Shown: positions 1 to 57,762 of the stretch, in pieces
Layout: the number at the start of each line of letters is the position of its first letter
Position numbering within the stretch: position 1 is the stretch's first letter
NCBI GenBank assembly: GCA_903851365.1
Contig: CAINOB010000129.1
Coordinates: 1 to 57,762 of the forward strand
DNA from: an uncultured Bacteroidota bacterium
GTDB taxonomy: Bacteria; Bacteroidota; Bacteroidia; Bacteroidales; UBA12481
Direction: 5' to 3'
DNA: 57,762 bases
Notes under the pieces: generated by a model
Database searches by the model: none
What the model was told of the DNA's origin: nothing
Seen by the model: only the letters and a program-made list of their open reading frames with translations
Translations under genes and position numbers: made by a program

Positions 1-88
1 CTTTAACCTTCTGCCTTTTAAATTCCTCACTAAAGTAACGGATTTGTCTTTCAACTCTTTCTTGTCGAACTTTTTCTAGTGTTGCCAT
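1..88 (-). CDS. IS3-type transposase OrfA, N-terminal part, cut by window edge
   Basis: Reading the minus strand from an ATG at 86-88 gives 29 codons without a stop, running off the left edge. The peptide starts MATLEKVRQERVERQIRYF and continues SEEFKRQKVK. A basic start followed by RYFSEEFKR resembles the OrfA (helix-turn-helix) subunit of IS3-family elements common in Bacteroidota, which binds the element ends. Only the first third would be present. The assignment rests on this short N-terminus, so it is probable rather than certain. It is divergent from deoC, and the rest of the element should lie left of the window. Confidence 0.6.
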   Translation of the reverse strand, partial: MATLEKVRQERVERQIRYFSEEFKRQKVK

Positions 89-256
89 TTTTAACCAATT
101 TTAAGGGTGAAAAACGGTCATCTTATTTCAGGCAAGGACAGAAATTAGTAAGAAGAAAAAAGTATAAGTAATAAGTAAGGAGAAGATTAATGTCCGAGGG
201 AAAAAGTAAGCGTAACCGAAGCTCTATGACTAACCCAAGACTGAAGTCTGGGGATT

Positions 257-277
257 CCCGATACCCGATACCCGAAA
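257..277. repeat. Heptanucleotide tandem repeat (CCCGATA x3)
   Basis: Three consecutive 7-bp units, CCCGATA, CCCGATA and CCCGAAA, lie just upstream of deoC. The stretch 89-301 holds no gene that I can support. It is one of several period-7 arrays in intergenic DNA of this window (also 2064, 2210 and 44653). Confidence 0.7.
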
Positions 278-301
278 CCCATTCCCAACAACCAATACAC
301 C

Positions 302-1183
302 ATGAACCTGATCAGCAGTTATAAAGAAAAATACGGAATCGGCGATAGTGAAGAATTTACCTTCGCTGAAACGCAACGGATTAGCAGTTCGATACCACCA
401 GAATTTTCATCGCCGGAGCATTTAAAAAAGATTTTCAGCTTCTTGGATCTGACAACATTAAATCCGGAGGACAATATCACTACGGCTCAGAGGATAACAG
501 ATAACCTGAATAGTTTTGCAGGTACTTTTCCGGGAATGCCGCCGGTTGCAGCAGTATGCGTGTACCCACTTTTAGTGGACGATATCCGTTTATATCTCAA
601 AGCACCCGGAGTAAAACTCGCGGCTGTAGGGGCCGGGTTTCCTTCCTCACAGACTTTTCTGGCGATTAAGCTGGCCGAATGTGGATTATTGATAAAAAAA
701 GGTGCCGATGAGATCGATGTAGTTATTTCAGTCGGCCGCTTTTTGGCCGGGGAACATATGGCGGTACTCAATGAATTGATTCTCATTCGGGAAGCCACAT
801 CAGGGGTAAAACTGAAGGTGATTTTAGAAACCGGCCTGCTTAAATCGGCCGAAAATATCAGGTTAGCGAGCCTGATGGCGCTGGAAGCAGGGGCAGATTT
901 TATTAAAACATCAACCGGAAAAATTTCCGTTTCAGCCACACCCGAAGCGGTATACACCATGGCCGGGGCAATCCGCGATTATTATAAAGTTTCAGGCAGG
1001 GCAGCCGGTATAAAAGCTGCAGGGGGCATTGCTGAAGTCAGCGACGCAGTTCTTTATTACAATTTGATTTCCAAATTATTGGGTACAGAATGGCTCTCTT
1101 CAACACGTTTCAGGATTGGTGCCAGCCGGTTGGCGAATAATCTTCTCACCCGGATTACAGACCGGGAAGTGCGCTATTTCTAA
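302..1183 (+). CDS. deoC: Deoxyribose-phosphate aldolase
   Basis: Class I aldolase that cleaves 2-deoxyribose 5-phosphate to glyceraldehyde 3-phosphate and acetaldehyde in cytosolic deoxynucleoside salvage. The motif FIKTSTGK is present and its lysine (about residue 202) is the expected Schiff-base residue. The fold hallmarks VCVYP, GAGFP, DEIDVVI, KVILETG and GIKAAGGI follow in the right order. At 293 residues it is longer than the roughly 220-260 usual for the family because of an N-terminal extension of about 40 residues, as in the longer DeoC subgroup. It stands alone; an independent ArsR-queD pair follows after about 100 bp. Confidence 0.95.
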   Translation: MNLISSYKEKYGIGDSEEFTFAETQRISSSIPPEFSSPEHLKKIFSFLDLTTLNPEDNITTAQRITDNLNSFAGTFPGMPPVAAVCVYPLLVDDIRLYLKAPGVKLAAVGAGFPSSQTFLAIKLAECGLLIKKGADEIDVVISVGRFLAGEHMAVLNELILIREATSGVKLKVILETGLLKSAENIRLASLMALEAGADFIKTSTGKISVSATPEAVYTMAGAIRDYYKVSGRAAGIKAAGGIAEVSDAVLYYNLISKLLGTEWLSSTRFRIGASRLANNLLTRITDREVRYF

Positions 1184-1250
1184 GCGTAAAACTTGACGAA
1201 AATCATATAACTAGCTGACTTATATTACCTTTATTGGAGTAAAACATTTA

Positions 1251-1258
1251 TATATTTG
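1251..1258 (+). promoter_or_regulatory. Bacteroidota-type -7 box (TATATTTG) for the ArsR gene
   Basis: TATATTTG matches the Bacteroidota sigma-ABfr -7 consensus TAnnTTTG exactly and lies about 25-30 bp before the ArsR start. A TTG is present upstream at 1233 but is closer than the ideal -33 spacing, so only the -7 element is convincing. Confidence 0.55.
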
Positions 1259-1281
1259 CATAACTAAGTAATTACGTGATC

Positions 1282-1587
1282 ATGATGAATTTGCTGGAAT
1301 TGAAGCCAGAACAGTTGGATAAGGCTGCCAACATGCTCAAAGCGATTGCCCACCCTGTTAGGATAGCCATCCTGAATCTGCTTGAAGATGGACAGAAACT
1401 TACCGTGACTGAAATTCACGAAAAACTTGAGATCGAGCAATCGACTACCAGTCACCATCTTGGCATATTAAAAGATAAGGATATCCTGGCAAGCAAGCGC
1501 AATGGAAAGAATACCTACTATTTTCTTAAACACGACCAGCTTAGCAAGGTAGTGGATTGCATCAGTAAATGCTCCTGCGGAGATTAA
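1282..1587 (+). CDS. ArsR-family winged-helix transcriptional regulator
   Basis: A short (about 101 aa) winged-helix repressor. AIAHPVRIAILNLL, then LTVTEIHEKLEIEQSTTSHH and LGILKDKDIL, form the helix-turn-helix. NGKNTYYFL is the wing. The C-terminus carries three cysteines (CISKCSCGD) that could form a metal or redox sensor site, though the classical ArsR CxC in the DNA-binding helix is absent. A GTG at 1276 is possible, but the ATG at 1282 or 1285 is more natural. The gene ends 3 nt before queD, so the two are very likely co-transcribed. Autoregulation is typical for the family; the signal here is unknown. Confidence 0.88.
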   Translation: MMNLLELKPEQLDKAANMLKAIAHPVRIAILNLLEDGQKLTVTEIHEKLEIEQSTTSHHLGILKDKDILASKRNGKNTYYFLKHDQLSKVVDCISKCSCGD

Positions 1588-1590
1588 GTT

Positions 1591-2037
1591 ATGGCAACAG
1601 TCAGGGTTACAAAAATATTCCGTTTCGAAATGGCCCATGCCCTATGGGGCTACGATGGCCTTTGCAAAAATATTCACGGACACTCCTATGTTCTGAAGGT
1701 TACGGTCAGCGGTAAACCCATCGAGGATATTGAAGATAAAAAACTGGGAATGGTCATCGATTTTGGCGATCTCAAACGGGTAGTTAACAAGCATATAGTT
1801 GATGTTTTCGATCATAGCCTGATACTCAACGAAAAGGCTCCGGTTGAAAAGTTTGCCGATCTGCCTGACATGTTCGACCGCAAAACCTGGTTTGATTTTC
1901 AGCCCACAGCAGAAAATCTCGTTATTTATTTTGCTGAAATCCTTCAGGCCCAGCTTCCATTAAAAATTCACCTGCACTCCATCAGGCTGTATGAAACAGT
2001 GAACAGTTATGCGGAGTGGTTTTCGGAAGACCAGTAA
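1591..2037 (+). CDS. queD: 6-carboxy-5,6,7,8-tetrahydropterin synthase (QueD/PTPS family)
   Basis: Converts dihydroneopterin triphosphate to 6-carboxytetrahydropterin in queuosine (7-deazaguanine) biosynthesis. Zinc-binding histidines are visible in EMAHALWG and in NIHGHSY, and the catalytic cysteine sits just before the latter (GLCKNIHGH). GMVIDFGDLK and a conserved C-terminal glutamate in RLYETVNSYAEW complete the family pattern. Its length of 148 aa is typical. It lies directly downstream of an ArsR regulator, an unusual pairing that suggests regulated expression. No other que genes are in the window. Confidence 0.92.
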   Translation: MATVRVTKIFRFEMAHALWGYDGLCKNIHGHSYVLKVTVSGKPIEDIEDKKLGMVIDFGDLKRVVNKHIVDVFDHSLILNEKAPVEKFADLPDMFDRKTWFDFQPTAENLVIYFAEILQAQLPLKIHLHSIRLYETVNSYAEWFSEDQ

Positions 2038-2063
2038 TCAGAAGGTTGAGATTCGAAATTAGA

Positions 2064-2079
2064 ATTCCGAATTCCGAAG
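2064..2079. repeat. Heptanucleotide tandem repeat (ATTCCGA x2)
   Basis: Two perfect ATTCCGA units are embedded in AT-rich sequence between queD and polA. Confidence 0.5.
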
Positions 2080-2209
2080 TTGGAGTTTCAAGTATTCGTG
2101 AAGTGTTGCCGGGTGCATGCAAAGGGGCCATACAACAATCTCCTTCCTGCAACGTCTTATCTACTCAAACATTAGTGCTAAATTCGCAATTTAATTAACT
2201 GCGCCCGAT

Positions 2210-2263
2210 GCCTTGTGCCTGGTTCTTTCACTTGTGCCTTGTGCCTTGCGCCCTTTGTCTTCA
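2210..2263. repeat. Degenerate GCCTTGT heptad array abutting the polA start
   Basis: GCCTTGT and GCCTGGT at 2210-2223, then GCCTTGT, GCCTTGC and GCCCTTT at 2236-2256, end 3-10 bp before the polA start codon. The array replaces any recognisable ribosome-binding region. It could be read as an N-terminal extension of PolA, but the resulting peptide (rich in Cys, Leu, Ala and Pro) does not look like part of the enzyme. Confidence 0.6.
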
Positions 2264-2265
2264 CT

Positions 2266-5052
2266 ATGCCTGACAACCGCCTATACCTCCTCGACGCCTA
2301 CGCCCTGATCTACCGGTCGTACTATGCGTTTATCAAGAATCCCCGGATAAATTCAAAAGGACTGAATACCTCGGCTGCCTTTGGGTTTACCCTCACCCTG
2401 GAAGAATTACTGCGCAGCGAAAACCCGTCACATATTGCGGTGGTATTTGATACTCATGCCCCTACCTTCCGTCATATCATGTACGAAGCTTATAAGGCAA
2501 ACCGGCCGCCGATGCCCGAAGATCTGCGGGCTGCCGTCCCTTATATCAGGAAAATTATCAGTGCTTTTAATATCCCGATTCTGGAGCTCGACGGATTCGA
2601 AGCTGACGATGTTGTCGGCACACTGGCTAAAAAGGCTGAAAAAGCCGGTTATAACGTCTTTATGATGACGCCTGATAAAGATTACACACAACTTGTCAGC
2701 GAGCATATTAGGATACTTAAACCGCGCCGTTCGGGTTTTGATGTTGAAATTCTCGGACCGGAAGAAGTTTGCCGCGATTTTGAAGTCGAGCGTCCTGAGC
2801 AGGTGATCGATATTCTGGCTCTCTGGGGCGACACGGCGGATAATGTTCCAGGAGCCCCCGGAATAGGAGAAAAATCAGCCAAGGACCTCATCGGAAGGTT
2901 TGGATCGATACCTAACCTTTATGAGAACCTCGATAAAATCAAGCCAAAGCAGAAAGAATCGCTCGAAGCTAACCGTGCACAGGTATTCCGTGCCCGCGAA
3001 CTGGTGACCATCTGCCTTGAAGTGCCGATAGAATTTGACCCCGTGGCCATGACGCGCCAGTCGCCGGATGAGCGAACCCTGCGTGCCCTCTTTGATGAGC
3101 TGGAATTCAGGAATCTGATCAACAAGATCATCCCCTCAGTTAACGGAGGCGACCTGTTTAGTCCGCCTACCGCCGCTCCCGCACAGCAAGGATCGCTGTT
3201 TGAAGCAGTCGAAATGCCGGTTGCCCCACTCCCTGCAACGGATATTCAATCGGCTGATCATCATTATCAGCTCATTACAACAATCGCTGAGGTTGAAGAA
3301 CTGGCCTCCGAAATTGCCGCGCAACCTGCCTTCTGCTTCGATACGGAAACAACCGGTCTGGATGCGCTCAAAGCCGAACTCGTTGGCCTTGCTCTATCTT
3401 TCGAAAATAAAAAAGCCTGGTATATCCACTTTCCCGAAGACCGCCAGCAAACCACCCGGTTGCTGGAACCCATCAAGCCACTGCTTGAAAATCAGACTAT
3501 TCTAAAGATCGGCCAAAATATCAAATACGATATGCAGGTGCTGGACAATTATGGAATCACCGTCGGCGGCCCCTTGTTTGATACGATGATCGCGCATTAT
3601 CTGCTAAGTCAGGATGAGCGCCACAACCTGAATTTCCTGGCCGAAAAATATTTGAAGTATCGGATGGTACCTATTGAAGACCTGATCGGCGAGAAAGGAA
3701 AGGAGCAAAGAAGTATGCGTAGCGTAGCTCCTGAGGTTCAGAAGGAATATGCGGGTGAGGATGCCGATATCACTTTCCGGCTCAAGCCAATACTGGAAAA
3801 ACATCTGAACGACAATGGCCTGACCAAGCTGTTCAATGAAGTGGAAATGCCGCTGGTCCCCGTTCTGGCCGGCATGGAGCGGACAGGAATCCGGGTGGAT
3901 ACGCTCACGCTCGCCGATATTTCACTCGGCTTGTCGGAAGAGATCCAGGCATTGGAAAAAGAAATTATCGCCATGGCCGGCATTCAGTTCAATGTTGCTT
4001 CACCCAAACAATTGGGGGAGGTTTTATTTGTCCATCTGAAAATCGATGACCAGGCACGAAAAACAAAATCCAAGCAGTACTCTACTGGTGAAGATATTCT
4101 TCAGCGATTGTCGGGCCGACATCCTATAATTGAAAAAGTCCTGGAATTCAGGGGATTAACCAAGCTTCTCAATACCTATATAGAGACATTGCCTGACCTG
4201 ATCGATCCTGTATCCGGAAAAATACATTCGCATTTCAATCAGGCAATTACAGCCACAGGCCGTCTGAGCTCGATCAATCCAAACCTTCAGAATATTCCGA
4301 TCCGTGAAGCACGGGGCCGCGAGATCCGCAAGGCATTCATTCCTTCGGATAACGATCACACCCTGCTATCGGCCGACTATTCGCAGATCGAACTGAGGAT
4401 TATGGCGCATTTCAGCCATGACGAAAACATGATTGCCGCATTCAACCGCAACGAGGATATCCATACCGCCACAGCTGCCCTGATCAACCGGGTGACCAAC
4501 GATCAGGTAACCCGTGAAATGCGGTCGAAAGCCAAAGTTGCCAACTTCGGAATCATTTACGGGATATCAAGTTTTGGCCTTTCGCAGCGGCTCAATATTT
4601 CACGCAGCGAGGCTAAAGAGCTGATCGATGGATATTTTCGCTCCTATCCAGGGATCAAGGTTTTCATGGATGAGGCTATCCGCCAGGCCCGTGATACCGG
4701 GTTTGTTTCAACACTCCTTGGCCGCAAGAGATATCTCACCGATATCCAGTCGGAAAATCAGGTGGTCAGGGGAAATGCGGAACGCAATGCCATCAACTCG
4801 CCGATTCAGGGGTCAGCAGCCGATATTATTAAGATCGCGATGATCCGGATCGATCGGGAATTTAAGCATCATAAGCTGCGGAGCAAACTCGTACTTCAGG
4901 TACATGATGAATTGAATTTCGATGTTTATATTCCTGAACTAAAACAGGTTAAAGAGATAGTCAGGCACGAAATGGAACACGCCCTTCAACTGAAAGTTCC
5001 GCTATTGATCGATCTTGGAGAAGGAAAAAACTGGCTGGAGGCCCATGGATGA
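2266..5052 (+). CDS. polA: DNA polymerase I
   Basis: Replication and repair polymerase that fills gaps and removes Okazaki primers. Domain order: 5'-3' exonuclease (about residues 1-290; LLDAYALIYRSYYAF, DGFEADDVVGTLA and the GIGEKSAKDLI helix-hairpin-helix), 3'-5' exonuclease-like domain (about 330-520; FDTETTGLDA, so proofreading acidic residues appear retained) and polymerase domain (about 560-928; DYSQIELR motif A, a KVANFGIIYG motif B helix, VHDELNFD motif C). I placed the start at MPDNRLYLLDAY because the upstream in-frame residues come from a repeat array. The protein is about 928 aa, normal for the family. Its 3' end overlaps mobA by 4 nt. Confidence 0.97.
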   Translation: MPDNRLYLLDAYALIYRSYYAFIKNPRINSKGLNTSAAFGFTLTLEELLRSENPSHIAVVFDTHAPTFRHIMYEAYKANRPPMPEDLRAAVPYIRKIISAFNIPILELDGFEADDVVGTLAKKAEKAGYNVFMMTPDKDYTQLVSEHIRILKPRRSGFDVEILGPEEVCRDFEVERPEQVIDILALWGDTADNVPGAPGIGEKSAKDLIGRFGSIPNLYENLDKIKPKQKESLEANRAQVFRARELVTICLEVPIEFDPVAMTRQSPDERTLRALFDELEFRNLINKIIPSVNGGDLFSPPTAAPAQQGSLFEAVEMPVAPLPATDIQSADHHYQLITTIAEVEELASEIAAQPAFCFDTETTGLDALKAELVGLALSFENKKAWYIHFPEDRQQTTRLLEPIKPLLENQTILKIGQNIKYDMQVLDNYGITVGGPLFDTMIAHYLLSQDERHNLNFLAEKYLKYRMVPIEDLIGEKGKEQRSMRSVAPEVQKEYAGEDADITFRLKPILEKHLNDNGLTKLFNEVEMPLVPVLAGMERTGIRVDTLTLADISLGLSEEIQALEKEIIAMAGIQFNVASPKQLGEVLFVHLKIDDQARKTKSKQYSTGEDILQRLSGRHPIIEKVLEFRGLTKLLNTYIETLPDLIDPVSGKIHSHFNQAITATGRLSSINPNLQNIPIREARGREIRKAFIPSDNDHTLLSADYSQIELRIMAHFSHDENMIAAFNRNEDIHTATAALINRVTNDQVTREMRSKAKVANFGIIYGISSFGLSQRLNISRSEAKELIDGYFRSYPGIKVFMDEAIRQARDTGFVSTLLGRKRYLTDIQSENQVVRGNAERNAINSPIQGSAADIIKIAMIRIDREFKHHKLRSKLVLQVHDELNFDVYIPELKQVKEIVRHEMEHALQLKVPLLIDLGEGKNWLEAHG

Positions 5053-5618
5053 ACGATCAGCCGGTAACGGGAATAATACTGGCCGGAGGTGAAAGCCGGC
5101 GTATGGGCGCGCTGAAACCCTTAGTTGATTATAGGGGAAAATTGCTTATCCGGTGGATTTTTGAGGCTTTATCCCCTTTGTGTAATGAAATAACCATCAT
5201 TGCCAATTCAGGCGATTTTTCGGCTTTTAATGCATCCGTTTATCCCGATAATTTTCCTGGCAATGGTCCGGCAGCCGGTATCGAGGCCGGATTAAGCCAT
5301 TGCACAACAAAGCTGGCATTGGTAACGTCGTGCGATACCCCAAATCTTCCGACGGATATGTTTAGGTATCTTCTTGCTAATCATAATGGTTACGATATAT
5401 CCATTATTGCACATGACGGGATTAATGAACCACTCATCGGAGTTTATTCCCAATCCGTTCACTCCACTTTTCTGGAGGCAATCCAGGCTGGTGACCCACA
5501 TCCGCCGAGGATCATGAGAAGATGCAAATGGCAGGAAATTCCGCTGGATTCCTCACAAAACTTCTGGCATCCGGATTTGTTTTTAAATTTGAACACCCCA
5601 TCGGATCTAAAAAAATAA
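5049..5618 (+). CDS. mobA: Molybdenum cofactor guanylyltransferase
   Basis: Transfers GMP from GTP to molybdopterin to make the guanine dinucleotide cofactor. The nucleotide-binding signature LAGGESRRMGALKPL is at residues 11-25, followed by the NTP-transferase region PGNGPAAGIEAGL and CDTPNLP. Length 189 aa is typical. It overlaps the polA stop by 4 nt (ATGA) and is followed at 3 nt by moaD, so mobA-moaD-moaE form one transcription unit, probably read through from polA. The early Moco genes (moaA, moaC) are not in the window. Confidence 0.9.
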   Translation: MNDQPVTGIILAGGESRRMGALKPLVDYRGKLLIRWIFEALSPLCNEITIIANSGDFSAFNASVYPDNFPGNGPAAGIEAGLSHCTTKLALVTSCDTPNLPTDMFRYLLANHNGYDISIIAHDGINEPLIGVYSQSVHSTFLEAIQAGDPHPPRIMRRCKWQEIPLDSSQNFWHPDLFLNLNTPSDLKK

Positions 5619-5621
5619 ACA

Positions 5622-5858
5622 ATGGCGACGATAAAACTGGTCTATTTTGGCTCCGTGACCGATATTACCGGTATCTCCTCTGAAAATGTGGAGGCTCCGG
5701 CAACGCTCGATGATTTAAACGAAATGCTGATTGCCCGGTTCCCAAAACTGTCTGCCATCAGATATCGGTTTTCAGTGAACAGACAGCTAATCACAGGCGA
5801 CCGTCAACTGATTAATGGTGATGAGGTTGCACTACTTCCACCTTTCGCGGGAGGTTGA
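5622..5858 (+). CDS. moaD: Molybdopterin synthase small subunit, sulfur carrier MoaD
   Basis: A 78-aa ubiquitin-fold sulfur carrier. It ends in LLPPFAGG; the terminal Gly-Gly is the site that MoeB/MoaE-type enzymes adenylate and thiocarboxylate. It begins MATIKLVYFGSVTDITG, typical of the MoaD/ThiS fold. It lies between mobA and moaE with 3-nt gaps, fitting its partnership with MoaE. Confidence 0.92.
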   Translation: MATIKLVYFGSVTDITGISSENVEAPATLDDLNEMLIARFPKLSAIRYRFSVNRQLITGDRQLINGDEVALLPPFAGG

Positions 5859-5861
5859 AAA

Positions 5862-6293
5862 ATGAATGGATCAAAATACCTGATCGAAGGTCCGGTTCCT
5901 CCTGGTTATCTTACTGATCTAGCAGCGGGCAGACCAGAAAAAACTTCCTCCGGAGCGCAGTCAATTTTTCTCGGAAAGGTGCGCGACGACAAGGTTGACG
6001 AAAAAACTGTGTCAGGAATCGAATATTCCGCTTATCAGGAGATGGTTGAACCGGTTGTTCAATCAATTAAAGACGAGCTTTTTAAAAAGTATTCCGATCT
6101 GAGCGATGTACAAATCATACATAGTACAGGCCTGGTGAAATGCGGTGAAATCTCCCTCGCGGTTATGGTAACCTCAGGACATCGCAAGCAGTCGTTTGCC
6201 GCTTTAGCCGAATGTGTCGAGCTCATCAAGGAAAAGCTGCCGGTCTGGAAAAAGGAGTTGTTTTCCGACGGAACCAGCCGCTGGATCGAGTAA
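5862..6293 (+). CDS. moaE: Molybdopterin synthase catalytic subunit MoaE
   Basis: Large subunit of molybdopterin synthase, which inserts dithiolene sulfurs from MoaD thiocarboxylate into cyclic pyranopterin. FLGKVRDDKVDEKTVSGIEY, SGHRKQSF, the ELIKEKLPVWKKE segment with its conserved lysines, and the ending DGTSRWIE match the family. Length 143 aa is normal. It is last in the mobA-moaD-moaE unit and converges with the S41 protease 3 nt away. Confidence 0.93.
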   Translation: MNGSKYLIEGPVPPGYLTDLAAGRPEKTSSGAQSIFLGKVRDDKVDEKTVSGIEYSAYQEMVEPVVQSIKDELFKKYSDLSDVQIIHSTGLVKCGEISLAVMVTSGHRKQSFAALAECVELIKEKLPVWKKELFSDGTSRWIE

Positions 6294-6296
6294 CCC

Positions 6297-7943
6297 CTAT
6301 TGATTCAGTTTTTTACGATACTCTGCCGGGTTGGCCAGCAAAGCCTGAGCGCGGGCCAGTCCGTCATCATCGCGCAACATATATTGAATCCTGCCCTTCT
6401 GGTAAAAATACCTGCCAACAATTTCATCGGCCAGCATATCACGGATTTCCGGTTTGAATGCCTCCAGGTCCTTATCCATATTATGCGATAATTTCGAGCG
6501 GAGTTCATCCAGAGCAGCCTGGGCCCTGTCGAAGTACTTTTCTTTCTTGGCCGATTTGATCAGGTCGTCCAGAGCATCTTCACTTTCAGTAGCGTAGGTG
6601 AACTTTTTACTGATTAAAAAACTTCTGAAATCCTGATAATCAGAATCTTTTATCTCAAACACCCCGGGCGAAGGTATCTGGTCGTGCGTGTTGCGATATT
6701 GCGTTGCATAATCGAAAATCATATTCTGATAATACAGGTTGGAGGTCATGCCGCTGAGCGATTTCTGCTCAACCAGGAAATCGGGCATTACACCGCCGCC
6801 ATCCTTCACTATTCTCCCTCTCTTGGTTTTAAACTCACTCACCAACGAATCCGGGATATGGCCCACGCTGCCGTCGGCCCTGCGGTTGGTGTAATCCAAT
6901 GCCTGAATGCACCTGCCGCTGGGGATATAATATTTCGCGGTAGTCAGCTTGATTTTTGCGTTATAGCTGAGGTCACGCGTAGTTTGCACCAATCCTTTTC
7001 CATAAGTACGCTGACCCACAATCACTCCCCGGTCGAGGTCCTGCATGGCTCCGGCAACAATCTCGGAAGCTGAAGCCGAACCCGAATTCACCAGAATAGT
7101 TACCGGTATCAGGGTATCCACCGGTTGATACCGGCAGTTGTAAGTAGCCTCCCACATTTTCGATTTCCCGCGTGTACTAACGATTTCCTGTCCTTGCGGC
7201 ACAAAAAGATTCACGATATCAACTGCCTCAATCAGCAGCCCTCCGGGATTATTTCTCAAATCTAGCACCACGCCTTTTGCCCCCTGGTCCTTAAGGGATA
7301 TCAGGGCTTTTTTAACCTCCTGACTGGCGCCTTCGGTAAAACCTGTTAACCTGATATAACCGCTGCCATCTGCCAGTTTTCCAAAGTAAGGAACATTTTC
7401 AAACCGGATTTTATCGCGCTGCATCGTAAACGTCAGCTGGCCCTTTACCATCGGCCGTTCCACTGTAAGCTCCAGTGTTGTTCCGATAGTGCCCTTCATC
7501 ATCGGGCTGATATCTTTAGTGGTTTTTCCATTGACTGATTTGCCATCCACTTTTATGATCCTGTCGCCGGCTCTCAATCCAGCCTTTTGAGCTGGAGTTC
7601 CTTCGTAAGGATCTGATATATAAACGCCCAGACTATCCTGACCGATCAGGGCCCCGACTCCGCCATATTCCCCGGTAGTCATCAACTGGATATCCTCAAC
7701 CTGAGATTCAGGGTAATAAACAGTATATGGATCAAGCGTTTTCATGATCTGATCGATTCCTGTTCTGATCATCTTGGCAGGATCAGTTTCATCCACATAA
7801 TAAAGCTCCAGTTCCCGTATCAGGGAATGGAATATTTCCAGGTTTTTCGACCACTCGAACTCCTTGTCGTAGGAGCTTGTCAACAAGGCCGGTGCAACCA
7901 GCAGTAACCCTGTAAGGATCAGACTTCTGAGTATCTTTTTCAT
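6297..7943 (-). CDS. S41-family carboxy-terminal processing protease (CtpA/Prc type)
   Basis: A secreted or periplasmic serine protease that trims protein C-termini. An N-terminal signal/anchor (KKILRSLILTGLLLVAPALL) is followed by an S41 N-domain, a PDZ domain (about residues 85-165; GVYISDPYEGTPAQKAGL and GDRIIKVDG) and the S41 core. The catalytic serine lies in NSGSASASEIVAGA and the lysine in GQRTYGKGLVQ. I placed the start at the ATG of MKKILRSL (7941-7943); an upstream in-frame ATG would extend it into yidD. It is downstream of yidD by 10 nt in the hemD-rnpA-yidD operon. About 548 aa. Confidence 0.92.
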   Translation of the reverse strand: MKKILRSLILTGLLLVAPALLTSSYDKEFEWSKNLEIFHSLIRELELYYVDETDPAKMIRTGIDQIMKTLDPYTVYYPESQVEDIQLMTTGEYGGVGALIGQDSLGVYISDPYEGTPAQKAGLRAGDRIIKVDGKSVNGKTTKDISPMMKGTIGTTLELTVERPMVKGQLTFTMQRDKIRFENVPYFGKLADGSGYIRLTGFTEGASQEVKKALISLKDQGAKGVVLDLRNNPGGLLIEAVDIVNLFVPQGQEIVSTRGKSKMWEATYNCRYQPVDTLIPVTILVNSGSASASEIVAGAMQDLDRGVIVGQRTYGKGLVQTTRDLSYNAKIKLTTAKYYIPSGRCIQALDYTNRRADGSVGHIPDSLVSEFKTKRGRIVKDGGGVMPDFLVEQKSLSGMTSNLYYQNMIFDYATQYRNTHDQIPSPGVFEIKDSDYQDFRSFLISKKFTYATESEDALDDLIKSAKKEKYFDRAQAALDELRSKLSHNMDKDLEAFKPEIRDMLADEIVGRYFYQKGRIQYMLRDDDGLARAQALLANPAEYRKKLNQ

Positions 7944-7953
7944 AATTCTTTTT

Positions 7954-8196
7954 CTATGGAACCGGATCATAGCCATGTCCACCCCAGGGATGGCATCGCA
8001 ATATTCTTTTGGTTCCCAAATAACTGCCCTTCAAAGGACCGAATTTTTTAACTGCCTCGATAAAATATTGTGAACAGGTTGGCGTATATCGGCATGATCT
8101 GCCCAGGTAGGGTGAAATCGCCTGCTGATAAAGCCTGACCAGCAGGATCATAAACCAGCTGACAGCCTTTTTTATTGCCCTCCCGATTGTTTTCAT
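7954..8196 (-). CDS. yidD: Membrane protein insertion efficiency factor
   Basis: An 80-aa YidD-family protein that assists YidC-dependent membrane insertion. The family core is intact: [20 protein letters not shown], then [15 protein letters not shown], and [13 protein letters not shown] at the C-terminus. It overlaps the rnpA stop by 4 nt, the arrangement conserved across bacteria. Confidence 0.95.
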
Positions 8197-8591
8197 TTCA
8201 CCTTGCCCGTGGTAAGCACCTCATTGAGCCGCTGGACAACCAGTTGCATTCGTACATCTATTTCACTGAGAGTGAGAACTTCAGCCGCTCCATAAACCAT
8301 CAGGATATAAGCCGATTTTCCTTCGCTGGCCAGGTTGGCAACAAGATCCTGTTTCCGATGTCTCCATGATTCGCGGAACCTCCTTTTGATAAGGTTCCTG
8401 GTGACGGCATGCTTGAATTGCTTTTTCCTCACCGATATGGCCACCTGGAGAGGTACAGAATTATCATCCTGATCGTTAAGGAGATAAATTACCCGGAAAG
8501 GATAAATGAAAAAACTCTTTCCCTGCGCCAATAAGGCGTCAAACCTTCGTTTCAAACAAAGGTGTTCCTTCTTTGGGAAAGAGAGGTCCAT
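8193..8591 (-). CDS. rnpA: Ribonuclease P protein component
   Basis: Protein subunit of RNase P, which matures tRNA 5' ends with the M1 RNA. The signature helix [13 protein letters not shown] (canonical RNxxKRRxRE) and the start [21 protein letters not shown] identify it. Length 132 aa. It lies 3 nt after hemD and overlaps yidD. The usual rpmH neighbour is absent, as is normal in this phylum. Confidence 0.95.
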
Positions 8592-8594
8592 GAA

Positions 8595-9350
8595 TTACTT
8601 CCCTGATTTCTTGCACAACTCGCCAAGGAACTTGTCCAAAGCCATTGTCATAGAAGGAAATTCAGGGGATGGCACTTTCAGATCGATCCGCAGACCAGCC
8701 TTTTCACCGGCTTTGGCCGTATTCGGGCCAAATGTTCCGATAAGGGTTTCGTCCTGGACGAAGTTGGGAAAATTGGTAAATAGTGAATCTATACCGGCAG
8801 GACTATAGAAAACAAGCATATCAAAGTCCTTAAGATTCAGGTGTGACAGTTCCGAGCTCAGCGTTTTATAGAAAAACGCCTTGGTAAAAGTCAGATTATA
8901 CTGCTTGAGCAAAGCAGGAATTTCATCATTATGTACCGTCGATGTAGGTACCAGATATTTTTCCTCCTTGTGCTTAACCAGAATATCTACAAGATCTTCC
9001 ATGGTTTTTTGACCATAAAAAATCTTTCTTTTCCGATACACGATATACTTCTGCAGATAAACCGCGATGGATTCCGAAGTGCAGAAATATTTCATGGTAT
9101 CAGGTACCTGAATCCGCAGCTCTTCACAAATTCTGAAAAAGTGGTCGATAGCCGTTCTGCTGTTAAAAATCACAGCCGTATATTCCAAAATATTTACCCT
9201 GCTGGCCCTGAAATCCTTCGAAGAAACTCCTTCAACGCGGATAAACTGGAAAAAATCCAGGGTAACCTTGTATTTGTCGGCAACCTCGAAATAGGGTGAT
9301 TTTTCGGTGGTAGGTTGCGGTTGGGAGATAAGTATTCTCTTAATCTTCAA
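8595..9350 (-). CDS. hemD: Uroporphyrinogen-III synthase
   Basis: Cyclises hydroxymethylbilane to uroporphyrinogen III in haem biosynthesis. The sequence is weakly conserved, as always for HemD, but ILISQPQPTTEKSPYFEVA, VIFNSRTAIDHFF, FYSPAGIDSLF and the late FGPNTAKAGEKAGLRID match Bacteroidota HemD proteins. The apparent start is a TTG (9348-9350); no in-frame ATG is available before a stop. Its position upstream of rnpA-yidD is conserved in the phylum. Length 251 aa. Confidence 0.85.
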   Translation of the reverse strand: MKIKRILISQPQPTTEKSPYFEVADKYKVTLDFFQFIRVEGVSSKDFRASRVNILEYTAVIFNSRTAIDHFFRICEELRIQVPDTMKYFCTSESIAVYLQKYIVYRKRKIFYGQKTMEDLVDILVKHKEEKYLVPTSTVHNDEIPALLKQYNLTFTKAFFYKTLSSELSHLNLKDFDMLVFYSPAGIDSLFTNFPNFVQDETLIGTFGPNTAKAGEKAGLRIDLKVPSPEFPSMTMALDKFLGELCKKSGK

Positions 9351-9387
9351 GTTTTTATGACTTTAATTGATACAGAAAAAATCGTTC

Positions 9388-10071
9388 TCACCATCCTTCC
9401 GTTATGGATATTACTGCCCACCACAATGGAAGAATTTCAAGGGTACAAAGGTATAAAAACATATAAAATATTGATACACGGAAGGATTTCAATAATTCAA
9501 GTTCCCTGATAACCGTGTATAACACCCATAAAATCAGTCCCAGCCATAGGCCGATGAGCAAAATAATTTTAACAATTCCCTGTGCGTAAGGCAGAACCAG
9601 TGATGGAATGAAAATAAAAGTTCCGAGGTTTTCGAAGTGCAAAAGATAAACCTGATTGAACCGAAGTGAGATCTCCTGCTTTTCAAATGACAATCCAAAA
9701 ATTGCCAGTACGAGAATTCTGCCGCCGAAAAAAGCGGTTACAGCCGCAAGTACACCCAGATATTTCAGGAATGGGTGTATCATGTTGAACTCCGGATTAA
9801 AATAACTCCTCTGCTCAAATACCAGCATCGCTATGCAGAACAGAGGAACCAGGTTTAACATGAAACTATTGTTATGAAAAAGCACGTTTTTCTCAGAAAT
9901 CAGCTTATTGGCTTCATATTTGTTAAAAAACGCGTGCGCAATCCGGGCAAGGTAACGTGGAAAGATGAGCCGGGTTAGGATGTAGAGAAGGGAAACTAAG
10001 CAAATAATCGCGATAATCCAATCAGTTTCAGGAACTGTTCTTAATTGCTGTTTCAGAAAGGTTTCGTTCAT
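9388..10071 (-). CDS. DUF4271 family integral membrane protein
   Basis: A 227-aa multi-pass membrane protein with about six hydrophobic segments (for example IIAIICLVSLLYILTRLIF near the N-terminus and IILLIGLWLGLILWVLYTVI in the second half). Its composition and position directly upstream of hemD are characteristic of DUF4271 in Bacteroidota; the function is unknown. I chose the ATG at 10069-10071 over the TTG at 10080. A TAnnTTTG box lies only about 7 nt before it. Confidence 0.82.
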   Translation of the reverse strand: MNETFLKQQLRTVPETDWIIAIICLVSLLYILTRLIFPRYLARIAHAFFNKYEANKLISEKNVLFHNNSFMLNLVPLFCIAMLVFEQRSYFNPEFNMIHPFLKYLGVLAAVTAFFGGRILVLAIFGLSFEKQEISLRFNQVYLLHFENLGTFIFIPSLVLPYAQGIVKIILLIGLWLGLILWVLYTVIRELELLKSFRVSIFYMFLYLCTLEILPLWWAVISITEGW

Positions 10072-10078
10072 ACCCCGC

Positions 10079-10086
10079 AAAAGTAA
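10079..10086 (-). promoter_or_regulatory. -7 box (TACTTTTG) directly upstream of the DUF4271 gene
   Basis: On the minus strand TACTTTTG fits TAnnTTTG and ends 7 nt before the ATG, which implies a very short or absent 5' UTR for the DUF4271-hemD-rnpA-yidD-S41 transcript. Confidence 0.45.
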
Positions 10087-10117
10087 GTCTTTTTATACTT
10101 TTACCGTGAAAGGAAGC

Positions 10118-10624
10118 ATGATGCATTCTCCCGAAGAAACCGCCTATTATGAAAGTCCGGCCGGATGGATCCGGATTACTGCCAAATCAAAAGGCATCGA
10201 CTCGCTGATTTTTACTGATCAGGTGATCGATCCAATGCCAGGCAGCGGTATTCTGGCAGATTGCATCGCACAGCTGAAGTTATATTTCGCAGGGCAGATC
10301 AGGGAATTCACCGTTCCATTGGCACCATCCGGCACCGAATTCCAGCTACGGGTATGGAGCGAACTGGTTAAAATACCTTATGGTCAGGTTATTACCTATC
10401 GCGATCTGGGAAAAAGACTGGGTGGTCCCAATTATACCCGGATCGTGGGCCAGGCAAATGGCCGTAATCCTGTATCTATCCTGATTCCCTGCCATCGGGT
10501 GATTGGCATGAACGGAGCACTAACCGGATATGCCGGTGGCCTTTGGCGCAAGCAATTTTTACTGGACCTGGAACAAAAAGGCTCGAGGGAGAATTTTACT
10601 CCTCGGCTTTTTGAAAATGATTGA
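10118..10624 (+). CDS. ogt: Methylated-DNA--protein-cysteine methyltransferase
   Basis: A suicide DNA-repair enzyme that takes the alkyl group from O6-alkylguanine onto its cysteine. The active-site motif PCHRV is intact, preceded by PYGQVITYRDLGKRLGGP (helix-turn-helix) and followed by the GALTGYAGGLWRK substrate loop. About 168 aa. An in-frame GTG lies upstream (10106), but the ATG at 10118 follows AAAGGAAGC. It is divergent from DUF4271 and its 3' end overlaps the convergent uvrC by 29 nt. Confidence 0.93.
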   Translation: MMHSPEETAYYESPAGWIRITAKSKGIDSLIFTDQVIDPMPGSGILADCIAQLKLYFAGQIREFTVPLAPSGTEFQLRVWSELVKIPYGQVITYRDLGKRLGGPNYTRIVGQANGRNPVSILIPCHRVIGMNGALTGYAGGLWRKQFLLDLEQKGSRENFTPRLFEND

Positions 10625-12422
10625 GGATAATTTTTGCTTTCGCAGGACCGATAACTGCAGAAATTTTTTCAAAATCCGCTTCTTTCAAATCTGTTATAGA
10701 ATCAAAATGAGTCAGCAGGGCGGTTCGGGTTTGCTCGCCAATTCCTTTAATTAGGTCCAACTCCGAAACAGCCATCGATTTTTCCCTCCGCCGCCGGTGA
10801 TGTCCTATTCCAAAACGGTGGGCCTCGTTTCTCATTTGCTGTATCAACCGCAAACTTTCAGATTTTTTATCCAGATATAATGGCGCGGAATCTCCGGGAA
10901 AATATATTTCTTCAAGTCGCTTTGCGATGCCAACCAGCGCAATTTTATGCCGTAGTCCCAGCTTTTCAAGACTTTTCAATGCCGAGTGCAGTTGACCCTT
11001 TCCCCCATCAACTACTATCAGCTGGGGTAAATCCAGACCTTCATCGAGCATTCTTTTGTACCGGCGAAAAACCACTTCTTCCATGGATGCAAAATCATCA
11101 GGTCCCTCAACGGTTTTAATATTGAAATGCCGGTAATCGCTCTTTGCCGGAAGCGCGTTTCTGAAAACGATGCAGGAAGCAACGGGATGTGTGCCCTGTA
11201 TATTTGAATTGTCGAAACACTCAATATGCACAGGCAGATCCTTGAGCCTCAGGTCATTCTGTAAAGTTTCGAGTTTTCGGGTTACTCCCGATGCACTGAT
11301 ATGTTTTACTTGCTGTTTCTGCCTGTCGAGCTTGAAATACCTGGCATTCCGTGTTGATAGGTCGAGCAAAGCCTTTTTATCCCCCTTTTGCGGAACCGTA
11401 ATAATCAGGTTTTCCAGCGGATATTCCAGAGCAAACGGCACAATGATTTCCGGGGCATCGCTCTGGATCTGCTGCCTCATCTCAATAATCGCGTACAAAA
11501 GCAGCTCATCCTCGGTTTCATCCAAACGTTTTTTCAGCTCCATGGCATGGGTTTGAACAAGCGCACCGTCTACTACTTTCATGTAATTTACATACCCTGC
11601 ACGCTCATCTGATACAATGGAAAACACGTCGACGTGCTTGATATTCGTGTTACCGACAGTTGATTTACTTTGGAACTGTTCGAGCAGGCTGATTTTTTCT
11701 TTCATCTGGGCAGCCTGTTCGTACTCATATTTCTCTGCCAGTTCATGCATTTCGGCCGTCAGCATTTTTATCACTCCCTGGGTATTTCCTTTCAGGATTT
11801 TTCCGATCTGATCGATCTGGGCCAGATAATCGGTTTCCTTCTGTAAGCCAATGCAGGGGCCCAAACAGTTTCCGATATGATATTCGAGGCAGACCTTGTA
11901 TTTTCCCGCTTTGACATTTTCTTCCGAGAGGTTAAGATTGCAGGTCCTGATTTTGTAAATACTCCGTATCAGGTCGATCAGGTTTTTCCAGATCTTTCCC
12001 GAGGTATACGGGCCAAAATATTTCGATCCGTCACGGATTACTTTCCTGGTAGTAAAGACTTTAGGAAACGGTTCATTGGAAATGCATATCCAAGGGAAGG
12101 TTTTATCGTCTTTTAAAAGGACATTATATCTTGGTAAGTGCCTTTTAATCAGATTATTTTCTAATAAAAGGGCATCACTTTCGGTATCTACAACCAGATG
12201 GTTAATAGTATGGATTTTACGAATCAGCACTGCCAGTTTTGCATTATCCGGAGCTTTCTGAAAGTAAGATCCTACCCTTTTCTTCAGGTTTTTTGCTTTT
12301 CCAATATAGATGATCAGGCCATCGCTGTTGATGAACTGGTAAATCCCCGGTTTTTCAGGAAGCGACTTTACCTTTTCGAGGAGTACCGCAGGAGGATTAT
12401 ATTCTTCGAACCGGGTTGCCAT
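10596..12422 (-). CDS. uvrC: Excinuclease ABC subunit C
   Basis: Dual-incision endonuclease of nucleotide-excision repair. N-terminal GIY-YIG domain (about residues 15-95; KPGIYQFINSDGLIIYIGKA and KNLKKRVGSYF), central cysteine-containing region (CLEYHIGNCLGPCIG), UVR motif (about 205-240), the RNase H-like C-terminal nuclease (HIECFDNSNIQGTHPVAS, VVDGGKGQL) and terminal helix-hairpin-helix repeats (LDLIKGIGEQTRTALLTHFD). Full length at 608 aa. It abuts the adenine deaminase gene with no gap and converges on ogt. Confidence 0.97.
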   Translation of the reverse strand: MATRFEEYNPPAVLLEKVKSLPEKPGIYQFINSDGLIIYIGKAKNLKKRVGSYFQKAPDNAKLAVLIRKIHTINHLVVDTESDALLLENNLIKRHLPRYNVLLKDDKTFPWICISNEPFPKVFTTRKVIRDGSKYFGPYTSGKIWKNLIDLIRSIYKIRTCNLNLSEENVKAGKYKVCLEYHIGNCLGPCIGLQKETDYLAQIDQIGKILKGNTQGVIKMLTAEMHELAEKYEYEQAAQMKEKISLLEQFQSKSTVGNTNIKHVDVFSIVSDERAGYVNYMKVVDGALVQTHAMELKKRLDETEDELLLYAIIEMRQQIQSDAPEIIVPFALEYPLENLIITVPQKGDKKALLDLSTRNARYFKLDRQKQQVKHISASGVTRKLETLQNDLRLKDLPVHIECFDNSNIQGTHPVASCIVFRNALPAKSDYRHFNIKTVEGPDDFASMEEVVFRRYKRMLDEGLDLPQLIVVDGGKGQLHSALKSLEKLGLRHKIALVGIAKRLEEIYFPGDSAPLYLDKKSESLRLIQQMRNEAHRFGIGHHRRRREKSMAVSELDLIKGIGEQTRTALLTHFDSITDLKEADFEKISAVIGPAKAKIILNHFQKAEE

Positions 12423-14084
12423 TTAGTCCGCAGAGATTGGTGTAAACTGAAATTTATCGCAATCGAACAAACCCAGGTCGCCGATTTTCAGGTGCGGAAT
12501 CACAAGCAATGCCATGAACGAAAGAGCCATAAACGGCGCCTGCAATTCGGAACCCAGGTTTCGGGCAAATTCTGTGAGTTCAGCATATTTGGTGCCCACT
12601 TCAGCTGCGGTGCCGGTACTCATTAATCCTGCTACCGGTAGAGGAAGTGTTTTACTTTCGCCCTCGCAGGTAACAGAAATTCCTCCCTGATGAAGAATAA
12701 TCTGGTTTATGGCTTCGGCGATTTCAAAGTCTGATGTTCCAACGGCAATAATATTGTGACTGTCGTGCGCAATGCTCGATGCCATTGCTCCCATTTTAAG
12801 TCCGAATCCAGATATCCAGGCGAGAGCAGGTTTTGCTGATTGTATATACCGGTTCAACACCACAATTTTCAGAATGTCGCGCTTTACATCAGACTGAACA
12901 ATTCCTTCTGATGCAATGAGTTGTGCAGTTTCCGACCCGGTCAGCAGCTCACCATCCCAAGCCCGGATAACCTTGTAGGATCCAGTTTCTCCTTTCACCT
13001 CCAGGTCCGATACCTTAACAGGGCTGGCCTGAAAGTTATTCATGGGAGCGATAGCGGGCAAATCAAACTCCACTTTTCCATTCTGAAAAACAGGAATTCC
13101 ATCAATATAAGTTGCCGTCACCTGGAATGGATCTACTCCTTCAGCAATAATAAAATCAGCCGGATCACCAGGTTTAAGGATTCCGTTCTTAAGATTGTAA
13201 TGTGATACTGGATTCAGGCTTGCCGCACGATAGAGATTAAAAAAGTTAATTCCTGATTTTACACCGCGCCTAATGAGTCGGTCGAGGTGTGCTGTCACCA
13301 GATCGTCGGGATGATAATCGTCGCAACACAGCATAATCTTGTCCGGATATTTATCGATCAAGGGGTATAATTGCTCAAAATTTCGGGCTGAACTTCCTTC
13401 CCGGATCAGCACTTTCATGCCCCCGGCAATTTTTTCTTCAGCCTCATCCAGGGTGGAACATTCATGATCGGTATCGATTCCCGCCCCGAGATAAGTATCC
13501 AATTGTGTTCCAGACAATCCCGGGGCATGCCCGTCGACTGTTTTTCCGAATGATTTTGCCAAATTAATCTTGGCCAAAACACCAGCATCAGCGAAAATAA
13601 CTCCAGGATAATTCATCATTTCGCCAAGCGCTACTACCCTGTTTTCTGAAAATAATTGCTTAAGATCTTCGGCTTCCAGAATTGCTCCGGCAGTTTCCAA
13701 AGAGGTTGCCGGCACACAGGAAGGAGCAGTAAAGTATATTTTCAGGCAGGCTTTTTCTGCATCATTTATCATCAGCCTGATGCCGTCTAACCCTAACACA
13801 TTTGCAATTTCATGCGGATCCGATACGGTTGCAACAGTCCCAAATCGCACTGCCTGATTCGCAAACCTTGATGGCATGAGCATTGAACTTTCAATATGAA
13901 CATGTGAATCCACAAGCCCCGGTAATATCAATTGCCCCAATTTATCCCGATCGTTCCACGTGAAACGTTTTGCAGCGGTTTCCTCAATTCCTGAAACCTT
14001 TCCATCAACCACCGTTAACAACCCGAAATAAAATTCCTGTCGTTCGAAATCGGCAAACCATCCAGAATATTGTTTTTTGTTCAT
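12423..14084 (-). CDS. ade: Adenine deaminase (amidohydrolase family)
   Basis: Mn-dependent deaminase converting adenine to hypoxanthine in purine salvage. Family signatures: VDSHVHIESSMLMPSRF (metal-binding HxH), TVSDPHEIANVLG, GEMMNYPGVI, DGHAPGLSG, DTDHECST, CCDDYHPDDL, and the late SSIAHDSHNIIAVGT. Length 553 aa is typical. It starts 75 nt after mnmG and is followed immediately by uvrC, so it sits in the long minus-strand unit. A parS-like palindrome lies inside the 5' part of the coding region and another just upstream. Confidence 0.95.
   Translation of the reverse strand: MNKKQYSGWFADFERQEFYFGLLTVVDGKVSGIEETAAKRFTWNDRDKLGQLILPGLVDSHVHIESSMLMPSRFANQAVRFGTVATVSDPHEIANVLGLDGIRLMINDAEKACLKIYFTAPSCVPATSLETAGAILEAEDLKQLFSENRVVALGEMMNYPGVIFADAGVLAKINLAKSFGKTVDGHAPGLSGTQLDTYLGAGIDTDHECSTLDEAEEKIAGGMKVLIREGSSARNFEQLYPLIDKYPDKIMLCCDDYHPDDLVTAHLDRLIRRGVKSGINFFNLYRAASLNPVSHYNLKNGILKPGDPADFIIAEGVDPFQVTATYIDGIPVFQNGKVEFDLPAIAPMNNFQASPVKVSDLEVKGETGSYKVIRAWDGELLTGSETAQLIASEGIVQSDVKRDILKIVVLNRYIQSAKPALAWISGFGLKMGAMASSIAHDSHNIIAVGTSDFEIAEAINQIILHQGGISVTCEGESKTLPLPVAGLMSTGTAAEVGTKYAELTEFARNLGSELQAPFMALSFMALLVIPHLKIGDLGLFDCDKFQFTPISAD
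13952..13967. other. parS-like palindrome inside ade
   Basis: CGTTCCACGTGAAACG carries the 14-bp parS core GTTCCACGTGAAAC and differs from the consensus TGTTnCACGTGnAACA only at the two outer bases. It is likely bound by the ParB partition protein. It lies within coding sequence, which is common for parS. Confidence 0.7.
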
Positions 14085-14141
14085 ACTATAACGTACTGAT
14101 TTTATGAACCATTAAATCTAATTATAGTAATTTTTACTTGA

Positions 14142-14157
14142 TGTTCCACGTGGAACA
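14142..14157. other. parS site, perfect 16-bp palindrome
   Basis: TGTTCCACGTGGAACA is a perfect palindrome matching the ParB-binding consensus TGTTnCACGTGnAACA at all positions. It lies in the gap between mnmG and ade. mnmG (gidA) neighbours parAB and the origin in many bacteria. Confidence 0.85.
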
Positions 14158-14159
14158 AA

Positions 14160-16034
14160 TTATCTTCCGAGCATCACCAATAAAACACTTATATCGGCCG
14201 GACTAATCCCTGGAATTCGACTAGCCTGTGCAATCGTTGCAGGCTTGATTAACGTAAGTTTTTGTCGAGCTTCCATGGTTAAACCCATTATCTCATCGTA
14301 CTTTAACCACTCAGGCAATTTAAGATATTCGAGCCTCTTTATCTTATCGGCAATAGCTCGTTCCCTATCGATATAACCACTATACTTAATCAAGATTTCG
14401 GCACCCTCAATTATTTCTGACTGCCATTCATTGAATCCATCAATCACATTTTCGAGCTCCTTTATCTTCCCGGCGATTCCATTTATTGTGACCTGAGGAC
14501 GTGCAACCAACTCCTTAATTTTAACTTTTTGCTTGATTGGCGATGAGCCTAATTCATTGAGTAAATCATTAATTTCTTCCGGCATAACCGGTTTCAATTC
14601 CAAAAAATCGATCAATGTTTTAGTGCCTTTTTGCTTATTATCCAATGCCCTTAAACGTTCCTTCTTTGCTAAACCCATCTCAAAACCCAGTTGAGTTAGC
14701 CGTTCATCAGCGTTATCCTGACGCAATAAAATGCGGTATTCGGCCCTGGAAGTAAACATTCGGTACGGCTCATCAACACCTTTTGTAACCAGGTCATCAA
14801 TCAAAACTCCTATGTAAGCCTGGTCACGGTTTAAAACAAATTCAGGCTTTTCAGCGACTTTCAAATGTGCGTTCATTCCGGCAATTAGTCCTTGTGCACC
14901 TGCTTCTTCATAGCCGGTTGTTCCATTAATCTGGCCGGCAAAGTAAAGACCTTCTATCAGCTTTGTTTCAAGAGTTGACTTTAACTGAGTAGGATCGAAG
15001 AAGTCATACTCGATAGCATAACCAGGTCGGAACATTTCCACTTTTTCAAAACCTTCAATCTTCCTCAATGCCTCCAACTGAACCTCCCATGGAAGTGAAG
15101 ATGAAAAACCATTTAAGTAAAACTCAACTGTATCCCTTCCTTCCGGTTCAACAAATAATTGGTGCTTTTCCTTTTCCGAAAAAGTAACCAGCTTCGATTC
15201 AATGCTCGGGCAATATCTTGGTCCGATCCCAGTAATTGTTCCATCGAACATAGGGGAGTCATCAAACCCAGTTTCTAAAATTGCATGCACCTCAGGTGAG
15301 GTCCAGGCAATGTAACACGACATGGAACCAATTGCTTTCCTTGCCGGATTGAGATAACTGAACGGAACCACCCAATCGTCCCCAGGCTGTTCTCCCAATT
15401 TCGAAAAATCTATCGACCGGCCATCCAATCTTGGAGGAGTTCCGGTTTTCATTCTTCCAGTCCGGAATCCCAGCTCGTTCATCTTTTCCGATAATCCGTA
15501 GACCCCCGGCTCTGATGCCCTTCCTCCCTTTTGCTTATTCTGTCCGATGTGCATCAGTCCGTTTAAAAATGTTCCGTTGGTGAGAACAACACTCTTCGCC
15601 TTGAATATCACACCGAGGTTAGTTTCCACTCCGGCTATCCTACCCTCTTTTAAAATAATGTCCTTAACCGTGTCTTGCCAAAAATCCAGGTTCGAAATCG
15701 ACTCCATCTTTTTTCTCCATTCCAGGCTGAACTCTACCCGGTCGCATTGCGCCCTCGGACTCCACATGGCAGGGCCCTTACTTTTGTTCAACATTCTGAA
15801 TTGGATCATCGATGCATCAGTCACCAAACCGCACTGTCCACCCAGAGCATCAATCTCCCTTACGAGCTGACCCTTGGCAATTCCTCCAATAGCTGGGTTG
15901 CACGACATGAACGCCATTTTGTTCATGTCCATCGTAATCAACAAAGTTTTTGAACCCATGTTAGCTGAAGCTGATGCGGCCTCGCAACCAGCATGCCCCG
16001 CACCCACCACAATCACATCATATTCCTTCAGCAT
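14160..16034 (-). CDS. mnmG: tRNA uridine-5-carboxymethylaminomethyl modification enzyme MnmG
   Basis: FAD-dependent partner of MnmE that installs the cmnm5 group on U34 of tRNAs. The N-terminal dinucleotide fold is [15 protein letters not shown]. Further signatures are [58 protein letters not shown] and the [17 protein letters not shown] box. I start it at MLKEYDVI (16032-16034), about 624 aa; a start at 16064 would add ten residues and deepen the overlap with ybeY to 47 nt. parS-like sites occur on both sides of the gene. Confidence 0.97.
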
Positions 16035-16476
16035 ATGTCGTTTTCCTTTGAATATTTGACTCATTCACTGGCGATACCAGGTATAAATCTTCCTTTGCAG
16101 TCATAATGGCCTTAAATTCCTTGGTAGAATCTTCATAACCAATAAGATGCAATAGCCCATGCACCATTATCCTATTCAGCTCTTCCAGATAGCTTACCCC
16201 CATTGTTGAGGCATTCTCCGCTACCCGATCAACACTTATCATGATATCACCACTGATCACATCATTTTCGGTGTAATCAAATGAAATCACATCTGTAAAA
16301 TAATCACGCTTCAAAAATTCGATATTTACTTTTACCAGAAATTCGTCGCTGCAAAAAATGTAGTTGACAACCCCCGGTTTTTTCCCTTCTTGCTTTATCA
16401 CCTCCAGTAACCATTTTTTTGCAACTGGCCTGTTCAATGATTTTTCTTTCCGGTCTTCTTCCAGATAATGTATCAT
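16018..16476 (-). CDS. ybeY: Endoribonuclease YbeY, rRNA maturation factor
   Basis: Zinc-dependent RNase needed for 16S rRNA 3' maturation and 70S quality control. The metal motif is [11 protein letters not shown]: the first two histidines are present, but the third His of the classical HGxLHLxGYDH is replaced by Asp, a variant I recall from Bacteroidota YbeY. The preceding [19 protein letters not shown] and GDIMIS segment also matches. Length 152 aa. It overlaps mnmG and follows the DUF4175 gene by 2 nt. Confidence 0.93.
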
Positions 16477-16478
16477 AG

Positions 16479-19400
16479 TTACCTTTTTGTTGATTCAATA
16501 TACTTCTGGTATTTCTCTTGATAGAATTTTTTCAACTTCAATTCATTGTACTTTAACATCTGTTCCAAAACTTTGTTCTGATCAGCCTCTTTTCCAAGCT
16601 CGCGCCGATTCGGTTCAAAGCTTCCTTTGAATTCTTTCGACTCCCTCTTATTTTCGTTTTCTCTTTCCTTCTCTGCATTTTCAGCTTCAAGCAATCTTGT
16701 CTTTATAAGATTGTCCTTTTCCAATGTGGCATCGTTCAGTCTGTTGTAAATGATATCCTTTTCAACTTCCTTCATCATATTAAGTGCATCTGCAGCCTTT
16801 TTTCGTGCTTCCTCACCTAAACCGCCACCTTGTGAAATCTGTTCCAATGCTTTTCTCATCATCTCACGTTCGCCAAGCATTTTTGCCAGCCCTTCCCTAT
16901 CCTTCTTCCCATTGGCACCCGATTTCATTTTTTGTATTGCACTCTTTAACTGCTCCTTAAGTGATTCCTGTTGTGCTTTTGACTGACCCAGCTTCTGTGA
17001 ACCTGATTGCTCTCCTTCTTTTGGCTTCTTGCTGTCCATAAAACCCTTATCGCTTTTTCCGTTGCCCTTTCCGGACTGCATCGAACGAATTAACTCATCC
17101 AGCTTAACCGCAATACTATTTACCTCAGTCATGATTTTATTCTGTTCAACCCTCACTATATCGGCTTGAGCACGCGAGTAGCTATCGAATAAATTCTTTA
17201 TCGATGATTCCACGTGGAACAATTCTGTACCCACAATTCTTGTAATCACCGGTTGCTTATAACCAATGCTTTTTAAGCTATCCCGTATAGTTAAAAACTT
17301 GTCTTCCAATTCTTTCTGCTCCTTTATCACTACAGAGAAAGTTGGATTTATAATATTTATTTTATCAATCCGATTGTTCAATTCTTCCTGTTTCTGGCTG
17401 AAATCATTCAAGGAATTCCTGATCTGCCTTAAATCCTCCAGGTCAACAAACTGACCTTCCCCCTCCGACTGCCCCAACATATTTTCCATTTTCTTAGCCA
17501 GTTTCCTCAAACTTTTTGAAGCTTTTGAGCGCCTATCGGTTGGCGAAGTGCCTGAAGCTTTTTTTGCCACATCTTCAGCATCCTGCCTGACCTCATCCCT
17601 CTCCTTCGTTAAATCTTCAAGGCCCATAGGTTTCTTTAAACTTTTATCCTCTTCCAGCTTTTTCTCATACTCCTGTTCCCACTTCTTAAATTCTTCTTTT
17701 AAATTGCTGGCAGAATCTTCCTTCAGCGATTTATCCTTCTGCAAACTGTCGGCCATAGAATTCAATTTATCTACCTGATGAAGCAGGTCTTTTTCCATCC
17801 CATATTTCTTAAATAATTCAAGGCTCATTTCCATTTGTTCCTTCAGCTTTTCCAGATTCATTTCCATTTTTTCAGTAAGTGTTTCTGCTTTCTGAGCGTT
17901 GAATTCTTTAGCCATTTCCTCAAATTGTTTCAATAATTCCTTCATCTCATCATCCAGCAAATTTTCCATAAGGTCCTGTATTTGTTTAGCCTTATCAGTC
18001 AATTCCTGATCGTATTTCAACAATTTTTCGTTTTCTGTAAATTCTTTATTATTTTTTGATACATTATTTAAAAAATCAACAACCTCTTTTTTTATCTGAT
18101 TTAATTCCTTTATTTTCTCTTGAATCTCCCATGGCTTTAATTCCCCAACCAGCTGGTCCATTTTAAATTCACTGATCTTTTTTTCCATTTTATCCACGGC
18201 ATTCATACCATTGGATAATTTAGTCACTATGCTATCAGCTAATTGATTATTAATGCTTTCCAATTCAGCTTTAGTGACGGTTCTGATCGATAACTTCCGG
18301 CTGTCAGTAAACTTGGGGCCTTCTATACGATCATTATCCCACACCCTGAAGAAATAATATGCATTTGTACTGTCGGGAACCAAAGTATAATAAAACTGTT
18401 CATAAATACCAGTAGCCTTAATTGCTATATCCTTGGTAGTTTCCTTTCCATCGCGGTTTTCAATAACCTCAAGTTTGCTAAACCCATAATCATCTTGTAT
18501 AATACCTTGAACATAAACATCATCCGAGATGGTTGTATCCCTGTTATCGGAAATATCAATAGATGGATATAAATCTTTTACGACAGAAATTTTATAATCA
18601 TAATTCGTAAATAATCCATTATTATTTTTACAAATTAATTCATAATCCGAATTTTTTGAAATTGTTTTCTGATAATTCCAGGCATTTCCTTTTCCCTGCA
18701 ATTTTTCTGAACCAGCATCATTTGCAATTAAAAGTTCATCAGTATTTACCGTTCTTATGGTCCAGATAACCACAGAACCTGCCGGGACCTCAGCATTCCC
18801 ATCGCCGTCAATAAGGGTACTTTCCACTGAAGTGTATCCCGGAGGAATCAGCTTTAGCTGAATATTACTGATTTCAGGCTTTTTAAGCGTTTTAATGACA
18901 TATTCATCTGAGATTACGCCGTTGCATCCCAAATGGAACGAAACTGATGAATTCACCGCTTTAAAAAGGTATTCGAAACCATCTGCCACCCTTTGTGTTT
19001 TTTCTTCAGACGAACCCATTTTTAAAGTAGCGTTTTCGGCAGGGAAATCAGTGACCACCTTAAATTGCAGTAAAAAATCCTTGCCCGACTCCACCTCCAG
19101 GGAATCGTTCAGAATAACGAACTTTGCCTTGCTCAGTGCCGCAATCTGTTTATTGACGGTCAGCATTTGGCTGAACCCATTTTTAACAAAATCCGGTTTC
19201 AGTAAATAGGCACAAAAAAGGACGGCAACCAGGATGGCTAATCTGAAAACAAATGAAAATAACTTACGGAATGATATAGCCTCATCAAAATTAAATCCAC
19301 TGATATTATCAGTTTTTTGAGCTATTGCAAAATCATAAAGCTTATTATTCTGGCCCGCTTTTTCGTGTGCTAACTCAATAATATTAATAATCCTGTCCTC

Positions 19401-19742
19401 AATAGATTTGTGTTTTTGCCTGATAATATTGCTTGCATCGCGAAAATTCAGACCCTTGATTATTCCCAGCCGCTGCAGTATAGGTTTTAAAATAAAGATG
19501 CCGGCAATAACCGCTAAAGCCACAATTGCAACATAGAAAATTACCTGTAAAAATTCGTTTTTACCTGTTACGGCATTAGCTGAAAGTACCAGCAAAAACA
19601 TCATAATCAGGGCTGCCGATGCAGTAATTACCAGTCCTTGAATTATTTTAACCCGGTAATATTTATTGATAAAATGGCGAAGCTTGCTTTCAACTATTTC
19701 ATCGTCCGTAATACCCTGATTGGTTCTCATTTTGCCAGCCAT
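16479..19742 (-). CDS. DUF4175 family large membrane-anchored coiled-coil protein
   Basis: A 1087-aa protein. The N-terminus has two close hydrophobic helices (IIQGLVITASAALIMMFLLV, about 34-55; FYVAIVALAVIAGIFILKP, about 68-90) and a third near residue 165-185. A beta-rich extracytoplasmic region (about 200-490) follows. The C-terminal half is highly charged and predicted coiled coil (runs of Lys/Glu such as KEQMEMSLELFKKYGMEKD). This architecture and its position beside the EnvC-like gene match the DUF4175 family of Bacteroidota; the role is unknown but is presumably in the envelope. It overlaps the upstream EnvC gene by 16 nt. A parS-like site lies inside. Confidence 0.82.
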   Translation of the reverse strand: MAGKMRTNQGITDDEIVESKLRHFINKYYRVKIIQGLVITASAALIMMFLLVLSANAVTGKNEFLQVIFYVAIVALAVIAGIFILKPILQRLGIIKGLNFRDASNIIRQKHKSIEDRIINIIELAHEKAGQNNKLYDFAIAQKTDNISGFNFDEAISFRKLFSFVFRLAILVAVLFCAYLLKPDFVKNGFSQMLTVNKQIAALSKAKFVILNDSLEVESGKDFLLQFKVVTDFPAENATLKMGSSEEKTQRVADGFEYLFKAVNSSVSFHLGCNGVISDEYVIKTLKKPEISNIQLKLIPPGYTSVESTLIDGDGNAEVPAGSVVIWTIRTVNTDELLIANDAGSEKLQGKGNAWNYQKTISKNSDYELICKNNNGLFTNYDYKISVVKDLYPSIDISDNRDTTISDDVYVQGIIQDDYGFSKLEVIENRDGKETTKDIAIKATGIYEQFYYTLVPDSTNAYYFFRVWDNDRIEGPKFTDSRKLSIRTVTKAELESINNQLADSIVTKLSNGMNAVDKMEKKISEFKMDQLVGELKPWEIQEKIKELNQIKKEVVDFLNNVSKNNKEFTENEKLLKYDQELTDKAKQIQDLMENLLDDEMKELLKQFEEMAKEFNAQKAETLTEKMEMNLEKLKEQMEMSLELFKKYGMEKDLLHQVDKLNSMADSLQKDKSLKEDSASNLKEEFKKWEQEYEKKLEEDKSLKKPMGLEDLTKERDEVRQDAEDVAKKASGTSPTDRRSKASKSLRKLAKKMENMLGQSEGEGQFVDLEDLRQIRNSLNDFSQKQEELNNRIDKINIINPTFSVVIKEQKELEDKFLTIRDSLKSIGYKQPVITRIVGTELFHVESSIKNLFDSYSRAQADIVRVEQNKIMTEVNSIAVKLDELIRSMQSGKGNGKSDKGFMDSKKPKEGEQSGSQKLGQSKAQQESLKEQLKSAIQKMKSGANGKKDREGLAKMLGEREMMRKALEQISQGGGLGEEARKKAADALNMMKEVEKDIIYNRLNDATLEKDNLIKTRLLEAENAEKERENENKRESKEFKGSFEPNRRELGKEADQNKVLEQMLKYNELKLKKFYQEKYQKYIESTKR
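17206..17221. other. parS-like palindrome inside the DUF4175 gene
   Basis: GATTCCACGTGGAACA matches the parS consensus at 14 of 16 positions, with both mismatches at the left end. It is the third such site within 3.3 kb. Confidence 0.55.
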
Positions 19743-20917
19743 TTTTCCGGATCAAGGTTGCTCTGACCCTTCCAGATCTGGAAATTAAACTCAGGACTTC
19801 CATCTTTTCCAGTATGTGTAGCCCTGCCTATTTCCTGCTTTATTTTCACATGATCTCCCACCTTGACTTTAAGGTCAGTGATATTCACGTAAGCTGAAAA
19901 ATACTCCCCATGTTTGATCAATACCAAGATATTCCCTCCGGCCATCAACATTACTGATGCCACTTTCCCTTCGAAAACCGCCTGAACCACAGCACCTTCC
20001 TCAGTAACAATGCTGATACCCGGATTAACGATTTCAACGTTTTTCAACCCGGGAGCGTTTTGCTTTCCATGCGACTGCGATATGATTCCACGCGCAACCG
20101 GCCAGGGCAACCGGCCCATATTCTGACTGAACTCATTGGAGATTATTTTTTCCTCGGGGGTCATACGCATACCCGAGCTGCTGACTTCGGAGCCCGTAGC
20201 AGCAGCTATCAAACGTGAAATTTCTTTTTCCAGCTTCTTATAGGTAGCTCTCTGAGCATCTAGATCTTTCTTCACCTGCTTTTCCTGTCGCTGAAGCGAC
20301 TTAACCGCACCCTCCTGATCTTTCCGGTCACTGTTCAGTTTCACCATTTCGCGTTTTTCATCCAGCAGCAGCTCCCTTCTCTGGTTCTTGTTCTCCTCCT
20401 GCTGTCGGTTGATATTCTTCAGTTCTGTCGTTTTAGCCTCGATTTTCTCTGCCTGTGCTTTGCGGAATCTGGCATATTGCTGCATATATTTCAGCCTTTT
20501 GAATGCCTGACTGAAATCCGCGGCAGCGAAAATATATTGCGAACGGTGATAGGCATTCCTGTTGAGATTAGTTTTATAAATCACATTGGCATAATCCCTT
20601 TTCAGCACCTGGATCTCGGTGTCAAGCGAACCTATGGTGGATTCATTCTTGCGGATCTCCTGATCGAGCATCGAAATTTCATTGCTTATACCGGTAACGA
20701 TTTTGTTCCTCACCGTTATCTTTCGGTTGATCAACTGCAAATTTTGCAGTTCATTCTGACGATTTGCCTGGGTTTGCTTCAGAAGTTCTTCAGTTCTGGC
20801 AATCTCCGCAAGACTTTTCTCACGCTGCGAACGCAAAGAATTAATATCCTGACAATAGCAATTCAGGGATAAAATTACTCCGATAAAGATGCCGGTAAAG
20901 GTTCTTAAGTATTTCAA
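19727..20917 (-). CDS. EnvC/NlpD-like murein hydrolase activator (M23 fold, degenerate)
   Basis: A 396-aa secreted protein: signal peptide (GIFIGVILSLNCYCQ), two long coiled coils (about residues 25-110 and 150-245) and a C-terminal LytM/M23 domain (about 275-396). In that domain the zinc ligands are not recognisable; the usual HLHFE box reads EFNFQIW. This is the pattern of EnvC, which activates amidases rather than cutting peptidoglycan itself. It is flanked by DUF4292 (4-nt overlap) and DUF4175 genes, a conserved Bacteroidota cluster. The role in cell separation is inferred from the family. Confidence 0.85.
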   Translation of the reverse strand: MKYLRTFTGIFIGVILSLNCYCQDINSLRSQREKSLAEIARTEELLKQTQANRQNELQNLQLINRKITVRNKIVTGISNEISMLDQEIRKNESTIGSLDTEIQVLKRDYANVIYKTNLNRNAYHRSQYIFAAADFSQAFKRLKYMQQYARFRKAQAEKIEAKTTELKNINRQQEENKNQRRELLLDEKREMVKLNSDRKDQEGAVKSLQRQEKQVKKDLDAQRATYKKLEKEISRLIAAATGSEVSSSGMRMTPEEKIISNEFSQNMGRLPWPVARGIISQSHGKQNAPGLKNVEIVNPGISIVTEEGAVVQAVFEGKVASVMLMAGGNILVLIKHGEYFSAYVNITDLKVKVGDHVKIKQEIGRATHTGKDGSPEFNFQIWKGQSNLDPEKWLAK

Positions 20918-21711
20918 AATTTATCGAAATTAAAATCCAGGGTTTCTTTAATTTCCTTTTTAACAATATTTACATCCACCGCAAAATTACGTTCCGAATC
21001 GATGCCTTTCAGTTCAATTTTCCTGATAACGTTGTCCTTATTATACAGGTACTTAACATCAGCGATCCATTGTCCCTTGATATCCCGCATTTTTGAATCC
21101 TGAACAAGAAATGTCTCCCGGTCAAGCACAAATTCGTTAAAGTATTTAAGTCCGCTTTCTTCCTCCGACGGGCGGCTGTTTGACACCAGACGCAAATTTT
21201 CCTTATCGCTTTTAATGACTAAATTCTCAATCAAATCCTTCAACTGATCGCCGGCAGAAGTGAACAATGTCTGGTTGAAAATACCCTGCATTGCATAAAA
21301 ATCCACCGGGTAACCAATTTTTGCAGCAATCAGTTTCCAATTTCCCTTTTCCTTTATTCCCAACATCTTCGAAATGATCCAGACACTATCGCGGTTGGCA
21401 TAAATTTTGGCCACTTCAATACCGATCGTAGAACGCATCATGACAAAAATCTGCTTATCCTTTTCGAGTTTTACCGTACCCATAAAGCCAATTTTTTTAC
21501 CATCCTCATCGGCTCGTCCGGTTATTCTTATCTCAAGGAATTTCCATTCTGGCTGCGCGTTAACAGCTTTTCTTACAATATTTTCATCTTCTGTCATATT
21601 TTTTTTTGCACCCACCGATTTCTTGAGCAGGGAGCATCCATTAATGGTTAACAAGGCCATTGCGACCATACAAACAACACCTGCATGCCTAACTTTTCTG
21701 TTCATAGTCAT
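20914..21711 (-). CDS. DUF4292 family lipoprotein
   Basis: A 265-aa protein with a lipoprotein signal: hydrophobic MVAMALLTINGCS, where the Cys is the expected lipidation site. The body matches the LolA/LolB-like DUF4292 family (FMGTVKLEKDKQIFVMMRSTIG, then EVAKIYANRDSVWII), often found beside EnvC-type genes. It may function in outer-membrane lipoprotein handling, but that is inference from fold similarity. It overlaps its neighbours on both sides by 4 nt. Confidence 0.8.
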   Translation of the reverse strand: MTMNRKVRHAGVVCMVAMALLTINGCSLLKKSVGAKKNMTEDENIVRKAVNAQPEWKFLEIRITGRADEDGKKIGFMGTVKLEKDKQIFVMMRSTIGIEVAKIYANRDSVWIISKMLGIKEKGNWKLIAAKIGYPVDFYAMQGIFNQTLFTSAGDQLKDLIENLVIKSDKENLRLVSNSRPSEEESGLKYFNEFVLDRETFLVQDSKMRDIKGQWIADVKYLYNKDNVIRKIELKGIDSERNFAVDVNIVKKEIKETLDFNFDKF

Positions 21712-23426
21712 TTTAGCCCGTTACTTATTTTACTGTCAATTTTATCAGAAGCTTCCTTTGTTGCCTTAGCTTTGATCCAGGCCTGTTTTGCATCATCAGG
21801 CTTACCATTTCTAAAAAGGATATCTCCATAATGCTCCAGCACTTCGCCGCTCGGATCCGGGGAAAGTTTTATGGTTTTAACGATCGGATCATAAGCCTTT
21901 ACGTACTCCTTACGTTGGTATAAAACCCAGGCAAAAGTATCGAGGTACGTAGGGTTTTCAGGCTCTTTTGTCACACATTTCGTGATCATATCCAAAGCTT
22001 TGTCCAGTTCCTTTTCATCCAGTGCAAGATAATAACTATAATTGTTCAGAACCTGAACGTTATCCGGTTCCAGAACCAGCATCTGGTCAAAGTTGGCAAA
22101 AGCTTCGGTGCTGTTTCCATTCCGGTATAAAGCCTCCGCCAGTGAAAGATAAAACTGTTTGATGATTTCGGCACTTTGTCCCGGAATTCCTATGCCTTTG
22201 TTCAGTGATGCTATAGCTACCGGAAAGTCCTTTTTCTCGATGGCGGAAATGCCTTTAAAAAGGTGGAATAATCCCTGACCAGGAAAATAGACCAATGCGC
22301 TGTCAGTCAACGGTAGCATTTCACCGAATCGTTTTTCTTCATTAAGAATAAACAGGAGATTTTGCCATACCAGAAAGTTGCCCGGTTCGGTAGAAGTTAA
22401 TCTGCGATACAGTGGCTCGGCCTCTTTCAGCCGTTCCTCGGAATACAGAAAATTGGCATATAGCAGGTCAACCTCAGGAGTTCCCTTATCCACCTCATAC
22501 AGTGTTTCGATGAGTTTAATAACCTCATTATCCAGTTTTTGCTGCTTCTCCTGGGCAGAAATATAACCCTTAACAATCTCTATTTTGATAGCGGGATTCA
22601 CATCGGGCGACCGAAAACCTTTCAGAAATTCAGCCAGTGCTTCCGCCTTTTTACCGGTCTGAAAATAGAATTGGCCCAATGAAAAGCTGATGGCAGGATT
22701 ATCAGGATTCTTTTCTTTCAGGATCTTATACTGAGCGGTAGCATCATCAAGTTTCCCCTTAGTGGCATAAGCTTCAGCAAGTATGCCGCGGACTTCAAAA
22801 TCTTCCGGATATTTTTTGAGCCATTCCAGGAGGATCTTTGCCCCCTTATCGAAGTTATTCATCGAGAAATAAGCATCCTTTTTCCTAACCGTGGCCCAGC
22901 GCGACAGGTCAACATCATCAGGCAGCTTACTCAGTCGTTTCAGGGCTTCTTTTTCCTGTTTTCCCTGGATAAGCATTTCGATTTCTGCAGTCAGAAATTC
23001 AATGTCCGCAGGAAAAACTTTTTCCAGCTGACGGTAAATCGGAACACATTCTAACTGCTTACCCTGCATTTTCAGGTTTTCTATCAGCAGTAATCCATAC
23101 CATTTATTGGTCTGATCGCGTTTCCATGCATTCCGGGCATATCCTGTTGCCGCCGAGTAGTCCTTTTTATCCGAATACAGGAGAGCAAGCTCATAGAAAG
23201 CCGAACCCGAAACCTGGTTCAACTCAGTACATTTCTGAAACATTTGCAATGCCTGCTCCTGATTACCCAGCATTTTAAACCGCAGCCCTTCGGCAAAATA
23301 GTATTTAAACTTGGCAGCCGCCGGTTGCGAGGTATCCGAAACAGCAAACTCCTGTGCAACAACCTTCTGCGAGTATCCAACCGCCACTGCCAACACCAAC
23401 CCCAATGCTATTATTTTATACTTCAT
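21708..23426 (-). CDS. Secreted tetratricopeptide-repeat protein
   Basis: A 572-aa protein with a signal peptide (KIIALGLVLAVAVGYSQKVVAQ) followed by at least eight TPR units from about residue 40 to 550, for example YYFAEGLRFKMLGNQEQALQ, GSAFYELALLYSDKKDYSAA and VEHYGDI-type units (VLEHYGDILFRNGKPDDAKQ) at the end. TPR proteins scaffold complexes; this one precedes DUF4292 and EnvC-like genes in a conserved envelope cluster, so a periplasmic assembly role is likely. No enzymatic domain is seen. Confidence 0.85.
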   Translation of the reverse strand: MKYKIIALGLVLAVAVGYSQKVVAQEFAVSDTSQPAAAKFKYYFAEGLRFKMLGNQEQALQMFQKCTELNQVSGSAFYELALLYSDKKDYSAATGYARNAWKRDQTNKWYGLLLIENLKMQGKQLECVPIYRQLEKVFPADIEFLTAEIEMLIQGKQEKEALKRLSKLPDDVDLSRWATVRKKDAYFSMNNFDKGAKILLEWLKKYPEDFEVRGILAEAYATKGKLDDATAQYKILKEKNPDNPAISFSLGQFYFQTGKKAEALAEFLKGFRSPDVNPAIKIEIVKGYISAQEKQQKLDNEVIKLIETLYEVDKGTPEVDLLYANFLYSEERLKEAEPLYRRLTSTEPGNFLVWQNLLFILNEEKRFGEMLPLTDSALVYFPGQGLFHLFKGISAIEKKDFPVAIASLNKGIGIPGQSAEIIKQFYLSLAEALYRNGNSTEAFANFDQMLVLEPDNVQVLNNYSYYLALDEKELDKALDMITKCVTKEPENPTYLDTFAWVLYQRKEYVKAYDPIVKTIKLSPDPSGEVLEHYGDILFRNGKPDDAKQAWIKAKATKEASDKIDSKISNGLK

Positions 23427-23504
23427 ATATTTATTCCATCCTACTAATTTCAGTCCCCCCCATCTGAAGATGGAGTTTATTGATAGAACCCCCGTCTTCT
23501 GCCT

Positions 23505-23939
23505 TCATTTATGTCCCGTATGTCCGAAGCCTCCGGCTCCCCGCTCGGTTTCATTCAAGCTTTCAACGGCTTCCCAGCTTATTGTTTCATGCTTACTGAT
23601 AATCATCTGGCAAATCCGTTCACCGTCCTCGATGACAACATCGCCGCCCGACAGGTTTATCAGTATAATCCCTACCTCGCCACGATAATCAGCATCGATG
23701 GTTCCCGGAGTATTCAACACCGAAATGCCCCTTTTCAGGGCCAGACCGCTGCGTGGACGGATCTGAGCCTCATAACCCTGCGGTAGCTCAATAAACAGCC
23801 CGGTGGGAATCAGCTTTCGTTCCATATTTTTCATCACGACAGGTGCATCCAGGTTCGCGCGGATATCCATGCCAGCCGAAAGCTCTGTGCTGTACGCCGG
23901 CAATTCATGCTTTGAATGATTAACAATTTTCACCTTCAT
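23505..23939 (-). CDS. dut: Deoxyuridine 5'-triphosphate nucleotidohydrolase
   Basis: Hydrolyses dUTP to dUMP, keeping uracil out of DNA and feeding thymidylate synthesis. All five trimeric dUTPase motifs are visible: [48 protein letters not shown] and the C-terminal [13 protein letters not shown] arm that closes the active site. Length 144 aa is typical. It is separated from the TPR gene by about 80 nt and from the flippase stop by 23 nt. Confidence 0.97.
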
Positions 23940-23962
23940 AAAACGAACAATTTTATCATAAG

Positions 23963-25450
23963 TTATTTACGGCCACGATTTCTGACCTGCTGCCAGATCG
24001 ACTGCACCATTGCCTTTTCCTTTAATCCCACTACTACAATGAAAACCATCAGCAGCAGGCTGTCCCACGCCAGGCGAATAAAGAAATTTTCGGGTTTTAT
24101 CAGGGCCGATATCGCGTATAGAGCAAGGGCCAGGGCGGTCCAGGCCAGCAACATGCCTGTCTGATAGGGAATAGGATAGATTCTCCGACCCCAGAAATAG
24201 GAGAGCACCATCATCGTGGTGTAGCAGGCAAGGGTAGCCCAGGCAGCTCCCATATATCCGATTTTCGGAACCAGGGTCCAGTTCAGGACGATCGTTACCA
24301 CTGCGCCGGTAAGCGCCATGATTGCTGCATAGCGGGTGAGATCCTTTACTTTATACCACACCGACAGGTTATAATAGACTCCCAGGAAGAAATTGCCCAG
24401 CAATACGATCGGCACCACTGCCTGACCCACCCAAAAATCTTTCTGCCGCAACAGTACCACCTTGAAAATATCGATATACAGTGAGGTGATTAGAAAGAGG
24501 ATGAGACCGGTTATCACAAAATAGCGTAACACAAGGGCATAGGTTTCCCCGGAATCCTTTTCCTTAGAGACTTTAAAAAGGAAGGGTTCAAATGCATACC
24601 GGAACATCTGGATAAATAGCATCATCAGCACCGCTATCCGATAGTTTGATGAATAGATACCAACCTGGCCCTGATCACCCGTCAGCAGCTTTACAAAAAT
24701 CTTATCCCCTGAATCATTGATCGATCCGGCCAGTCCAACAAGCACCAGGGGAGCCGAGTATTTCAGCAGCCTGATCATAAACTTGCGGTCAAGCTTCCAC
24801 TGGAAACTGCGCATTTCCGGTATGAGCAGGACGAACATCAGGGCGCTTGTCAGCATATTACAGAGGAAAACATATCCCACGCCGAGGTCCGGATTATACA
24901 GCCACCCCGGCAGTCCGCCCGCATGCTTGTGAATCCATGGAAAAATCAGCAGGAAGGTTATTACCAGAGCAATGTTAATCAGTACGTTAAACATCTTTAG
25001 CAGGGCAAACCTCCTTGGCCTCCCGTCCTGCCTGATTTTAGCAAAAGGTACGAGTGCCATCGAGTCGATAGCCACAATCCAGGCCATCCAGATAATGTAA
25101 TTCTGATTGCCGCTGTAATGAATTGACTCCGATATTGGATTGATGAAAACATAAACCAGGCCCATCCATAACAGGGAAAGAATGGAAATAAAACCAATAG
25201 CGTGACTGAAGGCCTTCCGTTCATCCAGCTTTTCCTTTGCAAAGCGAAAAAAGCCAGATTCCATGCCGAACTCAATAATTACTAAAGCAATGGCCAACCA
25301 GGCATACAGTTCACTGAGAACCCCATATGGCTTCGGTCCAAATATCGAGGTATAAAAACTGGTTAAAATGAGAAAATTCAGCACCCTGGGGAGGATACTT
25401 CCCAATCCGTAGACCATGGTTTGTCCGGCAAGCTTTTTAACCTGATTCAA
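23963..25450 (-). CDS. Polysaccharide/oligosaccharide flippase (MATE/Wzx-like)
   Basis: A 495-aa integral membrane protein with about 14 hydrophobic helices, of the Wzx/PST flippase superfamily that moves lipid-linked sugars across the inner membrane. The beginning [21 protein letters not shown] is the typical N-terminus. The apparent start is TTG (25448-25450), because in-frame upstream sequence reaches a stop and the next ATG would drop the conserved KKLAGQT. A TAAATTTG promoter box lies 22 nt upstream. Which polymer it exports cannot be told. Confidence 0.88.
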
Positions 25451-25471
25451 TTGACCCTTGTTTTAATGGGT

Positions 25472-25479
25472 CAAATTTA
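25472..25479 (-). promoter_or_regulatory. -7 box (TAAATTTG) upstream of the flippase
   Basis: On the minus strand TAAATTTG fits TAnnTTTG and lies 22 nt before the TTG start of the flippase, in the 37-nt gap after the M24 peptidase. Confidence 0.5.
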
Positions 25480-25487
25480 GGAAGAAT

Positions 25488-26801
25488 CTACAGAGTATCA
25501 CTGAGTAAATCGTCCATTGACTTACAAGGCATGCCACCAAGGATTTTGCAGCCATTGTCGGTCACTACCAGAGAATCCTCTATCCTAACCCCGAACTTGC
25601 CGTACAGGTAGAGTCCGGGCTCATTTGTGAAGGTCATTCCAGTAGTCATTATTAACTTATTATTTCTGACGAGATAGGGGAATTCATGTCCTTCGGTACC
25701 GATACCGTGGCCGAGACGATGAGTAAAATATTCATAATCGGCGCCATAACCGCCCTTGGCCATTTCCTTACGGGCTGCTGCATCCACATCACCGCATATC
25801 GCACCATTATGTATTGCCTTAAAGGCTGCCTGCTGGGCGTTCCAAACGGTTTCCCACACTTTTTTCAGCTCATCCGAAGGCTTGCCAAAAATTGCTGTGC
25901 GGGTAACATCCGACTTATACCCCTTTAACGAACAACCGCCATCCACCAAAACAACATCGCCCTGTTCAAGAGTTTTAATAAATTTCGTCCCATGTGGAAA
26001 AGCAGCGTTGGTTCCGAACAGCGGGCCTCCGCCACCCGAAACACCCATATCTGTATGTGCCTGAGAGACTATCTTGCTAAATTCGCCGGTTGTCATGCCT
26101 GGGTGCAATTGTGCAAATCCCTTTTTATAAGCCAGCTTGGTAATCCGGTTGGCCACATCCATCAACTGGATTTCCTTGGCTGTTTTCACGGCGCGGGTAT
26201 TTTCCGTAATCACTGAACCATCCACTACCTGAACACCGCCAGCCCGGCGTATACCCTCGTTAACAAAACTCCGGGCATTCGGATCGATCCCGATTTTTCC
26301 TCCCGGCTTGCCTATTTTTTTCAGATAATCAGCAAAAAGAGAGTAGGGGCCCTCATGCTCGTGCCAGGTCCTGATATCTTTTCCATATTCAATGACTTCC
26401 TCGGCCCGTTGCTTTTCAAAGGCCGGACAGATCCAGACCATATCAGCATGCGGACTCAGCAAAAATCCGAAAACCCGCTCACTGCTCCACCAGGCAGTAT
26501 TGGTGAAATATCCCAGATTATTACCTCCCTCAACGAATAGTGCATCGATATTCGATTTAGCCATCCACTCCCTGGCCTTTTCCTGTCGCGCCAGATAATC
26601 TTCGCGCACAATCTCCGGCAACCCTTTTAAAAGATCTGTCTGAACCTGCTCCGCACTATCATTTGTCATCCCGACGAAAGTCGGGACCCCGTCCCTAACC
26701 ACACCTGCTTTTTCGGGAACCGCGCCACTGAGCATCGGTGCTGCAGCTACACCAATTGCTGATAAAGCCGCTGTTTTCAGAAAATCCCTTCTATTTTTCA
26801 T
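25488..26801 (-). CDS. M24-family Xaa-Pro aminopeptidase/dipeptidase, Tat-exported
   Basis: Metallopeptidase with the pita-bread fold that cleaves X-Pro bonds. A twin-arginine-like signal is at the N-terminus (KNRRDFLKTAALSAIGVAAA). The creatinase-like N-domain spans about 75-215 and the catalytic domain about 220-437. Metal ligands are visible in VLVDGGCSLKGYKSDVTRTA (two Asp), HRLGHGIGTEGHE (His), FTNEPGLY (Glu) and GVRIEDSLVV (Glu). Residues about 34-46 (VRDGVPTFVGMTN) are encoded by a copy of the dispersed hairpin repeat, placed between signal peptide and mature enzyme, where an insertion is tolerable. 437 aa. Confidence 0.93.
   Translation of the reverse strand: MKNRRDFLKTAALSAIGVAAAPMLSGAVPEKAGVVRDGVPTFVGMTNDSAEQVQTDLLKGLPEIVREDYLARQEKAREWMAKSNIDALFVEGGNNLGYFTNTAWWSSERVFGFLLSPHADMVWICPAFEKQRAEEVIEYGKDIRTWHEHEGPYSLFADYLKKIGKPGGKIGIDPNARSFVNEGIRRAGGVQVVDGSVITENTRAVKTAKEIQLMDVANRITKLAYKKGFAQLHPGMTTGEFSKIVSQAHTDMGVSGGGGPLFGTNAAFPHGTKFIKTLEQGDVVLVDGGCSLKGYKSDVTRTAIFGKPSDELKKVWETVWNAQQAAFKAIHNGAICGDVDAAARKEMAKGGYGADYEYFTHRLGHGIGTEGHEFPYLVRNNKLIMTTGMTFTNEPGLYLYGKFGVRIEDSLVVTDNGCKILGGMPCKSMDDLLSDTL
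26663..26702 (-). repeat. Dispersed hairpin repeat, copy inside the M24 peptidase gene
   Basis: This 40-bp stretch matches the repeats at 36339 and 36781 at about 31 of 40 positions. Its stem TCCCGAC-GAAA-GTCGGGA is perfect although the bases differ from the other copies, so pairing has been conserved by paired changes. It is translated in frame as part of the linker after the signal peptide. Confidence 0.8.
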
Positions 26802-26818
26802 TGCCGTAAATTTTGAGG

Positions 26819-27943
26819 TTAAAGTAGAAACAAATCCGATAATATCCCATCGCTGCGAAACCAGGCTTCAGTGTCAAAACGGATCCGTTCATTTTCAAGA
26901 ACCAGGTAACCTTTACTGATATGTTCATCAGCCATATCAAGCAGTTCGGACCAGGCCGCCTCACCGAATTCCGACCTAAAACCAGATTTCTCAATTCCTG
27001 CAGCGGTCCTCAATCTTGTCATGACATATTCGTTCCGGTGCATCGTACTGTCGATCGTCTCTCCTTTCGGCAGCTTTTTCGCCCTGATATCTGTTGAGTA
27101 TTTTGCCAGACTTGCCGGATTCCAGTGGCGCTGCGTGCCATTGAAAGAGTGCGCCGAGGGGCCCAGACCGAGGTAGGGTTCACCCGTCCAGTATTTTGAA
27201 TTGTGGCGGCTAACCCTTTTGTTTCTCGCAAAATTCGATATTTCATATTGCTCAAAACCCCTTGCGCCCAGCAGGGAAATCAATTTAAGATATTGTTCAA
27301 CGCTTTCTGAATCAGGTATCTCAGAAAACAACCCAGCCTTTTTCAATTTCCCAAACCGTGTTCCGGGTTCTATAGTCAGATGATAAGCGGAAATATGGTT
27401 GGCCGGCAAACCGGCAGCAACATCAAGATTTTGCTCCCACTCATCTGAACTCATCCCAGGAATGCCGTAGATCAGATCGAGACTGATATTCCCGAATCCA
27501 TATTTTGCGGCCATCATCACCGCATCCTTAGCCTGGGCCGCATTGTGCCTGCGGTTCATCAATTTAAGGTGCTCATCGAAAAATGATTGGGTACCGATGC
27601 TTATCCGGTTAAATCCGATCTGCAGATACCGGGTCAGCAATCCGGGGGTCAGGTCATCAGGGTTGGCTTCTATCGTGATTTCGGCATCTTTGCTCACTTC
27701 ATACATTTCATGCAGCTGCACGAGGATCTTCTCCAGATACGAAGGGTGGAGAAGGGTAGGGGTACCGCCTCCAAAATATATTGTATCTACCTGTTTATTA
27801 ATTAGATAATCCGATCTTAATTTGATTTCATCGATCATCAAATCCGCAAAACCATCACGGCCCTCATTTTTTGTGACTGAATAAAAATCACAATAAAAGC
27901 ACTTACTCTGGCAAAATGGGATGTGAATGTATATGCCGCTCAT
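26819..27943 (-). CDS. hemW: Radical SAM haem chaperone HemW (formerly HemN-like)
   Basis: A 374-aa radical SAM protein that delivers haem to target enzymes. The cluster motif CQSKCFYCDF (CxxxCxxC) is near the N-terminus after GIYIHIPF, followed by YFGGGTPTLL, EANPDD, RISIGTQSFF and the HemN C-terminal domain. The extra upstream cysteine typical of true coproporphyrinogen dehydrogenase HemN is absent, supporting HemW. It ends 17 nt before the M24 peptidase start and is divergent from the VanZ gene. Confidence 0.93.
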   Translation of the reverse strand: MSGIYIHIPFCQSKCFYCDFYSVTKNEGRDGFADLMIDEIKLRSDYLINKQVDTIYFGGGTPTLLHPSYLEKILVQLHEMYEVSKDAEITIEANPDDLTPGLLTRYLQIGFNRISIGTQSFFDEHLKLMNRRHNAAQAKDAVMMAAKYGFGNISLDLIYGIPGMSSDEWEQNLDVAAGLPANHISAYHLTIEPGTRFGKLKKAGLFSEIPDSESVEQYLKLISLLGARGFEQYEISNFARNKRVSRHNSKYWTGEPYLGLGPSAHSFNGTQRHWNPASLAKYSTDIRAKKLPKGETIDSTMHRNEYVMTRLRTAAGIEKSGFRSEFGEAAWSELLDMADEHISKGYLVLENERIRFDTEAWFRSDGILSDLFLL

Positions 27944-28008
27944 GAAAACCCCTTCAGTTGAAATCGGGTATTTTTATCTATAATTGTAGCCAAATATTAG
28001 CCCCGTTA

Positions 28009-28422
28009 ATGATACGAAAGTTATTTATAATTAGCCTGATCTGGGCACTTCTGATTCTTATACTCTGTGCCATTCCGGGAGGCTCATTACCAAGGGTGAG
28101 TTTTTTTAACATACCCAATTTCGATAAGTACGTTCATGCCGGACTTTATTTTCCACTTGCCTTCTTTTTATGTGCCGAGTTCGATCTGACAAAAAAGACC
28201 ATTTTTCAATTGTCCGGACCGTTACTCACCATGCTTATTGTGGCTTTTTACGGGGGTTTGATAGAAATTCTTCAGGATAAACTGTTCATTAACCGGTCGG
28301 CCGAATTGATGGATTTCTTTGCGGATCTGATCGGTGGATTGGCCGGATTAACGATCTATTACCTGTTTTTCAGGCCATTTTTCCATAAGCTGCTGGACAG
28401 GAAAAAGCAACTCCCTGATTAA
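28009..28422 (+). CDS. VanZ-family membrane protein
   Basis: About 137 aa with four hydrophobic segments (LFIISLIWALLILILCAIPG near the N-terminus). It carries the VanZ pattern FDKYVHAGLYFPLAFFL and a late DFFADLIGGLAGLTIYYLFF. VanZ-like proteins are linked to glycopeptide resistance or envelope stress, but most have no assigned role. I use the ATG at 28009 (MIRKLFII); an earlier in-frame ATG exists at 27958. It converges with the LutB-like gene with a 4-nt overlap of stop codons. Confidence 0.85.
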   Translation: MIRKLFIISLIWALLILILCAIPGGSLPRVSFFNIPNFDKYVHAGLYFPLAFFLCAEFDLTKKTIFQLSGPLLTMLIVAFYGGLIEILQDKLFINRSAELMDFFADLIGGLAGLTIYYLFFRPFFHKLLDRKKQLPD

Positions 28423-29795
28423 AATCCCTTCTTTTTCCAGGTCAGGTGAAAGGATTCTTTGGCAAAAACGAGCGGATCTCTTCTGGGTCCCCAAACCTTT
28501 ATCCCTACAGTAGTCATGGCTTTATTTTTCCACTTCGGGTTGATGCGTTCCAGCTTGCGCCTTCTCATCATCAGTTTCTTGTAATTGCTAAAGAAAAAAC
28601 GCTCCACGCCAACACTGTCTGAGGTTTCAACAATTTTGCGCCTGTTTTCCAGTAACAACTTATGTAACGGTATTTTCACCGGACAGGTGCCGGTACATTT
28701 TCCGCAAAGGCTGGAGGCGAAATTCAGAAATCCCATGTCCTGGGTACCATCCATATATCTCGATATGATCGATCCTATGGGTCCGGTATAGGTGGTTTGA
28801 TAAGTAAAGCCGCCAATATTTTTATAAACAGGACAGGCATTCAGGCAGGCGCCGCAGCGCAGGCATTTCAATGCCACCAGCATATCAAGGTCCTGAAACA
28901 GACGGGTTCTTCCGCCATCGAATAATATAACCACCATTCGAGATGGGCCATCGCCCTCAGTCGATTTGGCTGGTCCGGAAAGTATTGTGTTATAGGCAGT
29001 AACATGCTGTCCGGTACCATGTACGGCAAGTAGCGGCCAAAACAGGTCGAGATCGGTCAGTTCCGGCACCAGTCTTTCGATTCCGGCAATCACCACCAGT
29101 GTTTTAGGCCATGAAAAAGTCATCATTCCGTTACCCTCATTTTCGGTGAGGCCAATGGATCCGGTTTCCGCGATCAGAAAATTGGCTCCGGTTATTCCGA
29201 GCTGAGCGCTCATGAATTTTTCGCGAAGAAAGTCTCTCACAAACCCGGTAATCTCCTCGGGCTTTGAGGCAGGGTCCATATTGTATTTCTGATGAAACAG
29301 CGCCGCAACATCCTCCTTGGATTTATGCATGGCCGGGGTTACGATATGGTACGGCTTTTCACCTGCCAGCTGAACAATGAATTCACCAAGATCGGTCTCA
29401 AAAGATTCAACCTTATTTTTATTGAGAAACTGGTTTATTTCCAGCTCCTCCGAAATCATCGACTTCATTTTCACCACGGTACGAACGTCTTCCGAAGCAA
29501 TGATCTTTCCTAAAATCTTATAAACATCAGCAGCTTCTGATGCCCATTCCACTTCACATCCGTTGCCCCGGGCATTTTTTTCGAAACGGATCAGGAGTTG
29601 TTCAAATTCCTGCAAAACAAAGTCCTTGATTTTTGAGGCCTGTTCGCGGGCGTTCTCAATATCGCGGAAAAAGTGCATGCCCTTTTCAACCGCTTTATCG
29701 TACTGTCCGATATTATAATTGAGTATCCGCCGATGTTCCCGGTTGAAGCCTACCTCTTCAGATTTTGCTTGAAAAATTTTGCTTTTGCTCTCCAT
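28419..29795 (-). CDS. LutB/LldF-family lactate-utilisation iron-sulfur protein
   Basis: A 458-aa protein. The LUD domain (about residues 65-295) is followed by two ferredoxin-type clusters, CLRCGACLNACPVYK and CGKCTGTCPVKIP (about residues 312-370), and a C-terminal LutB region. LutB works with LutA and LutC in oxidising L-lactate. Here neither lutA nor lutC is adjacent, so lactate oxidation is inferred from family only. It follows rpiB by 6 nt on the same strand. Confidence 0.88.
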   Translation of the reverse strand: MESKSKIFQAKSEEVGFNREHRRILNYNIGQYDKAVEKGMHFFRDIENAREQASKIKDFVLQEFEQLLIRFEKNARGNGCEVEWASEAADVYKILGKIIASEDVRTVVKMKSMISEELEINQFLNKNKVESFETDLGEFIVQLAGEKPYHIVTPAMHKSKEDVAALFHQKYNMDPASKPEEITGFVRDFLREKFMSAQLGITGANFLIAETGSIGLTENEGNGMMTFSWPKTLVVIAGIERLVPELTDLDLFWPLLAVHGTGQHVTAYNTILSGPAKSTEGDGPSRMVVILFDGGRTRLFQDLDMLVALKCLRCGACLNACPVYKNIGGFTYQTTYTGPIGSIISRYMDGTQDMGFLNFASSLCGKCTGTCPVKIPLHKLLLENRRKIVETSDSVGVERFFFSNYKKLMMRRRKLERINPKWKNKAMTTVGIKVWGPRRDPLVFAKESFHLTWKKKGF

Positions 29796-29801
29796 GGCGG
29801 A

Positions 29802-30242
29802 TTAATGGTTGATCGGAATTTTTGCAATCCGTAAGGCATGACGTCCCGCCTCAAAATCGGTTTCAAGAAATTCCTTAACTATAACCTGAGCTTCCGACGG
29901 AACAATAAATCTTGCCGGTAAAGCACAGATATTAGCATCGTTATGTCGGCGAGCAAGACTAGCTATCTCCTTATTCCAGCAAAGGGCCGATCGTATTTTC
30001 GGATATTTGTTAACAACCATATTGATACCATTGCCACTTCCGCAAAGGCTGATTCCATAAGTGCAGGTACCATTTGAAACGGCAATTGCGAGCGGATGTC
30101 CGAAATCGGGATAGTCGCAGCTCTCTGAAGAATTACACCCAAAATCCATAACTGTGTAACCCTCATCGATTAACCAGTTTCGAAGGCACTCCTTCATCTT
30201 GAAACCGGCATGATCCGATGCCAAACCTATCTTTTCGAACAT
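29802..30242 (-). CDS. rpiB: Ribose-5-phosphate isomerase B
   Basis: Interconverts ribose 5-phosphate and ribulose 5-phosphate in the pentose phosphate pathway. RpiB/LacAB signatures: KIGLASDHAGFKMKE (active-site Asp-His), DFGCNSSESCDYPDFG, GISLCGSGNGINM (catalytic Cys and anion hole), and ARRHNDANICALPAR. I place the start at MFEKIGL (30240-30242), 146 aa; a GTG four codons earlier, over a poly-T run, is possible. It leads a two-gene unit with the LutB-like gene. Confidence 0.95.
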   Translation of the reverse strand: MFEKIGLASDHAGFKMKECLRNWLIDEGYTVMDFGCNSSESCDYPDFGHPLAIAVSNGTCTYGISLCGSGNGINMVVNKYPKIRSALCWNKEIASLARRHNDANICALPARFIVPSEAQVIVKEFLETDFEAGRHALRIAKIPINH

Positions 30243-30254
30243 TTTTTTTTCCAC

Positions 30255-30678
30255 AATTTCAATGTTTTTTTAACATCACTCTAAATTGTCTCATTATCAA
30301 GACCAAATTAACGAACCGTTGGCTAATTTTCATTCACCTAAATTTACCTTAATCACCCAAACATCAAAGAATCAATCAATAAAATATACTAAAGGTTATT
30401 AACACCCTATATTTGATATCTGCACTATAAAAACACAGTTTTTCACTTGGATCGGATCAACCCGAACCGATATAAAAATTGGTTTTAAATATGCAAGAGA
30501 AATTTTTCATCAGATGCAAAAAACAATCAACATAGTTTTCACAAAACTCTTTGTCTATTTTTGTATCGCTGATAAGCTGTAATTCCGAACTTTATAAAGC
30601 CGGATTGACGGGTAAACCGGACTTATCAACAGTATTAACAGGGTATTATTATTATCATCAGATTTATATAAAACTATA
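30255..30678. other. 424-bp AT-rich intergenic region between divergent rpiB and the YwqK-like gene
   Basis: No gene is visible. It contains a TATTTTTG box at 30556-30563 (plus strand, fits TAnnTTTG, about 115 bp before the downstream start), an ATCGG/CCGAT inverted repeat near 30450 and a CCGG/CCGG short hairpin near 30600. Such a long upstream region may hold further regulation, but I see no recognisable operator. Confidence 0.5.
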
Positions 30679-32238
30679 ATGATAATAAAGAGAGTAAAGG
30701 GTGCCGGAATAGCACTCCTCTTTGTTCTGATCAGTCACGGACTTTATTGCCAGGAGACCCTGAAAGAGGGTTACAACAAGCTATATTATGGCAACAAGCA
30801 GATTTCCAGTGAGGGAATGATCAAAAATGGCAAACCCGACGGAAAATGGATATCCTATCACATCAATGGTAAGATAAAATCAGAGGGCAACCGAAGAAAT
30901 TTTCAGCTCGATTCCATCTGGAAGTTTTACGACGAACAGGGATTTCTTATCGAGGAAATCAATTATATGGATGGAAAAAGGAGTGGATATAATATTAAAT
31001 ATCAGGTAATTAATAATAATAACACCTTAATTTCGGTTCCATTGTTCAAAGAACTGTATTTGAATAATCTGAAACAGGGACTCTCCTTGTATTACAACAA
31101 TAAAGGTGAGATTGAAAAGATTATCCGGTACAAAGATGGCAAGAAAGAGGGGTTAACCCGCGAGTTTATCAATGGTATCGTGCAGATTGTTTATAAGTAT
31201 CACAATGATTTTCTGATCGATCGTGAGTTTATTAATCAGACTGATAATAAGGGAATTAAACAAGGTGTTTGGCGCGAATACTTTGAAAATGACAATATTA
31301 AAACAGAAGAAAATTATAAGAATGGCGCACTCAACGGTTATACCCGCGAGTACAATCAGGCCGGAAAACTAATCACCTCAAAATTTTATGAAAATGGCAA
31401 GCTGATCGAAAATGGTGATAATAAGGAAATCGTTGCCGAGGTAAAAAATGAATACGACAGCCTGGGAAATTTATTGAAGAGCGGAAGTTACATGAACAAT
31501 ATTCCTGTTGGCACCCACCGGAAATATCAGCCCGGAAAGTCAAAGGTTGAGATCAAGGAATTCAGTAACAGCGGACAGGTAATTTCAGCCGGAGTTACTG
31601 ATGATAAAGGGATAAAAGAGGAATTCTGGCAGTTTTTTTATGCCGGCGGTCAGGTGCGGCTTGAGGGAAACTACAAGAATGATAAACGTTCAGGCACCTG
31701 GAAATTCTATTTTCCGGATGGTAAGCTTGAGCAAACCGGTAATTACCTGAATGGACTCGAGGATGGATTATGGACCTGGTATTATTCCGGCGGGGCACTT
31801 CGCCGTGAAGAAAATTATTTGCGGGGCCACGAAGATGGTATGTCCACCGAGTACGATGAAAATAATGCTATTCTGGCTCAGGGTGAATACATTGAGGGAC
31901 TCGAGGAGGGGCCATGGATTTATAAAACCGGCGACATGACACAAAAGGGGTCGTTCAAGGCAGGATTAAAGGATGGGATCTGGAAGGAATTTTATGGGGA
32001 TGGAACGATAAAATTTGAAGGAAACTACGTCCAGGGATCGCCCGACGGGAAGCATAAGCTCTATTATGAAAACGGAAAAATTAAAGAAGAGCAATTTTAC
32101 CGCATGGGATTAAAGGATAAAACCTGGTGGGTTTTTGACCAGGCTGGTAACGTGGTGATATCATACGTCTATGCAAATGATGCATTGGTCAAAATTAATG
32201 GAGTCCGCGTCAATCTTGAGACAGAAAACAATCAATAA
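30679..32238 (+). CDS. Secreted MORN/YwqK-type repeat protein
   Basis: A 519-aa protein with a signal peptide (GAGIALLFVLISHGLYCQ). It is built of about 18-20 repeats of roughly 23 residues with the pattern G-x-W-x-x-Y/F-x-x-x-G-x-x-x-x-E-x-x-Y-x-x-G, for example DGKWISYHINGKIKSEGN and SGTWKFYFPDGKLEQTGN. This is the MORN_2 repeat of the YwqK family, labelled antitoxin in databases; no toxin partner is present here. The role is unknown, with extracellular or periplasmic location likely. It is monocistronic or leads the response-regulator gene. Confidence 0.82.
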   Translation: MIIKRVKGAGIALLFVLISHGLYCQETLKEGYNKLYYGNKQISSEGMIKNGKPDGKWISYHINGKIKSEGNRRNFQLDSIWKFYDEQGFLIEEINYMDGKRSGYNIKYQVINNNNTLISVPLFKELYLNNLKQGLSLYYNNKGEIEKIIRYKDGKKEGLTREFINGIVQIVYKYHNDFLIDREFINQTDNKGIKQGVWREYFENDNIKTEENYKNGALNGYTREYNQAGKLITSKFYENGKLIENGDNKEIVAEVKNEYDSLGNLLKSGSYMNNIPVGTHRKYQPGKSKVEIKEFSNSGQVISAGVTDDKGIKEEFWQFFYAGGQVRLEGNYKNDKRSGTWKFYFPDGKLEQTGNYLNGLEDGLWTWYYSGGALRREENYLRGHEDGMSTEYDENNAILAQGEYIEGLEEGPWIYKTGDMTQKGSFKAGLKDGIWKEFYGDGTIKFEGNYVQGSPDGKHKLYYENGKIKEEQFYRMGLKDKTWWVFDQAGNVVISYVYANDALVKINGVRVNLETENNQ

Positions 32239-32311
32239 ATTTTAAAAGCCTCCTGCCAAAGGTTAATTTTGGAAAATATTCCTAAATTTACACGGAGGTG
32301 TGTATTTTTTT

Positions 32312-32704
32312 ATGGAGCCAAGCGGAAAAACAATTTTATTGGTCGAGGACAATAAGCTTAACCAGAGGCTTATGGAATCGAGCTTGCGACGGTTCGGCTT
32401 TTTGATCGAACTGGCAAGTAATGGATTGGAGGCCATTGAAAAATACCAGGCAAACCCCGAAAGATTTTCCCTGATCATCATGGATATCATGATGCCCATA
32501 ATGGATGGGCTCGAAGCCACAAGGCAAATCAGGATGTTTGAACAACCCTTGAATATTCGGGTTCCGATCATTGCGCTAACGGCCAATACCTTCAATGCTG
32601 ACCGTGAGCGTTGTCTCTCTTATGGCATGGACGACTATCTTGCCAAACCTCTCAATATTGAATTATTGGCACAATCGTTCCGGAACTTAGGGGTAATCAA
32701 ATAG
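32312..32704 (+). CDS. Single-domain (receiver-only) response regulator
   Basis: About 130 aa comprising one REC domain. The acidic pair is in LLVEDNKLNQ, the phospho-acceptor Asp in LIIMDIMMPIMDG, Thr in ALTANTF and Lys in DDYLAKPLN. There is no output domain. The EDNKLNQ/MDIMMPxMDG style is that of receiver domains released from hybrid histidine kinases. It starts 3 nt upstream of ruvB's unit (gap to ruvB 3 nt); no kinase is nearby, so the partner is unknown. Confidence 0.9.
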   Translation: MEPSGKTILLVEDNKLNQRLMESSLRRFGFLIELASNGLEAIEKYQANPERFSLIIMDIMMPIMDGLEATRQIRMFEQPLNIRVPIIALTANTFNADRERCLSYGMDDYLAKPLNIELLAQSFRNLGVIK

Positions 32705-32707
32705 TTT

Positions 32708-33730
32708 ATGTCTGAACCCTACGATTTCAGGGATCCACTGGCACAGTCTGAGGATCAGGAAATTGAACGGCAGCTGAGGCCGGTCGAGTTTTCGGATTTT
32801 TCCGGTCAGGAAAAAGTCATCAGCAATCTCCGTGTTTTTGTGCAGGCCGCTTCCATGCGAGGAGAGGCGCTCGATCATGTATTGCTGCATGGTCCTCCCG
32901 GGCTCGGTAAGACAACCCTTTCGCACATCATTTCGAAGGAATTGCATGTGGGCATGAAAATGACTTCGGGACCGGTGCTTGATAAGCCAGGTGATCTGGC
33001 CGGACTGCTCACCTCACTGGAAAAGGGGGATGTGCTGTTTATCGATGAAATTCACCGGTTGAGTCCGGTAGTGGAAGAATATTTGTATTCGGCGATGGAG
33101 GATTACCGGATCGATATCATGATCGACCGTGGACCCGGGGCACGCTCCATCCAGCTTGATCTCAACCCTTTTACACTGATTGGCGCCACTACGCGTTCGG
33201 GTTTGCTGACCAGTCCGTTAAGGGCCCGATTCGGAATTACCTGCTATCTCGAATATTACAACAAGGAGGTTCTTAATACGATCGTCAAGCGGTCGGCCTC
33301 GATACTGAATGTCCAGATATCCGAAGAAGCCGCGGTGGAGATTGCCACCCGCAGCCGGGGCACACCGAGGATCGCCAACGCATTGCTGCGCCGCATTCGC
33401 GACTTTGCCCAGGTAAAAGGCGATGGCCGCATTGATATTGGGATAACCCGGCATGGACTGAATGCTCTTAACATTGATGCCCATGGTCTTGATGAAATGG
33501 ACAACCGCATTTTAAATGCCCTGGTAAATAAATTCAGCGGCGGCCCGGTGGGCCTTAATACAATATCAGTATCGGTAGGTGAAGAAGCGGGCACTATCGA
33601 AGAAGTGTACGAACCTTTCCTGATACAGGAAGGTTACCTTAAAAGGACGCCCCGCGGCCGCGAAGCTACGGAAAAGGCTTATATCCATCTGGGTAAAATA
33701 CCTGGCGAATCTCAATCCAGATTATTCTGA
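32708..33730 (+). CDS. ruvB: Holliday junction branch migration helicase RuvB
   Basis: AAA+ motor that drives branch migration with RuvA. Walker A is [13 protein letters not shown], Walker B is LFIDEIHRL, sensor 1 is [11 protein letters not shown] and the arginine finger region is SPLRARFG. The C-terminal winged helix ends with [13 protein letters not shown]. Length 340 aa is typical. It follows the receiver gene by 3 nt; ruvA and ruvC are not adjacent. Confidence 0.98.
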
Positions 33731-33748
33731 TTACAACCCAATTTTAAA

Positions 33749-36301
33749 ATGAAGCGTTATACTTATTTGGCTGTCACCTTGATGATAGCCGGCACTGCAG
33801 CTGTTACTGCGATTTTGCTGCCGAAGCATTCCGTTAAGCCACAACCGATTGAAATAGTTTCTGAAGAGTCCGATAATTATATCAGGCGTCAGGAGTGGAT
33901 CGAGGCCATGCATAAAACCGCCCCGGGAGTTGACTGGCGCGAGATGGATCAGCAAACCCGGCAGGAGATGTACGAGCAGAAGCTTCCCGCATTGCAGGAA
34001 GCCGGGCGCGAGGGCCAGGAAAAGAGCGGCGTAATTGAAAGTATTGCCAATGGTTACCTTACCGGACAATGGATCGAAAAGGGCAGCAGCAATATGGCTG
34101 GCCGCGTGCATTGTGTAGACATTGATTTTACCCATAACCTTCTTTATGCTGCCGCCGACGGTGGTCAGATATGGATGGGCACCCTGGACGGAAAAAACTG
34201 GAAATCACTTTCCGACCCTTACCGAATTGGCAATATACAGTTTATCAGGGCCTTTCAGAATCCCGGAGGAACTACGCGTGTGTTGGCTTCGAACGACAGG
34301 GTACGCATGAATTATTCCGATGACATGGGAATTACCTGGAAGCTAAGTAATGGCTTAACAGCCTATTATAGCGGTTATAACCTTATTCGTTCGGTAAGCC
34401 AGGCCGACGGTACCTTATATATCCTGGCGTACAAATCACCTTCTCTGTATCTGCTCCGCTCAAAGGATCTCGGCACCAGCTTTACCCAGATCATCAAGAG
34501 TGCAGGATCAAATCTTTCAGATATCTGGACCAATCGTTTCGGAACAGATTCCCTGTATCTGATCGATAAAAACCAGATTTACTCATTGCAGGATTCTACC
34601 TCCTGGAGAAAAATTGCTGAAGCAAACCTGAATTTTGCGACCACTGAAATTAACCAGGTTCAGCTTGCCGGCAGCACCATATCCTCGGTTACCACACTTT
34701 ATGCCATGTTCAGGCTCGACCAGTCGACCCGCTTTTACGGATCAGCTCCGGGTGCCACGGCATGGACCTATCGCAGCCAGGTTGATCAGGGACCGTTCAT
34801 GTCGAATAGCTTCGGCTCTTCGCCCACCAATCCGAACTTTATCGGTTTCGGGGGACTAAATGCTGAGTACAGCAGCGACGGGGGAGTTACCTGGACCTAT
34901 GTCAACAGCTGGGGCGACTATTATGGCGACCCCACGCATAAGCTGCACGCTGATATTCCTGAAGTGGAATTTTTTAAGAAACCCGATGGCACCGACCTGG
35001 TATACATCAGCACTGATGGCGGCAGCTTCATGTCGGAAAACCAGATGCTCAGCGTGACGAATGTATCGCAGAACGGATTAAATATCAGCCAATATTATTC
35101 GACATACACCCATCGTACCAAAACCAATGTTATTTATGCCGGTGCTCAGGATCAGGGATTTCAGAAAACCTGGGAGGTAAACACCGGGGCGGTTAAATTC
35201 GATCAGACCATCAGTGGGGATTACGGGCATGTGGTATCGGGTGATGGCGGAAACAGCATGTGGACGGTTTATCCCGGTTTTGCCATGTACTATCCCGATG
35301 CCTCCAACAGCAATGCCAGCTCATCGCTTGGTTTCGATGTCATGAAAATGAAGAACCAGTTCTGGATGCCGCCTCTCCTGGCCGATCCCTACTTTCCTGA
35401 ACGTGTGTACCTCGCAGGTGGAACCTCCACTACCGGCGCCCATATCTGGTACCTTCAGTATACCACCAGCGGCATCACAGCCACTGAGCTGCCAACGGAT
35501 TTCAGCAATGGTGATGCCAATACGCGCATTGCTTCCATGGCTTTTTCGCCGATCAATAAAGATTATCGTTATGTGCTTAATTCGGCAGGCAAATTTTTCG
35601 TTTCCACCGACCGCGGCACCACTTATACCCAATCCACCAACAGGGGTCCCGACAGTCACTATTTTTATGGAAACAGCATCGTTCCGTCACCCCGCGATAT
35701 CAACACTATCTGGCTGGCCGGCAGCGGATATTCCGGCTACCCGGTATGGGTATCGCACAATGGCGGCCAGACTTTCCAGGCCATGTCGAACGGACTGAAA
35801 AACAGCCTGATTTATGAGATGACCTGCAACACTGACGGTACCATACTTTTTGCCGCCTCCGAGGTAGGTCCGTGGGTATATATTGTGGCGAACAACATGT
35901 GGTACGACCTGAGCGGAATAGCTGCTCCGCAGCAAACTTACTGGGGTGTCGATTATATCCCGGCATTGCGTACAGCGCGGTTTGCCACGTATGGAAGGGG
36001 TATCTGGGACTTTAAAATATCGACATTCAGCGGCGTCAATGATATCATCGCAAATGCTGGTTTTACCGTTTCAACGTATCCTAACCCTTGCAAAGAAAGT
36101 CTTAACATCTCCGTTGACAATATAAATCAGAGTGAGCTGCTGATCACTTTGATCACTTTAGACGGAAAGACCATAAAGACGGAAAGACCGGCATCGGGCA
36201 GCAATGTTCAGATGGACCTGAGCAGTTTGCCGGCCGGCGTGTACCTGTTATCGGTAGAGCAAAGCGGGACGAGGAAAGTGGTGAAAGTGGTGAGAGAGTA
36301 G
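33749..36301 (+). CDS. T9SS-exported BNR/sortilin-like beta-propeller protein
   Basis: An 850-aa protein: N-terminal signal/anchor (LAVTLMIAGTAAVTAILL), a long central region of BNR/sialidase-like repeats (Asp-box elements such as SDDMGITWK, SSDGGVTW and SHNGGQTF) forming one or two beta propellers (about residues 90-760), then a type A T9SS sorting domain (about 770-850) with YPNPCKESLNIS and LPAGVYLLSVEQSG. It is thus secreted across the outer membrane. No catalytic residues are assignable; a binding role is likely. It starts 18 nt after ruvB. Confidence 0.88.
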   Translation: MKRYTYLAVTLMIAGTAAVTAILLPKHSVKPQPIEIVSEESDNYIRRQEWIEAMHKTAPGVDWREMDQQTRQEMYEQKLPALQEAGREGQEKSGVIESIANGYLTGQWIEKGSSNMAGRVHCVDIDFTHNLLYAAADGGQIWMGTLDGKNWKSLSDPYRIGNIQFIRAFQNPGGTTRVLASNDRVRMNYSDDMGITWKLSNGLTAYYSGYNLIRSVSQADGTLYILAYKSPSLYLLRSKDLGTSFTQIIKSAGSNLSDIWTNRFGTDSLYLIDKNQIYSLQDSTSWRKIAEANLNFATTEINQVQLAGSTISSVTTLYAMFRLDQSTRFYGSAPGATAWTYRSQVDQGPFMSNSFGSSPTNPNFIGFGGLNAEYSSDGGVTWTYVNSWGDYYGDPTHKLHADIPEVEFFKKPDGTDLVYISTDGGSFMSENQMLSVTNVSQNGLNISQYYSTYTHRTKTNVIYAGAQDQGFQKTWEVNTGAVKFDQTISGDYGHVVSGDGGNSMWTVYPGFAMYYPDASNSNASSSLGFDVMKMKNQFWMPPLLADPYFPERVYLAGGTSTTGAHIWYLQYTTSGITATELPTDFSNGDANTRIASMAFSPINKDYRYVLNSAGKFFVSTDRGTTYTQSTNRGPDSHYFYGNSIVPSPRDINTIWLAGSGYSGYPVWVSHNGGQTFQAMSNGLKNSLIYEMTCNTDGTILFAASEVGPWVYIVANNMWYDLSGIAAPQQTYWGVDYIPALRTARFATYGRGIWDFKISTFSGVNDIIANAGFTVSTYPNPCKESLNISVDNINQSELLITLITLDGKTIKTERPASGSNVQMDLSSLPAGVYLLSVEQSGTRKVVKVVRE

Positions 36302-36338
36302 GTACTGTAGGGGAGGACCCGTGCGTCCTCCCTCTTTG
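36302..36338. terminator. Probable hairpin terminator after the T9SS cargo gene
   Basis: GGGGAGGAC-CCGTGC-GTCCTCCC forms a GC-rich hairpin followed by TCTTT, about 10 nt after the stop codon. The T tract is short, so termination is plausible rather than certain. Confidence 0.5.
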
Positions 36339-36399
36339 GCTGAATGTCGTGGTATGCGACGGGGTCCCCGCCTTCGCGGGGATGACAACTCTATCGGGG
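36339..36399 (+). repeat. 61-bp repeat, left arm of the GIY-YIG cassette
   Basis: It is 56 of 61 bases identical to the reverse complement of 36781-36841. It contains the hairpin TCCCCGC-CTTC-GCGGGGA. Weaker similarity continues about 20 bp inward (GGTAATTATGTGAG versus GGCAGTTGGTGAG). Confidence 0.9.
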
Positions 36400-36466
36400 G
36401 TAATTATGTGAGGTAGATTTCTCCATTTGGGTGACTCTATTGCGTCTATAATGAGAAAAGAAGCAA

Positions 36467-36757
36467 ATGGGCACCGATTCATTTTTTGTTTACATCATGT
36501 CTACCGTAAATAATAAGGTTATTTATGTCGGGTTTTCAAATGATATTAAAAGGCGAGTTTATGAACACCAAAGTCATTTGAATTTTGGATTTACGTGGAG
36601 ATACAATATTTGTAAGCTAGTTTATTACGAGCCATTTAAGTATGTCGATGAAGCCATTAAGCGTGAAAAACAACTGAAAAGATGGAATCGCGACTGGAAA
36701 GACAACCTTATTAACAAATCTAACCCTGGCTGGAACGATATCACCTCCACCCTCTGA
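36467..36757 (+). CDS. Small GIY-YIG nuclease-family protein
   Basis: A 96-aa stand-alone GIY-YIG domain of the YhbQ/UPF0213 type. The motif appears as FFVYIMSTVNNKVIYVGFSN (VYI...VYVG pattern), followed by DIKRRVYEHQSH (catalytic Arg), KLVYYEPF and the conserved Glu in DEAIKREKQLKRWNR; it ends NPGWNDI. Members of this family are putative DNA nucleases with no settled role. It lies midway between inverted repeats, which suggests that it acts on them. Confidence 0.9.
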   Translation: MGTDSFFVYIMSTVNNKVIYVGFSNDIKRRVYEHQSHLNFGFTWRYNICKLVYYEPFKYVDEAIKREKQLKRWNRDWKDNLINKSNPGWNDITSTL

Positions 36758-36780
36758 CCTGATCTTAACTCACCAACTGC

Positions 36781-36841
36781 CCTCGACAGAGTTGTCATCT
36801 CCGCGAAGGCGGGGACCCCGTCGCATACCACGGCATTCCGC
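36781..36841 (-). repeat. 61-bp repeat, right arm of the GIY-YIG cassette
   Basis: Inverted copy of 36339-36399 with five differences in 61 bp. It ends 8 bp before the stop of the acyltransferase gene. Confidence 0.9.
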
Positions 36842-36849
36842 AAGCGAAT

Positions 36850-38205
36850 CTATGACTTCATCAGTTTATCCATCTTCCCTAAAATTTCCTTGCGCAGCTC
36901 AACCATCTTTTTAATGTCCTTATTTTTCCTGCTTTTCATCCACATAAAGCGGATACGGGAGCGCCATTTGCGGTTTTCGAACATGTAGTGAACCATGTAG
37001 AGCGATGTTGGCAGGAGGGTGGCCCAGTAAAGGAGCCAGATCCACCAGGTCTTGAAAATCAATCCCACGATGAGGGTTTGCAGGAAATAACTGATGGGCA
37101 GCATTACCAGCAGACTGATGACGAAGGCGCCGGTCGACCAGAACTGCGGATCTTTGAAAAGCTTGCGCGAGAGGATCATCGGGACGCGGAACAGGTGGTA
37201 GTTATTGATCAGTGAGTAGATATGCAGCGGGAAGCCAACCGCCAGGATCAGGGTATTCCAAATCATGCGCAGCGGTCCGTAGGGTTCATGTTCGATAGTG
37301 TGATCGCGGAAATTGTACTTTTTCATCAGTTTCCAGTATTCCATGACCAGGTTGTTCATTTCGGCAATTTTTTCCGGTTGAGTTTCCCGGAGTGCACCGA
37401 TCATGCGGATCATTTCCTTATCAGCATCGAATTTATTAAAGAGGGTTTTTCCCGGCAGATTTTTCAGTTCGCGGAACCGTTCGCCATACATTACCCTGAG
37501 GTCCATCACCATATAATAAATATCCTCCCAGGGGATCTCTATCATGTGGGGCTCGATATGGATGCGGATGCGGTTGTTTAATTCTTTCAGTGCACTCTGC
37601 GGATCGTTGTGGTACAAATCCTTCAGGTCGGTTATGGTGATAGGATCGCCGTAACTCACGGTGAGCCGTCCCCTCACGTTTTCATAATTCGAATAATCGA
37701 CGCCGCAGGGAACAATTTTGAGGCCCAACTTGAAGTCGCAGGCGTTTTCGGCTTCGAAAGCGATACGTGCCAGTCCTTTTTTCAGCGGCCGAAAAAACCG
37801 CTTGTCGCCGTGGTTGCCTTCAGGAAACATGCAGATAGAGTGTCCGGTGCGCAATATCTCGGTGCAGCGGTCGAATACCTCCTGATTTTTAGCCAGATTT
37901 TCGTAGCCATCGCGGATGCGGTAAACCGGCATCATCTTGATAAAATTCAAAAACCGGGTGATGATTTTACTCTTGAAAATATCGGCCCGTGCCAGAAAAA
38001 TCGGCTGCTGGGGCATGGTAGTCACGAAAACCAGTGCATCCATCAGGGCATTCTGGTGATTGGGGGCAAAAAGCAGCGGGTCGTTGGGCTTGAATTTATC
38101 GCGACCGCGGATCTCTGTGCGGCGGTAGAAAATATTCTTGAAGGCGAAACTTGTCCAATACCGGACAAATTGATATCCAAAGGTGTAATGCTCAACTTTT
38201 TTCAT
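36850..38205 (-). CDS. PlsC-type 1-acyl-glycerol-phosphate acyltransferase, long form
   Basis: A 451-aa membrane-associated acyltransferase. The acceptor motif is APNHQNALMD (His50 to Asp56, so HX5D rather than the common HX4D, as in some glycerol-3-phosphate acyltransferases), followed by the FPEGNHGDKRFF glycerophosphate-binding box. The C-terminal third has two or three hydrophobic segments (TLILAVGFPLHIYSLI, FVISLLVMLPISYFL, WIWLLYWATLLPTSLYM). It probably acts in phospholipid synthesis; the substrate is not certain. Its start overlaps the symporter stop by 4 nt. Confidence 0.85.
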   Translation of the reverse strand: MKKVEHYTFGYQFVRYWTSFAFKNIFYRRTEIRGRDKFKPNDPLLFAPNHQNALMDALVFVTTMPQQPIFLARADIFKSKIITRFLNFIKMMPVYRIRDGYENLAKNQEVFDRCTEILRTGHSICMFPEGNHGDKRFFRPLKKGLARIAFEAENACDFKLGLKIVPCGVDYSNYENVRGRLTVSYGDPITITDLKDLYHNDPQSALKELNNRIRIHIEPHMIEIPWEDIYYMVMDLRVMYGERFRELKNLPGKTLFNKFDADKEMIRMIGALRETQPEKIAEMNNLVMEYWKLMKKYNFRDHTIEHEPYGPLRMIWNTLILAVGFPLHIYSLINNYHLFRVPMILSRKLFKDPQFWSTGAFVISLLVMLPISYFLQTLIVGLIFKTWWIWLLYWATLLPTSLYMVHYMFENRKWRSRIRFMWMKSRKNKDIKKMVELRKEILGKMDKLMKS

Positions 38206-39158
38206 GGTACGAGATTTAGGGTTTCAGGGATCCCGGTGATCGGCCTTTTCGACCAGAATCCGGCCAGGATCAGTCCCGACAGGATATGCCAGATGCCCCA
38301 CCAGGCAGCTACAAATGCCATTCCACCCAGATCGAGATCAGGAGGAAATATTTTCGGATTGAATATCAGGATCAGTCCGAGGGCGCTGTTCTGTATGCCC
38401 GTTTCGAGTGATATCGAGCGGATATCTTTTACGGGCCGTTTCATGATTTTGGCGAACGACCAGCCCGTGAATAATCCCAGTCCGTTATGTATCAAAATAA
38501 TAACAAATATCGGAGGGATATAATTCAGGAAATGATCGAAATTATTGGCAAAGGCCATGATGGCGAATCCCACGAAAGCCAGGAAAGAGAAAATGCGGAA
38601 AGGCCTGATGATTTTCTTTGCCGTGGCCGGGAAATAGCGTGTAAAGATGATCCCCATACTGATTGGGATGGCCATCAGGATCAGTACCGTCATAAACATT
38701 TGCAGAGGGTCGATTTCGAGAGGCCGGAGCAGGGGAGATGTCCTTTCATATAAATATCCCCAGAGGGCAAAATTGGCAGGTGTGAGGATGATTGCGGCGA
38801 TGGTAGTGATCGCGGTCATGCTGACGGAGAGGGCAACATTACCTTTTGCCAGGGAGGAGATGAAATTGCTGATAATTCCACCCGGACAGGCGGCGACGAG
38901 GATCATGCCCAGGGCAACAGCGGGAGAGGGGCTAATGATTTTTACGAGGATAAAGGTTACAGCCGGAAGCAGGAGAAACTGAGATATCAATCCGATGATG
39001 AGTGATTTAGGTTGTGCGATAACCTCACGAAACTGTTTGTAATTCAGGTCCAGGGCAATGCCAAACATGATGAAAGCCATGGTGAGGTTCATGATGATCA
39101 AACCTGTGGGACTGAAATTCAGGCGGACCGAATCGAGAATTTCCAGGTTGTCGAACAT
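38202..39158 (-). CDS. Bile acid:sodium symporter (SBF/BASS) family transporter
   Basis: A 318-aa protein with about nine to ten hydrophobic helices. Family signatures: NLTMAFIMFGIALDLNYKQF, CPGGIISNFISSLAKGNVAL (broken helix substrate site) and ETGIQNSALGLILI. Bacterial members carry bile acids, pantoate or other organic anions with sodium; the substrate here is unknown. It is 6 nt downstream of the Crp/Fnr gene on the same strand, so likely co-regulated with it. Confidence 0.9.
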   Translation of the reverse strand: MFDNLEILDSVRLNFSPTGLIIMNLTMAFIMFGIALDLNYKQFREVIAQPKSLIIGLISQFLLLPAVTFILVKIISPSPAVALGMILVAACPGGIISNFISSLAKGNVALSVSMTAITTIAAIILTPANFALWGYLYERTSPLLRPLEIDPLQMFMTVLILMAIPISMGIIFTRYFPATAKKIIRPFRIFSFLAFVGFAIMAFANNFDHFLNYIPPIFVIILIHNGLGLFTGWSFAKIMKRPVKDIRSISLETGIQNSALGLILIFNPKIFPPDLDLGGMAFVAAWWGIWHILSGLILAGFWSKRPITGIPETLNLVP

Positions 39159-39164
39159 CTGGTG

Positions 39165-39866
39165 TTACATATTGGCGATTTTTCGCAGGCCGGGGATGTC
39201 GAGTAAACTGATTTTGCGGCCATGCAGGTCGATCAGGCCATCGAGCTTGAACTCGCTGAGGAGGCGGATAACCGATTCTGTTGCGGTGCCGACCATATTG
39301 GCCATTTCTTCGCGGGTAAGGGAAATCTTTAGCACTTTATCCGAATCGAGACCAAAGGTATCCATCAGGATCAGGAGAATTTCGGCTAAACGCTCGCGCA
39401 CGGTTTTCTGGGCGATATCGGTAATGAAGTTATTAGCTTCGCCGAGCTCGCGGCAGGTGAGCTGCATGAGCTGCATCGAGAAGGCAGGATTTTCCTTGAC
39501 GAGTTGAAAAAGATTTTCGGACGGGATAAAACAGAGCACCGAGTCCTCGATCACCTTGGCGGTGGTACAGGCCAGCTCCTTGCTGAGCACCGACCGGAAG
39601 CCGATGATGTCGCCGGGCTTGGCGAAGCGGATGATCTGCTCCTTGCCGTCGATGCCGGTTTTGTATATCTTGACGATACCATCCTGAACGCAATAAAATC
39701 CGTTGATGCGGTGACCTTCATGGTATACGATGTTGCCCCTTTTGTAGAGGCTGCTTCCTTTACCATAATGGACAGAGTCGAGCTGGTCGGTTGTCAGGTC
39801 CTTGAAAATGGAATGACCCTTGATTATGCACTCGTCACAAATCGGAACATGTGGAACGCTTTTCAT
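39165..39866 (-). CDS. Crp/Fnr-family transcriptional regulator
   Basis: A 233-aa regulator: N-terminal cysteine pair (ICDECIIKGHSIF), cyclic-nucleotide-binding fold (about residues 25-140; HEGHRINGFYCVQDGIVKI, GDIIGFRS) and a C-terminal winged helix (about 165-230; LTREEMANMVGTATESVIRL). The cysteines might bind a cluster as in Fnr, but the spacing differs and only part of the set is present. The -7 box TATATTTG lies 5 nt before the ATG, implying a nearly leaderless mRNA. Confidence 0.9.
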   Translation of the reverse strand: MKSVPHVPICDECIIKGHSIFKDLTTDQLDSVHYGKGSSLYKRGNIVYHEGHRINGFYCVQDGIVKIYKTGIDGKEQIIRFAKPGDIIGFRSVLSKELACTTAKVIEDSVLCFIPSENLFQLVKENPAFSMQLMQLTCRELGEANNFITDIAQKTVRERLAEILLILMDTFGLDSDKVLKISLTREEMANMVGTATESVIRLLSEFKLDGLIDLHGRKISLLDIPGLRKIANM

Positions 39867-39871
39867 ACCGA

Positions 39872-39879
39872 CAAATATA
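39872..39879 (-). promoter_or_regulatory. -7 box (TATATTTG) for the Crp/Fnr gene
   Basis: Perfect TAnnTTTG match on the minus strand. A TTG lies 22 bp upstream, acceptable as a -33 element. It ends 5 nt before the start codon. Confidence 0.55.
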
Positions 39880-39970
39880 AATATTTTCGTTACGCGGTTT
39901 ACAATTATGTAACTTAATAAATATGTTCTGCATTAGTTGAAATCGTTGTATATTTCCAAAAAATGAAGCT

Positions 39971-40384
39971 ATGGAGAAACAAATTTCGGTGGTATGGAAG
40001 GGCAATATGGCCTTTGAAGCTCAGATAGATGAGTATAAAGTGATGATGGATGCCTCGCCGGCAGTAGGCGGACAGCATATGGGACCCACCCCCAAGCCAC
40101 TGCTGATGGCATCGATGGGAGGGTGCACCGGCATGGATGTGGTATCGCTCGCGAAGAAGATGCGCCAGGAAGTGGATACCCTCGAAATTATTTTAAAGGG
40201 AACCATTGCCGAAGAGCATCCGATGAAATACGAAGCCATTCACATGATCTTTCAATTCACCGGGAAAGATCTGGATGCCGAGAAGCTGCAGAAAGCCGTC
40301 GATATGTCGCAAGATAAATATTGCGGCGTTGCGGCGACTCTCAAGGATTCAGTTAAGCTGACGTACGAGATCTCAATAAAGTAA
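39971..40384 (+). CDS. OsmC-family protein
   Basis: A 137-aa OsmC/Ohr-fold protein, usually a thiol peroxidase acting on organic hydroperoxides. The conserved cysteines are in MGGCTGMDVVSLAKK and in SQDKYCGVAATL. Glu residues in IAEEHPMKYEAIHM fit the family. It is divergent from the Crp/Fnr gene across about 100 bp, so it may be one of its targets. Confidence 0.88.
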   Translation: MEKQISVVWKGNMAFEAQIDEYKVMMDASPAVGGQHMGPTPKPLLMASMGGCTGMDVVSLAKKMRQEVDTLEIILKGTIAEEHPMKYEAIHMIFQFTGKDLDAEKLQKAVDMSQDKYCGVAATLKDSVKLTYEISIK

Positions 40385-40409
40385 TTATGCTCCCTGCAGC
40401 CGAGCATAT

Positions 40410-41429
40410 TTATAGCGCTGAGGTAAATTGGCGTAGGAATCGTACGTCGTTCTCAAAGAGCAGTCTGATGTCTTTGATTCCGAACTTCAGTAAGGCAATT
40501 CGCTCTATCCCCATTCCGAAGGCGAAGCCGGTGTATTCCTGACTGTCGATGCCGACACTGTCAAGAACATTCGGGTCGACCATTCCGCAGCCGAGAATTT
40601 CGAGCCAGCCGGTGTATTTGCACATGTTGCAGCCTTTACCGCCACAGAGGGTGCACGATACGTCCATTTCGGCCGATGGTTCGGTGAACGGGAAGAATGA
40701 AGGGCGAAGGCGGATCCGGGTATCTTTGCCAAACATCTCTTTTGAGAAGAAAAGCAAAGTCTGTTTCAGATCGGCAAATGATACGTTCTTATTGATATAC
40801 AGGCCTTCCACTTGATGGAATATGCAATGCGAGCGGGCTGAGATGGCTTCGTTCCGGAATACTCGTCCGGGGCTGATGGTGCGGATCGGAGGTTTCTGTT
40901 TTTCCATCACGCGGACCTGTACCGATGAGGTATGGGTCCGCAGGAGGATATCGGGGTCCGACTCGATAAAGAAGGTGTCCTGCATATCGCGGGCCGGGTG
41001 TTCCGGCGGGAAGTTCAGTGCAGAGAAAACATGCCAGTCATCCTCGATTTCCGGGCCGGTGGATATGGTGAAACCCAGACGGCTGAAGATATCGATGATT
41101 TCGTTGCGCACGAGCGATACCGGGTGACGGGAGCCGAGCGGCATCGGGTCGCCGGGGAGCGTCAGATCGATGGTTGGATCGAGCTTAAAGCTCTTTTTGT
41201 GCTTTTCCTGCAGCTCTTTGAGCTTATTGATTGCCAGCGTTTTCAGAACGTTCAGTTCCTGGCCGAAAGCTCTTTTATCCTGCGGGGCAACTTCTTTGAA
41301 TTTCTCAAAAAGCTCTGTTATTTCGCCTTTTTTACCCAACATGCGGATACGGAATTCCTCCGCGATCTCCGCCTTATCGGTATCGAACTTCTCCACCTCC
41401 GCAATAAGCTGCTTTACCTTATCTAACAT
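40410..41429 (-). CDS. pheS: Phenylalanine--tRNA ligase alpha subunit
   Basis: Catalytic alpha chain of the alpha2-beta2 PheRS. N-terminal coiled coil (about residues 1-90) for tRNA contact, then the class II core: motif 1 region GFTISTGPEIEDDWHVFSAL, motif 2 FRNEAISARSHCIFHQVEGL, FTEPSAEMDVSC, and motif 3 GFAFGMGIERIALLKFGI. Also present is CTLCGGKGCNMCKYTGW, the cysteine-rich insert common in bacterial PheS. Length 339 aa. pheT is not adjacent. A 77-nt inverted repeat precedes the gene. Confidence 0.97.
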   Translation of the reverse strand: MLDKVKQLIAEVEKFDTDKAEIAEEFRIRMLGKKGEITELFEKFKEVAPQDKRAFGQELNVLKTLAINKLKELQEKHKKSFKLDPTIDLTLPGDPMPLGSRHPVSLVRNEIIDIFSRLGFTISTGPEIEDDWHVFSALNFPPEHPARDMQDTFFIESDPDILLRTHTSSVQVRVMEKQKPPIRTISPGRVFRNEAISARSHCIFHQVEGLYINKNVSFADLKQTLLFFSKEMFGKDTRIRLRPSFFPFTEPSAEMDVSCTLCGGKGCNMCKYTGWLEILGCGMVDPNVLDSVGIDSQEYTGFAFGMGIERIALLKFGIKDIRLLFENDVRFLRQFTSAL

Positions 41430-41449
41430 GATCAGTTTTTCTTTGATTT

Positions 41450-41526
41450 AAAAGGATAGGAGTTTAATAGGTGAGGAGTTTATTTGAAAGCCTTCAACTC
41501 CTCACCTTCTCTGCTCCTATCCTTTT
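41450..41526. repeat. Long nested inverted repeat between the cyclophilin gene and pheS
   Basis: Outer arms AAAAGGATAGGAG (41450-41462) and CTCCTATCCTTTT (41514-41526) are perfect 13-bp complements. Inner arms GGTGAGGAGTT (41470-41480) and AACTCCTCACC (41496-41506) are perfect 11-bp complements. The structure overlaps the stop codon of the cyclophilin gene and forms most of the pheS 5' leader. It could be a bidirectional terminator or a mobile palindrome. Confidence 0.8.
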
Positions 41527-42178
41527 ATTTAACTATCGTCATTGAAATAATCTTCACGTCAACTTTAGGCCTGTCGGCGCCATCTTTTTCGACATTTGAA
41601 ATTTTATCCACTATATTCATACCCTGAGTTACCTCACCATAAACGGTATATGCTTGATCCAGTGGAGGATATCCGCCAATAGTTGAATAAACCTTTTTCT
41701 GTTCATCGGTGAATTTGGCATGTCTTCCTGTGGCCACCATGTTATCGAGCGAGGCGACGGGAAATACGCGACCGGTAACGATATAGAATTGGGAACCGGA
41801 GGAAGCTTTCTCGGGGTTTTCGGTCCGGGCAGCGCAGAGGGCGCCTTTTTTGTGGTAGTGGTTTGCCTTGAATTCAGCCGGGATGGTATATCCGGGATTG
41901 CCTGAACCCAGCTGTGCGCCTGGCTTGGCATTCTTTGAGTTCGGATCGCCGGCCTGGACCATAAAGTTCGCGATCACCCTGTGGAAGAGGAGGCCATCGT
42001 AAAATTTCTGGTTCACCAGTTTCACGAAATTATCCCGATGTTTCGGGGTATCATCATAGAGGAGGATGGTGATATCGCCGAGCGTGGTTTTCATTTTCAC
42101 CTTGGTGGACTGAGCCTGATTTTCGTTCATCATACTGATTGTTAGTAAAATCATTACTGCTAAAGCTATCCTTTTCAT
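41525..42178 (-). CDS. Secreted peptidyl-prolyl cis-trans isomerase (cyclophilin type)
   Basis: A 217-aa cyclophilin with a signal peptide (ALAVMILLTISMMNENQAQ). The core shows FHRVIANFMVQAGDPNSKN (catalytic Arg and Phe), SGSQFYIVTGRVFPVASLD and VYGEVTQGMNIVDKISNV. It catalyses proline isomerisation during folding of envelope proteins. A nested inverted repeat follows the gene and pheS lies downstream. Confidence 0.92.
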   Translation of the reverse strand: MKRIALAVMILLTISMMNENQAQSTKVKMKTTLGDITILLYDDTPKHRDNFVKLVNQKFYDGLLFHRVIANFMVQAGDPNSKNAKPGAQLGSGNPGYTIPAEFKANHYHKKGALCAARTENPEKASSGSQFYIVTGRVFPVASLDNMVATGRHAKFTDEQKKVYSTIGGYPPLDQAYTVYGEVTQGMNIVDKISNVEKDGADRPKVDVKIISMTIVK

Positions 42179-42275
42179 ATCGATAAAATTTTAGGGGTGC
42201 AAGTTAGTAAAAATGAATAATCGGTATACCGGGCATTTGGCGGGTTTATAGAAAATCCCTAATATTGCAGGCTCT

Positions 42276-42350
42276 GAGATATTAGCTCAGCTGGTTTAGA
42301 GCGCTTGCTTGACAGGCAAGAGGTCACTGGTTCGAATCCAGTATGTCTCA
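42276..42350 (+). tRNA. tRNA-Val (GAC anticodon)
   Basis: A full cloverleaf can be drawn. The acceptor arms are GAGATAT and ATGTCTC with one G-T pair and discriminator A. The D arm is GCTC...GAGC, the anticodon stem CTTGC/GCAAG encloses loop TTGACAG, giving anticodon GAC (valine), and the T arm ACTGG-TTCGAAT-CCAGT is perfect. CCA is not encoded. 75 nt. It marks the boundary between housekeeping genes and the accessory region. Confidence 0.95.
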
Positions 42351-42361
42351 CAAAGATAATC

Positions 42362-42396
42362 AAGGAGTTAGCAGGTCGCTGACTCCTTCTTATTTT
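42362..42396 (+). terminator. Intrinsic terminator after tRNA-Val
   Basis: AAGGAGTTAGC-AGGTC-GCTGACTCCTT forms an 11-bp stem with one wobble, followed by CTTATTTT, 12 nt after the tRNA. Confidence 0.75.
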
Positions 42397-42755
42397 GCCG
42401 GTTTAAACATAGTGTAAACATCAGGATTTTCTGTACCCTGCACTGTATCAGTGAAATCTCAGATACGATTAGAGGACTCCCAAAATCCCAAACCGTGAGG
42501 TTTATCAATCTGTTGTAATCGCAGATGCATTGGGGATCGACGTTCAGCTGTTGAGATCCAGGGTATATTAGCTTAGACGGTCCAACAGCAGGGTTTATCG
42601 GTCAGTCTGGTGAGGTCAGGGTTTCGCACTAAAATCATTATCCGGTTGGTGCTTTTTCCGGTGAATCATGCACTACTGATGTCATTCCGACTATACAAGC
42701 ATTCATATAAAAACTCAATCTCAAAAAGAATCATTAGATTTGAAAAAAAAGCAGA
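42397..42755. other. Gene-free start of the accessory region
   Basis: No gene is visible in about 360 bp. It holds a GTTTA/TGTAAAC short inverted repeat near 42401, copy A of a 79-bp direct repeat (42468-42546), and a further diverged repeat block near 42625-42665 that resembles 43660-43690. Confidence 0.6.
42468..42546 (+). repeat. 79-bp direct repeat, copy A
   Basis: It begins TTAGAGGACTC and ends ACGTTCA, as does copy B at 43522-43600. The second half (GTTTATCAATC, then TTGTAATCGCAGATGC and GGATC) is nearly identical between the copies; the first half is more diverged. The copies bracket mntA and the truncated hepT. Confidence 0.8.
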
Positions 42756-43064
42756 ATGCAACTGATTCTTGAAAACCGGAAAGAAGACTTAAAGAATATA
42801 TGTCAGGCACTTAAGGTTAAAAGACTTTATGCCTTCGGCTCGGTCGTGTCCGGCAGATTCACCCGGAACAGCGACATTGATTTTCTGATTTCCTTTGCCG
42901 ACACTTTAACTGTTGAGGAGTATACCAATAATTACTTTTCACTCCATTACAGGCTAAGAGAACTCTTCCATAGGGATATAGACATTGTTACAGAAAGGAC
43001 ATTATCCAATCCATACTTCATAGAGAGTATTAACGAAACAAAAGAATTGATTTATGAAGCGTGA
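42756..43064 (+). CDS. mntA: MntA-type nucleotidyltransferase antitoxin
   Basis: A 102-aa minimal nucleotidyltransferase. The Pol-beta motif GSVVSGRFTRNSDIDFLI (GSx(9)DxD) and a third acidic site in DIDIVTERTL are intact. In MntA-HepT modules this enzyme AMPylates a Tyr of the HepT RNase and neutralises it. It overlaps the next gene by 11 nt, the normal MntA-HepT coupling. The partner is truncated (see next entry), so this antitoxin may be an orphan. Confidence 0.9.
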   Translation: MQLILENRKEDLKNICQALKVKRLYAFGSVVSGRFTRNSDIDFLISFADTLTVEEYTNNYFSLHYRLRELFHRDIDIVTERTLSNPYFIESINETKELIYEA

Positions 43065-43401
43065 AATAAAAAAGTGTCTTTTCGACATTAATACCTCCAT
43101 TGATTCCATCTACGATTACTTAGGAGGAGAAAGGGATTTCCTTGAATACCAAAAGAATAAGCTTTTACGCCGGGGGATAGAACGGGAAATTGAAATCATT
43201 GGGGAAGCCGTTCATCGAATTCTTAAAATTGACCCTGATTTTAATATTGTCAGCGCCAGCCAAATGCAAGTTCACCCTGATCTCGATGAACAATACCCAG
43301 GTGATCCAAAAGGAGGGGAAATTCAGCAAAAACAAAAAATCCGAGCAATCGAAATCCATTCTCCCGGAAATGGCAACGCATTTTTCGGATTCCGTGGATA
43401 A
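43054..43401 (+). pseudogene. HepT-like toxin, truncated and fused to unrelated sequence
   Basis: Residues 1 to about 68 match the HepT/DUF86 N-terminal helices (KREIKKCLFDINTSIDSIYD, then GIEREIEIIGEAVHRILKI). The rest should contain the RNase motif Rx(4-6)H (typically RNxxxH) and the AMPylated Tyr (HxY), but after about position 43255 the sequence becomes unrelated (hydrophilic, Gln/Lys-rich) and these residues are missing. The 115-aa product is therefore very unlikely to be an active toxin. The join lies inside the pair of 79-bp repeats, suggesting recombination or deletion. Confidence 0.75.
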
Positions 43402-43741
43402 ACGGATCTGGACGAAATATGGTCATCTTTTAACCGCGCAATCCACTTTCGTTCCGGCAAGATCGTGACACCGGCAAGAAAACGCCACCGGCCATCCTAC
43501 CGGTACCGGAAATCCCAATTTTTAGAGGACTCGATATTAATTCTAAACTGTAAGTTTATCAATCCTTTGTAATCGCAGATGCGTTGCGGATCAACGTTCA
43601 TCAAAGGAGTTCAGTGATGGATTGGATTTGCCGCTCCGCCAGCATAGCTTGACAAGTTGGCGCTCATGCTAAAACATTACCGGATTCCGAAATTTCGCAT
43701 ACAATGATTTCGTTACTTTGGAGTAATCTAATGGTTGTTTT
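43402..43741. other. Gene-free stretch with copy B of the direct repeat
   Basis: No gene is visible in 340 bp. The left part is unusually rich in CCGG-type words (ACCGGCAAG, CACCGGCC, CTACCGGTACCGG); the right part is repeat B and its diverged tail. Confidence 0.6.
43522..43600 (+). repeat. 79-bp direct repeat, copy B
   Basis: Same length and ends as copy A at 42468-42546; distance between copy starts is 1054 bp. The conserved half begins at GTTTATCAATC. Confidence 0.8.
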
Positions 43742-44590
43742 ATGACAAAAGAAAATACTATAAAACTGTTCGAGTCAAAAAAAGTCAGGGTTTTGTGGGA
43801 TGACAGCGCCGAAAAATGGTATTTCTCTGTTATTGATATCATTGAGATATTGTCCGAAAGCAAGAATCCGCGACGGTATTGGAGTGATTTAAAGATCAAG
43901 CTAAATAAAGAAGGCAGCCAACTGTACGAAAAAATCGTACAGTTGAAGATGGTGGCTTCTGATGGGAAAATGAGAGATACTGATGCCGCTGATACCGAGC
44001 AGATTTTACGATTGATTCAATCCATTCCGTCCCCTAAAGCTGAACCATTCAAAATGTGGTTAGCAAAAGTTGGTTATGAACGGATTGAAGAAACCGAAGA
44101 CCCTGAACTTGCCATTGATCGGGCAATGGAGATGTACCTTAAAAAGGGATATTCAACTAATTGGATTAATCAAAGACTTAAAAGCATTGAGGTTCGCAAG
44201 GAGCTTACTGACGAATGGGAATCACGAGGGGTTCAAAAAGGACAGGAATATGCGATTCTAACAGATGAAATCACAAAAGCCTGGGCAGGGCTAACAACAA
44301 AAGAGTATAAAAATATCAAGGATTTAAAAAAAGAGAGCCTTCGTGATAATATGACAAATCTGGAGTTAGTGCTGAATATGCTTGCGGAAACTTCAACCAC
44401 AGAATTGTCAAAAAAGGAAAAGCCCAAAACATTCATTGCCAGTAAAAAAGTCGCTCGCAAAGGAGGCGGAGTTGCCGGTAATGCAAGAAAGGACCTGGAA
44501 AAAAAGCTTGGGAATAGTGTGATTAGCCCTCTAAATGCAAAAGATCTGGGCCGTAAGGATAATAAGCTAACTGAAGGGAATAAAGAATAA
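43742..44590 (+). CDS. Bro-N (phage antirepressor-type) domain protein
   Basis: A 282-aa protein. Residues about 5-110 form a Bro-N domain (KLFESKKVRVLWDDSAEKWY, then FSVIDIIEIL and NPRRYWSDLK), the DNA-binding module of phage antirepressors and BRO proteins. A helical middle (AEPFKMWLAKVGYERIEETE) and a lysine-rich tail (about 225-282) with KKVARKGGGVAGNARKDLEK follow. Bacterial members are often found on mobile elements; targets are unknown. It stands alone in the accessory region. Confidence 0.85.
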   Translation: MTKENTIKLFESKKVRVLWDDSAEKWYFSVIDIIEILSESKNPRRYWSDLKIKLNKEGSQLYEKIVQLKMVASDGKMRDTDAADTEQILRLIQSIPSPKAEPFKMWLAKVGYERIEETEDPELAIDRAMEMYLKKGYSTNWINQRLKSIEVRKELTDEWESRGVQKGQEYAILTDEITKAWAGLTTKEYKNIKDLKKESLRDNMTNLELVLNMLAETSTTELSKKEKPKTFIASKKVARKGGGVAGNARKDLEKKLGNSVISPLNAKDLGRKDNKLTEGNKE

Positions 44591-44652
44591 ACCACCTAAT
44601 GTCGGCACAGACCAACAAAAATTGATGTGATTGGTAATCAAGTACTCCAGGT

Positions 44653-44675
44653 TTGGAATTTGGAATTTGGAATTG
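44653..44675. repeat. Heptanucleotide tandem repeat (TTTGGAA x3)
   Basis: Three perfect TTTGGAA units in a row followed by TT. Confidence 0.8.
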
Positions 44676-44737
44676 CACTTGTAAACAATTTCGGCTCTGT
44701 CTATTAATTACTGCACAAAGGTATTGATCGCCTGCTG

Positions 44738-44860
44738 ATGTTTGATTCAGGATCCTTGGCTATGTCGCTTCGGGAATTACGGGCCAACAAAAAAATGCTC
44801 ACCGCTGAGCCTAAACCGGGATCCCTGGAACGGATCAGCCTAAACCTTGCAGCCGATTGA
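44738..44860 (+). CDS. Possible 40-aa small protein
   Basis: An ATG-to-TGA frame of 40 codons reads MFDSGSLAMSLRELRANKKM and continues LTAEPKPGSLERISLNLAAD. The composition (basic patch, amphipathic Leu spacing) looks like protein, and no repeats explain it. There is no known family that I recognise and no clear ribosome-binding site. It may be a remnant of a longer gene. Confidence 0.3.
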   Translation: MFDSGSLAMSLRELRANKKMLTAEPKPGSLERISLNLAAD

Positions 44861-45156
44861 ATTTCTAAGCTTCCAGGGCTGGTTCCGCTTGCGCACTCCG
44901 GGCTTCTCGCTTCCGATGGCTGTACGAAAGACCAAAGTTGTCTTCACCGCTTGCATTTTAGCCACCGAAAGTCGTTCGGGCCTTTCCGTTGTGCCCGTAT
45001 CCGTATGGCATTTCCCGGAAAAGCCCCAAAGGGAGTGACCTGAAACAATGCCCAAACCTCTCATTTTCTAAGCCTTTCCCAATGAGCACCCTCCAAAATT
45101 GCCGGTGCCGTGTTTCCAGTTTCTCATAATTTTGCGCGAAGATTCAAATCCAGCTG

Positions 45157-45258
45157 ATGGGATCATTCACTTTCTCAACGCACGCCCTCGCTCTTTACCT
45201 CGGTACACTGATGAATTCCGGAGTTACACTTGAAAGTATAACTCCATGGATCGATTGA
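45157..45258 (+). CDS. Possible 33-aa small protein
   Basis: An ATG-to-TGA frame of 33 codons encodes a mildly hydrophobic peptide beginning MGSFTFSTHALALYLGTLM and ending TPWID. It is unrecognised and reported only because this stretch otherwise has no gene. Confidence 0.2.
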   Translation: MGSFTFSTHALALYLGTLMNSGVTLESITPWID

Positions 45259-45418
45259 GATCATCCCACCTCAATACCTAACTATTAGGTGAATTACCCA
45301 ATAGTTTTTCGGCATAAGCCGCTCGTTCCTCGCTTTTATACGAAAAACTCTTGGTTTCCCAACAGTCCGGATTTGTTTTTCAAGAGCGCAATTATGCAAA
45401 ACTAAAAACTAAAACGTC

Positions 45419-45709
45419 ATGGCAAATTTTGAAAAAGTGTTCATCGGAAAAGGCAAGAAAATTGAGGGTTTGGACATCGTTAAGGTCACTATCCCCCTGG
45501 AACTTCTCCAGGAAATTGCGTACGAATACGAAGGCACCGGAAAGGCCTATGTGACTTTCGAAGTAGCTAAAATGAAGCAGGTTGACAGCTTCGGCAGGAC
45601 CCACAGCTGCTACTACAGCAAGAAGTCGGAAGTGGCAGCGAAACCCGCCCCGAAAGCCAGGAAATTGAAGAAAATCAGCAGCAAGGTCATGGCTGATGCG
45701 CCGTTCTAG
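45419..45709 (+). CDS. Small uncharacterised protein with basic C-terminal tail
   Basis: A 96-aa protein with a beta-rich first 65 residues (FEKVFIGKGKKIEGLDIVKV, then TIPLELLQEIAYEYEGTGKA) and an Ala/Lys/Pro-rich tail (KPAPKARKLKKISSK) like a nucleic-acid-binding extension. I do not recognise the family; similar small proteins occur in plasmids and integrative elements of this phylum beside radC. It has its own strong terminator, so it is expressed alone. Upstream AAACTAAAACGTCATG resembles the start region of the gene at 49486. Confidence 0.75.
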   Translation: MANFEKVFIGKGKKIEGLDIVKVTIPLELLQEIAYEYEGTGKAYVTFEVAKMKQVDSFGRTHSCYYSKKSEVAAKPAPKARKLKKISSKVMADAPF

Positions 45710-45728
45710 GAATCCCGGTTTTCAAGAC

Positions 45729-45753
45729 AAGCCTCAGCAATGAGGCTTTTTTT
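45729..45753 (+). terminator. Intrinsic terminator
   Basis: AAGCCTCA-GCAA-TGAGGCTT followed by a run of seven or more T, 19 nt after the stop codon of the 96-aa gene. The T run is followed by GTGCCC, as in the terminator at 46128. Confidence 0.9.
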
Positions 45754-45927
45754 GTGCCCTCCATTCCCTTGCTCGGGTCGATCCTTTCAATTCCCGGGAT
45801 GGCTTCGCCCGCCTTCAATTTCACTATGGAGTAACGGCATTTGTGATTCTGAAATTGACCGGCGCCTTCATCAAAAATCAGCCGGCTCAACCTTGGTGCG
45901 CATAATTAATCTTTAAATTTTATCATC

Positions 45928-46110
45928 ATGAGTTATTCAATTCCTTACCAGGTGAGTCAGTCGATCGAAGAACGTGAGTTTATTGATCACATGAACGATT
46001 TGTTATCCGACGTACTCGTATCCACACAGAGAATGGCAGATCTGTTCTTCTCTGATACACATGAGATCATTCAATTGATTGAACAGGGATCGATTGAGGA
46101 TGACGATTAG
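45928..46110 (+). CDS. Small acidic uncharacterised protein
   Basis: A 60-aa helical, acidic protein (IEEREFIDHMNDLLSDVLVS, ending EQGSIEDDD). No family recognised. It is monocistronic, with an AT-rich upstream region (TTAAATTTTATCATC) and its own strong terminator, which supports it as a real expressed gene. Size and charge would suit an anti-restriction or inhibitor protein of a mobile element, but that is only a guess. Confidence 0.65.
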   Translation: MSYSIPYQVSQSIEEREFIDHMNDLLSDVLVSTQRMADLFFSDTHEIIQLIEQGSIEDDD

Positions 46111-46127
46111 CATCCGGTTGCAATTGT

Positions 46128-46156
46128 AAGGGAAGCTTCGCGGCTTCCCTTTTTTT
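46128..46156 (+). terminator. Intrinsic terminator
   Basis: AAGGGAAGC-TTCGCG-GCTTCCCTT, a 9-bp stem with a tract of seven or more T, followed again by GTGCCC. 18 nt after the 60-aa gene. Confidence 0.9.
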
Positions 46157-46492
46157 GTGCCCGACCACCTAGATAAGAGTATTGGGATTTGTAGCGTGAT
46201 CCGTATGTGTGAGGTGTGTGCATGTGCACGCGCTAACCTGGCGTGCCTATGCCAGGCACAGTCATGTTGAAGGACTGATTACAGTCCATAAAGTTGGCGT
46301 GTCTGAGTACAGCCACTGGAATAGTAGGACTCGACAAAGTTGATCGGTTGCCTTTCCGATGGATGGAAAGAGTCCGGTTTGCGGGTGCCGTCCGGAGGGT
46401 GGAATTCATATTTCCTGAGAATGGAACGCGCGCCGGGATACATCGCATTAGGGCGGGGTCGGGGCACAGCTGTAACCAGGCGGAGCCTGGTA

Positions 46493-46559
46493 GCGAAAAA
46501 TCAGGGCAACTGCTTGATTTATTCATACTTCATAAATAATTGATTTCCTGATTTTTCGC
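46493..46559. repeat. 13-bp perfect inverted repeat, 41-bp spacer
   Basis: GCGAAAAATCAGG (46493-46505) and CCTGATTTTTCGC (46547-46559) are exact complements. The spacer itself is partly self-complementary (TTGATTTATT versus AAATAATTGA). Confidence 0.75.
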
Positions 46560-46566
46560 CAAAAGC

Positions 46567-46616
46567 AAACTTTTTCTTTGCCCGGACAAAGAAAAAGTTT
46601 CCAAAAAGAAATCCGT
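46567..46616 (+). repeat. Palindromic ACTTTTTCTTT repeat, copy 1
   Basis: AAACTTTTTCTTTG-CCCGGA-CAAAGAAAAAGTTT, a perfect 14-bp stem, then CCAAAAAGAAATCCG. Similar palindromes are scattered through many Bacteroidota genomes. Confidence 0.8.
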
Positions 46617-46733
46617 TGAAATGTCCTTTTGTGTGATGTTTTTCCAATGAAGTCATTCATCGTAACTACTTCTGTTTTAAGATTTTTGGAGTATCTTTTT
46701 CGTACTTTTTCACTGATCCTGCAATAAGTGGAT

Positions 46734-46790
46734 GTACTTTTTCTTTTTTCTATGCCCGGGAAAAGAAAAAGTACCAAAAAGAAAACCCGT
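46734..46790 (+). repeat. Palindromic ACTTTTTCTTT repeat, copy 2
   Basis: GTACTTTTTCTTTT and AAAAGAAAAAGTAC are perfect complements around a GCCCGGG-containing loop, then CCAAAAAGAAAACCCG. It shares core and 3' flank with copy 1. Confidence 0.8.
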
Positions 46791-47040
46791 TTTGTAAGAT
46801 CCGGTACACCTCGGACGGCTCTGGGGCACCACGCTTGTCTGTCTGTTTATTATTAATGTAACCACCAAGGTAGTCGCATTCCCGGAAATCCGGCTCGGGA
46901 TCCGTGACCACTGCTATGTCGTAATCCGAAGATCCTCCCGGTCCCGGATTGCTTCGCACGAATTCATTTTGCGGGTACACAAAATGACCTTCGCCACTCG
47001 CTCCAATTCCGGTCCTGCTCCAATGAATGTGGTCACATTA

Positions 47041-47084
47041 ATCAGAGTGTGCCTGATACTCGAAACAAATCCGAAAGGCATCGG
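47041..47084 (+). promoter_or_regulatory. Conserved structured leader, copy 1 (before radC)
   Basis: ATCA, then hairpin GAGTGT-GCCTG-ATACTC, then AACAAATCCGAAAGGCATCGG. The ATG of radC follows 11 nt later. Copies at 48335 and 48651 share the hairpin and the GAAAGGCATCG box. One stem position is A-T here and G-C in the other copies. Confidence 0.65.
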
Positions 47085-47095
47085 TGCCATTTTCC

Positions 47096-47773
47096 ATGAA
47101 GTACAACTCAGTGATCTCAACTCCCTGGCAGGTGAACGATTCGGCAGCTGCCAAACTGGTTCAGACCGGATCCAGCGCATTGTCCAACTACGAAATTCTC
47201 TCGGTCGCAGCAGGAATTTCAGAAGAATCATCCAGGAAATTACTGGTATTGGCCGGGAATGATTACCACTTGCTGGCTAAATTGACTTTGAATCAAATGT
47301 GCCAGGTTGATGGAATTACCACGGCCCGGGCCATCCGTATCGCAGCTATTTTCGAGATCGGCCGCAGGAGAAAGTCAACGCCGGCATCCCTTCGGCCTAA
47401 AATCCGTTGTTCACAGGATGCTTGGAAATTGCTTGAAGGCTTGCTGTCAGATCTTCAGCACGAAGAATTTTGGGTCCTGCTGTTGAACCGTTCGAACCAG
47501 GTTATCGATCAGAAACGGATCAGCTCGGGCGGGATCTCCGGAACGGTTACCGATGTCCGGTTGATTCTCAATGCAGCCGTTGAACGCCTGGCGTCAGGAA
47601 TCATACTTGCCCATAACCACCCGTCCGGCAACTTATCTCCCTCGGAAGCCGATCTGAAAATCACGAAGAAAATCAAGGAAGCCGCTCAGATGCTGGATCT
47701 CTCGTTACTGGATCATCTGATTGTTTCCGATCAGGGTTACCTCTCCATGGCCGATGACAACTTAATGCCGTAA
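47096..47773 (+). CDS. radC: RadC-family JAB-domain protein
   Basis: About 225 aa. N-terminal helix-hairpin-helix region (about 30-90; LSNYEILSVAAGI, MCQVDGITTARAIRI), then the MPN/JAB domain (about 100-225). The metal motif is HNHPSGNLSPSEADLKITKK, preceded by SSGGISGTVTDVRLIL and followed by LDHLIVSD. RadC proteins are frequent on plasmids and integrative elements; no DNA-repair role is established. The start is the ATG at 47096 after leader copy 1 (a GTG at 47084 is also possible). It lies 6 nt before the GP88-like gene. Confidence 0.93.
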   Translation: MKYNSVISTPWQVNDSAAAKLVQTGSSALSNYEILSVAAGISEESSRKLLVLAGNDYHLLAKLTLNQMCQVDGITTARAIRIAAIFEIGRRRKSTPASLRPKIRCSQDAWKLLEGLLSDLQHEEFWVLLLNRSNQVIDQKRISSGGISGTVTDVRLILNAAVERLASGIILAHNHPSGNLSPSEADLKITKKIKEAAQMLDLSLLDHLIVSDQGYLSMADDNLMP

Positions 47774-47779
47774 CCTGTT

Positions 47780-48325
47780 ATGATCCACACACTATTTAGT
47801 TTTGGAAATCTGAAGCAGGAGAGTACGACGGCCATTTTCAACATCACCCCTGCTTTGGATTGTCCTTCTGATAAACTCGGGCTTTGCCGGATCCCACGGA
47901 AATGCTATGCGAAATATCCCGAACGTGCCTTCCCTGGGGTAAGAGGTCACCGGAGGCATCAGTCGAAGTTTTGGGATCTGTGCTCCCCGGAGTTATTCGT
48001 GTATGAACTCACGAAATTTGAATTCGAAAAACTTCGGTTCAGCGAATCCGGTGATTTCCGGCACCAGGATGACGTAATGAAAGTGAAGGCAATCGCACGG
48101 CTGATAGATAGACCGGTTTGGACCTACACGGCCCGTAGGGATCTCGACTTCTCAGATCTGCCAGGTAACCTGATTATCTCAGGATCCGGATTCATGCTGG
48201 ATAACCAATTCAATGCCGTTATCAATCCTGATGATTATAATGGGGTCGTTTGTCCACGCAATTGCCGGTTCTGTAACTATTGCATCGAGAAAGCCGGCCG
48301 TCAGATCTATTGTGCCATCCATTAA
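47780..48325 (+). CDS. GP88-family phage/plasmid protein
   Basis: A 181-aa protein matching the GP88 family first seen in phages. Order of signatures: ITPALDCPSDKLGLCRIPRK with CYAKYPE, VRGHRRHQSKFW, FSESGDFRHQDD, VWTYTARRDL, LIISGSGF, and a C-terminal CPRNCRFCNYC. The many cysteines (three at the front, four near the end) suggest a metal or Fe-S site. The biochemical role is unknown to me. It is co-transcribed with radC (6-nt gap). Confidence 0.8.
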   Translation: MIHTLFSFGNLKQESTTAIFNITPALDCPSDKLGLCRIPRKCYAKYPERAFPGVRGHRRHQSKFWDLCSPELFVYELTKFEFEKLRFSESGDFRHQDDVMKVKAIARLIDRPVWTYTARRDLDFSDLPGNLIISGSGFMLDNQFNAVINPDDYNGVVCPRNCRFCNYCIEKAGRQIYCAIH

Positions 48326-48334
48326 CTATCAATT

Positions 48335-48379
48335 AACCAGGGTGCACTTGGATACCCCAACAAGAGAGAAAGGCATCGA
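48335..48379 (+). promoter_or_regulatory. Conserved structured leader, copy 2
   Basis: AACCAG, hairpin GGGT...ACCC with loop GCACTTGGAT, AACAAGAGAGAAAGGCATCGA, then the ATG of the 88-aa gene 3 nt later. It has lost the CCGA/TCGG pairing seen in the other two copies. Confidence 0.6.
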
Positions 48380-48382
48380 AAT

Positions 48383-48649
48383 ATGACAGAACAGATTTAT
48401 TTATGCACAAGCTCTCACTTCCATCCGATCCGGGATCCTTATGATCCGCTTTGCCTGGTTTGGATGGCAGTTGAAGGGCATTACGATAAAGTAACCTCAA
48501 AGGTTTACCGCTCCCACAACTTTGCCGAAATGCTTCACCTGGCCTACCAAATGGCTAACGAAAGAGGAATGAAACTCACGGTTCTTTCGACAAATATTGA
48601 ACCTGAATTAATCTATCATCTAGAACATTGCGAATCCATCAAATTGTAA
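48383..48649 (+). CDS. Small uncharacterised protein
   Basis: An 88-aa protein, mixed alpha/beta, with LCLVWMAVEGHYDKVTSKVY and FAEMLHLAYQMANERGMKLT. No family recognised. It follows leader copy 2, and its stop lies within 2 nt of leader copy 3, so it belongs to the radC cluster. Confidence 0.65.
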   Translation: MTEQIYLCTSSHFHPIRDPYDPLCLVWMAVEGHYDKVTSKVYRSHNFAEMLHLAYQMANERGMKLTVLSTNIEPELIYHLEHCESIKL

Positions 48650-48650
48650 T

Positions 48651-48694
48651 CAACCGGGTGTGCTTGATACCCATACAAGTCCGAAAGGCATCGG
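48651..48694 (+). promoter_or_regulatory. Conserved structured leader, copy 3
   Basis: CAACC, hairpin GGGTGT-GCTTG-ATACCC (6 bp with one G-T), ACAAGTCCGAAAGGCATCGG, and the ATG of the next gene 10 nt further. It agrees with copy 1 at almost every base outside the stem and spacer. Confidence 0.65.
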
Positions 48695-48704
48695 CATTTA
48701 TTTC

Positions 48705-49094
48705 ATGGTTAACAGAAAATTTGATCTTCATTTTACCTGTGCAGCATGTGATTGGGAATGGACCGTCGAATATCCCATCCAGTCAACATCGGAAAACTGC
48801 TCTGAGTGTGATCTCGATACCCGATCTGATCGTTGCACCGAAATCCCACTCACGAACATAGACTTCGTTGTCGATTACATGACCTGGGGATCTGCTATGA
48901 ACCAGCTGTTTCTGATCGATGCCGTTACGAAACAGGCTGAACTGGTAATCGCCCAGCAGGATCAACTGCGCATCGATATGAAAAACAACTTCATTCATCC
49001 GGATGTATGGATCCGTGCCGCGGTTGAATTCAAGAAACAGGCCGGGGAATTCTACTCGCGTGACGAACACGCTAAAACTGTTTCCAATGGATAG
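48705..49094 (+). CDS. Small protein with a possible zinc ribbon
   Basis: About 129 aa. Two CxxC-like pairs, FTCAACDWEW and ENCSECDLD, suggest a small zinc ribbon at about residues 10-45; the rest is helical (WIRAAVEFKKQAGEFYSRDE). A GTG at 48660 would add 15 residues encoded by the leader repeat, so the ATG at 48705 is preferred. It overlaps the next gene by 8 nt. Confidence 0.65.
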   Translation: MVNRKFDLHFTCAACDWEWTVEYPIQSTSENCSECDLDTRSDRCTEIPLTNIDFVVDYMTWGSAMNQLFLIDAVTKQAELVIAQQDQLRIDMKNNFIHPDVWIRAAVEFKKQAGEFYSRDEHAKTVSNG

Positions 49095-49410
49095 TACTTA
49101 TTCACCGAAAGAATATTCGATGATCCGGGAAATGAGCCGGCTCCGGAAGGTTTGCGCGGAACTCAGGTGCGATAATGAGGAAATTGTCGCCCATGTATTT
49201 TGGTTCCTCTCCAACTGGCCCGCCGATTTCATCGAGAAATGCTGGGGTAATGATCCCAGGCTGCATGAGCATTTGCACGATAAATTCGTGGGCTATTACT
49301 CGAAAGCTCCCAATCCGCACTCGGCCGTTCTTCAGTTTTATTGGGAACTGGATGCCAAAGGGAAAGCGGTACTGATCGATTACATTTTATCGCTTCCAAA
49401 AACAAAGTAA
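49087..49410 (+). CDS. Small uncharacterised helical protein
   Basis: About 107 aa, helical (MIREMSRLRKVCAELRCDNE, FWELDAKGKAVLIDYILSLP-like end). No family recognised. It is translationally coupled to the preceding gene (ATG overlaps its stop) and ends in a strong terminator, closing the radC-led unit. Confidence 0.65.
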   Translation: MDSTYSPKEYSMIREMSRLRKVCAELRCDNEEIVAHVFWFLSNWPADFIEKCWGNDPRLHEHLHDKFVGYYSKAPNPHSAVLQFYWELDAKGKAVLIDYILSLPKTK

Positions 49411-49430
49411 TAGAACCAGTTACTAAACCG

Positions 49431-49461
49431 AAAGGGGTGGGGGAGCTCACCCCTTTTTTTT
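49431..49461 (+). terminator. Intrinsic terminator
   Basis: AAAGGGGTG and CACCCCTTT pair around GGGGAGCT, followed by an eight-T tract; 20 nt after the stop of the 107-aa gene. Confidence 0.85.
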
Positions 49462-49485
49462 ATCAAAATCTTAAACTTATACGTC

Positions 49486-49803
49486 ATGAAAACCAACTTG
49501 ATCCATTCCTTGAAACTCAAGTCCGGTGCGGAATTCCCAATCGGTACTCCGTTTTCCGTTTACCCGCATCTAAACGATGTCCATGCTCAATTGTTTGTTG
49601 ATGGATCCTTCGAACCCATCATCATACGCATCGTTAATCTTTTCAATTACTTTCCGGAATTCATTGAAGTAACCCCCGAGGCTCTCGACGAAGCTATGAT
49701 GGATGGAGAATGCCCTTCCATGAACGGCGAAACCGGGATTGGACCCGATGGGCATGATTCGGATGGCTGGCCGTCAATCCTGTCAGCCGCCGGAATAATC
49801 TAA
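49486..49803 (+). CDS. Small acidic uncharacterised protein
   Basis: A 105-aa protein: beta-rich first half (HSLKLKSGAEFPIGTPFSVY) and acidic, Gly/Asp-rich end (SMNGETGIGPDGHDSDGWPS). No family recognised. Its upstream region CTTAAACTTATACGTCATG resembles that of the gene at 45419. The next gene follows after 4 nt. Confidence 0.6.
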   Translation: MKTNLIHSLKLKSGAEFPIGTPFSVYPHLNDVHAQLFVDGSFEPIIIRIVNLFNYFPEFIEVTPEALDEAMMDGECPSMNGETGIGPDGHDSDGWPSILSAAGII

Positions 49804-49807
49804 TCCC

Positions 49808-50047
49808 ATGAATACTCCTGAAATCTTCGATACTCCTATGTCTGCCAGGCAGTTCAACCGGATACAATGGGATCTTTATGGTGACTATGTGGTGAGATGC
49901 ATCATGAACGATGTCCCTTATGAGCCTAAAGACATATATTTCCCGGGTTTGCCAGTCAATTATGGTTATGCTCTGAAAACTCTATACTCCGGGATCCAAT
50001 GGAAGAAGCGGAAACGTGATTTCGGATTTAGGTCAAACCATATCTGA
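49808..50047 (+). CDS. Small uncharacterised protein
   Basis: A 79-aa protein with aromatic-rich middle (FNRIQWDLYGDYVVRCIMND) and a basic end (WKKRKRDFGFRSNHI). No family recognised. It sits 4 nt behind the 105-aa gene, so it is likely in the same transcript. Confidence 0.55.
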   Translation: MNTPEIFDTPMSARQFNRIQWDLYGDYVVRCIMNDVPYEPKDIYFPGLPVNYGYALKTLYSGIQWKKRKRDFGFRSNHI

Positions 50048-50403
50048 GGGCGATAAACCCGGCGGTTGGAAGGACATCCCGGTGCTTGAATTGCTTGATC
50101 TAAGGCAAAAGCGAGGCTTCGGGATGTCTGGATATGTTGGGAATTGCTATAGCTAACATGTGAAAATAATCTCATACTTTCTGTATAAAGTTTGTTAAGT
50201 ATAACCAAAATCCGATTACTAGACTGAGGTTGATCGTAAGGCATTAAAAATCAAGATAGAATAAAATGGAGCAATTTACACTTTGTATAGAAGTATAGAC
50301 TGGGGAGGAAGGTTCCTGCGAAAATCCAGGAGGTTGGTTGATAAAGCTGATGTGTGGATCTGAAAAACAAAGGGTAAAAATTGAATTATGACCACTTAAA
50401 TGA
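50048..50403. other. Gene-free stretch at the end of the radC cluster
   Basis: No gene is visible. A perfect 9-bp inverted repeat, GACATCCCG (50073-50081) and CGGGATGTC (50120-50128), may form a stem-loop but lacks a T tract. Confidence 0.5.
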
Positions 50404-50664
50404 TTAAAAATGCATCCGCTCTGCTCGATCTATATATAGTACCTCGTTGGTGGGGAGCCCCAGGGCAGTCATGGAATTGATGCTAAAATATTGTCTCAGC
50501 GAGTCAATTTCATGTCTTTTTTCGGGAAGCCATGGATTATTGGAAATAACGCTCAAAAACCCTACCTCTGGCGGACCTTCTTGAACACCCTTAGCAACTC
50601 TATTTATCAACAGCCGGCTAAATTCGTTGACCACCAAGACATCAGGGAGGATGAGGCTTTCCAA
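50404..50664 (-). pseudogene. Reading-frame remnant associated with an IS-linked repeat
   Basis: An 86-aa open frame. The first 26 residues (ESLILPDVLVVNEFSRLLIN) are also encoded on the plus strand at 57460-57520 (ESLILTDFLVVNEFCRLLIN); the rest has no counterpart there. Both look like fragments of one mobile sequence with different right-hand joins. Function unrecognised. Confidence 0.4.
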
Positions 50665-50724
50665 TGATTTTAATCAAGCCTTAAGCGACCTCTTTGGGGA
50701 TTGGTCAACCTCAGGCGCCGGAGA
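50600..50724 (-). repeat. 125-bp repeat, inverted relative to 57391-57518
   Basis: Starting at TCTCCGGCGC (read on the minus strand) it matches 57391-57518 at close to nine bases in ten through GCTGTTGATAAA. At the right edge of the window this sequence directly follows an IS3-type orfA, so it is probably part of that element. Confidence 0.8.
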
Positions 50725-51139
50725 CTGGTTTTTTGAGCGATTTGTCCAGTGATTGCATCCAGCAGCTTTAATTCAAAAGAATAGGGGGTAAAAAAGTAGA
50801 TCATTCCTAAATGTAGGCCCGAACAGGAACACGAAAAAGGACACGAAAAAAGGCTGCCAACATACATATCGGCAACCTTTTAAAATAAATCCCCAAAAAA
50901 CAATGTGAATTTACAACATTAATCTGTATTAAATGAATTCCTATCGGTGGCTTTTGAACACAGCCTATCGTCTGGAGAAATCGGGAAAAATGTCAGCTTT
51001 CGCCAGTCAATTTAATGAAGGACTTTTAATCTTTAAGTATTGAATATAAGGTGTTTATATAAATATTACTATGCACATTCTAGTCGGCGGACCTTGGCAA
51101 ATGCTCCGTTTCTTCCAAACATGGTTCACGGATTTTTCC
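50725..51139. other. Gene-poor stretch before the lipoprotein operon
   Basis: No convincing gene. A 65-aa minus-strand frame (50670-50867) reads through into the repeat and looks like debris. AT-rich sequence from 50880 on, with a short AATGT/ACATT palindrome near 50902. Confidence 0.45.
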
Positions 51140-51595
51140 TCACTGGAAAGACGGTTGCGACCTGGTAATTTCTCCTTTAATGATATCCACTTTATCAAAA
51201 GCAAATTTAAGTCCACCATAACCATAAGGGAATCCTGCCTGGATACAGGAATCACCTCCGCAGGTACAGGTAATAATTGCCTGATAATAGAAACGACCTT
51301 CGGGTAGGTAGATTTGGTAAATTTGTTTGACATCCGAAACATTGGAATGGTAAAAGAATATATCCCGGTACATTTCATCCATTGAATTGCACACAGCCAG
51401 ATCGACCCGGCGAATTCCATTCTGTATGACCTGGTAAACGGGCAGCTTGAATTCCACCTCGAGAATCCCGTAATTCTCGGGAAGAGGAACCCCTTCGGAA
51501 CCTGTAAACGGTTTTTCTTCGACACAACCATTTAAAACAAACCCGACAACCAGGACTATCCAAAGCTTCCACAATCGGTTGTTAAAAATCTTCAT
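51140..51595 (-). CDS. Small predicted lipoprotein
   Basis: A 151-aa protein. The lipoprotein signal is LWIVLVVGFVLNGCVEE with Cys at the lipobox. The mature part has a CTCGGDSC cluster near the end. No domain recognised. It is the last gene of a five-gene minus-strand operon; its start overlaps the stop of the DUF4249 gene by 14 nt. DUF4249 genes are often followed by a small lipoprotein of this kind. Confidence 0.75.
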   Translation of the reverse strand: MKIFNNRLWKLWIVLVVGFVLNGCVEEKPFTGSEGVPLPENYGILEVEFKLPVYQVIQNGIRRVDLAVCNSMDEMYRDIFFYHSNVSDVKQIYQIYLPEGRFYYQAIITCTCGGDSCIQAGFPYGYGGLKFAFDKVDIIKGEITRSQPSFQ

Positions 51596-52598
51596 GACTG
51601 GATAAAAAATTAAGAGTTTTGGTTAACGGATGCATTGCAACGGTATCAATAGACTGATTCGATAAGGTCAGCCCGTTAACCTGTATGGAGGAGATGGAAG
51701 AAAAGATTCCACGGGCATTATCGAGGTTACTGAAGTCTACAACTGTACCTTCCAGTCCCTTGGGATTCATTCCCGAATTAGCAAATAAGGCTATTTCAGT
51801 ACCACCATAATAGAAAGAAAAATCTAGTGTGGTTATTTTCCTTCTGACTCCTTCCTTAACAGGAATATGATCTTTGAGTGATTGCAGTAAATGAATCCCG
51901 CTAACGTTCTGATCCAATACCGGCAGATCTGAATATTGCAGAACTATAGTCATTGGCATTGAGATTGTTTTGCCGGTAATCTGACCCGATTCTTCTTCAA
52001 GGAAATTGATATAAAAGATCCCCTGATAACAGGATGTGCCTGTAGCACCGGTCCATCGGATGACATATGGTTGAGTCGGATCAATAACTATTTTCCGTCC
52101 GGGTACAAAGGCAGGATCAATCAGCTGAACCTTTGACAGTGTCTGGATTTTCGACGAAACCATGGTTTTGGTATCCGGGAAATAGACATATAACGAGTAA
52201 TTAGATGAAAAAATAGGCCTGTAAACTGTGGTAAACAGATAAGTTAAGGCAAAAACAGAATCATTGGACAGCCGGATCTGCTTTTCATAGGAGAAATTCC
52301 ATGTTTTATGTTCTCCCTGGTCTCCAATTTGTTCCAGATAGATTTTGTTTAAGGAATCCTCCAGGTAGAGATCATACTTTTGCTCCCAGACGGATAGCTG
52401 ATTACGGTCCTGGAATACCCTTGAAACACGTACGGTTTGAACCGAATCCTGTGGATCGAGCAGGCAATAGACAACCGGTATGAATTCCGGAGGAGCTAAT
52501 ACCTGGATGTTTTCCTCACAGGACTGAGACACTTGAATTAGTAAGAGGCAGCTAATATATATCAGACCGGATTTTATAGATCTGTTCATTTTTTTCAA
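51582..52598 (-). CDS. DUF4249 family outer-membrane lipoprotein
   Basis: A 338-aa protein with a lipoprotein signal (LIYISCLLLIQVSQSCEEN). The core APPEFIPVVYCLLDPQDSVQ, then TVRVSRVFQD, is the DUF4249 hallmark, and the rest is beta-rich. In this phylum DUF4249 genes typically follow TonB-dependent receptors, where they may act like a surface lid; here no receptor is present, and PKD/FISUMP lipoproteins stand in its place. It lies 1 nt from the upstream gene. Confidence 0.8.
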   Translation of the reverse strand: MKKMNRSIKSGLIYISCLLLIQVSQSCEENIQVLAPPEFIPVVYCLLDPQDSVQTVRVSRVFQDRNQLSVWEQKYDLYLEDSLNKIYLEQIGDQGEHKTWNFSYEKQIRLSNDSVFALTYLFTTVYRPIFSSNYSLYVYFPDTKTMVSSKIQTLSKVQLIDPAFVPGRKIVIDPTQPYVIRWTGATGTSCYQGIFYINFLEEESGQITGKTISMPMTIVLQYSDLPVLDQNVSGIHLLQSLKDHIPVKEGVRRKITTLDFSFYYGGTEIALFANSGMNPKGLEGTVVDFSNLDNARGIFSSISSIQVNGLTLSNQSIDTVAMHPLTKTLNFLSSHEDF

Positions 52599-52599
52599 T

Positions 52600-54579
52600 T
52601 CAATATTTCAGGCATCGAACATAAGCTATTTCATAAGATTCATAACGGACAAGATGGTTGATAAAACTGCTCATAGCATATGTGACATACCCTTCCTGGC
52701 CCATTGTAGCAGTCCAAAAGACCAAAAGTTCATTGAGTGCATCATATGATCCGTCTGAATAGCGTGTCCCTCCCGGTTTAGCATTGAATCCGGTGCTGTT
52801 ATCACCGTTGGAATTGTTGCTCCAGCCCGAACTCGACTTCAGTTGGAACACTACCTTGTCCCCAAGAAATTCCGCAAGTATTGCCCATTCTGCATCTGTC
52901 GGGACGCGCCAGCCGGCTGGACAGATATCCTTTCCGCTTCCGACATTTATCATTCTGTTCTTATCATATAACCGTCCAAGAGATGCACAATAAGATTCCT
53001 TGTCCTCATAGCACCAGGATCCTGATGAAGCGGCAAAATTCAGATTCTCAGCCATCCAGGTCTGGTTACCGATCTGGACGGTTTTATAGGTTTTCTGATC
53101 TCTGGCATCAGTGAAGGTCCCGTTTGGAATTGTAATAAAACTGTTTTCTTCACCATAACCGGTTTTTCCATTGCTGTTTGTGGCATAGGCCCTGAAATAA
53201 TAAGTGGTACCCGAGGAAAGTCCGGTGAGGCTGCTTTCAAATGAACCGGCTCCACTACCATTTGAGGACTTATTGTCTGTGATTGTCGCATCTGGATTTT
53301 CCGACCAGCAAATTCCTCTTTTGATAACAGGCGACTCACCTTCATAGGTCACCTCTCCGCCACCTTTGGCATAGTTATAGGACACTAGGGATAATGGTTG
53401 GGTGAGGACAGCAGGAACCAGTGATACCTTTTGTATTACAATGTCTGTTGGAGTTTCGTGGCCGGTTAATTGGATATCAAATCTTGTTGATTCAAACCGG
53501 AATGCCTGGTCAGAATCTTTCCGCACCAGAATGGTTCTATCTCCTTGTGGAATAGCATTTATTTCATAACTACCTTGAGAGTCGCTGGTTGTTTTAAGAT
53601 CACTTTCAGTCTGATCGGGGTTAAGTACTGTTATGATTGCTCCGGTCATTAGATTGCCTTCCTGATCCTTAACCACACCAAAGACCTTGCTGGTATACCG
53701 TTGGGAGGTCAAATGAAAATCTGTTTCAATGGTAGCCCCTGATGAAATGATAATTTCCTTCGTAACCATGATGAAGTCGGTCTTTGTCGCAACTGCATTT
53801 TGAGTTCCATAAGGGACATCTTTGATTTCAAATCGACCAGCTGAATCCGAGAGGGTGGATTTATCAGCAATTGTCAGGGTTACTCCGGAAACCGGTATGG
53901 TGCAGCCTGTAAAAAATGTATTACCGATTACACTCCCTCCCGGAGACTTTAGGACATTGATCTGCAGCGTTGAATCGATTTTGTGTATGCCATCGGAAAT
54001 TTCCACTGAAAGTCTATAGGTTTTATCCTGCTGATTTAATGGAGATTGCCATCTGGCCAGCGAACGGTCCATTCCCTCGGTGAATGCACCCTCGGTACAG
54101 GTCCAGGCATAAGTCAACGGATCATTATCCGGATCATTCGCGAGGACCTTTACAACGAACAGGGCGCCTCCAACATCTGTTGGGGGAATCGACAGTATAT
54201 CCGTTATCACAGGTTCATTATTACTGGCAAGTTTTATCTGGTGGCTGCCCGTCGTGGTGACTTGCCCGTCAGTGACGGCAATCTCGATTGAAAAAGTCTT
54301 TCCACTTCCGTCAAGCGGTGATTTCCATTTCGTCTGAGTCTGGTTTGTGGAATCGGTAAACTCACCAACTTCTGCAATCCAATGGTAATTCAGAATATCA
54401 CCATCCTCATCTGAAGCTGCCACGGATAATGAAAAAACCGTTCCAGGCTTTCCACTTTCCGGGGTGCAGGTTATACTTTGAATTACCGGTGCGTGGTTCT
54501 TATGGCAGCAAACCAACAAAATAATTATTCCAAAAAGAAGCAGCTTCCTCACTTGCTGACAATATAATTTTTTATACAT
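52600..54579 (-). CDS. Multidomain lipoprotein: Ig-like repeats, carboxypeptidase-regulatory-like domains and C-terminal FISUMP domain
   Basis: A 659-aa protein. Lipoprotein signal (LLLFGIIILLVCCHKN). Two PKD/cadherin-like repeats (about residues 28-115 and 120-212; DEDGDILNYHW, DPDNDPLTYAW), two carboxypeptidase-regulatory-like domains (about 215-300, 300-395), a fibronectin-like domain (about 400-480; GLSSGTTYYFRAYATNSNGK) and a C-terminal FISUMP domain (about 485-659; DQKTYKTVQIGNQTWMAENL, CPAGWRVPTDAEW, ending YVRCLKY). Likely a surface-exposed binding protein. Its 5' end overlaps the preceding FISUMP gene by 31 nt. Confidence 0.85.
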   Translation of the reverse strand: MYKKLYCQQVRKLLLFGIIILLVCCHKNHAPVIQSITCTPESGKPGTVFSLSVAASDEDGDILNYHWIAEVGEFTDSTNQTQTKWKSPLDGSGKTFSIEIAVTDGQVTTTGSHQIKLASNNEPVITDILSIPPTDVGGALFVVKVLANDPDNDPLTYAWTCTEGAFTEGMDRSLARWQSPLNQQDKTYRLSVEISDGIHKIDSTLQINVLKSPGGSVIGNTFFTGCTIPVSGVTLTIADKSTLSDSAGRFEIKDVPYGTQNAVATKTDFIMVTKEIIISSGATIETDFHLTSQRYTSKVFGVVKDQEGNLMTGAIITVLNPDQTESDLKTTSDSQGSYEINAIPQGDRTILVRKDSDQAFRFESTRFDIQLTGHETPTDIVIQKVSLVPAVLTQPLSLVSYNYAKGGGEVTYEGESPVIKRGICWSENPDATITDNKSSNGSGAGSFESSLTGLSSGTTYYFRAYATNSNGKTGYGEENSFITIPNGTFTDARDQKTYKTVQIGNQTWMAENLNFAASSGSWCYEDKESYCASLGRLYDKNRMINVGSGKDICPAGWRVPTDAEWAILAEFLGDKVVFQLKSSSGWSNNSNGDNSTGFNAKPGGTRYSDGSYDALNELLVFWTATMGQEGYVTYAMSSFINHLVRYESYEIAYVRCLKY

Positions 54580-56390
54580 CTTACTGAATAAAAATTGCCA
54601 TTACCGGAATATCCGGTTGAAACCTGCGGATTACCTCTAATCAGCGTCGTAGTCCAGTGGCTAATTGCTTCCGAGCCTATCAGTGGAGTAGATGACCAGA
54701 AATAAGTCATGGAACCCATGGCAGTAAATATCCATTCATATTGTGGTTTGCCATTGACCATTTTAATAAATTTTTGCCGGGCATAACCGCTGAACTGGGC
54801 ATTAAAGTCAGAGGAACCGCCTATCATCAAATCATCGGTAGTAGAATTGCTATTGAGCGAGGCTAACAAAGTCTCCCACTCACTCTTAGTGGGGATATGC
54901 CAGCCATTCGGGCAAATCCCCTGCGTACCTTCGTCCAGGTCTAACAGGGTTGCATAATAGGCACTATACAAACCACCCATTTTCGTACAATTTTCAAGGT
55001 CATTATCGTAGCATACTGTTAACAAGGTGTCAATTTTATTGGTATACCGCAAGGGCTCATAATTCATGTTCTTAGCCATCCACCATTGATCACCGATCTT
55101 GATGCTGGGATAATATTCCGTATGATCAAACCGGCGGTCAATGACCAGTCCGGTTTCATTGGTTCCCGAAGAGACCTTGATAAACACTGAGGTAGTATCG
55201 GTCAGTCCCTGAGTATCTATCGCTTCAAGAACCACTTTATAGACCCCCGGAGCATTAAACCTATGAAAGCTCGTTTTATCGTTTTGAAATTCGGTATCCC
55301 ACTGTTTATCGGCTTCAAAATCCCATCTTACCTTCAGCATTGATGGCAAATCTTCGATGTCGGTGGTATTTCTTGCATCAAAGAAGAAATTGGTGGTCAG
55401 ATTACCCAATTGAGTACTGGCTATGAGAACAGGAGTAGGTGGCCGGTTGAGATGGAAAATCCGTACTTCCCTGGTTACCTGGTTTTCCAGTCCGTTCGGA
55501 TCCACAATACGCAGTGTCACTGAATAATTCACCTCATTTAAGAACCTGAAGGTAAATACCGGATCATCATAAGGCCCAAACCAATCCTCCGCATTGATAT
55601 TCCAATAATAAACCAGCCTATTTTCCGGATGATCCAGATCCCTGGAAGTGCCGGCATCCAGTTTAACCGTATCCAGCTGCAACGGAAAAGCTGGGCTCCA
55701 GGTAAAATGAGCATAAAGCCTGGGATTTGTTTGATTTACCTCAAGATCAGTCTGATAGCGGGAAATCAAACCGGATGGGTCTTTTACTTCTAAAATCGGA
55801 TGATAGGAACCCACATCGTTATAATTATGCATAACCAGATAATCAGATAAAAATCCCGTATCCCAGCTCTCGTTGCCATCCCAATCCCAGCGGAACAGTA
55901 ATTGATTAAGCGAGTCCTCGTCATCCTTGGTCAGGGATGCATCGAAAACGAATTGAGTCAACCGGTTACCAGTGGACGGATCAATAAAAAATTTAGCCCT
56001 CGGAGCTGAAAAGCCTCGCTTGACATCAAGGCTTATATGACAAGTATCAGTTACACCTGATGAGTTAAGAACTTCAAGGATAAGCAGGTACTTTCCGGGT
56101 GAATAAAACCGGTGAGTGAAAACCGGATCCGACGAATATTTTGTATCCCATTGTTCATCGCCATTCCAATCCCATCGGAAATACATTTTATCCTGAGAAT
56201 TCCCGGGTTTGGATAACGATCCATCGAAAGAGAAGAGTGTAGTGGTAAGGCCTGATAAAGGGGTTACCATCGATACTGGAATGGGTGGCAGAATGTCCGT
56301 CTTCACCGGTTTATCACACTGACAGAGGATCAATGATAAAAGGGTTGACCCAAAAATAACGGGAAACATTTTATGAGTTAATCTTATCAT
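54549..56390 (-). CDS. PKD-repeat lipoprotein with C-terminal FISUMP domain
   Basis: A 613-aa protein. Lipoprotein signal (IFGSTLLSLILCQCDKP). Four PKD-like repeats of about 90 residues (about 38-405), each with a version of LLFRWDWDGNESWDTGF and a V.H.Y/F...G.Y...LEV end. Then a FISUMP domain (about 415-613): YYPSIKIGDQWWMAKNMNYE, CPNGWHIPTKSEWETLL, ending FYSVRCIKNY. It is paralogous in its C-terminus to the next gene downstream but has a different stalk. Function unknown; surface adhesion or substrate binding is inferred from domain type. Confidence 0.85.
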   Translation of the reverse strand: MIRLTHKMFPVIFGSTLLSLILCQCDKPVKTDILPPIPVSMVTPLSGLTTTLFSFDGSLSKPGNSQDKMYFRWDWNGDEQWDTKYSSDPVFTHRFYSPGKYLLILEVLNSSGVTDTCHISLDVKRGFSAPRAKFFIDPSTGNRLTQFVFDASLTKDDEDSLNQLLFRWDWDGNESWDTGFLSDYLVMHNYNDVGSYHPILEVKDPSGLISRYQTDLEVNQTNPRLYAHFTWSPAFPLQLDTVKLDAGTSRDLDHPENRLVYYWNINAEDWFGPYDDPVFTFRFLNEVNYSVTLRIVDPNGLENQVTREVRIFHLNRPPTPVLIASTQLGNLTTNFFFDARNTTDIEDLPSMLKVRWDFEADKQWDTEFQNDKTSFHRFNAPGVYKVVLEAIDTQGLTDTTSVFIKVSSGTNETGLVIDRRFDHTEYYPSIKIGDQWWMAKNMNYEPLRYTNKIDTLLTVCYDNDLENCTKMGGLYSAYYATLLDLDEGTQGICPNGWHIPTKSEWETLLASLNSNSTTDDLMIGGSSDFNAQFSGYARQKFIKMVNGKPQYEWIFTAMGSMTYFWSSTPLIGSEAISHWTTTLIRGNPQVSTGYSGNGNFYSVRCIKNYIVSK

Positions 56391-56454
56391 CCTTGATCAT
56401 CAGCGAACTTTAAGCTCATTGGTTTTAAATAGTGCACTTTAGGGATATTTAAAA

Positions 56455-56898
56455 TTACATATTACCTGGACATTCCCATGGATAATACGGATTAAAATCG
56501 AAGTTAAGATTTCTTAATGTGGTACTGCACGAAGAACCAGTATGGGCAAGTATCGTATATGGACAATCCGGATACCCATCAATATAAACTGTTACTTCAG
56601 CCTCAATATAACCATAAGGAGCATACAAATCTATCGAAATGGCTCCACTGTTATTAAAGTAGATATTGCCTAAGTCAACCCAGCCATCGGTTGAGCCACA
56701 GTCTGTTGTGGTACCATGATATTCCACATGGGCATAATCATATTGATCTGCTTCTTCCAGAGATATGTTAATATAAGAAACACTTGCTTCACCCGATGGT
56801 GACGGAACAATTTCCTGAGATCTAAAAACACCACGTGCACTAATGAACAAAGTACAAACAGCGATACAGACCATAAATAATAAAAGTTTGCGTTTCAT
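56455..56898 (-). CDS. Small secreted protein, uncharacterised
   Basis: A 147-aa protein with a clear signal peptide (KLLLFMVCIAVCTLFISARG). The mature part is beta-rich, Tyr/Asp-rich and has several cysteines (TTDCGSTDGWVD, YPDCPYTILA, SSCSTTL, PWECPG) that could form disulfides outside the cell. No family recognised. It is the first intact gene of the operon, 64 nt ahead of the PKD/FISUMP gene. Confidence 0.7.
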   Translation of the reverse strand: MKRKLLLFMVCIAVCTLFISARGVFRSQEIVPSPSGEASVSYINISLEEADQYDYAHVEYHGTTTDCGSTDGWVDLGNIYFNNSGAISIDLYAPYGYIEAEVTVYIDGYPDCPYTILAHTGSSCSTTLRNLNFDFNPYYPWECPGNM

Positions 56899-56942
56899 AA
56901 CTTATAAAATTAAAGTGAATGATTAAAAGAGTAAATGATAAT

Positions 56943-57064
56943 CTATTGCCCATCAACTAAATAGTCAAGGTCATGGCCGAATTCATGGGGCATGTTATGA
57001 ACATTTTGAATCCGGCTGAGCTTAATGAAACGATTCGGAGCCATGACGAGGTTTGGTAAGGTTA
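56943..57064 (-). pseudogene. C-terminal fragment of a zinc-metallopeptidase-like gene
   Basis: The minus-strand frame reads YITLPNLVMAPNRFIKLSRI and on to NMPHEFGHDLDYLVDGQ and a stop. HEFGH is an HExxH-type zinc-binding motif as found in many secreted peptidase remnants. Upstream of about 57064 the frame runs into the presumed end of the IS element, so the original N-terminus is gone. The next genes of the operon follow at 56898, so this fragment was probably once the operon's first gene. Confidence 0.45.
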
Positions 57065-57122
57065 TGTAAGCTTCCCCAAAATTAGGAACGATTATTAATA
57101 GAGTTTTAAACTTTGGGTAAGT

Positions 57123-57404
57123 ATGAAAAAGACAAATCACACGGAGCCCCAGATCCTGACCATTTTAAATGAGCAGGAACAGGGTAAAAAAGTAGCCGAC
57201 ATTTGCCGGGAGCACGGTATCAGTCAACCGACGTTTTATCAGTGGAAGAGCAAATATGGCGGCATGGACCTGCACCAACTGAAGCGTGTTAAGGAGCTGG
57301 AGTCGGAGGTGAACCGGTACAGACGGATGTATGCCGAGCTTTCTTTTGAGAATCATGTATTAAAGTGGAACAAACGGACAGGTTTTCCAATCTCCGGCGC
57401 TTGA
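57123..57404 (+). CDS. IS3-family transposase OrfA
   Basis: A 93-aa protein with the IS407/IS2-type helix-turn-helix (QEQGKKVADICREHGISQPT, then FYQWKSKYGGM) and a leucine-zipper-like segment (LKRVKELESEVNRYRRMYAE). The normal ending (ENKxLK followed by a short acidic or basic tail, then frameshift to orfB) is changed after about residue 80 (HVLKWNKRTGFPISGA), where the sequence joins the repeat shared with 50.6 kb. Without orfB it cannot catalyse transposition. Confidence 0.88.
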   Translation: MKKTNHTEPQILTILNEQEQGKKVADICREHGISQPTFYQWKSKYGGMDLHQLKRVKELESEVNRYRRMYAELSFENHVLKWNKRTGFPISGA

Positions 57405-57518
57405 GATTGACCAATCCCCAAAAAGGTCACCTAGGACTTGATGAAAATCATTGGAAAGCCTCATCCTCACTGATTTCTTGGTGGTCAACGAATTTTGTCG
57501 GCTGTTGATAAACATAGC
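57391..57518 (+). repeat. 128-bp repeat, inverted partner of 50600-50724
   Basis: It starts TCTCCGGCGC inside the last codons of orfA and runs to GCTGTTGATAAACATAG. Together with its partner it brackets a 6.7-kb segment with the lipoprotein operon. Confidence 0.8.
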
Positions 57519-57762
57519 CAACAAAGCATGTTCAGGATGTTCCGTCGGAAATTGGTTTTTTTAGTGTTTTTTCCAATATATAACACCATTGGATTTATTG
57601 ACTTTCCGGGAGTACATCCGTTTAACCCGCATTATTCATAAACCGATTTTTGTTGAATGAAATTTGAGTTTTCCCCGGTTCTTTTTTCAAAGAGCCGAAT
57701 ATTTCCGAGGTTCTTTGATTTTTTGTGAGTTTGAAAACTGATTTTCGGTTGATATTAACCGA
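57405..57762. other. Right-hand end of window, no gene
   Basis: After the repeat (to 57518) the sequence becomes AT-rich with T runs (for example near 57558-57580) and a GGTTCTTT motif repeated at 57679 and 57709. I see no gene on either strand. Confidence 0.5.

Follow-up and report, generated by a model that had tools for sequence, protein, structure and literature searches.

A gene for a small GIY-YIG nuclease lies between inverted REPs of one type, its arms and the gene itself are matched, and this pairing recurs in three phyla. In addition, solo REPs are dispersed and differ between relatives as clean units of ~60-70 bp, and covariation is seen in their stems. Sequence evidence establishes the pairing. 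That the enzyme acts on the repeats is unproven but is the inference with the most support; neither cleavage nor binding nor movement was observed. On balance, and with moderate confidence, we favor the reading that the GIY-YIG nuclease and CGTC-tagged REPs together make up a single selfish system, equivalent for CGTC REPs to what RAYT is for GTAG REPs, in which recognition, cleavage, and movement are inferred.

RESULTS

A GIY-YIG gene enclosed by inverted REPs

The window (i.e., the whole stretch of DNA analyzed here) comprises 57,762 bp of contig C129 in genome G000 (5.2 Mb). Positions 36467-36757 (+) hold a gene for a 96-aa single-domain GIY-YIG nuclease, supported by Pfam PF01541, a protein alignment (A1), and an AlphaFold model. 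The Pfam match has an E-value of 2.3e-16 and scores 60.3 bits against a cut-off of 22.6, and residues Y9, Y20, R30, and E67, which are invariant across the 19 sequences of A1, are intact in the window protein. The conserved Tyr, Tyr, Arg, and Glu of GIY-YIG nucleases have catalytic roles. By domain and catalytic residues, the protein is thus a member of the GIY-YIG nuclease superfamily, with metal-dependent DNA cleavage inferred. The AlphaFold model (pLDDT 93.6, pTM 0.85) is nearest to the UPF0213 structure 1zg2 (E 2e-4), followed by Slx1 entries with weak E-values (0.02-0.12) and TM scores of 0.49-0.61. Searches with the window protein gave a weak UzuA match in a defense library (E=0.0011) and two PHROGs families of unknown function, and a back-translated peptide search of genome contigs returned a same-genus orthologue (L059) as its sole match.

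The left arm, one CGTC-type REP unit at 36339-36405 (-), was defined by inverted-repeat search, pattern match, fold, and a repeat alignment (A2). Its tag and hairpin core occupy 36358-36386 (-), with the stem at 36365-36382, the tag facing the gene, and 0 pattern mismatches. The right arm at 36775-36841 (+), an inverted copy of this unit found by inverted-repeat search, pattern match, and fold, has its core at 36794-36822 (+) with one stem mismatch. Each unit is laid out as a GTCA tag, a hairpin TCCCCGC-GAAG-GCGGGGA, and a CCCCGTC tail. A first-pass annotation, made from sequence alone, had described the 96-aa GIY-YIG gene as lying between 61-bp inverted arms, and this held: 36339-36399 and 36781-36841 are identical at 56/61 positions, and the match extends to 67 bp (60/67). 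Its claim that both arms center on a hairpin held for the left arm, whose stem TCCCCGC/GCGGGGA folds as DNA at -12.2 kcal/mol; the minimum-energy fold of the right arm, which carries the stem mismatch, does not form that hairpin. It had also placed a third, gene-free copy 10 kb away with ~31/40 identity. By pattern match and alignment, this solo copy of the REP core lies at 26665-26693 (+) and agrees at 32/40 positions of the aligned core, but it sits in frame inside a 437-aa ORF (25488-26801, -), near the N-terminus. Its stem, CCCGAC/GTCGGG, differs from that of the arms but is intact.

The cassette is bordered by two convergent genes in the ORF list, which also served as boundaries for the empty-site comparison: an 850-aa left neighbor (33749-36301, +), whose C-terminus we take to be type IX sorting domain-like, and a 451-aa right neighbor (36850-38205, -), which we take to be acyltransferase-like. 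Just outside the left arm, an unrelated second hairpin sequence lies at 36310-36332 (no strand assigned); by eye, it also occurs at both outer ends of the cassette of a relative, G006.

A second GIY-YIG domain in the window, at 12123-12350 (-), is part of a 608-codon frame that we take to be probably UvrC. Across G000 there are five GIY-YIG matches: three are small genes, and the other two belong to longer open frames of 608 and 459 codons. All three small genes are flanked by inverted copies of the repeat, with arms of 59, 45, and 38 bp, and the stem is the same within each locus: CCCCGC in the window and CCCGAC in the other two. Elsewhere, in contig C126, an ORF that we take to be gltX-like (L117, 2569-4251, -) also reads REPs in frame, two in number, one of them identified by eye. 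A decayed cassette had been suggested there by the spacing and was ruled out by this ORF with its in-frame REPs.

The repeat is a dispersed family with a conserved hairpin

The repeat was searched for with a pattern of 29 positions in which the inner stem is unconstrained and up to 3 mismatches are allowed. It matched 3 times in the window, against a mean of 0.00 in 100 shuffles, and 88 times in G000, where the reversed control gave 0. The repeat is therefore a genome-wide dispersed hairpin family rather than just three copies, and these two comparisons rule out a chance inverted repeat.

Alignment A2 contains 35 copies, namely the three of the window and 32 from 20 stretches of G000. The hairpin scan had given 36 rows, of which four were dropped as outside the family. 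Since 32 of the 35 aligned copies came from a scan that requires a hairpin, the set is biased towards pairing, and the two following values carry that bias: 98.4% of alignment cells pair, and stem covariation reaches 0.373, compared with 0.125 for shuffled copies and at most 0.059 for slid structures. The stem types include CGC/GCG, GAC/GTC, GGC/GCC, and GTT/AAC. We also took 32 copies from G004, a genome of the same genus, that had been selected with no requirement for pairing at the three inner positions; of their 96 free inner pairs, 94 form, whereas shuffles of these copies average 78.6, with a maximum of 87. Collectively, what is conserved is the hairpin and not one single sequence.

GTCAT is invariant in all 35 copies and is preceded by T in the 32 scan-derived ones. 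In the window's own repeat type, the first stem pair is lost (GTCAT...GGGACC) and the tail reads CCCGTC; AT pairing of the first two stem residues, together with a CCA tail, is present in Neisseria, Azospirillum, and many of the survey loci described below. Given the tag and the hairpin, we identify the repeats as CGTC-tagged REPs.

REPs are concentrated around the gene across Bacteroidota

A profile built from the 19 sequences of A1 (threshold E 1e-10, at most 13 candidates scored per genome) matched in 242 of 394 Bacteroidota genomes, our own included. For 89 other genomes, flanks were examined at one high-scoring locus per genome (L120-L148, L163-L222). These loci are the best-scoring ones and not a random sample, and flanks were tested in only these 89 genomes, plus G000, of the 242 that bear the gene. 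A motif-free count of the 5-mers preceding hairpins within 300 bp of the gene ranked GTCAT first: it was found near the gene at 36/89 loci and on both sides at 22/89, compared with 7/89 at 700-1000 bp.

Inverted-arm scoring alone misses diverged arms (13/30), and it was therefore replaced by a tag-hairpin test of fixed form, GTCA[TC][TC]-N(9-28)-[AG]A[TC]C with complementary ends, applied within 300 bp of the gene. By this fixed test, a repeat was found on any side at 69/89 loci and on both sides at 42/89, whereas at 700-1000 bp the corresponding values were 10/89 and 0/89. No repeat was detected by the fixed test at the remaining 20 of the 89 survey loci. Per length of non-ORF sequence, there were 195 REPs in 36,754 bp near the gene (350 bp) and 59 in 41,531 bp far from it, i.e., 5.3 versus 1.4 per kb, a 3.7-fold excess. 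For this density, ORFs of at least 110 aa were masked, and REPs in masked ORFs were counted on both sides of the comparison.

The repeat types vary widely among loci (GTCATTGCGAG..GAAGCAATC, GTCATTCTGA..GAAGAATC, GTCATTCCCGC..GCGGGAATC, and others); the tag and the closing bases are common to them, partly because the fixed test requires both. The orientation of the tag relative to the gene varies between lineages.

Control genes largely lack these repeats

RAYT (Y1) genes gave 26 matches in 12 of the 13 genomes searched; 19 of the 26 were examined, and 17 were put to the fixed test. Only one had a CGTC-type repeat on any side (1/17; L085, a single repeat), and none had them on both (0/17). Ten of the 19 Y1 genes reach an inverted-flank score of at least 13, and 6 reach 20, all with other hairpins. 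Five RAYT-like genes of the window's genus (L078, L079, L080, L083, L087) lie between other hairpins in inverted orientation; that flanking L083 is CCCCAGACTGAAGTCTGGGG. The two Y1 genes of G000 are located elsewhere in the genome, with no such repeats and no inverted flanks (scores 9 and 11). RAYT was considered as the mover of the repeats and rejected, given that neither G000 Y1 gene has inverted flanks and that only 1/17 RAYT genes carries the repeat on any side and 0 on both.

Among other GIY-YIG genes, 0/11 passed the fixed test. Four of these controls (L229, L230, L231, L250) are small genes judged by eye to be of another type; the remaining seven (L046-L050, L056, L058) are more distant relatives, 35-38% identical to the window protein, five of which are rows of A1. 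L050 has inverted arms tagged GTCAG, which the fixed test does not count. The type represented by L229, L230, L231, and L250 reads ILYS or similar, with an RYY/RYF motif (by eye) and no REPs; upstream of L229 and L250, bases resembling tRNA ends were seen, again by eye.

Arms and gene are matched within genomes

We compared arms over 136 loci, comprising the 89 above, 40 further survey genes, and 7 of the window's genus; a repeat lies within 350 bp on any side at 107 of them and on both sides at 70. In genomes with at least two genes, similarity is 0.89 between the left and right arms of one gene and 0.65 between genes of the same genome, with the arms within a cassette more alike in 26/29 cases (Wilcoxon p=1.8e-5). 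Protein identity correlates with arm similarity within genomes (rho 0.70, 35 pairs), and the correlation remains at rho 0.58 (31 pairs) once four gene pairs of at least 90% identity are removed, although pairs sharing a gene or a genome are not independent. Gene and arms are thus matched, with the repeat type tracking the gene within genomes.

Cassettes and solo copies differ between relatives

Both neighbor genes, the 850-aa and the 451-aa one, were traced in eight relatives. G002 and G008 have empty sites, in which the matched neighbor ends are 15 and 2 bp apart with no repeat. The same gap holds 122 bp with one solo copy in G003, 192 bp of other, repetitive-looking sequence in G007, and different DNA in G005. 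The cassette is present in G001 and G004, where the arms are in tandem (G001, two left arms; G004, at least three left arms and two right arms). G006 has a different GIY-YIG protein (54% identity, versus 88% for that of G001) between different arms, and its 451-aa neighbor is as close to that of G000 as the G001 neighbor is (86% and 85% identity, respectively). Equal descent of the G006 cassette with its neighbors does not fit, and replacement or separate arrival is likely.

A cassette lies between sufB and sufC in Azospirillum lipoferum 4B, and five other Azospirillum records have ~32-129 bp between these genes with no such repeat, i.e., empty sites. In Shinella sp. PSBB067, the sufB-sufC gap holds a different gene with different stems, so that two different cassettes (L151 and L161) are seen in one gap. 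A search for an empty site in S. meliloti plasmids gave nothing usable, 80% query coverage being reached in only 4/134 records.

Solo copies were compared over one 10-kb stretch of G000, with four copies, against G001 at 79-84% identity. Two of the four are absent from G001, one is shared, and one was not covered. The two absent copies are missing cleanly, as single units of 69 bp and ~60 bp, and no clear target duplication was seen at either difference at this level of identity. Without an outgroup, gain in G000 cannot be distinguished from loss in G001. The shared copy (L101:9779-9807; orthologue in L307 of G001) has a different intact stem in each genome within conserved flanks, and in G001 this stem differs by one base from that of the genome's own cassette arms. 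This copy provides a single example of stem replacement.

The pairing extends to other phyla

A tblastn search found 33 plasmid-collection records, some of them chromosome-sized, of which 14 from 3 phyla were examined, chosen for diversity. By the fixed test, 10 of these loci have a repeat on any side and 7 on both, compared with 2 and 0 farther out; 4/14 have none by this test. When tag variants are counted by eye (GTCAC in Sphingobium, CGTCG in Novosphingobium, and CCTC in Sinorhizobium meliloti), 13/14 loci have repeats, those of Photobacterium being on one side only (by eye). For Rhizobium tumorigenes, no repeats were seen at the locus by eye, and there were 0 pattern matches in the whole record. 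Hosts with arms include Neisseria gonorrhoeae, Aeromonas caviae, Azospirillum, Rhizobium sp. CIAT894, Shinella, Spirosoma, and Planktothrix, the last being the only record that represents Cyanobacteriota.

In the 4.9 Mb of the Aeromonas record, a matching pattern has just 3 matches, each of them located at the gene; hairpins and gene therefore occur together there and nowhere else in the record. The Neisseria record has 227 matches. On the A. lipoferum plasmid, the 10 matches make up five dimers spaced 57-60 bp, two of which are the cassette arms, and two other Azospirillum plasmids have 0 and 2 matches. Separately, a region at about 130-207 kb of Photobacterium sp. GJ3 (NZ_CP073579.1) contains at least 31 copies of an GTCGTTCCCGC hairpin in tandem-like arrays, mostly at multiples of about 200 bp apart.

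Gene-bearing genomes have more copies of the repeat

Repeat copies were counted across the 394 genomes with a pattern that covers several REP types but only some of all types. The median number of matches was 24 in the 242 gene-bearing genomes and 6.5 in the 152 without the gene (p=4e-16). The gene is found in 53/60 genomes with at least 60 matches, compared with 189/334 of those with fewer, and in 27/33 genomes with at least 100. Beyond two within-genus comparisons, no phylogenetic correction was made: in one genus the medians were 20 with the gene (n=21) and 5 without (n=42; p=0.008), and in a second they were 57.5 (n=12) and 17 (n=8; p=0.09). There are fewer than 15 matches in 87 of the 242 gene-bearing genomes, the pattern covering only some REP types.

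Seven repeat-rich genomes gave no profile match (G061, G375, G069, G180, G302, G405, and G437), among them G061 with 537 matches (one contig) and G375 with 125 (one contig). A Pfam search found only larger GIY-YIG frames in six of the seven, while G405 has a single small gene, which is of another type. On contig C1 of G061 (L309-L338), the REPs fall into three or more kinds and are often closely spaced, and small GIY-YIG genes are absent; among these 30 loci, no other common gene was found between REPs, REP-derived frames aside.

Within the window's genus, five gene-bearing genomes have 25-120 copies, and G002 and G005, which have larger GIY-YIG frames only, have 0 and 1. G007, which is 92% complete, has 128 copies and no gene of this type. 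Perfect agreement of gene and repeat within the genus was considered and rejected, the small GIY-YIG gene of G007 being of another type without REPs. Repeat-rich genomes without the gene could reflect its loss once the repeats had spread, or gaps in the assemblies, neither of which has been shown.

DISCUSSION

Proposed mechanism

Under the reading that we favor, the enzyme would recognize the GTCA-tagged hairpin, probably when the DNA is single-stranded or extruded. This form of recognition is inferred from the fold, whose closest match is UPF0213, followed by the branched-DNA nuclease Slx1. The enzyme would nick the hairpin foot, the simplest step linking gene and repeat, and repair or strand transfer from the nick would copy the hairpin to a new place. 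Candidate routes from nick to new copy are strand transfer, break repair with template switching, and single-strand excision and capture. Such nick-driven copying would also rewrite resident stems and keep both arms alike, and occasionally an entire REP-gene-REP cassette may be carried to another site or host.

A bolder reading, on which we would not commit ourselves in either direction, is that this is a second, independently evolved REP-mobilizing class. Here, a one-domain GIY-YIG nuclease, and not an HUH transposase, would make and maintain CGTC REPs, including dRS3, across phyla by cutting tagged hairpins, copying ~60-bp units, and rewriting stems to the current type, in a key-and-lock coevolution.

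The first-pass annotation had likened the layout to REP/RAYT systems with a GIY-YIG enzyme in place of the transposase, which our data support. It further inferred that the nuclease recognizes or nicks the hairpins and spreads both itself and gene-free copies; this is consistent with the data but not shown. The checks that it proposed gave the following: a genome search found copies both with and without the gene in G000, empty sites for alignment exist (G002, G008, and 5 Azospirillum relatives), and the repeat tracks the gene within genomes (rho 0.58 over 31 pairs). It held that the link would be coincidental if repeats were equally common beside unrelated genes, which was not met (1/17 RAYT, 0/11 GIY-YIG). 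Two other refuting observations that it named, the gene without flanking repeats and repeats in genomes without the gene, were each met in part, as 20/89 loci have no repeat by the fixed test and the gene is missing from some genomes rich in repeats.

Alternative explanations

The GIY-YIG gene might be a passenger, with another enzyme moving CGTC REPs in trans and the gene carried as cargo, as in a composite transposon. REP-rich genomes without the gene (G061, G375, G007, and others) speak for this, as do REPs that flank other genes, e.g., a thioredoxin-like ORF of G007 (by eye) between inverted copies ~650 bp apart. Against it, the same gene type adjoins the arms in three phyla, the arms track the gene, and the Y1 genes of relatives lack these repeats (1/17 on any side, 0 on both) while 10/19 have other inverted flanks. 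Moreover, the 30 REP neighborhoods of G061 have no other common ORF, REP-derived frames aside. We consider the passenger reading unlikely.

A second alternative, which we also think improbable, is a host-serving or parasitic specialist that trims or resolves hairpins and sits among REPs for protection or regulation without spreading them. In its favor are a fold closest to UPF0213 and to the structure-selective nuclease Slx1, and the existence of other GIY-YIG genes without REPs (0/11 pass). However, the cassette is patchy, G006 having a different gene and arms between neighbors that are 83-86% identical, and REPs are more numerous, not fewer, in gene-bearing genomes.

Chance or insertion preference, whereby REPs accumulate in the gaps between genes and would end up around any small gene acquired horizontally, is very unlikely: REPs do occur in far intergenic sequence (1.4 per kb), but there is a 3.7-fold excess near the gene per non-ORF length, both-sided repeats are found at 42/89 loci near and 0/89 far, the RAYT and other GIY-YIG controls are nearly empty, and the arms are matched.

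Equally hard to sustain is a classical GIY-YIG homing endonuclease whose target is the uninterrupted REP, with gap repair copying the gene into that target. The GIY-YIG fold, the solo REP of G003 in the gap where relatives have the cassette, and the orthologous solo REP whose intact stem in G001 is a different one, only a base away from the arms of the G001 cassette, would suit it, but the gene lies between two complete inverted REPs in intergenic sequence, not inside one split REP, and empty sites without any such REP exist. Without a dedicated search, no intron was noticed either.

Relation to known systems

The first-pass annotation knew of no settled description of the pairing; the repeats themselves are already known as CGTC-tagged REPs (PMC3733652). 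These were defined in five phyla, including dRS3 (Di Nocera, De Gregorio and Rocco 2013, PMC3733652), and comprise the neisserial dRS3 and the Rickettsia RPE-4/RPE-6; A. lipoferum, S. meliloti, and Neisseriae are among the hosts named (PMC3733652). Our repeats resemble them in the unpaired CGTC/TGTC tag at one end, complementary hairpin variation, dispersed copies, dimers, and occasional copies within genes. No tyrosine transposase gene was found flanked by CGTC REPs, which "apparently lack a dedicated transposase" (PMC3733652), and it was suggested in 2013 that their own mobile elements had disappeared (PMC3733652). The difference is that no dedicated enzyme was reported for them, whereas here an enzyme gene adjoins the repeats. 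The term "GIY" is absent from the main text of PMC3733652, and we found no link between GIY-YIG and REPs in the open-access literature searched, the coverage of which was incomplete and is no proof of absence. What our data add is a candidate dedicated partner for CGTC REPs, whose action on the repeats is inferred, and not the repeats.

REPtrons (RAYT with GTAG REPs and REPINs) likewise have a small DNA-processing gene between inverted hairpin repeats, numerous gene-free copies, and repeat types matched to the gene. They differ in having an HUH-Y1 enzyme and another tag, whereas the window enzyme is a GIY-YIG protein of unrelated fold and chemistry, and none of the Y1 genes tested in relatives is flanked on both sides by the repeats described here (0/17). 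UPF0213/YhbQ proteins (PDB 1zg2, 1ywl) are alike in size and fold and are the closest solved relatives by sequence and structure; however, the matches name no function, and the more distant single-domain relatives that we tested lack REP flanks. Slx1 and other branched-DNA GIY-YIG nucleases are the next fold matches, and junction nicking is the model proposed here, but they are not known to be linked to repeats. Slx1 is eukaryotic and partner-dependent. GIY-YIG homing endonucleases and Penelope-like elements show the GIY-YIG domain in a mobile setting; unlike these, the 96-aa protein has no room for a reverse transcriptase or a second domain.

REPs are common in bacterial chromosomes, and while an enzyme is known for the GTAG half, none was described for the CGTC half when it was published in 2013. 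A candidate enzyme is now supplied in three of the hosts named in 2013 (in S. meliloti via the CCTC variant, by eye). With a matched gene in three phyla, the question becomes directly testable using a 96-aa protein and short oligonucleotides. If our reading is true, there would be a new enzyme class for small-repeat mobility, dRS3-type repeats would be explained, and a use would be found for proteins annotated only as "GIY-YIG nuclease family protein"; the system might also yield a compact hairpin-directed nickase.
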